The notes below the pieces were generated by a model. It had not been told where the DNA came from. It was given only the letters and a program-made list of their open reading frames with translations, and did no database searches. A stretch of 33,768 nucleotides of DNA from a virus, in the IMG/VR virus record IMGVR_UViG_3300037346_000491, positions 1 through 33,768 of that record. The stretch is one strand, 5' to 3'. Shown one piece after another: positions 1 through 33,768 of the stretch (positions are counted from its first letter, which is position 1; every line of letters starts with the position of its first letter). Position numbers and translations under genes: made by a program.

Positions 1-1
1 T

Positions 2-238
2 TTTATATCTACAAATGGTAGAAATGTCCACCCCACCCAAAAGCCCGTAGCCCTGTTTGAGTACCTTATTAAGACATATACCAACGAATGAGATCTTGTT
101 TTAGATAACTGTGCATGATCTGGCACTACTGGTATAGCATGCAGAAATCTAAACCGTAAGTTTATACTCATAGAGAAAGAACAGGTGTATATAGATATCA
201 TACACAAAAGATTAGACACAGACCGTTATACCACTTAA
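2..238 (+). CDS. DNA methyltransferase, C-terminal part (window edge)
   Basis: This is the end of a DNA methyltransferase whose start lies outside the window. The reading frame gives HPTQKPVALFEYLI, then NCAGSGTTG, where an in-frame UGA supplies the first glycine of GSGTT. These are the target-proximal HPTQKP block and the SAM-binding motif I of beta-class N6-adenine/N4-cytosine methyltransferases. The N-terminal motif IV (DLPYG) is missing here but present in the open gene at the other window end, so the two pieces are probably one gene. Position 1 is the third base of a codon. The gene ends in UAA, directly followed by a terminator. About 78 residues are visible. Confidence 0.85.
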
Positions 239-254
239 AACAAGTGGTTTTTTC
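229..254 (+). terminator. Rho-independent terminator after methyltransferase
   Basis: CCACTT and AAGTGG form a perfect 6-bp stem around an AAAAC loop, followed by six T. The left arm overlaps the methyltransferase stop codon. It separates that gene from the promoter that follows. Confidence 0.8.
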
Positions 255-275
255 TTACACGCAAAAAAGAAAGTA

Positions 276-348
276 TAAAAAAACTATAAAAATACTTGCA
301 AAATAAAAAGAAATCAGTATACTATATTTGTGATTGCGTATATCATGT
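276..348 (+). promoter_or_regulatory. Strong early-type promoter, copy 1
   Basis: TTGCAA (296-301), a 16-bp spacer and TATACT (318-323) form a sigma70-like promoter. Upstream lies the A/T direct repeat TATAAAAAAACTATAAAAA. The same block recurs before the genes at 24100, 28244 and 31501. Just past the -10, TGTGAT at 329 begins an imperfect version of the palindrome seen in the 24000 and 31400 copies, a possible operator. It should drive the HTH gene at 380 and perhaps the genes beyond. Confidence 0.8.
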
Positions 349-379
349 ATAAATTTTAACTTCTTATGTACAATAACTA

Positions 380-592
380 ATGATAAAGGGTATCGAATAC
401 ACGTCACAAATGGATCTAAAAATAATAGAACATCAGAATGAATACCTTTTGACAATCAAAGAATTATCGACAAAGGCAGGGTTAGCGGAAAGCTCGATTT
501 ATAAGTTTAGAAACAGGGGTAAAATCAGCGTCAGAAGTATCAAGAAAATACAAGAGAATCTGGGAGTCCCCCTTTTAACAAAATTGAAATAG
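380..592 (+). CDS. Small helix-turn-helix DNA-binding protein
   Basis: A 70-residue protein. Its C-terminal two thirds fit an XRE/Cro-type helix-turn-helix: LTIKELSTKAGLAESSIYKF is the helix-turn-helix core, followed by a positively charged turn and IKKIQENLGV. It has no other domain and probably acts as a repressor or Cro-like switch. It is the first gene after promoter copy 1, whose start region carries a palindrome-like element, so autoregulation is plausible but inferred. An in-frame UAA lies just upstream of the ATG; a second ATG at 410 would give a 60-residue form still containing the HTH. It contains no in-frame UGA and ends in UAG. Confidence 0.7.
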   Translation: MIKGIEYTSQMDLKIIEHQNEYLLTIKELSTKAGLAESSIYKFRNRGKISVRSIKKIQENLGVPLLTKLK

Positions 593-618
593 TTTTTATC
601 TTTTCTTTATATAATACC

Positions 619-1029
619 ATGCAAAACCTTATAAAAACAAATCTCTTTACTCAAGAAAATGCAGAGAGAGCAAAACAAAAAATCATTGATTTCAAAAAAC
701 CATTACTCATTATTGCATGTTTCATAGTCACAGTCTTGGTCATATTACAAGTTGTGAGGATGACAAACAAAACACAATCACCAATTCAAGAGCTGATGGC
801 AAAACAACAGAATAATATTGTCATCATAGCAGATCAACTTGAGATCCAACAGGACAAGAGAAGTAAAAGAAATGTATTGCAAGCACAGATTGAGGCACTC
901 AATGTTGAGATCAATGCAAGCAAAGATATCGTTGTACAAGCAGAGACAGCAAACGCAGAAATCAAAGATCAAATGCTTGTGATTGCCAATCCTTTACCAA
1001 TAACCAACACAGGAGATGACAACAAATAA
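619..1029 (+). CDS. Membrane-anchored coiled-coil protein of unknown function
   Basis: A 136-residue protein with one hydrophobic segment at about residues 28-46 (LLIIACFIVTVLVILQVV), preceded by a basic N-terminus. A long charged helix follows at about 60-120 (QIEALNVEINASKD and similar), probably a coiled coil. The topology suggests a short cytoplasmic N-terminus with the coil outside, but this is a guess. The start has the ACCATG context common in this genome. Its last 14 bases overlap the start of the lysozyme-like gene, so the two are probably translated together. It could be a spanin-like or envelope-associated partner of that enzyme; no family was recognised. Confidence 0.6.
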   Translation: MQNLIKTNLFTQENAERAKQKIIDFKKPLLIIACFIVTVLVILQVVRMTNKTQSPIQELMAKQQNNIVIIADQLEIQQDKRSKRNVLQAQIEALNVEINASKDIVVQAETANAEIKDQMLVIANPLPITNTGDDNK

Positions 1030-1642
1030 ACTCATTTTGACCTTTGTGGTCCTTGCAGGTGTCCTCTTTGGACTTGTACACATGGAAAACCAAAAAGAAA
1101 ACAAGTTGTTTGTGATTGCCACAGTTGATGTGTACCATCACATTGCGCATGATGAACCTGGTCCAATACCAAAGGAAACAGCACCAGTTATCAACACTGT
1201 ACAACCTAAAAAGGAAACAAAGCCAGTTGCCAAAACTCAAGTCAATCCAAAAAGAATCACAAAAAAGGGCTTTGAAGATAATCAACATATACAAGACCTT
1301 GTGAACCACGCCTACAAAATAGGGGGTAGGGATTTTCTTTTGACTTTAGAGGGAGAGAATGGACTATGGCAACGAGACAGAAAAAGCGGGCTTGTTTGAG
1401 CTAATTGATTCAGTGATTATTGACTGTGTCAGCTCAACGCAAAATATCACCGCAAATGGATATTTGCTAATAAACAAAACTTAAAAGATTGATTTTCAAA
1501 GGAGTTTCAAGATTGATACAACCAACTCAATTACTGTCGGGAGGTGTTTCAAGATTGAATCAAAAAAGGTCGCCTAAAAACAACATTTTACGCCTACAAT
1601 AAAAGACATGACAAGGCTCAAAGATTTCATGGGTTAGAATAA
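1016..1642 (+). CDS. Membrane-anchored lysozyme/lytic transglycosylase-like protein
   Basis: A 208-residue protein when UGA is read as Gly; in the standard code it would stop after 127. An N-terminal hydrophobic segment (LILTFVVLAGVLFGLVHM) acts as anchor or signal. A proline/lysine-rich linker follows, then a lysozyme-like core. LEGENGLW (Glu112/Glu114) resembles the catalytic glutamate motif of small SLT-type enzymes, and NGFSDYGLCQLN with a following YH matches the usual downstream motif. The UGA glycines fall inside this conserved part (LVGANGFSDYG), supporting the recoding. It may cut peptidoglycan at DNA entry or during lysis. The genome has a second wall enzyme, an amidase at 23224. 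Confidence 0.72.
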
Positions 1643-1675
1643 AAAACTCCTTTATCTCAATAACCACCAGACCAT

Positions 1676-1984
1676 ATGATCAATTGTAGGTATTGCACAT
1701 GCGAGATCCAAAGAGACGCTATAAAGTGCAAACATTGCGGAGAGTACCAGGATGCAAAATACAAATGGAAATGAGTGCAGGTGAAACCATCTCTTTTCCA
1801 AAAGGTCTTTTGTACTCATTGCCATGAAATAACAAGGCCAAAGACAGTCACAAAATGATCTATCTTTATTGAGTTGATCTTGTGGTGTCTTATTGTACCG
1901 TGATTGATATACTCTCGTTATAGACAAAAAAGCAAGCAATGTATTTGCAGAAAATGTAGTTCAGACAGGATAAACAAAATATAG
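1676..1984 (+). CDS. Zinc-ribbon membrane protein
   Basis: A 102-residue protein with three cysteine pairs or clusters. The N-terminal CRYCTCEI...CKHCGE is a zinc ribbon. CTHCHEIT and the C-terminal CICRKC flank a hydrophobic segment (FIELILWCLIVPGLIY) containing a UGA-coded glycine. Small phage and bacterial proteins with a zinc knuckle split around one membrane hairpin share this layout; their function is not established. Three UGA codons are read as Gly. It stands alone between the lysozyme-like gene and a small unknown gene. A role at the host envelope, such as superinfection exclusion, is possible but only inferred. Confidence 0.62.
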
Positions 1985-2010
1985 TCTTTATTATTTGATA
2001 TAACAATTAC

Positions 2011-2247
2011 ATGACAGTAGAACAAAAACCATATGGGTGTAAGATTATGGTATGCGTCGTGCATGATGACTTACTACATGAAGTAGCGACGGCATCATTG
2101 AGATCAAAAGTACCTTTTACTAAACAAGGGATTGACTCTTTTATTGCAAGTAGTGATTTTATTACGACAATCAAAGCAGGTATCACAGGCGAGGACAAAC
2201 AAAAAGAAGTCAAAACAATCTTTGTTATATGCAACAATTTGAAGTAG
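2011..2247 (+). CDS. Hypothetical protein, 78 residues
   Basis: A small soluble protein with no recognised family. It looks alpha/beta, with strands KIMVCVVHDDLL and TIFVICNNL and a helix FTKQGIDSFIASSDFI. Isoleucine- and valine-rich strands at both ends suggest a compact fold. It contains no in-frame UGA and ends in UAG. The leader TTTATTTGATATAACAATTAC before the ATG matches the AT-rich leaders of other genes here. It lies 53 bp upstream of the candidate small terminase. Confidence 0.5.
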   Translation: MTVEQKPYGCKIMVCVVHDDLLHEVATASLRSKVPFTKQGIDSFIASSDFITTIKAGITGEDKQKEVKTIFVICNNLK

Positions 2248-2300
2248 TAAGCAAAAGTACAAAATACAATCGATGTTTTAACATATAACAACAAAGGATC

Positions 2301-2978
2301 ATGGCAATCACTCCAAAGAATACAGCACCAAAAAAACAAAGTGGCATTGCAAAGCCTACACAGAAAAAGACAACAGCCAAAAAGGAGGTTGCAAAGAAAA
2401 AGTCAGCAAGGACAAAATACAATTGGCCACAGATCAAAATAGAGTTTTTTGCCAGTGATTTTCTTGATGTCTTGCCTTTTATATGGCAAAAATATAACAG
2501 AACTACAGCATCATCATGACAGATTGGAAAGATGACAACATGATGGTGAAGTGAGAAAAGGAAAATCCAAGAGCAAATGAAAATTGAGGCTTTCAAACAA
2601 TTCAAAGCAAACATCAAAGGACAGTGGGATGATGTGATGGAAAAACTGGAGATGGCACATGTCACAGGTCTTGAAAACTTGGCTAATATGATCCTGGATC
2701 AGTGAAAAGTGATCAAGAGAAAAAGGATTCAAGAAACAAAGGATTCAGAGACACATGAGGTGATATGATCAGAGGTGATTGACATTGACTGGTTGATGCC
2801 GTATTTGTACCATTGAGACATCACAAGCATAATCAAACATATTAAATTGGAAAAAGGAGAGCCAACAGAGATCCTGGACACAAATGGCAAAAGTCTTGCA
2901 AAGGAACGACTGGACGACGTAAAGAACCAAAAGCAAAACAAAACCAAAAAAGAGCCGCCAGAAATTGGTTTAGAATAG
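2301..2978 (+). CDS. Candidate terminase small subunit
   Basis: A 225-residue protein with several UGA glycines. Residues 1-40 are rich in Lys, Ala and Thr (KKTTAKKEVAKKKSART), a likely disordered DNA-contacting tail. Next is a helical region containing KYNRTTASSGQIGKMTTGWG. A long charged helical part follows, ending in KQNKTKKEPPEI. No diagnostic motif was recognised. The assignment rests on position directly upstream of the large terminase (24-bp gap), size and basic N-terminus. If correct, it recognises the packaging site and recruits the large subunit. It could instead be another DNA-packaging accessory. Confidence 0.5.
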
Positions 2979-3002
2979 TTTATCTTATACCAATAAAGAC
3001 GC

Positions 3003-4475
3003 ATGAAATACGAAAAACTAACATACAAGGATGTCAAAGAGCTTGCACAACATGAGAATAACTTGCCAGATTGAGTACTTGAAGAGTACATATATTGGCA
3101 CTGATTCTTTGATATTGGTCGGTTTTCAGATTACATATTCACGCACTGGAAACAGGGAGCAGATGGATTTATTGAATCCCCAACCTTTCATAAGGAGATA
3201 TGGGATATGCTGAGAGATGAAGAGATGCACGACATTAACATCATCATTGCCAGAGGTCATTGAAAAACTACTGCTTTATTGATATATATGGTTCGGAGAA
3301 TCCTATATTATCCATGACGATCTATAGTATACGTTGCATCAAAGAATCTTGGAGAAAAGTGATTGTGAAAAATAAGAAGAGAACTTGAAACAAATAATAA
3401 GATAAAGCACATATTTTGAAATATAGTGCCAACCAATAGTGATGACAAAAAAGACAAGAGACTAAACAAGTGGAGACAAAAAGAGTTGGAGTTCTTGAAT
3501 TGATCCTACATTGAGACAGTGACAAGGGGGCAACCAATAAGAGGTGCAAGACCAAAAGAAATCATCATGGATGATCCACAAGACAATAAGGACGTCAAGA
3601 ATCCAAAGATGGCAAGAGAATTTGTGGAGTGGGCGTTTACGTCATTATATAACATACTACTACCGTGAGGGAGAATGGTCGTGCTTGGTACAATCGTTTG
3701 AAATCTTTGTTTCGTCAAACAATTGAGAGACGAGAAAAAGCGACCAACAATTGAGTATCAAGCCTGCGACGATATGTTTGAAAACATATTGCGACCATGA
3801 TTGTGGTCAAAGAAATCATTAATGGAGAGGAGGGATTGAAAGCTGATCATATGAAAAGATGGAAAAGAGACAAGAAAAAAAGGGATTGGGACGGTGTATT
3901 TCAATCAAGAGTTTCGCAACATTCCATTGAATACTGCAGATAAAGTAGTCAAAGATCATCGGATCAGATTTTATATACCACCGCTTAATTTTGACTATAT
4001 AATATTTGCGATAGATCCTGCGACCAAAACCAAAGAGAAAAGTGATTTCACATGATTGGTTGTGCTTGGCATAAAAGAACACAAGAAATACGTTATATAT
4101 TCAAAGGGGGTAAAGTTGCCACCAAGAGAGCTTGAGCAATTTGTCATCAATATCAACAATAGATTTGAGCCAAATATCATTGTAAAAGAAGACAATATTG
4201 AGGTAAAATTGACTGACGATCTCAAAGCAAAGTGATTACCAATGGAAAGCATACGAAGTCACAAGGATAAGTATACAAGATTGCTTGGAGTTGCGGGGAT
4301 GATTGAGGTTGGTGATGTGTACTTTCTACAAAAAAATCAAGACACACTCATCGATCAATTGACGCAGTATCCAGATGTTGAGCATGATGATGAGATGGAC
4401 GCACTGGTGTTTGCACTCGCAAAAGCACAAGCACGATCAGAGGGGTGAGATAGTAGAGGGGTTGAGCTATGTTAG
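3003..4475 (+). CDS. terL: Terminase large subunit
   Basis: The DNA-packaging motor, 490 residues with 16 in-frame UGA codons. The ATPase Walker A is RGHGKTT, with Gly87 coded by UGA; Walker B is IIMDDPQD (Asp190-Asp191). The C-terminal RNase H-like nuclease shows FAIDPAT (Asp338) and a later DDEMDALVF (Asp466), the usual acidic residues. An in-frame UGA in the P-loop glycine is the strongest local proof of UGA as Gly, because Trp there would destroy ATP binding. The size is normal for the family. It follows the candidate small subunit and precedes an HTH gene and the portal. Confidence 0.96.
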
Positions 4476-4502
4476 TAAAAATTTATCTATATCTTTCTTA
4501 AT

Positions 4503-4976
4503 ATGCTTGTAGAAAAAATCAGATCATATCTTGCAGACCACACAATCCAAGACTTACACTACTCCACTGGTATCTGTACGGGGGTATTCTATAGTCTTTT
4601 GAAAAGAGATCGGAAAAAGTACAGCAAAAACACGCTTGATATAGTGTATGAATTTTTTGACTTACCAAGAGATCAATTCTATAATGACAACCTCAAAAAA
4701 TGGTATCCAAAGACACCATCTTTGTTTGGCACTTTCATCAGATACAAGAGATTGAAACTTGAGATTGATTTGCCAGAGCTTTCAAAGAGAGTGAGAGTGG
4801 ATCAGAGAGCATTGGCAAGACTTGAGAGTGGTGATGCATTGCCAACCTTTGACAGTTGGACAATCCAACACATCTTTGATGCTTTGGAGTTTACAGATGA
4901 GGAAAAGACAATGACAAAGATATATATTGACAACATGAAGTGGATGGAAAAGATCGTCAAACAATATGATATATAA
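4503..4976 (+). CDS. XRE-family transcriptional regulator
   Basis: A 157-residue protein with two HTH-like parts. The C-terminal one (about 80-140) is a clear XRE domain: FGTFIRYKRLKLEIDLPELS, then VRVDQRALARLESG and LPTFDSWTIQHIF. The N-terminal part (about 5-60) also looks like an HTH: IQDLHYSTGICTGVFYSLLK and NTLDIVYEFFDLP. It contains no in-frame UGA. A regulator between terminase and portal is unusual. The gene is directly followed by the first copy of the structural-half AAAGACATTG motif, so it could control the capsid and tail genes; this is inferred. Confidence 0.75.
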   Translation: MLVEKIRSYLADHTIQDLHYSTGICTGVFYSLLKRDRKKYSKNTLDIVYEFFDLPRDQFYNDNLKKWYPKTPSLFGTFIRYKRLKLEIDLPELSKRVRVDQRALARLESGDALPTFDSWTIQHIFDALEFTDEEKTMTKIYIDNMKWMEKIVKQYDI

Positions 4977-5009
4977 AGACATTGTATAAAAACAGATTGT
5001 CTTTATTTT
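4975..5009 (+). promoter_or_regulatory. Structural-module promoter-like motif, copy 1
   Basis: AAAGACATTGTATAAAAA begins inside the UAA stop of the preceding gene. TTGTAT (4982-4987), a 16-bp gap and TATTTT (5004-5009) would fit a weak sigma70-type promoter for the portal gene. Six similar motifs follow the stop codons of other structural genes. Confidence 0.5.
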
Positions 5010-5044
5010 GAGACCATCATTTTACATTTTTAATTGTATAAAAT

Positions 5045-6352
5045 ATGGCACAAAATTCACAAGTGGAGATTGTCAAAGAGATATATAATCCAAATTCTAA
5101 ACAAGCAAAAGAGAACACAAAGACGGTAGGGACAAGATCCCCTCAAATCGCTTTCTCTACTCTCACAGAATTATACTATGATAGTTTTGTTGTTTCTGGA
5201 CTTACAGATAAGATTGCAACAGCTATTAACTCTTGATTCCAAACAAATGACAAATCATTACTATCAGCTATTTGAAATATTGATCATGAGTTCCTCAATA
5301 GAAACAAAGTATTGCTTGGGAATAGCTTTTTTGAGGTAATTGAGGATGGGAAAGGTAAAGTGATTGAGTTATTGCCAATTATAGGTGCAACCATTGAGAT
5401 CATGGAGGATGGTGATGGATATTGCCAAAGAGTTGGCACAGATGTTGTGTATTTTAATATCTTTACACCATTATCAAAGAGAGCAGAGAGGGCTTTGGTT
5501 TATACAGAAAGTAAGGCGTTGTCGAATGAGCTAAGAAACACAGGGCGTGGTTGTGGATACAACGAAAACCTAAACCAAGTGTACCAATTCAAAAACACAT
5601 CTCTATCAACAAAGTATTACGGTGCGTCATACTATGAATCAGTTGTAGATCAGTTGGTATTGATTGAACAGATCGACGCTTACTATTCTAAGGCTTTTTC
5701 AAATGGATTGATCAAAGCAAAAATGATCTATCCAACCAATGAGAAAAAAACGTTCTCAAAAGAAGACAAAGAAATCTTGAAACAATTCATATCTACAAAG
5801 ATGAAAGGCGTTGATAAGTCTTTTTCTACAGCTATTCTTGATCAACCAGTCTGACAATTGGATCTTGAACATGAAATTGATGCAAACGCTTTTATTGAGT
5901 ACAGAAAAGAGCTATTAAAATCAGTATCGATTGCACTCAATGTCCCGTACGATCTCTTGCTTTCAGATAATAGCAACAGGGCGTCAAGTCAAGTATCGAT
6001 GGAGACTTTCAATAATTTCACCATACATCCACAACAGACCCAAAACCTAAAAGATTTCAAAATCATATTTGCAGAGGGATATAGTATCGATGATCTTGAG
6101 TATCAATGGATCGACACATCAGACGAAAAAGAGGAAATGGACGTACTCACGGGATACAAAAAAGCAGGAATCATGACAGCGAATGAAGTCAGAGAAAAGA
6201 TTTGATTGGTTCGTATTGATTGAGGTGATTTATTGATGGTAGATACGCAACAGGCACAAAAGGATCAGTTGCAAGATCTTATGAAGTCAGAGGCTTGATC
6301 TTTTTATAACAATTTATCATCTCTTGAAAATGATTTATACAAGCATCTATAA
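5045..6352 (+). CDS. Portal protein
   Basis: A 435-residue portal of the HK97/SPP1-like phage class, forming the ring through which DNA enters and leaves the capsid. SIALNVPYDLLLS followed by NRASSQVSMETFNNFTIHPQ is the typical C-terminal portal motif. The N-terminal part includes LLGNSFFEVIEDGKGKVIEL and a QVYQFKN segment, also typical. UGA glycines occur at several places, including one after TAINS and one between QPV and QLDL; without them the gene splits into three open frames. The order terL, regulator, portal, MuF and capsid is standard apart from the regulator. Confidence 0.9.
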
Positions 6353-6446
6353 AATCAAACTACACAAATCAATAAAAAGATTATACAATCTTTGATGAAA
6401 GCCTTTAATTGCTTTACAAGAAAAGTATATAAAGACCATTGAAAAA

Positions 6447-7931
6447 ATGTTGAGTAGATGGTATCAAGAGGCTTTGCAAAGACTCAGAGATGATCCAGAA
6501 ATTAAGATAAATGACTTGATGATTGATCAAACAGCTTTTATCACAAAAGATATATCCAACACAGACCTTGAAGAATACAGTAATATGATGACAAGTGGGT
6601 TTAATACTGGGGCAAAACAACTCAATGCGTCTTTCAAGAAAAATATCAAGATCGAAGCAACGTTTTGACTTGATCCCAGTGATGCGTCAAAGTATGCTAA
6701 TGAGCTTGCAGGAGCAAGGGTAAAATGAGTTAGTGACTACTCAAGAAAAAGAATAAATGAGTTAGTATCACAAGGCGTTGAAAAGGGGTGGGGATATAAT
6801 AAACTTGCGTCAGAACTCAAAAGAGACCTTGCGTTCTCTCCATATAGAGCAAGACTTATAGCATCCCAAGAGATCGGCGAAGCATATCTGAGAGGTAAAG
6901 AGAGCCAATTTGAGAAATACAGAAAAAGATATAACCAAAAGGGTTACAAGAAGTGGGTTTCACATAGGGACGACAGAACTACTGAGGGTTGTTGGTCAAA
7001 CGACAATGCGTGACGGTTAGAATTTGACAAAGAGTTTCCAAGTGGTTCAATGGCACCAACGAGATTTGTTTGATGTCGTTGCAATATAGTGTACAGACTA
7101 TTTGACCCAACAGATGAGACATTGACCATTGAAAATGCAACACCAAGCGACGAGATACAATCATATATACCAGAGGATCGGGCAGAGGGAGCTAAACCAA
7201 TCGGGTATGATGAATATAGTGGTAACATACTCACACCATCATATTTTAATGAGATTGGCAAAACAGCAACATACAGAAGGACAAAGTGAAAGTCTTGATT
7301 TTATAGGAGATATGATGATGTTATAGAATTGTGAGACATGATATGATGATATGAAGATAAAGTTTTGGAGTTGCATGAAGCTGGTCACTTTTTTATGGAA
7401 AGAGCAGTATTACAAAACGAGGAGAGATTTACAAAGCTCAAAACAATCTTTACTTGATCAGTGAGAGAGGTAAAAGACTTGATAAAAAACAAAGAGTTGA
7501 GATCAATTTTTAATAGAGAAAACTCCTGGAATACAGTTTGAGATAGATTATTTGAAAAATACAAGGATCTTTGAAGTATCAAGCAATATACAGTCACAAA
7601 GGAGATTAAAACCATTGGGACAAGAGAAATTGAAAAGGTAGTTTTGTCCACAGAACTCACAGAGGATGTTTGATCATTTATGGATACACTTGGAGCTTTG
7701 ACAAAAGAGGCAAAAGTGTGAAATGGACATTGAAAATCATACTATAAAGACAGCACAACAATGTTTATGAGTTGAAAGGCAAAGATCACAGAGAGACAGT
7801 TACATGAGTACTTTGCACATCTCAACGAGGTACATTGGATTTGAAATCCTATAATTGAGAAACTATTACCAGAGACACACAAGGCAATGAAATCATACTA
7901 TGAGAGTATATGACTTGATTTTATTTCATAA
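6447..7931 (+). CDS. MuF-type minor head protein fused to a zincin-like C-terminal region
   Basis: A 494-residue protein from the first ATG. Residues about 75-215 match the phage Mu gpF (minor head) domain: YRARLIASQEIGEAY, then WVSHRDDRTTEGCW, FPSGSMAPTRFVGCRC. The C-terminal half carries LHEAGHFF, an HExxH zinc-protease signature at about 310-314, and later QLHEYFAHLNEVHW (about 452-465), which could supply the third zinc ligand. MuF proteins are known to carry toxin or enzyme domains at the C-terminus, ejected with DNA. The frame stays open upstream of 6447 to the portal stop, with plausible coding sequence (ALQEKYIKTIEKM), so the true start may be a non-ATG codon further upstream. Confidence 0.78.
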
Positions 7932-7943
7932 CATATCAACACC

Positions 7944-8183
7944 ATGAAAACAGTTGCAGATATAGTTGGATCATACCAAAAAGCATGATACAATGTTGAT
8001 GGATTGATGATCAAAGAGGTGCAGAGCCTTACAGATGAGAAAATACTACAAATCCTCTTGACCGCTAACGGTAGAGATATCGTTGTGAAAGAGCAAGTCG
8101 GTGATGGTGTTTATGACGGACAGGCTTTTGAGTATATTGGAAAAGAGGATACAAGTTTTGATTGGTGACCATATTTTGAGTAA
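7944..8183 (+). CDS. Hypothetical protein, 79 residues
   Basis: A small acidic protein in the head gene cluster, starting at an ACCATG context. It has an N-terminal helical part (ADIVGSYQKAGYNVDGLMIK) and a C-terminal part rich in Asp and Gly (VGDGVYDGQAFEYIG). Two UGA glycines lie in it, one near residue 15 and one close to the end. No family was recognised. Its place between the MuF protein and the protease suggests a small head component or host-takeover protein. Confidence 0.5.
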
Positions 8184-8188
8184 TCTAA

Positions 8189-8223
8189 AAAGACATTGTA
8201 AAAAATCATTTACTTTTTATTAT
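8189..8223 (+). promoter_or_regulatory. Structural-module promoter-like motif, copy 2
   Basis: AAAGACATTGTAAAAAA just downstream of a UAA stop. TTGTAA (8196-8201), a 16-bp gap and TATTAT (8218-8223) give a good promoter fit ahead of the protease gene. Confidence 0.55.
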
Positions 8224-8240
8224 GATTATGTATTTTATCA

Positions 8241-8666
8241 ATGGACTTTTACGCTATGGAAGTAAGCACCAACAAGCCTTTGCAAAAAAAGGAAATGCAG
8301 ATCATAAAAACAGATAATAGTTGCAATACAATACTTTTTGTTGCTCTTGTACCTTTGGAGATAGACAGAAACGGCGACAGTATCACAGAACAGGAAATCA
8401 CCAAGACAGCACATGAGTTTGTCAGGAACTTGAGCAAAAAGGCAGTAAATGTTGATCATGAGAGTGACACAGACATTGCAAACGCTGATTTTGTCGAGAG
8501 TTTTATAGCACCAGTGGAGATCCAAGTTTGATTGGAGAATATACCTAAGTGATCGTGGGTTGTTGGTATCAAGTTTGATGATGACACATACAAAGCAATC
8601 CAGGATGGGGACTTTGTTGGCATATCTATAGAGGGGGTAGGAGTCAGCGAAGCGGTTGGATGATAG
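8241..8666 (+). CDS. XkdF-type phage serine protease (prohead protease)
   Basis: A 141-residue protein resembling the XkdF family of phage proteases. Visible features are LVPLEIDRNGDSITEQEI, TAHEFVRN, VNVDHE, ADFVESFIAP, and the closing GSWVVGIKFDD...GDFVGISIEG. This order (DR-G-D, HEF, DH, VESFIAP, KGSW) is characteristic of the family. It probably trims scaffold or capsid protein during head maturation. UGA codes several glycines, including the one in KGSW, and the last residue before UAG. The next gene begins downstream without a long gap. A second ATG at 8256 is an alternative start. Confidence 0.75.
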
Positions 8667-8686
8667 GTTTTATTTTATTTTTTGAA

Positions 8687-9340
8687 ATGATCAATAAAAT
8701 GTTCAATAATATCAAGGACGTGATAGTTAATAGAATCTCGCTTGTGTCAAAAGGAAAAAGACCAGCAGTGGCAAGAGCAGAGACAAGTTTTTCTATTTTC
8801 AAGACAGCAAAAGGAAAGCTCACACAAGAGCAAATTGAGAAATTGGAAACAATCTCAAAGGGCTATGAAAAAAAGACCTTGTATGTATCAAGACCAGTCA
8901 CAAATTGAAAATCAATTGTGAGGTGGTGCAAAGATAATGACATCACAGACATCGTCAAAGCAGATGAGATGCATGTGACCATTGCTTTCTCAAAGAAAAA
9001 GATCTCGTGGTCAACACTCACAACAGATGATAGCTCAATGGATCTTGACTTGGAAAATGCAAAGATACAAAAGCTATGAGAAGCCATTGTGATCAAGTTT
9101 CAAAGCAAGGATCTCAAGACAGCCTGGACAAAGTACATTGATGCAGGTGCAACATGGGACTTTGAAACATACCAGCCACATATTTCCATATCATACAACA
9201 GTGATCAAGACATCTCAAAGATTGGGACTTTCAGTGGCAAGGCGTCGCTTGGAGGTGAGATCATGGCAGAAATCAAAGCAGAACTTTTGAAAAAACTTGC
9301 AAGGATCTCTCAAAAATATGATCAGATGCTTGGAAAGTAA
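8687..9340 (+). CDS. Protein with 2H phosphoesterase-like motifs
   Basis: A 217-residue protein from the ATG that follows a typical TTTTATTTTATTTT leader; an ATG at 8660 would add nine residues overlapping the protease. The N-terminal part has VNRISLVSKGKRPAVARAE, a phrase seen in prohead or scaffold-type proteins next to XkdF. The rest carries two His-x-Thr/Ser motifs, MHVTIAFS (His96) and YQPHISISY (His165), each in a beta strand. That is the signature of 2H phosphoesterases, a superfamily that includes LigT, cyclic phosphodiesterases and the anti-CBASS phage protein Acb1. Substrate unknown. Two UGA glycines lie between. Confidence 0.65.
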
Positions 9341-9358
9341 AAAAGACATTGAAAAAAA
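9341..9358 (+). promoter_or_regulatory. Structural-module AAAGACATTG motif, copy 3
   Basis: AAAGACATTGAAAAAAAA directly after a UAA stop, upstream of the scaffold-like gene. A good -10 at 16 bp is not seen here, so it may be an activator or processing site instead of a core promoter. Confidence 0.4.
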
Positions 9359-9422
9359 ACACTATACAAGCAAAATACATGTGTAATCACACCAAACTTT
9401 ACTTTTTAAATTCTTGTTTGCT

Positions 9423-9839
9423 ATGAAAGAAAAAATCCAAAAACTTGCCACTCTTAACAAAGAGGCAGTTGAGTTGCTAAAAGCAGAGGACATGGATGGA
9501 GCCATTGCAAAGCATGCAGAAATCCAGGACCTCACAAAGGAAATGGAAACAGATGCAGAGGTTGAAACTCCAGAAGTGGAGGCAAAACCAGAAGTTGTTG
9601 AAACTCCAGAGGAAATTGCAAAATCAGAGGAAATCAAGAAGTTTGTATCGCTCAATGTGAGTGCGGACACTATGAAAGCATTGCTTGATGATGTTGCAAG
9701 TCTCAAAGATAGTCTCAAAGATATGTCAACAATCAATAAGAGATTGGATGATGTTGAAAAGGCAAAAGGTATCTCAAAACAAGCATCAGAAACAGTCAAC
9801 AAGACTGGTGAAAGTGTTTGGGATGATATGCCACTATAA
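9423..9839 (+). CDS. Scaffold-like coiled-coil protein
   Basis: A 138-residue acidic protein directly upstream of the major capsid gene. The N-terminus is helical (EKIQKLATLNKEAVELLKAE). A Glu/Pro/Val-rich low-complexity linker follows (VETPEVEAKPEVVETPEE), then a second helical part (MKALLDDVASLKDSLKDM and INKRLDDVEKAKG). This composition and position fit a capsid scaffolding protein that is removed by the protease. The ATG follows a TTTTTAAATT leader. There is no in-frame UGA and almost no glycine. Confidence 0.65.
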   Translation: MKEKIQKLATLNKEAVELLKAEDMDGAIAKHAEIQDLTKEMETDAEVETPEVEAKPEVVETPEEIAKSEEIKKFVSLNVSADTMKALLDDVASLKDSLKDMSTINKRLDDVEKAKGISKQASETVNKTGESVWDDMPL

Positions 9840-9886
9840 TAGTCACAGAAACTCTCTATAATCTTTATTTTTAAATTCTCTTACCT

Positions 9887-11053
9887 ATGGACAAAGGACA
9901 AAAAATTGCAAAGGTTTTTAGTGGTGGTGAAAATTCATCACTCGTACACCTTAATACAGCACAAGCAGATAAATTCATTGACTATGTAGTTGATGAAAGT
10001 GTTGTATTGAAATCATCTCGTGTTGTTCGTATGGACACACCACAAAAGGTGATTGGAAAAATTGGTATTTCAGACAAGATCCTATATCCTGCACAAAGAG
10101 GAGTTGGACTTGATGCAGGAAAAAGAACATCAGCAACACCAGATAAGATAACACTTATTTCTCAAGAAGTTATTTGAGAAGTGAGGATCTATGATGATGA
10201 AGTTGAGGACAACGTTGAAGGTGTTGCATTCAAAGAACACATGATGAAAATGGTTGCAAAGAAAGTAGCAAATCAGCTTGAAAGAGTTGCACTTTATGCA
10301 AGAAAAGTAGCTAATCCTACAGATTTATTGCAAATGTTTGATGGTTTTGTAAAAGCTATTGAAGCAAATTGAGTTGTAGTTGATTCGAATGTTGGTTTTG
10401 CGGATCGTTTCATCGACAAAGAAAAACTTGCAAAGGTTCGTAAGTCTATTGCAACAAAATACAGAAACATACTTAACAAATGGTATATGCCAGATGATGT
10501 TGCGATTGACTATGAAATCAAATATGAAGCGTCAAACAATACAGTCAATAAATATGGTGCATTTGGTGTCGATTTCACCAAAGCTAATATCATGTCAGTA
10601 GATAGAGCAGTTGTAGTGACAGCAGGATACACAGGGACAATCAGTGCTAATGTTGCTCTCAATGCGACAACAGCAGTATTAACAGATGAGACTGGATTGA
10701 CAGTTGGTGATCAAGTGACTTTTGCTCTTTGAAATGACAAAGAACATACAGTTGTGATCAGTGCAATCAATGCAGGATCAAACACAATCACGTTTACTGG
10801 TTATCCAATGCCTTTTGCTCTTACGGCAATAACGGCAACAGAAAATACAGTTATTGAAACGATTTCAGATGGTGCTGATGTTATTCTTACGCCAGACTAC
10901 AACTTCATCTATGGTATCCAAAGGGACATCACTATTGAGCCAGACAGAGTTGCAAAAGAAAGAGCAACAGACTTTGTCATTACAATGAGAGTTGATTTCC
11001 AAGTGGAAAATCCAGAAATGTCAGGTATCTTGAAAAATGTGAAAGTCAAATAA
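9887..11053 (+). CDS. Major capsid protein
   Basis: A 388-residue capsid protein, probably of HK97 fold. It is placed after the protease and scaffold. The N-terminus (MDKGQKIAKVFSGGEN) leads into VVLKSSRVVRMDTPQKVIGK and ISQEVIGEVRIYDDEVEDN, with a following E-loop/spine-helix type region (KMVAKKVANQLERVALYA). Around residues 240-305 an inserted beta-rich segment (TTAVLTDETGLTVGDQVTF, then INAGSNTITFTGYP) looks like a surface domain. Three UGA glycines were counted, few for its length. A strong terminator follows, as expected for a highly expressed structural gene. Confidence 0.82.
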
Positions 11054-11078
11054 TAAAAATCAAGTCTCCACACAAACA

Positions 11079-11113
11079 GAAAAAACCAACCCATGATGGA
11101 TTGGTTTTTTCTT
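11079..11113 (+). terminator. Terminator after major capsid gene
   Basis: GAAAAAACCAACCC and GGATTGGTTTTTTC pair over 14 bp with one G-T pair, loop ATGAT, ending in a T run. This is a strong hairpin between the capsid gene and the next promoter motif. Confidence 0.85.
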
Positions 11114-11123
11114 TACGTGTAAA

Positions 11124-11158
11124 AAAGACATTGTAAAAAACACTTCAGATATTAAAGT
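11124..11158 (+). promoter_or_regulatory. Structural-module promoter-like motif, copy 4
   Basis: AAAGACATTGTAAAAAA follows the capsid terminator. TTGTAA (11131-11136), 16 bp and TAAAGT (11153-11158) give a moderate promoter fit. Its position right after a terminator favours a promoter role. Confidence 0.5.
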
Positions 11159-11202
11159 AGTGGTGTATTATCAATATATTTTATTCTTTACAATTATACA
11201 CT

Positions 11203-11598
11203 ATGGAAATGGTAAAACTACAAAATATTCTATCTCGTACATATAATGGAGTAAAACCACTTTGAACAATAAACGTTGAATCAAAAGATGTTGCATGATA
11301 TATTGCAAATGGGTTCTCCCTAATAAAAAAAGTGATTAAAGATGATCAAACATCTGTAATTGCTGACGCACAAGCAAAAAAAGATCAAGAAAAACTTAAT
11401 GCTGACGCACAAGCAAAACTTGACGTACAGACAGAAAAGCAAGCAGAACTCGACGCAGAACACGCAAAGAAAAACGCTTGATTTAGTGCAAAAAATGACG
11501 CAGACAAAGGAAGCGTTGATCTTACGGATGAATCACTTGTTGTACTTGTCAAAGACCTCGCAAAAACACCAACACAAAGAAAATGAAACAAAAAATAA
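11203..11598 (+). CDS. Hypothetical protein with charged repeat region
   Basis: A 131-residue protein after the capsid gene. The N-terminal 45 residues look folded (MVKLQNILSRTYNGVKPLG, then INVESKDVAGYIANGFSLIK). The middle is a long charged helix built of DAQAKKDQEKLNADAQAKLD-type repeats (about 58-90), probably a coiled coil. The C-terminus is acidic, then basic. UGA glycines occur at the PLG, AGY, NAG and RKG positions. It might be a head fibre or decoration protein, but no family was recognised. It starts in a CACTATG context; a second ATG two codons on is an alternative. Confidence 0.5.
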
Positions 11599-11607
11599 TC
11601 ACTGTAT

Positions 11608-11640
11608 AGCAAGATTATCTTGCTTGTCTTTTTTATTTTT
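11608..11640 (+). terminator. Rho-independent terminator
   Basis: AGCAAGAT and ATCTTGCT form a perfect 8-bp stem with a single-base centre, followed by TGTC and a T-rich tract. Confidence 0.75.
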
Positions 11641-11666
11641 ATTTTTGTGACTAAAAAAACAATAAT

Positions 11667-12308
11667 ATGACAATTGAACAAGTGATAAAAATAATATCTA
11701 CAGATGGATTGACATTACTGGTAACAGCTTGAGTACTTTTCTATCTTTTCAAAGTTGCCAATGTATTCTATGAGAAGTTTGAGAGAAAAATGATCTCTCA
11801 ACATGCAAAGGATCTCAAAGAAAAATGGCCAATGACTATTGAAAAAAACAACTTGATACAACAACTACTATACAAAGCAATGTATGAGTTTGGTGGAGAT
11901 AGAGCATATATCTTTGAGTATCACAATGGTGGTCACTCAATCAGTGGAATAGACTTTTTGAAAGCATCCAACACCTTTGAGGTGTGCAATGCAACCATAC
12001 ATCCACAACAGATCCTATTGCAAAACTTGCCAGTGTGAGTGTTTGCCTTTTGTAATATGAAAGTTTTAAACAGACAAACAATTTGCAGAGATGTTGAGGA
12101 CATTGCCAAAGAGGATCTTGGTGCATACCAGGTCTTGAAACAAAATGGTGTCAAATCAGTGTACATCATTTGATTATATGATGCAAAAGGGTATCCAATT
12201 GGTTTCTTTGGTGTTGATTATATAGCAAAAGAGATGCCAGAAATGCAAGAGGACCAACACAAGGCATTTGAAAGACTATCATATCAAATCAGTGGACTTT
12301 TATACTAA
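11667..12308 (+). CDS. Membrane-anchored GAF-like protein
   Basis: A 213-residue protein. An N-terminal membrane segment (GLTLLVTAGVLFYLFKVANV) is followed by a helical stalk and a GAF-like sensor fold. The fold shows RAYIFEYHNGGHSISGIDFL, then a second half with VGVFAFCNMKVLNR, VKSVYIIGLYDAKG and YPIGFFGVDY, whose strand pattern is GAF-like. Similar membrane GAF-like proteins occur in other phages near holin or tail genes; their role is unclear. Three UGA glycines were seen. Next to it lies a small two-helix membrane protein, so both may act at the envelope during lysis or as sensors of host state. Confidence 0.6.
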
Positions 12309-12336
12309 AAACAATTTATTTCTTTTTTTCTCTCTT

Positions 12337-12552
12337 ATGAAAACAACAGGATCAAAAACAGGTCAAATCTCAATAAAAGATGTTTGAAACATGGTATTGC
12401 TTGCAGTTTCCTTTTTTGGTGGTTTCTATTTGGCAAACACAGAGGTTGTTAATGGTTTGATTGGCCAATGGATCTCTACAGAAAATGTTGGAGTTGTGAC
12501 ACTATTTGTGGCATATTTTTTCAAACAGTTGATGCAAAACAACACAAAATAA
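12337..12552 (+). CDS. Small two-segment membrane protein, possible holin
   Basis: A 71-residue protein with two hydrophobic stretches, VLLAVSFFGGFYLA (about 20-33) and VGVVTLFVAYFFKQLM (about 50-65), separated by a short polar loop. Size and topology fit class II holins. It is far from the endolysin (10.7 kb away), so holin is only a candidate; a tail or head membrane protein is possible. One UGA glycine occurs near residue 17. Confidence 0.45.
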
Positions 12553-12576
12553 TTTTATAGCCTTTATTTGAAAACT

Positions 12577-13137
12577 ATGCAATATACAACAGTCGAAAGA
12601 TTAAAAACATACCTTTGATTGGCAGTGGATACAGAGCAAGACAGCCTCTTGGATCTTGTGATCAAAAGATGTACTCAACAATTTGACAAATACTTGAGCA
12701 GAAATCTCCAAACAACACTATACACAGAGTATGTGAGTGTCGATGGTGACAGTCTTTTAATTGTTGATAAATGACCAGTCAAGAGCATTGTTGCTCTCAA
12801 GTATGATGATGAAAATGGTGCAACAATAGCACACAAGAGGATTGATGGAAACATCATATATCTCACAGGTGAGTATGATGGCACAATATACATCGAATAC
12901 AATGGTTGATATGATACCATTGATGACATCATGGATGTTGAGCAAGCATGCTTGGAGAGTTGCAAGGACCTTTGGGACAACACACCAGCATCATGAAATG
13001 AGGCCAACATCAAGTCAAAACAGATTGAGACACTTTCAAAATCATACTTTTCAAAAGATGAGATGGCAGGTGGGATCAGTGTGTCTTTTCGTGAGACTTT
13101 GGACAATTACAAAATTTTTAATCCTATGATCATATAA
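12577..13137 (+). CDS. Head-tail connector protein
   Basis: A 186-residue protein of the gp6-like connector type. The N-terminus YTTVERLKTYLGLAVDTEQD with LLDLVIKRCTQQFDKYLSRN is the typical helical part, followed by a beta-hairpin region with VKSIVALKYDDENG and GTIYIEYNGGY and a C-terminal helical part. Connectors of this type form the ring below the portal. Several UGA glycines occur, including the first one in YLGLAVD. It begins a head-completion series: connector, closure, completion, terminator and tail tube. Confidence 0.72.
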
Positions 13138-13139
13138 TT

Positions 13140-13502
13140 ATGCCAAAAAGTTTGTTGAGCAGTTTTGCAAATGATTTCAACAGAACCATCAGTGTATGGC
13201 CAAGAGTTGAAAACAAAAACAGTATTTGAGAGATGATGATGACATGGCCAACAGCCAGCACATCCAATATCAAGTGCCTTTTGTTGTTGAGATCAGAGCA
13301 ATACAACAAATGGATCAGAGAGCAAATTGAGTACATAAAAACCAGCCACAAAATAAGATTGGATTTTGAGCCAACAATTACAGAGTGAGACAAGATCCAG
13401 GATGACTTTGGTGTTTGGTATGATGTCAAGTTTGTGATCTCCACTCCATGATTTGATGGTTTTGATGATCATTTGCTTGTTTTATGTGATATAATCAAAT
13501 AA
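13140..13502 (+). CDS. Head-tail joining (head closure) protein
   Basis: A 120-residue protein with the layout of phage head closure proteins. An N-terminal helix (LLSSFANDFNRTISVW) leads into beta strands (NIKCLLLLRSEQYNKWI and HKIRLDFEPTIT), then GDKIQDDFGVWYDVKFVIST, which is the characteristic end. It starts two bases after the connector stop, so the genes are probably translationally coupled. UGA supplies three glycines, including the one in EGDKIQDD. Confidence 0.65.
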
Positions 13503-13506
13503 AAAC

Positions 13507-13866
13507 ATGACAAAAATGACAATTGAGCAATCAGTGCTTGACAATGCAATGGAGGCATCTTTGATAGATACAGTGTTGATGGTTGAGGAGGAAATCTTGA
13601 AAATAACACCAAGAGATCCAGCAAGACCACCAGTGGATCCAACCAGGAGAGTGACATGAGATCTCAAGAGGTCAATTGGCCACCAACAGAACTCAAAGTT
13701 TGAATTTGTCATTGGTACAAGACAAGGAGAGGCAGAGTATTGAAAGTATTTGGAATTTGGGACACCAAGAATGGCACCAAGATCATTTTTGAGACAAGGA
13801 ATACTTGACAGCAAGGACAAAGCATTGAAACACTTTGCAAAAGTATTCAAACAAGCCATCCAATAA
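13507..13866 (+). CDS. HK97 gp10-like tail completion protein
   Basis: A 119-residue protein resembling the HK97 gp10 family. The features are an N-terminal helix (NAMEASLIDTVLMVEEEILK), the ITPRDPARPPVD/RRVTGDLKRSI stretch, and the clear ending AEYGKYLEFGTPRMAPRSFL, which is diagnostic. Two UGA glycines fall exactly where the family has glycine, in VTGDLKRSI and EYGKYLEFG. It acts in joining head and tail. It starts four bases after the previous stop. Confidence 0.82.
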
Positions 13867-13901
13867 ATAGACATTGAAAAAAAACTTTATTCTTTAATAA
13901 T
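13867..13901 (+). promoter_or_regulatory. Structural-module promoter-like motif, copy 5
   Basis: ATAGACATTGAAAAAAAA directly after a UAA stop. TTGAAA (13874-13879), 16 bp and AATAAT (13896-13901) form a plausible promoter before the tail terminator gene. Confidence 0.5.
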
Positions 13902-13908
13902 AGACACT

Positions 13909-14289
13909 ATGATCAATGTAAAACAATTTGTGTACAGCAAATTGCATGCAGATGCAACATTATCATCACTGGTTGGAAATAGGATATTTCCACAGATCAT
14001 GCCACAGGACAACAAAGTGTGGCCAATCGTGATATACTCCAGGATCTCACCAGGAAAAATGGATCTCAAAGGCATCAGAAACGAGTATTTTCAAGTTTCG
14101 GTGTGGTGAAAGCAGATTGTTGAAAATGAGACTATCATGGGTGTGATTGCATCATTATTCAATGGTTTGAAAGAACCACCAGTGAAACTTTGTGATGTGC
14201 AAAGAGTTGATGAGAGCTTTGATCCAGAAACACAAACATTTGGCAATCATGTCACTGTACACATAAAAATTTTTGATCACAACATGTAA
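13909..14289 (+). CDS. Tail terminator/completion protein
   Basis: A 126-residue protein with the pattern of tail-terminator proteins of the DUF3168 type. It shows FVYSKLHADATLSSLVGNRI, then FPQIMPQDNKVWPIVIYSRI, FQVSVWGK, and a C-terminal FGNHVTVHIKIFDH. The one UGA glycine (VWGK) sits in a loop. It lies between the gp10-like protein and the tail tube, the expected position. It would cap the tail tube at the head-proximal end. Confidence 0.68.
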
Positions 14290-14317
14290 TAATCTTTATT
14301 TTTAAATATCTACCACT

Positions 14318-15091
14318 ATGCAAAACAGTGTACAAAAAGTGAAGTCAGTGAGATTTGGGAGTGGTATACTCTCAATGTCCACAGATGGAGGATCTACATG
14401 GATCAATCTTGGTGCTTTGAAAGATGCAACACTCAATGTGACAAAGTCAATTATTGAATTTGTTGTTGATAATGCAAAATTGCCACCAAAAGTCAAAATC
14501 GACGAGGCGGTTTTTTCAGCTAACCTATATGAAGTTGTTTTGGAAAACCTACAATTGATTGATGGGATAGCAACATATAGTACAGTCGATGGAACACCAG
14601 TGACAATCACAGCAGAAGCTCACGGGACTGGTTGGGTCGTTAGTACACCATTAAAACTTACTAACAAAAACGGCGATAATACGAGTGTTACGTCAATTGT
14701 GGTAAAGTCTTGAGCAACAACACTTACACTCGGCACAGACTACACAGTATTTATACAAGCTGGATACACTTACATCATGCCAATACAGGCAAATGCAGGA
14801 GTAATCACGGTTGGGTATTCTTATACACCACTTGCAAGCAAGCAACAGCTATACAAAGACATCGTAAAAACACTTGCGACAAATCGTTTCAAGTTTGTCA
14901 ATGTTGATGAGGATTGAAAAGAATTTGGAGTAGAATTTTACGAGTGATTTAATAGAGCTGGATTAGAGGCTACGTTTTTGCCAGACAATACAACAGATGA
15001 CGCTCTCAATATACCAATGGAAATCAAAGCATTCCCAGTGGCAGGATCTCAAAATCTTTTTCGTATTTTTGATGAACAAGACGTACAATAA
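14318..15091 (+). CDS. Major tail (tube) protein
   Basis: A 257-residue protein, the likely tail tube subunit. It has SGILSMSTDGGSTWINLGAL, KDATLNVTKSIIEFVVDN and a helix near ANLYEVVLENLQLI, then an inserted beta-rich domain (residues about 100-165, with TSIVVKSGATTLTLGTDYTV). A closing part with NRFKFVNVDEDGKEF and IPMEIKAFPV is also typical of tail tubes. UGA glycines are at SGATT, EDGKE and YEGFN. It lies upstream of the chaperone pair and tape measure, as usual, and is followed by a terminator. Confidence 0.72.
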
Positions 15092-15126
15092 AAAGACATT
15101 GAGTAATACACAAGAAAACCTACTAC
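15092..15126 (+). promoter_or_regulatory. Structural-module AAAGACATTG motif, copy 6
   Basis: AAAGACATTGAGTAATAC follows the UAA of the tail tube gene. A -10 at 16 bp would be TACTAC, weak and inside the terminator hairpin, so a promoter role is doubtful at this copy. Confidence 0.35.
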
Positions 15127-15145
15127 TATGGTAGGTTTTTTTATA
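15114..15145 (+). terminator. Terminator after tail tube gene
   Basis: AAAACCTAC and GTAGGTTTT pair over 9 bp around TACTATG, followed by a T tract. Confidence 0.78.
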
Positions 15146-15160
15146 TATTGAAACTAATAT

Positions 15161-15442
15161 ATGGCAATATACAACTTGGATCAAAATGAGGAAATAGACA
15201 CCATGACAATCAATGGTGTGCCATACGAGGTTGGAGACATACCAGTGAGGATTATTGAGAAAATTATGACAATCAAGACTGGTTTTTTCAGAAAGGATTT
15301 GGAAGTACAATGGATACCAATTTGCAAGGAGGTCTTGGAGTTGAGAAACAAACAAGTTGATCTCACAAACTTCACAAGAGAGAAACTTTTTGCATTTATA
15401 CAATATATACAATGAAAAATCCAAAGATGACAAATTTGATAA
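15161..15442 (+). CDS. Tail assembly chaperone, first part
   Basis: A 93-residue protein between tail tube and tape measure. It starts with MAIYNLDQNEEIDTMTINGV and continues with VGDIPVRIIEKIMTIKTGFF; the rest is helical. Position and size fit the first product of the usual tail-chaperone pair. The frame has UGA glycines near its end and stops at UAA. Its last 31 bases overlap the next gene in the -1 frame. No canonical slippery heptamer was found in the overlap. Confidence 0.55.
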
Positions 15443-15957
15443 GACAAAAACATTGCTTTCTATATCATGGACAGACCTTTGATTGTTTTGATCTCTCTTT
15501 GGAGGACTTCTTGTTGATCAATATTGATCAAGACTTAGGATACAAAAAGATCTTGCAAGAATGCAACGAGGAATTGCCAACACTCAACGAAAGACAACAG
15601 AAAGAATTTTTAAGGATTATCTTTTGAGGCGAGATTGAAAAGCAAGAAGTGATTGAGCAACTCACAGAAACTCAAAAGAAACTCCAGGATGCAAAGAAAA
15701 GCAAGAAAACAGACAAGCAAAAAAATGAGGTTGATGATATGTTGCATGATTGGCATATTATAGAATGACAAATGATGCACTTTCTACACCAACCATTAAG
15801 CGAGATGAGAAAGCGACCATATAGGTATTTCATGGAAACATACAAGGATATGGCGATTTGTACGGGGGCAAAAGAATACAACAAAAACAGAAATTCGCAA
15901 ATACCAGACAAGAAGTGATTCAAAAGCGAGTTTGGTGATATGTACAATAAGAAATAA
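15412..15957 (+). CDS. Tail assembly chaperone, second part (candidate)
   Basis: A 181-residue helical protein starting within the preceding gene. The N-terminal part has FDLSLEDFLLINIDQDLGY; the middle is charged (KKLQDAKKSKKTDKQKNEVD), then WHIIEGQMMHFLHQPLSEM and ETYKDMAICTGAKEYN. The charged helix and position before the tape measure fit the second chaperone product, which in many phages is made by -1 frameshifting. Here it has its own ATG, so separate initiation is the simpler reading. UGA glycines occur in FGGEI, EGQMM and KKGFK. Confidence 0.55.
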
Positions 15958-15981
15958 ATTTATTTTATAAAAAATAATAAT

Positions 15982-18894
15982 ATGGCAAATATTGGTGAGC
16001 TTTCAGTGGGAGTCAAAGTCGATCAATGATCCCTCAACACAGCAACAAAGAAAATCAAAGATGACTTTTCAAAAACTGGTGATAGTGTTGAAAAAGACAT
16101 GATAAATAGTGCCAAAAAAGGCGCAGGAGGTATCAAAAATGCATTTTCTGGAATTTGAGACATCATAGCAGGAGCTTTGAGTGTTGGCGCAATCATAGGG
16201 TTTTGAAAAAAATTGCTTGGTTTGTGATCAGATCTTGAGGAGGTTTCGTCAAAGTTTGATGTTGTTTTCAAATGATCTCAACAGCTCAAAGATGAGTTTC
16301 AAAAAATGTCAATTGCCACCAATAGATCTAATCTGGACTTGATTACTTTCTGATCATCAGTTGGAAATGTGCTTGCACCATTGGGGCTTGCTCAAGAGGA
16401 GGTTGATGGTATGTCAGTTTGATTGACAAAGTTGGCCATTGATGTTGCCAGTTTCAACAATGTTTCAGATGATCAAGCAGTAAAAGCGTTTACGTCAGCA
16501 CTGAGCGGTGAAAGAGAGGCGTTGAAATCACTCGGTATCGTGATCAGTGAAGCAGACGTACAAAACAAAGTATACTCTCTTTGACTGGCGGAGCAAGGGG
16601 CAGAACTTACAAAAGCACAAAAAGCACTTGCGACTTATCAACTCTTGATTGATAATACTTCAAATTCACATGGTGACGCAGTAAGAACCAGTGCATCCTT
16701 TGCTAATCAATTGAAATGATTGCAAGGTGCTATCAAAGATGTGTTTGCAAATGCAGGGCAATGAGTAGCAAACGAGACCGCAGGATTGCTTAAAAAAATC
16801 ACAGTATTTGTAAGTAGTTATGGAAAAGGGATCGTTGACAGCATAGTTTTCACAGGCAAGATGATTTGATCAGTGATTGGAGATCTCTTGGGTACTTTTT
16901 GAGATCTTTTCTCTTTTATCACTGGAGGGACAAATGAAAACACAGATAATATTAGTACGTTTGCAATGGTTTTCATGAGGCTGGTGCAGGGCTTTGGTAT
17001 TGGTGTGAAATTCATTGCAGTGATCATTAAAAACCTTGTTGATGTGATAGCGGTTGAACTTGCATTGATTATTGAGTATTTTATGGCAACATATAACGCT
17101 ATTGTCACTGGGCGATCGATAGTCAAGACAGCCTTTGTTGGTACTCTCAAAACTATCCTTGATAGCGTAGTACTTGGGTCAGAATTGATTGCAGAAGTGT
17201 TTGTTGGTATGGCAGAAGCTATTGTTTGAGTTTTCAAAGGGATTGCAGATAATGTTGGTGTTGCGGTCAAAAAGGCAGGAAATCTTGCCATCAAAGGGCT
17301 TAATAAGGTGATTGATGCAGTCAATAAATTGCCAGGAGTAAACCTGGACAGATTGGTTGATTTTGGTGATGCAGGTTTCAAATCTTTTGAGCTTGGGATT
17401 TCCAAAAATATGAGTTCTATTAGTGCAAAGTTTGATGCTTTTTGATCAAAGGTTTCCAATAATTATGCAGGGATCAGTGGTGATCTTGCAAGCATATCAT
17501 CATGATTTGCTAATGCAACAGCCAATGTGAGTGCAGTGACATCACAGGCAGTGGCCAACATGTGAAATGATTGGGGTGAGCTTGCAACAGATATTGAGAC
17601 AAGCAACAACCAGATCAATAAATCACTGGACGAATGAGCAAGCAAATCAAAAGAAAATGCAGACCTATACGACAGTTGATATTTTAGTATATTAGACAAC
17701 TTGGATAAATACAAAGGTAGCGTTGACGAGGCGACAGGCAAAACAGGCAAGCAAGGAGATGTTGCAAAGGATACGATGAGCAAAATAAAAAAACTTTATA
17801 CAGATTGGGAGAAAAAAGTTGATGATATCAATAAAGCATCACAAAAACTATCAGAGGACACGCAGAAATATAATCAATCAATTGAGGACAGCATCAGATC
17901 TCTAACAAAAGAGCTTGAAAACGCAACAACAGAATATGATAATTTTGTCACAGCTACAACTCAGTCGGCGGGGGTAGATCTTGCAGATCGTGGTATTGAC
18001 GTCAGTCAAGAGTTGCTTGATAACCAAAATGATATTGCAGATCTCAAAGCAAAAGTCCTCACAGATGCACAAGATGAGATTGACAGACAAAAGGAGTTGT
18101 TGGAGCTTGAAAAAGAGAGGACAGCACTTTTGAAAGAGCAAACATTTATCAATGCAAACACAACAGAAGACCAAAGGTCAGAAGCCTCAAGGATTGCATC
18201 ACTTTCAGATGCAGAAAAGATCAAAGAGGATGCAGACACAGAAATAGCAGAGCAGGCAAAAGTATTTGAAGCAGAAAAAGCAAGGATTGAGAGCCTACAA
18301 AAAATAAATAAGGTGTTCTTGGATCTCAAATCATTGGATCAAAAGGAGTACGACGCACTCCTTGCAAGCGACAAATTGCTAGCGATGACGGCAGAGGAGC
18401 AGGAATTGATATTGAAACTCGCAAGAGAGAAATTAGAACAGACATTGCAGAAAGAGGCACTCATCCAGATGCAAAAAGAAGTACACGACGCAACGGTGAA
18501 TTTATCAAACAGCTCAACAGCAGTACAGCAAGCAAATATCAATACTCTCAAATGAGAATACGCAACATTGATATCGCAGATCAACAGTGCTATCCAGAGA
18601 CAAATGACACTCAATGCATTGAGATCATCAAGAGGTTTTGCCAGTGGATGATATACATGACAAGGTGGCACAAATGAGGTTGCTTGAGTGGTCCACAAAG
18701 GCGAGCGGGTAGCACCAAAGCGGATGGTCAACAGTATGAAGCCACTATTTGATAATCTGGAGAGTGCAAGAGGGAAAGGATTTGCAGATGGATGATATAC
18801 CAACACGACAAACAAAAGTCAGACAAACAACGTGACGGTCAACAATAGCATGGATCTGAGAGGCTTTCTTGATTATGCAAAATGGAAAATGTAA
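15982..18894 (+). CDS. Tape measure protein
   Basis: The longest gene, 970 residues. It sets tail length and is ejected with DNA. The N-terminus (ANIGELSVGVKVDQGSLNTA) leads to helices and a hydrophobic region, AFSGIGDIIAGALSVGAIIG (about residues 50-70), followed by GFGKKLLGLGSDLEE. A second hydrophobic part lies near 320-420. A long coiled coil runs from about 600 to 850 (EQELILKLAREKLEQ and similar). The end shows FASGGYTGQGGTNEVAGVVH then KGERVAP, a classic tape-measure C-terminal motif with UGA for several of its glycines. Many UGA codons lie in the first two thirds and at the end; the coiled-coil part has almost none. Confidence 0.92.
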
Positions 18895-18920
18895 ACTTTA
18901 TATTTTAAAATGTCAACACT

Positions 18921-19793
18921 ATGATTTGAAAAGATTTCACCTACAAAGGGCAATTTATCTCGACAGCTACTGGAGATTTCAGAGTTTGACTGAGCGTGGT
19001 GCAATGGAAAACACTTGATGTCAGTGATGAGCAAGCCAATGTGCAAGGGTATCATGGCATCAAACTATCACCAACCTTTGCCAGAGGTCGCAGGATCACA
19101 CTGGAGGGCATAATTATTGCAGATGATCATGTTTGATCAAGCAAGGCAATTGACTACTTAGAGACACTATTTGCATTGCAAGGAGTCCCAAGTGTTGTTG
19201 AGATGTTACCTTTTACAGTCACAGATGAACAAGACAGGATCTGGCAAATAGAAGCGAAAATCAAAGAGCCAGTCTCAATCGAGATCCCAGACGATGACTT
19301 TTTGCAGTGATCATCCAGGAGATGGAGGGTTGTTTTGCAGAGCGAAGATCCAAGATATTTTAGCCAAACAGAGTCGACAGTTATGTGATCAGAGTGATAC
19401 TTTTGAGGTGTGAAGTTCCCCGTGAAATTCGGTGTCCCTTTTAATGAGGAATACAACGAGATACAAGTAATCACAACAGGGACAATTGAGGCACCAATCA
19501 AAGTGCAACTTGATATTTTGTGACAAGTACAATCACCTCTCTCAATAAAAAACCTCACAAATGGTACTTTCTTTGATCTTGATATTGATGCGATACCTTG
19601 AGATGTCATAATCGTAAATGGTAAAACAAAGACAGCGACAAAGAATTGAGTAAATATCCTTGCACAAAGATTGCCAGGATCCACATGGCCAAAGGTCAAA
19701 AATACTACAATATACCAGATCTATGATCAAGAGGGTTGATTGTTTGAGAGTGACTTTGATGTGACAATCACTTTCAATGATGTATTGCTTTAA
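18921..19793 (+). CDS. Distal tail protein (Dit-like)
   Basis: A 290-residue protein of the siphovirus tail-component type. It opens with KDFTYKGQFISTATGDFRVG; IKLSPTFARGRRITLEGIII is the usual N-terminal strand and RGR motif; WRVVLQSEDPRYFS ends the first domain. The C-terminal part with KFPVKFGVPFNEEYNEIQVI and a GDVIIVNG element is typical of the galectin-like half. Many UGA glycines, including two in MGSEGYFGG. An ATG at 18910 opens a different frame that ends after about 65 residues and was not used. It follows the tape measure and precedes the tail hub. Confidence 0.75.
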
Positions 19794-19811
19794 AATATAA
19801 CTTTTCAAACC

Positions 19812-20864
19812 ATGTACATTGCATATATTTATGATATAAATGACACTATTGTTGCACAGATTGATGAGATCTTGGATTTTGAGGTCACAAACAAGATCAA
19901 TGGAATTTCAACAGCATCCTGGAGTCTATATCATACAAACGAGTATTGCACCAGAGAATATGTCAAAGAATATAGGAGAGTAAAAATCAATCTCAAGCAA
20001 TGAAACACAGAGAAAACCATGTTTGATTGAGTGATCAGATGATTTGATGCAGATATTACAAAAACAACCATCAAGTGTGAGAGTTTTGAGCATTATTTTG
20101 AGAGGAGATTGCTTGGTCAAGATTACACACTTAATGACTCTATCAATAACATCCTTACAGATATACTTGTTGACATAAACAATACGTTTCAAACAAACAT
20201 TGTTTTGGATTGCTTGGTTCTGGTGACAACATCAAAAGAATACAAAAGAGGTGAAACATATTTGAAAGTATTGCAGGACATGGCAGGGCTTTGATATGAG
20301 TTTCTTATTATTGAAAAGATCTTGTATTTCAAAGAAACAGTTGGAATTGATAGGACCACAGGAGTTGACTTTTTACAATATAAATATGATATAAACGAGC
20401 CAGATGACAGATCAATTGATAATGTGAAAATGTCAGTTGATGGAAAAGATTTGGCTAATGGTGTGCTTGCAAAATCAGATACAGGGTATACATATTTGCA
20501 GGATGCAACAAGTATCACAGAGTTTTGATTGCTTGAGGCAAGTTTTTCCAATAGTTGAGATGATGCAAATGGATCACAAACATATTTGGATGATCACAAA
20601 GCAAGTTTGAGTGAGTTTGATGTTAATGTGATCTCTCAAGATTTCTTTGAGGTATGATTGTGAGATCTTGTGAGTGTATACATATTTGTTGGAAATGACA
20701 TATTGTTTTTTGATGGATCCATGAAAGTGATACAAAAGAAGTATACAGCATGAGATTTGCCAAAAATACAGTACAAATTGTGAGTGTCTATTGTGAAAAG
20801 CAAAGATTTTATTGAGCAGTTTGTGGAGATCCAACAAAGAGTAAAAACAATTGAGTTGCAATAA
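19812..20864 (+). CDS. Tail hub / tail-associated protein
   Basis: A 350-residue protein following Dit. It starts with MYIAYIYDINDTIVAQIDEI and has FEVTNKINGISTASWSLYH, the usual opening of hub proteins of the gp27/Tal type; KTTIKCESFEHYFERRLLGQ and GETYLKVLQDMAGLGYEFL are also typical of this fold. The C-terminal half contains VSVYIFVGNDILFFDGSM and ends in a short coil. UGA glycines are spread over the gene. It lacks a visible lytic domain. Start in ACCATG context. Confidence 0.7.
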
Positions 20865-20898
20865 AAGACATTGAGTAAAACAGGCTTTGAATTACTAT
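20865..20898 (+). promoter_or_regulatory. Structural-module promoter-like motif, copy 7
   Basis: AAAGACATTGAGTAAAA begins right after a UAA stop. TTGAGT (20871-20876), 16 bp and TACTAT (20893-20898) fit a promoter for the adhesin gene. Confidence 0.5.
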
Positions 20899-20936
20899 GC
20901 AAGTATAAATAATTTTAAATTTTAAAACCACCAGAT

Positions 20937-22544
20937 ATGCAAAGAATTTGACTTTTAAATGGAAACAATATCACATATGACAAAGACAACACAGCAGGTC
21001 TTTTGGCAAGTTTGTTGCCTGGTATTATTTCATGATTTTGAGTGACAGGATCTGGTGCAGGTGCAACCATCAATGCAGGTCAAGCACTCATTGAGTGTAC
21101 AAGATCCAATGGTGAGAAAATCATGGTATTTTTTGAAAATACAGCAGATGTTGCAGTTGATATGAGTGGGACAAAAAAAGTGTACATTGCAGTAGATCAA
21201 GCTAAGATTGATGATGGATCAAGCAATGCAGAAAATGGAACATGAGTGGCACAGATCACAACAGATCCAACAGCATATCCAGCAAGCAATTTCATTGCAT
21301 TGTATAGTGTGGAAAGTGGGACACCAACAGATGCAAGAGTTGCAGTGAAAAGCAAACTTGTGAGATCTGGTTTGACACCATACAGACTTTGTATTGTTGA
21401 TCAAGGTGGAAATGAGACATTTTTAGCCTTTGGTGCCAATGGTGAGGCTCTTGTTTCTGGTGGTCCATCAGTGATACCATCATGGCAATCTCCATCAGTG
21501 AGCATTGTTTGATTGACAGAGAAAACATCACTGGTTGATGGTGATTTGATTATTTTGAGTGATAGTGAAGAAAGTTGAGCAAATAAGAAATGAAAAATGA
21601 GCAAGATAGTTGATTTTGCAAAAAATAATTTCTTTGATAAACCTTTATTGTACACTTGATCTTGAGGTGATTGAAATTTGACAGTCACAACAGGGACAAC
21701 AAGTTTAAACCCAAACTCAATATATGAGTATGATAATGTGACAATAACATGATGAACATTGACAACAAATGGTTTGACAGATAATTGATCATTGTTGATA
21801 TTGTTGGTAAAATGAACATTTACAATGTCATGATGATTAATAAATATGAATTTATTGTGATGAAGTCAAAATAAGGCAGAAAATAGAATATCACCAGTTT
21901 GGTTTTGAAGATCATTTTTAACAGCAAGATGATCACAAGCATGACAACAAGCATGATTTCCAGTTTCTTGAGCAACATATAAACAGCTTTTTTGAAATAT
22001 CACTTGTTGATCTTGAGGTTGTTGAGCAGATGATTGATATGGTTGATCATATATAACAACTTGAGGGAGATGAGGTGGTTGAATTATTATAATTGCAACA
22101 AAAATAAATATCACTTGAGGTACAATCACAGCAAATTGAGGTGTTTGAGTTGTACAATGATCATATTGATCTGGTTGATCTTGAGGTTGAGCATGATGAG
22201 CTATTTGTTTATATTCCTTAAATAAATCTACATTTCAATGATACACAATCACAGCAAATTGAGGTGTTTGATTGCCAGGAGTAAACAGATGGTGATATGA
22301 TAATTCATACACATGAGGAGGTTGAGGTAGTAATTACAATGTTTGAGGTGCTTGAAGTAATCCTTGACCAGCAAATGTAGCATCAGCACCTTGAGGTGCT
22401 TGATCAACTGGAAAATGATTTTGAATTGTATCAGATGGTGGGGATTGAGGGGCTTGAGGTGCTTGAGTATGACCAGTATCTTGAAAAATAAGTGCATGAT
22501 CTTGAGGAGGTTGAGCATGATGAGACTTTTATTTCTTTTTATAA
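20937..22544 (+). CDS. Glycine-rich tail adhesin / fibre protein
   Basis: A 535-residue protein. The N-terminal 190 residues form a phage tail or collar-like part (ATINAGQALIECTRSNGEKI, VKSKLVRSGLTPYRLCIVDQ). The rest is increasingly glycine-rich, ending in runs such as GSGGSGGGAGGAICLY, GGDGGAGGAGVGP and GSGGGGAGGDFYFF. This resembles polyglycine-type adhesin tips of phages, in which Gly-rich loops pack as polyglycine II helices. About 65 in-frame UGA codons were counted, most after position 21640. In the standard code the C-terminal half is unreadable. A 27-bp direct repeat (22122-22148 and 22245-22271) encodes TITANGGVG-like copies. It probably binds the host surface. Confidence 0.82.
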
Positions 22545-22548
22545 AAAA

Positions 22549-22929
22549 ATGTTTGCAATAATAAAAAACAAAGAAATCATTTGATTTTCAGATGTGAAAG
22601 TCACAGAGGAAAACATGGTTTTTGATAAAATAATTGAGTGATCTTTTGATACACAAAAAAAATATATTTTTATTGATGATAAAATAATTGATACATCACA
22701 AATTGATAAGAAATCAGAACTTATTGAAAAAGCAAGAGATCTTGCAAAGCAGTGAGAGGATTTGAGGATAAAATATTTGAGTGTTGATCTTTTGCCAGAT
22801 AGTGAAAGCAAAACAGAAAAATTGCAGATACTACATGAGAGAGGACAAAGTGTTTTGTGAGAATACTTGCAACTTGAGTGAGAGATGATTGCAGAGTATG
22901 GAATGGAGATTTTACAAGATCTTGTATAA
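22549..22929 (+). CDS. Tail-fibre associated protein (unknown)
   Basis: A 126-residue protein starting four bases after the adhesin stop. The N-terminal part (MFAIIKNKEIIGFSDVKVTE, then KYIFIDDKIIDTSQ) resembles small proteins encoded downstream of tail fibres. The C-terminal 70 residues are charged and helical (SELIEKARDLAKQGEDLRIK). A fibre assembly chaperone or minor tail component is likely from position; no diagnostic motif was seen. UGA glycines include those in IIGFS and LEGEM. Confidence 0.5.
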
Positions 22930-22934
22930 AAAAT

Positions 22935-23219
22935 ATGATACCAGATGAAATCAATGGATGTGGTGGCAAATGATCAAATTTCAAACCACCATATCACATC
23001 ATGTTTGAGGCATCTTGCAACATCCATGATGACTACTACAACAAAGGAGGAAATGAGATTGACAGGAAAATTGCAGATGTATACTTGTTTGAGTATATGA
23101 AACAAGACATCAAAAAATTGCCAGTGATCAAACAGCCATACTTTTACATGTGGGTCTTACTTTACTATTGGGCAGTGAGGATCTATGGCACAAAATATTT
23201 TTACTATAAAAAAAAATAA
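22935..23219 (+). CDS. Phospholipase A2-like protein
   Basis: A 94-residue protein with the active-site signature of phospholipase A2 folds: NGCGG near the start, then ASCNIHDDYYNKGGNEID (Cys28, His31, Asp32) and RKIADVYLFEYM, where Asp48 would pair with the catalytic His. The short prokaryotic phospholipase A2 family shows this HD...R..AD order. The last 30 residues are hydrophobic and aromatic (YFYMWVLLYYWAVRIYG), probably membrane-associated. It lies directly before the amidase endolysin, which suggests a part in lysis or membrane damage. Only one UGA codon occurs. Catalysis is not proven. Confidence 0.62.
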
Positions 23220-23223
23220 CACC

Positions 23224-23937
23224 ATGCAAATCAAACAACATCTCCAAACAAAAAGCAAATCAGCAGGAACAAACACTTGTGAGTTTTTCATTTTGCACCA
23301 CACAGGGACAAAAGAAAACACCATCAAAGGAAATATCAATCATCTCACAACCAGTGGCAAAGCATCAGTGCATTATATAGTGGACACCAATGGTGATTTG
23401 TACAAGATTTGAGAAGACAAAGACATCCTTTGGCATGCAGGGACCAGCACTTGGAAAACAAAAGAAAATCTCAACAGATTTGCAATTGGAGTGGAGATTA
23501 TTGGACCATTGAGTGATGGAGGTTTCACAGATGCTCAAAGAGCAACAGTGTCATGATTGATCCAGGAGATTTGCAAAAAATACAGCATACCAAAAGAGAA
23601 TGTCTTGAGACATGCAGATCTCACAAATGCAGGATCCTCAAGAGGTGTACTTTGGGATGGTAAAAGCTCAAGCAGGAAAGTTGATGTTGCATCCACATTT
23701 TGGAACAACAAACACAAAACATTTGAGGAATACAGAAACTCTTTATTTTCAACCAATATACCAATGACAGCACCAAGCAAATACACAGGGATCATGGAAA
23801 GTGTGATCAAAGAGACATGATTTGATCCAATCTTTGAGAAACATGATGGAGACAAACCATTGACAGAGCAAGAGACAAAAGAACTCATTGAGATCTCTTT
23901 GGCAAGGTTTTTCCAAAGACTATCAAGCAAGAAATAA
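23224..23937 (+). CDS. N-acetylmuramoyl-L-alanine amidase (endolysin)
   Basis: A 237-residue amidase of the Amidase_2/T7-lysozyme type that cuts the amide bond between the sugar chain and stem peptide. It shows FFILHHTGT (His25 zinc ligand), VHYIVDTNGDLYKIGED, LWHAG, NRFAIGVEIIGP, LRHADLT (His130) and SRKVDV (Asp154, likely third ligand position). The UGA in KIGED falls in a conserved glycine position. An 80-residue C-terminal part is not a recognised wall-binding domain. No signal peptide was seen, so it would need a holin. Start in ACCATG context; a terminator follows. Confidence 0.9.
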
Positions 23938-23956
23938 AAAGGCACAACAAAGCACA

Positions 23957-23984
23957 AGACCACTCAATTTGGGTGGTTTTTTTG
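23957..23984 (+). terminator. Terminator after endolysin
   Basis: ACCACTC and GGGTGGT pair over 7 bp (one G-T) around AATTT, followed by a T run. It ends the late region; a strong promoter for the recombination and replication genes follows. Confidence 0.78.
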
Positions 23985-24005
23985 TATCATGAAAAAAAGA
24001 AAGTA

Positions 24006-24073
24006 TAAAAAAACTATAAAAATACTTGCAAAATAAAAAGAAATCAATATACTCTCTTTGTGATTGTATCACA
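24006..24073 (+). promoter_or_regulatory. Strong early-type promoter, copy 2, with palindromic operator
   Basis: TTGCAA (24026-24031), 16 bp, TATACT (24048-24053). The upstream A/T direct repeat is as in copy 1. At the probable transcription start lies TGTGATTGTATCACA (24059-24073), a perfect 6-3-6 palindrome, well placed for a repressor. The same palindrome occurs in the promoter at 31428. It drives the Sak4-nuclease-initiator operon. Confidence 0.85.
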
Positions 24074-24099
24074 TCTTTATTACTTATATTTATAGTACC

Positions 24100-25110
24100 A
24101 TGCAGATCAAAATGTTTAGGCCAACAGATCACAAGGTGAAAGCCTTGATCTATGGAGCCAGTGGGGCAGGAAAAACAGTATTTGGAGGAACGGCACCAAA
24201 GCCAATCTTTGCAAGTGCAGAAAGTGGGTTGTTGTCTCTTTGAGAAAAAGAGGTGCCATTTGTTGAAATCAAGACCATCAAAGATCTTGAGGAACTTTTG
24301 GCATTTTTACAAAAAGCAGACCACAATTTTGAAACAGTGATAATTGACAGTATCACAGAAGTCAACGACATTATCAAACAAGAGATTGAAAAGAAAACGG
24401 GTAAACCAATGCAATTGAATGACTGGTGAACTTTGAGCAAAAAAATCAAAGATCTCTTGAGAGCTTTTCGTGATTTACCAATGCACACTCTTTTGATCTC
24501 ACAAGAGACAATAGAGAGAGACGGTGACACCATCACAAAAATCCTCCCGTCACTTAATGGAAAAAGCTCAACAGAGATTGCTAGTTTTATGGATGTTGTA
24601 TGATATATTTATATAGACAAGACAGGGGAGAGAAAAATCATGACGTCATCAGATCCAAGATTCATCACAAAAGATAGATCCAACAAAATTGGAAATGGTA
24701 CAGATGCAGATTTTGGAGTTTGGGTTGAAAAAGTAAAAGCAATAAAAATTGGAGATCAAAAAGTTGTCCATGATGATGCAATTGTACAAGATGAGAAACC
24801 ACAGGATGATCAACCAGTTGCACCAGTGGACAAAGTGCCAACAACAACAATTGAAACACCAAAGGAGGCAGAAACTCAACCAATACAAGCCAATCCAGTC
24901 ACTCCAACAAGATTGCCAGCCAATAAAGTGAAACAAGTGCAGATAAAATGGAGAGAATTTGCAGAAAAGAACACCTGGAACACCACAGACAGTGGCACCA
25001 AGAGAAAAGCAACAATGCAAAAATATTATGGTGTGACAAGTGCCAATGATCTCACAGTGGATCAAGCAGATGATTTTGTACAAAGAATTGACCAGGCAAT
25101 CAAAAAGTAA
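24100..25110 (+). CDS. Sak4-like RecA-fold ATPase (single-strand annealing/recombination)
   Basis: A 336-residue protein. Residues 1-210 form a RecA-like AAA_24 domain: Walker A YGASGAGKTVF (Lys25), Walker B ETVIIDSITE (Asp83), then LNDWGTLSKKIKDLLRAF and LLISQE. This is the Sak4 type of phage recombination protein, which works with a single-strand binding protein in annealing and replication. A Pro/Thr-rich linker (about 225-275) leads to a short C-terminal helical domain with KWREFAEKN and TMQKYYG. It is the first gene after early promoter copy 2 and is followed by a RecB-like nuclease, a common pairing. Three UGA glycines. Confidence 0.82.
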
Positions 25111-25154
25111 TTGCCAAACATATATTTTTTATTATTTTTTAAACTTTCACAACC

Positions 25155-26453
25155 ATGACACAACCAACAACAGAAAACACCAGAGAACTTTTGCAGGGAT
25201 CTGGTATTGAGTACCTTTCATTTTCAAGCATGAAAGAGTTGAGAAACAATGAGACTTTGTTTTTCAAAAAATACATTAACTATGAATTTGACAACAACAT
25301 CTGGACAAGCACAATAATTGGAAAGTCTTGCCATGAAGCAATTGAGATGTTTTATTGAGAGTGAGAAAATTTTTATTTATATGAAACAGAGCCAGAAGTA
25401 GTCAAACAAAAGATCATAAAGTTTGGCCAAGATTATGCAAAAGAGCAATACATTGAGAAAAACCAAAAGCCAAGTGATTTTTGGAATACAAAAACAATGA
25501 TTGCTTTTGGATGATTTGAGGACTTGAGAAAACTTGTGGATGAGTACAAAACACAGGCAATCAAAGATCTCAAAGATGCATGAGAACTTGAGACAGCCAA
25601 CAAAGCTCTTGAGGCAATTGGTGCAAAGATCCAAAAAGTGATTAAAAAGCACAAGAAAAAAGATGGGTGATTGGATGATTTCATCAAGTGGTGAGCAACT
25701 GGAGACATTGACAAGATCATGGATGGTATACAAAAAGGGATGTCAAATTGGTTTGCTCTTGTATATCCAAAAATCAAATGATGGAAACTCATTGCCACAG
25801 AGTACAACACAACCAGTGATGTTGTAGATCTCCAATGAGAGATCCTGGACTTGCCAGTCAAGATCATTATTGATGCAGTCTTTGAGGATGAAAATGGTGA
25901 GCATATCATTGTTGATTGGAAATTTAAAGGACAATTGACAGATGATGAGGCAATCAAACCAGATTATGACATGCAAGGTGCAACATATTTCTTTGGGTTG
26001 ATGAGTGCAATGAATATTATTGCAAAAAAAGCTGTTTTCATAGAGATACAACCAATAGAGGCAAAAGCACCATACATGCAACAAGCAGAATTGAGAGACC
26101 TTTGTAAAACTAATGAGATTGATCGAGAAAATGGAAATAATGGAAAATGGATGACAAACGGATTGATGCAAGATGAATTGACAAAAAAGGGAGTCATTCA
26201 ATTAAAACCAGTGATCAATGAGTATGTAATTGATTTCACAGAAAAAGTATATTTGCTTGAGATGTGGACTGTATGGTATAAACAAACAATCAATAGACTA
26301 TTCCAGTTACTTGTGATTGGTGATGATTTTATACCCAATATATTTGATGGTAACTTTGGAGGTGGTGTCATAGCATATCAAGAATGGATGAAAGATTTTT
26401 TACCAGTAAGCGAAATACCAGAGTTTACAGATGCAGACGCAGTCGATCTATAA
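25155..26453 (+). CDS. PD-(D/E)XK nuclease, RecB/Cas4-like exonuclease
   Basis: A 432-residue protein. The N-terminus has YLSFSSMKELRNNETLFFKK and TSTIIGKSCHEAIEMFYGEG, the opening of RecB-type nuclease domains (conserved G-x-x-x-H-x-x-I). The catalytic core is KIIIDAVFEDENG (Asp240) and HIIVDWKFKG (Asp254-x-Lys256), then DYDMQGATYFFGL, typical of the family. Long helical inserts lie between. It probably resects DNA ends so that the Sak4-like protein can anneal strands. Many UGA glycines, several in the first half; without them it would be split. The C-terminal 180 residues contain none. Confidence 0.82.
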
Positions 26454-26539
26454 CATTATTTTATTATAATGGTAGGAGTCATCAGAAATAGTGCAGTCTT
26501 TTTTATTGCTTTTTTATAGCAAAAAAGTAAAATCAGAAA

Positions 26540-26613
26540 ACAAAGGGTGGCATTTTTGCGATCAATAGCGATCATGAATACCTTGCAGGATGCCACCTCT
26601 TGCAAGGTTTTTT
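26540..26613 (+). ncRNA. Candidate structured leader RNA with terminator hairpin
   Basis: In the 180-bp gap before the initiator gene. CCTTGCA (26581-26587) pairs with TGCAAGG (26601-26607), followed by six T: a terminator-like hairpin. Its loop contains ATGCCACC (26590-26597), perfectly complementary to GGTGGCAT (26546-26553) upstream. The two pairings could form a pseudoknot or be alternatives, as in an attenuator. Between them, GCGATCA occurs twice. A second hairpin (CTTTTTT, ATAGC, AAAAAAG) lies just upstream. No known riboswitch class was recognised. Confidence 0.5.
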
Positions 26614-26633
26614 ATTTGATAATTTACAACACC

Positions 26634-27323
26634 ATGCCAAAGTTGAAAATCACAAACAGATTTTGAGTAATACCAAACAAGTTGCTCAATGATCCAATCA
26701 TCTCTTGGAAAGCCAAGTGACTTTTTGGGTATTTACAGAGCAAACCAGATGATTGGGACTTTGCAGTCAAGAGAATTTGCAAGGAATCCAGCGATTGAGA
26801 AAAGGCCACAATTTCTGGTATAAAAGAACTTGAAAAAGCAGGGTATTTGAAAAGGAAAAAGTATCAGAACGAGCTTTGACATTGGGATATTGAATACATT
26901 TTGTATGATACGCCTACTGCCTATAATAGGCAACAGGAAACAAACACCGTTGCCTATAATCCGGTTGCCGATAATCCGGTTGCCGATAATAGGCAAACAA
27001 AGAAAGAAAGAAATACAAAGAAAGAAATACAAAACAATAAATATATAAGTAACGAAAAAATCAATCAAAAATTTTCTTTGTTTTTAGAGCATAGGAAACA
27101 GATGAAAAAACCAATGACGAATATTGCAATATGTCAAGCAACAGAAAAAGTGGAATGATGGTTGAAAAAATACAGTGTTGATCAAATTGATTTTATCATT
27201 AGCAAATCCATTGAGAACTCTTGGCAAGGATTGTTTGATGATTGCCTCAAAAATTATGGCAAGCATCAGAAACAGCCTCAAGCATATCAAAAGGAAACAG
27301 CCAGAAAAGAGTTTGCATTTTAG
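26634..27323 (+). CDS. Replication initiator (winged-helix, DnaD/O-like)
   Basis: A 229-residue protein. The N-terminal winged helix is clear: FGVIPNKLLNDPIISWKAKG, LFGYLQSKPDDWDF, TISGIKELEKAGYLKRKK. A low-complexity middle (about 95-140) encodes VAYNP/VADNP/VADNR repeats and a Lys-rich stretch. A C-terminal helical domain with VEGWLKKYSVDQIDFIISKS and SWQGLFDD resembles DnaD-type domains. It likely opens the origin and recruits the loader encoded next. The repeated DNA in its middle looks like iterons, as in lambda O. Five or so UGA glycines in the two folded domains, none in the repeat linker. Preceded by the structured leader. Confidence 0.75.
26916..26996 (+). repeat. Iteron-like repeats, candidate replication origin
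   Basis: Three adjacent 15-bp units, GTTGCCTATAATCCG (26949), GTTGCCGATAATCCG (26964) and GTTGCCGATAATAGG (26979), lie inside the initiator gene. A fourth related unit, ACTGCCTATAATAGG (26916), contains the perfect palindrome TGCCTA-TAA-TAGGCA (26918-26932). A purine-rich, A-rich stretch follows (26995-27060). This is the layout of a lambda-type origin within the initiator gene. Confidence 0.65.
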
Positions 27324-27341
27324 CTTTTAAAAAACAATACC

Positions 27342-27866
27342 ATGCCAAAAAATACAGAAAAATTTGATTTTGGATCCTATGATTTCAAAAGATCCATGCT
27401 CTTTTGTGGTCCAACAGGGACAGGCAAGACATACAAAGCCACAGCACTCTTGCAAGAGTATGTGGATGCAAAGGAGGAAAAACACAAACTTGATACATAT
27501 TGCATCTCAGATGGATTTTTCAAACAGATGGTGAAAAGCAACATGATGATATTGAGGAAACCAGATGAGTGGCAATCACCAATCACAGCTTTTCCACTGG
27601 AGGTGATGTTGAGATGCCAGATCCTTTTGTACGATGATGTTTGAGTGAGTGATACATCAGATGCATACTTGAGAGATTTGACCTTTGTTTTGGATGAGAG
27701 GATCAAGAGATGATTGGTGACCATATACACAACAAACCTCACAAAGGATGAGTTGCAAAAAAAGCTTAATGAGAGGATTGTGAGCCGTATGCTATACAAT
27801 ACAGATGTGGTTGTTTTCAAAGGTGATGATTTGAGGTTGAAAACAACACAATACTTTGATGCATAG
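27342..27866 (+). CDS. DnaC-like helicase loader ATPase
   Basis: A 174-residue AAA+ ATPase. Walker A is LFCGPTGTGKTYKA (Lys29), Walker B is ILLYDDVG (Asp98-Asp99), sensor 1 is VTIYTTNLT, and an arginine-finger-like NERIVSRM follows. That set in this order is typical of DnaC/IstB-type loaders, which bring the host replicative helicase to the origin. It lies 18 bp after the initiator gene, and no phage helicase was found, so host helicase recruitment is likely. Two UGA glycines (DDVGVS and KRGLV). The protein is short because it lacks a long N-terminal helicase-binding domain. Confidence 0.8.
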
Positions 27867-27869
27867 GAT

Positions 27870-27959
27870 ATGGAGGATTTCACACCAGAGGATCTTGATT
27901 GGATTAATAATCCTTTTGATCAATCAGATCTGGAATATATTGAGAAAATGAAACAATAA
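27870..27959 (+). CDS. Small acidic protein, 29 residues
   Basis: An open frame three bases after the loader stop, encoding MEDFTPEDLDWINNPFDQSD and a helical end. It is acidic with no recognised motif. Close spacing and the terminator right after it suggest a real small gene, but it is short enough to be chance. Confidence 0.35.
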   Translation: MEDFTPEDLDWINNPFDQSDLEYIEKMKQ

Positions 27960-27962
27960 AAA

Positions 27963-27995
27963 AAAGAGGGGCTTTGGGGCCTCTCTTTCTTTAGT
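27963..27995 (+). terminator. Terminator after replication operon
   Basis: AGAGG and CCTCT pair around a G-rich loop (GGCTTTGGGG), followed by CTTTCTTT. It ends the operon that began at the 24006 promoter. Confidence 0.6.
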
Positions 27996-28118
27996 ATGCA
28001 AATCTCTGCAACCTGAAAATTTACAATACCATGCAGAAAGAATATATCTAATTTCCAACAAAATGCAAGTTTATTTTACATAAAAAGTGACTATTTAAAT
28101 ACCTTTTGATTATTGTTG

Positions 28119-28176
28119 TAAAAAAAGTATAAAAAAACTATAAAAAACTTGCAAAATAAAAAGAAATCAGTATACT
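28119..28176 (+). promoter_or_regulatory. Strong early-type promoter, copy 3
   Basis: TTGCAA (28149-28154), 16 bp, TATACT (28171-28176), with the usual upstream A/T direct repeat. The start-site palindrome of copies 2 and 4 is absent. The gap 27996-28118 before it holds a leader-like AATTTACAATACCATG with only a six-codon open frame and nothing else recognisable. Confidence 0.8.
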
Positions 28177-28243
28177 TTCCATGTTGATCAAGTATGCAAA
28201 TGCAAATCCTTGTGAAACATCTTTATTTTTAACTTACATTACC

Positions 28244-28549
28244 ATGCAAAATGTAGTTTACACAATGGATCAAAAGATCCAAACAGTGCAAGAGCTTGTG
28301 GATGCTCTTTGAAAAAACACCACAGTGACAGAGGAAAACCACTTGTGGGCCTTTTTCAATGTTTTTGGTACAATGATTGATGAGCTTGCTTTTGACAAGA
28401 CAAAGAAGTGAGAACATGTTCCAAATCACAGGTTTGCACAATTCATCCACTTTGAGTTTTTGCCACAGTATTCTAAAATGCTTGGGTTTGATCTCAAACC
28501 ATATCAAGCAGATGCCAGAGACAGGATAAAGTGAAACCTCAATCTTTAA
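28244..28549 (+). CDS. Hypothetical early protein, 101 residues
   Basis: A small protein in ACCATG context after promoter copy 3. It is mostly helical: MDQKIQTVQELVDALGKNTT, NHLWAFFNVFGTMIDELAFD, and FAQFIHFEFLPQYSKMLGFD. It is rich in aromatic residues and has three UGA glycines. No family was recognised. As the first gene of an early operon it may be a host-takeover or replication accessory protein. Confidence 0.55.
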
Positions 28550-28568
28550 TCTTTAAACAAAAAACACT

Positions 28569-28865
28569 ATGTCAGAGCTTTTCTTTGTACTCTCAATGAT
28601 TATTGCACAACCTTTCATGACACCATGAGTTGTTATCCAGGATCATGTAAGAGAGATAGCCAAAACAGTTTCAATCATGCAACAAGTACAACCAGATTTC
28701 CTCACAGGATGCAAAATAGACCAGATTGTTTGATTGACCACATCAGTGGTTGTTATCAAGTGAAAATGTCCAGCAGGAGAAAAAATGCAGGATGTGAGAG
28801 TTGGGATTGACTACAAAAACCACCTTTGGATGAGAAAATGGCATACACAAGAGAGTTGGAACTAA
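28569..28865 (+). CDS. Hypothetical protein, 98 residues
   Basis: A small protein starting in a CACTATG context. The N-terminus is hydrophobic (MSELFFVLSMIIAQPFMTPG), possibly a signal or membrane segment. The C-terminal part is polar with VVVIKGKCPAGEKMQDVRVG. It has two cysteines. Three UGA glycines. No family was recognised. Confidence 0.5.
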
Positions 28866-28896
28866 AAACCTTTTTATACCACAACCACTAAAAACC

Positions 28897-29553
28897 ATGC
28901 TAAAAACAAGACTTGAAATGGCAAAGGAGGTTATCGATTCATATAATCAAGCATATATGCAATGAGAGACAATGGATCATATACAAGAGTGGATTATAGA
29001 TCAGATCAAAGTACAAAAAAAGCAATCAAGTATCACTATTGATGATGATGGTTTAGTTACAGATCTTGAAAGATGAGAAACGCCAGTATGTGATTGTTGT
29101 TGATCTCAAACACAATATATAAAAGTGTCGTTTTCTCAATCTTTTATCCCTATTTTGCAAAAGGTGCTTTTGCATTGTGTTAGTCATAAGATAAAAACTT
29201 CAGAGCATATCAACTTGGTAAGTATTAGAGATTTGCCACTATCTCATACAGAATACACAATCATGAATAAGATCTCTAACTTTGGACTTTTATATAGAGA
29301 AACGATTGACGGTAAAAAGATCAAGAGGGGGATATATTGAGTGCCACAAAAAAGAATCTTTGATTTTCTTAGTTGATCCTGGAGTGTCGCACAATACTAC
29401 TTAGTAAAGTCAACGACTGGCGAAAGGGTTCTAAGCAAAGCAAGAGTAACAATTGATCTGATCCAATCAGATCAATTGTTTATTGACTACAAAACAAATC
29501 AGCTACCAAAATATGTTGATTATATTTTATTTGATAACGTCCAGAAGTCATAA
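28897..29553 (+). CDS. Zinc-finger containing phage protein, DNA-binding candidate
   Basis: A 218-residue protein. The N-terminal 60 residues are helical. A Cys cluster, VCDCCGSQ, lies around residue 65-71, and the middle (SHTEYTIMNKISNFGLLYRE and GIYGVPQKRIFDFL) reads like a winged helix. Phage early regions often encode proteins of this layout (zinc ribbon followed by a winged-helix region). Function unknown, probably DNA binding. UGA glycines include the one in CCGSQ. Near its end is a perfect 14-bp inverted repeat (29449-29479), and its last codons lie in a 27-bp sequence repeated after the HNH cassette. Confidence 0.55.
29449..29479 (+). repeat. Perfect 14-bp inverted repeat
   Basis: ACAATTGATCTGAT, spacer CCA, ATCAGATCAATTGT. 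It lies inside the coding end of the zinc-finger gene. No T run follows, so a terminator is unlikely; an operator or RNA hairpin near the HNH insertion is possible. Confidence 0.8.
29506..29532 (+). repeat. 27-bp direct repeat, left copy
   Basis: A 27-bp sequence beginning CCAAAATATGTTGATTAT, identical to 30313-30339. The two copies flank the HNH cassette. This copy is coding (PKYVDYILF). Confidence 0.85.
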
Positions 29554-29696
29554 CAGAAAGACACAAAATACTGACATTATACATAAGAGATTATACACAG
29601 ATTAGACGCAAGTTGGATAGTAGGCATGTAGCATCCTCAGTAATCCTTAGGATGCAATCATGGTTGTTGTTGCAGTCAGTAGAAAACAAAAATAAA

Positions 29697-29909
29697 ATGA
29701 ATTTTATTGAAAGACTAAAAAGGGATTATGCTCTAAGAGGCAAAGACCTAAAAGAAGATTTAGAAAAAGCTGAAAATCCTCAAGCTATAATCGAGGAAAT
29801 CAAAAAACTAGAAAAACGTATAGAAAAACTATGAACAACAAAACAGAAAAACACCACGTCATACCAATATCGTTACACGGTTGGGACGTTAGAGAAAACA
29901 TCGTTGTAG
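29697..29909 (+). CDS. Small charged helical protein in HNH cassette
   Basis: Starts with MNFIERLKRDYALRGKDLKE, followed by a coiled helix ending EEIKKLEKRIEKL at 29831. In code 25 the next codon, UGA at 29832, is read as Gly and the frame runs on for 25 low-quality residues into the HNH gene, ending at UAG. In the standard code it would stop there, forming the usual ATGA coupling with the HNH start. The natural end of the protein seems to be at 29831, so the gene may derive from a standard-code genome. No family recognised. Confidence 0.5.
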
Positions 29910-30253
29910 TGACAAAAGAACAGCATGCTCATATTCATCGGACATTGAATGTTCATTATAACTACATACGTGGGTTCAAAAAGAAAACAAATCACAAGCT
30001 ATTTTTTGACAAAGACTATTTCATAGATTTGAGGATTCTTCATGTGGAGTATTTCAAAAGAATAGAATTGTTGCCTAGTGATCTAATTAACAAGCAAACA
30101 TTATCAATGTATTCCCAGATTTCTTATATAGAAGGAATGTATGGAGTACTGAGGTCAACAAAGATTAAAAGAGTTGGTACTAATTTTTCTTTCGCATTAC
30201 ATCTGTATCATGATGTCTTGTATAAAGCGGTTATCTACCAATCAAACAAGTAA
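29831..30253 (+). CDS. HNH-type endonuclease-like protein
   Basis: A 140-residue protein with an HNH-like core at the N-terminus: KHHVIPISLHGWDVRENIVV then TKEQHAHIH (His8-His9, Asn23, His32/His34/His36). This is the His-His ... Asn ... His pattern of HNH nucleases. The remainder is helical and basic, possibly DNA binding. No UGA codon; its five glycines are all GGN. It is the last gene of a segment flanked by 27-bp direct repeats and is followed by its own terminator, as for free-standing homing-type endonucleases. Confidence 0.68.
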   Translation: MNNKTEKHHVIPISLHGWDVRENIVVVTKEQHAHIHRTLNVHYNYIRGFKKKTNHKLFFDKDYFIDLRILHVEYFKRIELLPSDLINKQTLSMYSQISYIEGMYGVLRSTKIKRVGTNFSFALHLYHDVLYKAVIYQSNK

Positions 30254-30258
30254 CAAAA

Positions 30259-30293
30259 ACAGGGGGTATTTTATTTAAGTACCCCCTTTCTTA
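30259..30293 (+). terminator. Terminator of HNH cassette
   Basis: AGGGGGTA (30261-30268) and TACCCCCT (30280-30287) form an 8-bp stem around an AT-rich loop, followed by TTCTT. It is inside the inserted segment. Confidence 0.8.
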
Positions 30294-30312
30294 ATTTATC
30301 ATCTACAATATC

Positions 30313-30339
30313 CCAAAATATGTTGATTATATTTTATTT
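30313..30339 (+). repeat. 27-bp direct repeat, right copy
   Basis: Identical to 29506-29532. It forms the AT-rich leader just upstream of the VRR-NUC gene. Confidence 0.85.
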
Positions 30340-30352
30340 TCACATTTTGATC

Positions 30353-30742
30353 ATGACAGTACCAGTCGAGGATGTTGAAACAGAAAGCCTTGCACAATGG
30401 TTGAGGCTTTCAAAATACAAGTTTGCTCACATAGGTAATGAAAGTGGACAAAGAGGGACAAAAAACATCATTGCCATGATGGCCAAAAAAAAGAGGATGT
30501 GAGTGTCTCCATGATTTCCAGACTTTTGCATTGTACTCAAAAGGTGATCTTTGCTTTTTATTGAGTTGAAAAGGCAGAGGAAAAAAAATAAAAATTGAGA
30601 GCTTTGAGCATCACCATCAGTGGTTAGTGCTGAGCAAAAAGAACGGGTTGCGACACTTTCACAAATCCACAATGCAATGGCGTGTATTGCTTATGGTTGG
30701 AGAGAGGCAATGGATCAGATACTTTATTTTGAAAATCTATAA
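30353..30742 (+). CDS. VRR-NUC domain nuclease
   Basis: A 129-residue protein of the VRR-NUC family, PD-(D/E)XK-type nucleases common in phages and likely acting on DNA branches. It shows the core GVSPGFPDFCIVLKRG (Asp57), LLFIELKR (Glu71-x-Lys73), VSAEQKERVATLSQIHNAMA and IAYGWREAM, all typical in this order. The UGA glycines fall at conserved positions of the family, including the one in PGFPD. It probably belongs to the replication and recombination set. Confidence 0.82.
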
Positions 30743-30747
30743 TCACC

Positions 30748-31134
30748 ATGACAAAAAAAACAGCACCACAATCACAAGTTGAGGCATCACCAGAGGATCT
30801 GGCATATACAGAGTTTGTATGGCAACAGGCAGGTGAAACAGATATGTACAAGACAATTTTGTATGATCTCATATTTGATGCAAAAAATGCACACAGAGTA
30901 AAAAGCATCACAGCAAAAAATGCAGATGACTTTGCAAGAGTAGAGATTGGCACAAATTTCCTTTGAAAATATATTGTCCAACTGGTCAATGATGTGATTT
31001 CATTTGTTTGAGAGGAACACGGACGAGAGGAAAGCGAGGATGAGATAAGAGAAAAAATATGACTCGAGTTATTGAAAAGATTTGATAAAAACTCTTTATT
31101 TTTTCAACAAGAAAACGCATGAGATACAAAATAG
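30748..31134 (+). CDS. Hypothetical protein, 128 residues
   Basis: An acidic, mostly helical protein starting in ACCATG context six bases after the nuclease. It has SPEDLAYTEFVWQQAGETDM and MYKTILYDLIFDAKNAH in the first half, then VQLVNDVISFVGEEHGREES and IREKIGLELLKRF. No family was recognised. UGA glycines occur in FLGKY, FVGEE, KIGLE and NAGDT. Its last 16 bases overlap the next gene, suggesting translational coupling. Confidence 0.55.
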
Positions 31135-31421
31135 TTGATACAGGGGTATCGTTTGACGCACACAGAAGAGCGGTAAGCGTGGATATCATAAAAAGACCTT
31201 TTTTCTTTTGGATGAAACAAAAACCAATGATGTATAAAGTGTTTTTTGATCTCTATGATTTCAAAGTTACGCACAAGGTATATAATGGATATGCGACAAT
31301 TGATAAAGACTGGATCAATCTCGGTTACAAAAACAGAAATCAGATCAAGAATTTATTGATCAAACATTTTGCAGGAGACTACACAATTGGTAACTTTTGC
31401 AACACTATAAAAAAACTATAA
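31119..31421 (+). CDS. Hypothetical basic protein, 100 residues
   Basis: A basic protein overlapping its neighbour by 16 bp. It begins MRYKIVDTGVSFDAHRRAVS and has KPMMYKVFFDLYDFKVTHKV and WINLGYKNRNQIKNLLIKHF. It is probably a compact alpha/beta fold. No in-frame UGA. Its 3' end reads into the A/T repeat of promoter copy 4, so gene and promoter overlap. No family was recognised. Confidence 0.55.
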   Translation: MRYKIVDTGVSFDAHRRAVSVDIIKRPFFFWMKQKPMMYKVFFDLYDFKVTHKVYNGYATIDKDWINLGYKNRNQIKNLLIKHFAGDYTIGNFCNTIKKL

Positions 31422-31475
31422 AAAACCTTGCAAAATAAAAATAAATTAGTATACTCTCTTTGTGATTGTATCACA
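31405..31475 (+). promoter_or_regulatory. Strong early-type promoter, copy 4, with palindromic operator
   Basis: TTGCAA (31428-31433), 16 bp, TATACT (31450-31455). The perfect palindrome TGTGATTGTATCACA lies at 31461-31475, as in copy 2. The upstream A/T direct repeat overlaps the preceding stop codon. It drives the three repeat-protein genes. Confidence 0.85.
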
Positions 31476-31500
31476 TCTTTATTTCTTATATTTATATACC

Positions 31501-31974
31501 ATGCAATTTAATAAGACACGAGATCAAATGAATATCGTTGAAAAATTATCTTGTGCTAAATTCTTCCAAGAAGAAGCACTCAAAGACGAAAGCCGAAGAA
31601 TCAGAAGAGAGGCGTATAAACTTCTTTGATACACAAAAGAAGCACTCAAAGATTACAATCCTAAGACCAGAACAGAGGCATATAGAATGTTATGATACAC
31701 AAAAGAAGCTCTCAAAGATGACGACCGAAGAATCAGAAGAGAAGCATATAGAGTGTTATGATACACAAAAGAAGCACTCAAAGATAAAGATTCTGACATC
31801 AGAAGAGAAGCATATAGAATGTTATGATTTACCAAAGAAGCACTCGAAGATAAAGATTCTGACATCAGAACAGAGGCATATAGAATGTTATGATACACAA
31901 AAGAAGCTCTCAAAGATGACGACAGAAGAATCAGAGAAGAAGCTAAGATATTCTTAGACATGTTGGTCAAGTAA
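31501..31974 (+). CDS. 22-residue helical repeat protein, paralogue 1 (6 repeats)
   Basis: A 157-residue protein made almost wholly of 22-residue repeats with consensus LGYTKEALKDDDRRIRREAY plus two residues. Each repeat would form two helices, like HEAT or leucine-rich-variant solenoids. A 24-residue cap (MQFNKTRDQMNIVEKLSCAK) precedes them and IFLDMLVK ends them. The Gly of every repeat junction (LGYTKE or LGFTKE) is coded by UGA, so in the standard code the gene would break every 66 bases. The first of three paralogues with near-identical starts and leaders. Function unknown; a protein-binding scaffold is likely. Confidence 0.75.
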
Positions 31975-32005
31975 TAAAACCTTTTATATTACTTATTTAT
32001 ATACC

Positions 32006-32548
32006 ATGCAATTTAATAAGACACGAGACAAAATGTACGCAGATGAAAAATTATCTTGTGCTAAATTCTTCCCAGAAGAAGCACTCAAAAATGACGACTG
32101 GTACATCAGAAGAGAGGCGTATAGATACTTTTGATACACAAAAGAAGCATTTGAAGATAAAAACCGAATTATCAGAAGAGAGGCGTATAAACTTCTTTGA
32201 TACACAAAAGAAGCACTCAAAGATGACGACTGGTACATCAGAAGAGAGGCGTATAGAGTGTTGTGATTTACCAAAGAAGCTCTCAAAGATAAAGATCCTG
32301 ACATCAGATTAGAAGCATATGGGGTTTTTTGATTTACCAAAGAAGCACTCAAAAATGACGACCAAAATATCAGAAGAGCCGCGTATAAACTTCTTTGATA
32401 CACAAAAGAAGCATTTGAAGATAAAAACCGAATTATCAGAAGAGAGGCGTATAAACTTCTTTGATTTACCAAAGAAGCACTCAAAGATAAACATCCTGTC
32501 ATCAGATTAGAGGCAAAGATATTCTTAGACATGTTGGTCAAGGAATAA
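32006..32548 (+). CDS. 22-residue helical repeat protein, paralogue 2 (7 repeats)
   Basis: A 180-residue paralogue of the preceding gene with the same cap (MQFNKTRDKMYADEKLSCAK) and end (IFLDMLVKE) but seven repeats. Repeat variants include YFGYTKEAFEDKNRIIRRE and LGFTKEALKDKDPDIRLE, and two of the repeats are almost identical in DNA (KNRIIRREAYKLLG), suggesting internal duplication. UGA codes the Gly in all six junctions. Start in ACCATG context; no separate promoter visible in the 31-bp gap. Confidence 0.75.
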
Positions 32549-32578
32549 AACCTTTTATATTTCTTATATTTATATACC

Positions 32579-32923
32579 ATGCAATTTAATAAGACACGAG
32601 ATAAAATGTACGCAGATGAAAAATTATCTTGTGCTAAATTCTTTCCAGAAGAAGCACTCAAAGACGAAAGCCGAAGAATCAGAAGAGCCGCGTATAAACT
32701 TCTTTGATACACAAAAGAAGCACTCAAAGATGACGACTGGTACAACAGAATAGAGGCATATAGAATGTTATGATTTACCAAAGAAGCTCTCAAAGATGAC
32801 GACTGGTACATCAGAAGAGAGGCGTATAGATACTTTTGATACACAAAAGAAGCATTTGAAGATAAACATCCTGTCATCACAATAGAGGCAAAGATATTCT
32901 TAGACATGTTGGTCACTGAGTAA
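32579..32923 (+). CDS. 22-residue helical repeat protein, paralogue 3 (4 repeats)
   Basis: A 114-residue paralogue with the same N-terminal cap and C-terminal IFLDMLVTE but only four repeats. Its repeats are mosaics of those in the other two genes (KDESRRIRRAAYKLLG from one, KDDDWYIRREAYRYFG from another). This pattern fits unequal recombination between copies. UGA again codes each junction Gly. Position: last gene of the cluster begun by promoter copy 4. Confidence 0.75.
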
Positions 32924-33038
32924 ACATAAACAACTAAGATTTTATTTTGACACTTTACAAATTACAACAAATAAAAAACGTGAAGAGATTAACGCACTGA
33001 CTTTACAAGAGAAACAAAAACGCACTGATTTTACAGCG

Positions 33039-33305
33039 ATGCAAGAAAGAGGGATCGTGGTTTGGAGATCGTCGCATTGGATGTTATGCTTGAATGAAGC
33101 ACCATATGAATGATCTCATCATCATCTTGTGATGCGATACGTTGCACCAGACAAAAAAGACCATCGGTTATCTTTTGCAAAGAAATGTTCAAGTATAACC
33201 GCAAAATTTAGTTGATTATGATATGAGATTAGGAAAAATGCAGTTAGTAATATGTCATGTGATTTCAGATATCATATACACTTCATACTATGGGAACGAA
33301 AATAG
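33039..33305 (+). CDS. Hypothetical protein (start uncertain)
   Basis: At least 88 residues from the first in-frame ATG; the frame is open upstream to about 32916 with good-looking coding (QLRFYFDTLQITTNKKREEI), so a non-ATG start near 32950-32990 is possible. Visible parts are GIVVWRSSHWMLCLNEAPYE, HHHLVMRYVAPDKKDH and FRYHIHFILWERK. It has His clusters but no recognised motif. UGA glycines occur in YEGSHHH and FSGLGYE. It lies 22 bp upstream of the methyltransferase. Confidence 0.5.
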
Positions 33306-33327
33306 ATTTTAATTCTAACTAAAAACA

Positions 33328-33768
33328 ATGAACCAAGTTGTCCATTGAGACTGTCTTGTAGAGATGCAGAACATACCAGATAAGAGTATTGATATGATAC
33401 TATGTGATTTGCCTTATGGGACTACTGCGTGCAAATGGGATACCATAATCCCCTTTGAGCCACTCTGGGAGCAATACAAGAGGATTATCAAAGATAATGG
33501 AGCTATTGTATTGACAGCCAGTCAGCCGTTTACCAGTGCTTTGGTGATGAGTAATATCAAGATGTTTAAGTATGAGTGGATTTGGGAGAAAGAACAGGGA
33601 GTTAATTTTCTTTCTGCGAAAAAAAATCCTATGAAAGTTCACGAGAATATCCTTGTATTTGGTGGTAAAAATTATAATCCACAAATGACAACAGGAACAC
33701 CATATTTAAGTGGTAAAGGAACAAGCGGTGATGTTACTAATAATGTGACTAAAATTCAGACAAAAAAT
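33328..33768 (+). CDS. DNA methyltransferase, N-terminal part (window edge)
   Basis: The first 147 residues of a beta-class DNA methyltransferase (N6-adenine or N4-cytosine). It opens with [20 protein letters not shown], where the Gly of HGDCL is a UGA codon; motif IV is LCDLPYGTT (Asp27-Tyr30), then [17 protein letters not shown] and the YEWIWEK segment. The gene is cut by the window end within the variable region. The missing motif I and HPTQKP block are encoded at positions 2-238, so the genome probably closes here. It may protect phage DNA from host restriction. Confidence 0.88.

Follow-up and report, generated by a model that had tools for sequence, protein, structure and literature searches.

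A 22-residue repeat family, shuffled in three adjacent genes of a code-25 phage and present in other uncultivated viruses

The window analysed here, a 33.8-kb virus record (the whole stretch of 33,768 nucleotides), carries three adjacent genes built from near-identical repeat units, and relatives of the unit in about ten other viruses indicate a real, apparently undescribed viral family. We regard it as an even chance that the products are accessory proteins, made early, that bind other proteins in a modular way and exchange their binding faces by unequal recombination, with host factors as the most likely targets. The phage infects a bacterium whose genetic code is unusual. Its genes were read with code 25, in which TGA encodes Gly, and this assignment is right because, across 23 conserved genes of the window, TGA supplied 140 of 428 Gly codons. 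In the repeat genes, Gly15 of the unit was encoded by TGA in all 14 full units; with an in-frame TGA in every one of them, standard annotation would split each repeat protein. The features on which the argument draws are the following.

274 to 336, plus strand: right-hand promoter copy before a conserved HTH gene (380-592), 57/63 identical to 31406-31468; bounds the inserted segment
31406 to 31505, plus strand: promoter (TTGCAA at 31428, TATACT ending at 31455) and leader up to the start codon; carries one of the 27-mer copies and matches 24004-24104
31461 to 31475, no strand assigned: palindrome TGTGATTGTATCACA directly after the -10 element, putative operator
31501 to 31974, plus strand: repeat gene A, 157 aa; 5 full units at 31585-31914, half unit/C-cap at 31915-31974
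31980 to 32005, plus strand: short leader duplicated along with gene B, by alignment
32006 to 32548, plus strand: repeat gene B, 180 aa; 6 full units at 32090-32485, half unit/C-cap at 32486-32548
32550 to 32578, plus strand: short leader duplicated along with gene C, by alignment
32579 to 32923, plus strand: repeat gene C, 114 aa; 3 full units at 32663-32860, half unit/C-cap at 32861-32923
33328 to 33768, continuing at 1-238, plus strand: N6/N4 DNA methylase gene (Pfam PF01555, 4e-5, slightly below the curated cut-off)

The code-25 ORFs and their aligned caps bore out the initial annotation, which had described three adjacent paralogues with common caps and ends. The repeat period in the cluster was 66 nt, that is, a 22-residue unit; the N-cap common to the three proteins reads MQFNKTRD(Q/K)M...EKLSCAKFF(Q/P)EEALK and the C-cap EAKIFLDMLV. 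The unit numbers first given (6, 7 and 4) hold if the last half unit of each gene is counted, and the full units are 5, 6 and 3. A 307-aa minus-strand ORF free of TGA (31993-32916) was considered as an antisense reading and rejected as a by-product, since the plus-strand protein is kept in unrelated viruses that use the standard code.

That the units had been recombined in different orders was also confirmed, as the closest partners sit at non-matching positions: B1 and C3 were 98% alike, B2 and B6 95%, A1 and B2 92%, and B3 and C2 92%. Between genes, units of the same index were 78% alike versus 76% for units of other index, which is no real gap. The longest identical tracts at shifted registers measured 72, 65, 55, 54 and 49 nt, with exact tracts of up to 72 nt in the raw sequence, and they went beyond those in data in which the 66 columns were permuted (p of 0.002 or less at each rank). 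The pN/pS ratio was 0.20 at core positions of the unit versus 0.74 at positions 2-5, ratios that are descriptive because the unit pairs are not independent; the core value indicates that the reading frame is under selection. Purifying selection is thus strong on the frame and much weaker on the variable face. The ratio at positions 2-5 stayed under 1 and did not support diversifying selection, and no reverse transcriptase of the kind found in a diversity-generating retroelement was noticed among the ORFs of the window. These data also bear on whether the array simply expands and shuffles by recombination and has little or no function, as near-identical duplicated units, varying copy number and absence in close relatives might suggest. 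We consider this quite unlikely, given the core pN/pS, the conserved caps, the dedicated promoter, and frames that are unbroken in each of the three genes as well as in unrelated viruses.

AlphaFold2, run on the three paralogues, predicted for gene B a confident solenoid (mean pLDDT 88, pTM 0.76) in which helices of 11 and 5 residues alternate. A family member encoded by an unrelated virus was likewise modelled as a solenoid (pLDDT 90.5) with the same two helix lengths; the models drew on two or three sequences. In the second-look structure aligner, the leucine-rich repeat variant (LRV) protein 1lrv ranked first both for the window model (Z 9.6, 178 residues, rmsd 5.8; next Z 7.3) and for the model of the relative (Z 11.6, 185 residues, rmsd 5.7; next Z 9.4), though Z values under about 13 can reflect an arrangement common among repeats. 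In Foldseek against the PDB, the best TM-score among the top matches was about 0.40. The predicted models share with LRV the alternation of long and short helices. However, the viral unit has 22 residues while that of LRV has 24, an LRV profile was not among the Pfam matches of the repeat genes at E values up to 10, and the Cys cluster of the iron-sulphur domain is missing, each of the three proteins having a single Cys (C18). Pfam HEAT_2, in contrast, scored 55.3, 52.0 and 33.5 bits for the three genes against a curated cut-off of 27.7 (E = 8e-15 for gene A), although several shorter relatives missed this cut-off. The units carry the D-x-D-x-x-I/V-R-x-x-A pattern of HEAT (PF13646, PF02985) and score above the curated cut-offs, but the alignment to the HEAT profile was limited to its positions 7-25 out of 31, which is the first helix, and the modelled 22-residue unit pairs an 11-residue with a 5-residue helix, whereas a HEAT unit has two antiparallel helices of similar length in about 30-45 residues. 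The statement that the repeat is shorter than classic HEAT therefore holds, and a fair description of the predicted protein is a HEAT-like sequence with LRV-like geometry in a 22-residue unit. A known family was thus found for the fold (HEAT/LRV-like) and not for an established function.

These scores could also mean that the proteins are ordinary HEAT-repeat proteins taken from a host. We judge this highly improbable, because the match is confined to the first helix, the second helix has five residues, and the 353 genomes of the Gracilibacteria class and 380 of its phylum gave only weak generic matches. No clear family member was present in these genomes or in 396 of a second phylum. Binding of DNA or RNA, as by HEAT-like proteins of the AlkD type, is very unlikely in our estimation. 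Genes A and B do encode basic proteins (pI 9.2), R7 is invariant and R or K is frequent at position 12, but charge is not conserved: the gene C product is neutral overall, and acidic proteins (pI 4.8-6.1) make up most of the family.

The 22-residue unit was recovered by degenerate DNA patterns in 12 further uncultivated IMG/VR records (G359, G703-G709 and G711-G714). G706 and G707 encode an identical protein and G705 and G714 have flanking genes in common, so that the 12 records represent about ten distinct viruses. The largest set was in G359 (34 kb, standard code), where 37 units extend over a run of adjacent ORFs, including several cap-sharing paralogues with exact copies of 103 and 127 nt between them. 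G712 has two adjacent paralogues, both with the N-cap MKNYNNLT. The minimal member, G709, has 71 aa and caps like those of the window (EKLALIKFFPEEAKKD...EAKIYLD versus EKLSCAKFFPEEALKD...EAKIFLD; pattern EKLxxxxFFPEEA...EAKIxLD), while those of the other members were more distant. Uniform order in all relatives was not observed: the closest relatives lack the cluster, and the other viruses differ in number and order of units. Over 84 pooled units, R7 and A10 were present in 84/84, Y11 in 79/84 and G15 in 80/84, a conservation only partly independent since units had been selected with a motif that constrains these residues; the most variable positions in this pool were 5, 13, 4, 2 and 3. Overall, variation sits at 2-5 and then at 13, 9, 12 and 18. 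An N-terminal hydrophobic helix was found in G703b and G708, and G714 and G705 have additional, other C-terminal domains, as expected for a binding module used in several settings.

Several further observations were made in these records. Repeat proteins at L080 (5619-6092) and L075 (1-387) have an N-terminal hydrophobic helix and are probably membrane-anchored. L081 (6200-6538) encodes a more degenerate version of the repeat that keeps the 22-residue spacing, with NW replacing GFT (GNWVKAENDYNYKIRLEAFRHTKNWNKAEDD), and L044 (28406-29371 of the G359 record) a separate 321-aa protein with repeats of about 30 residues (NALLQENGFFWLQEDGSYLLRENG), located among late genes. At L083 (4880-5636), the repeat gene and its neighbour both start with MSTNYNKLT, which looks like a duplicated gene start. 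The contigs G359, G704, G708 and G713 start or stop in or beside repeat arrays; assemblies probably break there, and repeat genes may be under-reported as a result.

Other searches gave no relatives. Whole-protein and cap-peptide scans and a TGA-based TKEAL pattern found none, and none of the six loci picked up by a code-25 unit pattern was a real match. There was no convincing match to the family in PHROGs, none in GenBank phages with four queries (where the low-complexity filter of BLAST may mask repeats), none in BFVD with E below 0.1, and only a weak HEAT-like match, in Scytonema, among plasmids. The best PADLOC match (1.7e-5) was taken as generic repeat similarity, and none of the matches there described such proteins. 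In the open-access literature searched, HEAT repeats were not linked to phage and Gracilibacteria in any paper, and a paper on code-25 phages does not mention repeat or HEAT proteins (PMC10746230). Within PHROGs, GenBank phages and the searched literature, the family thus appears to be undescribed.

The initial annotation had credited the cluster with its own strong promoter. TTGCAA-16-TATACT does precede it (31428-31455), but the element is not unique, the promoter-leader being a copy of that of the operon at 24 kb: 31406-31505 was identical at 94/101 positions to 24004-24104, the promoter-leader before the Sak4 gene of that operon. The promoter 27-mer occurs at 296, 24026, 28149 and 31428, against an expectation of 0 in the window. 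Exact copies of TGTGATTGTATCACA were found in the window only at 31461 and 24059, that is, after two of the four promoters. As a separate matter, the four near-identical promoters mark transcription units of the phage and provide a usable consensus for a code-25 phage. In three relatives, whose terminases are about 77-80% identical to that of the window phage, the genes homologous to 31119-31421 and to the HTH gene 380-592 adjoin with one promoter-like stretch between them. The repeat genes were not found in these three records by a search that recovered the cluster in the window as positive control, and this absence with syntenic flanks indicates that the cluster is an insertion. The three repeat genes, a small ORF and the methylase thus form one inserted segment between two promoter copies; this segment may have entered by recombination at the promoter. 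It resembles phage morons and accessory early genes in that it was inserted among conserved genes and brings a promoter; however, its content is a new repeat family. The methylase frame runs across both record ends once a single base is removed at the junction. With both ends inside one gene, the genome would be near complete and permuted, and the record, though classed as linear, is probably a complete permuted genome. In the relative G1, a related methylase occupies a different place in the gene order.

Recombination genes were located within three genes of the repeat genes in 5 of 11 records, against a rough chance baseline of one quarter: Sak4 in G359, G713 and G704, and a RecT-like gene in G714 and G703. 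In addition, an SSB gene was near the repeat genes of G703b and G704, and a RecE/YqaJ-type exonuclease was four genes off in G705. The other records had terminase, structural or DNA polymerase III genes nearby. This neighbourhood agrees, suggestively, with the promoter that the cluster has in common with the Sak4 operon. The repeat proteins might accordingly be accessory scaffolds of recombination or replication that bind the single-strand annealing protein, the exonuclease or SSB, which we regard as the main alternative, though a tentative one. The nearly identical promoter-leader of the Sak4-exonuclease operon and the Sak4, RecT-like, SSB and exonuclease neighbours speak for it; yet 5 records in about 11 is not compelling next to a chance of about a quarter, the other records have terminase, structural or pol III genes as neighbours, Sak4 is present without repeat genes in the relatives of the window phage, and membrane-anchored members misfit. 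The link to the recombination module, which had been missing from the initial annotation, is as concrete a lead as a role in defence or towards the host.

In the reading that we prefer, that of modular binders of host factors, the cluster would be an inserted, moron-like transcription unit of three soluble short-repeat solenoids. It would be transcribed from the copied promoter-leader together with the recombination genes, hence early in infection, a timing suggested by the promoter copy and by the neighbours in other viruses. Each unit would consist of an 11-residue and a 5-residue helix, with the near-invariant R7, A10, Y11 and G15 keeping the stack together. Residues 2-5 (in the loop and the opening turn of the long helix), 9, 12, 13 and 18 are predicted, from the helix boundaries, to be exposed and aligned along the solenoid as a binding face, and the proteins would act through binding other proteins. 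Against this reading, variation in the loop at positions 2-5 is common in ordinary HEAT repeats too. Copy-number variation had been proposed to yield diverse binding surfaces, which agrees with variable positions that are predicted to be exposed and are the same set in unrelated viruses; the binding itself we infer. The nearest engineered counterparts are the alphaRep proteins, which were the top PDB sequence and Foldseek matches and combine HEAT-like repeats in a constant frame with variable positions that bind proteins (PMC3754942). However, alphaReps are designed and have two-helix units of about 31 residues, so that the analogy concerns how they work. Unequal recombination among near-identical 66-nt units, within or between paralogues, would alter the number and order of faces and leave the caps fixed, and one cassette could thereby yield several related binders. 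They would most likely serve to bind host factors, for example proteins of defence or DNA processing, and to block or recruit them. The defence evasion or host modulation first suggested may be such a use, but PADLOC gave no informative match and pN/pS at positions 2-5 did not exceed 1. A wider version, in which phages across codes and hosts hold a repertoire of cap-sharing binders and swap or re-count units to gain new specificities against changing host defences, seems rather doubtful to us.

The results define a family of viral repeat proteins, a natural counterpart of alphaRep and DARPin libraries with a constant frame, a variable face and shuffled units, and indicate that the repeat genes of code-25 phages are hidden from standard annotation. 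The 71-residue protein of G709 offers an easy structural target. If the faces bind host proteins, the order of units across related phages would be a direct read-out of the arms race.
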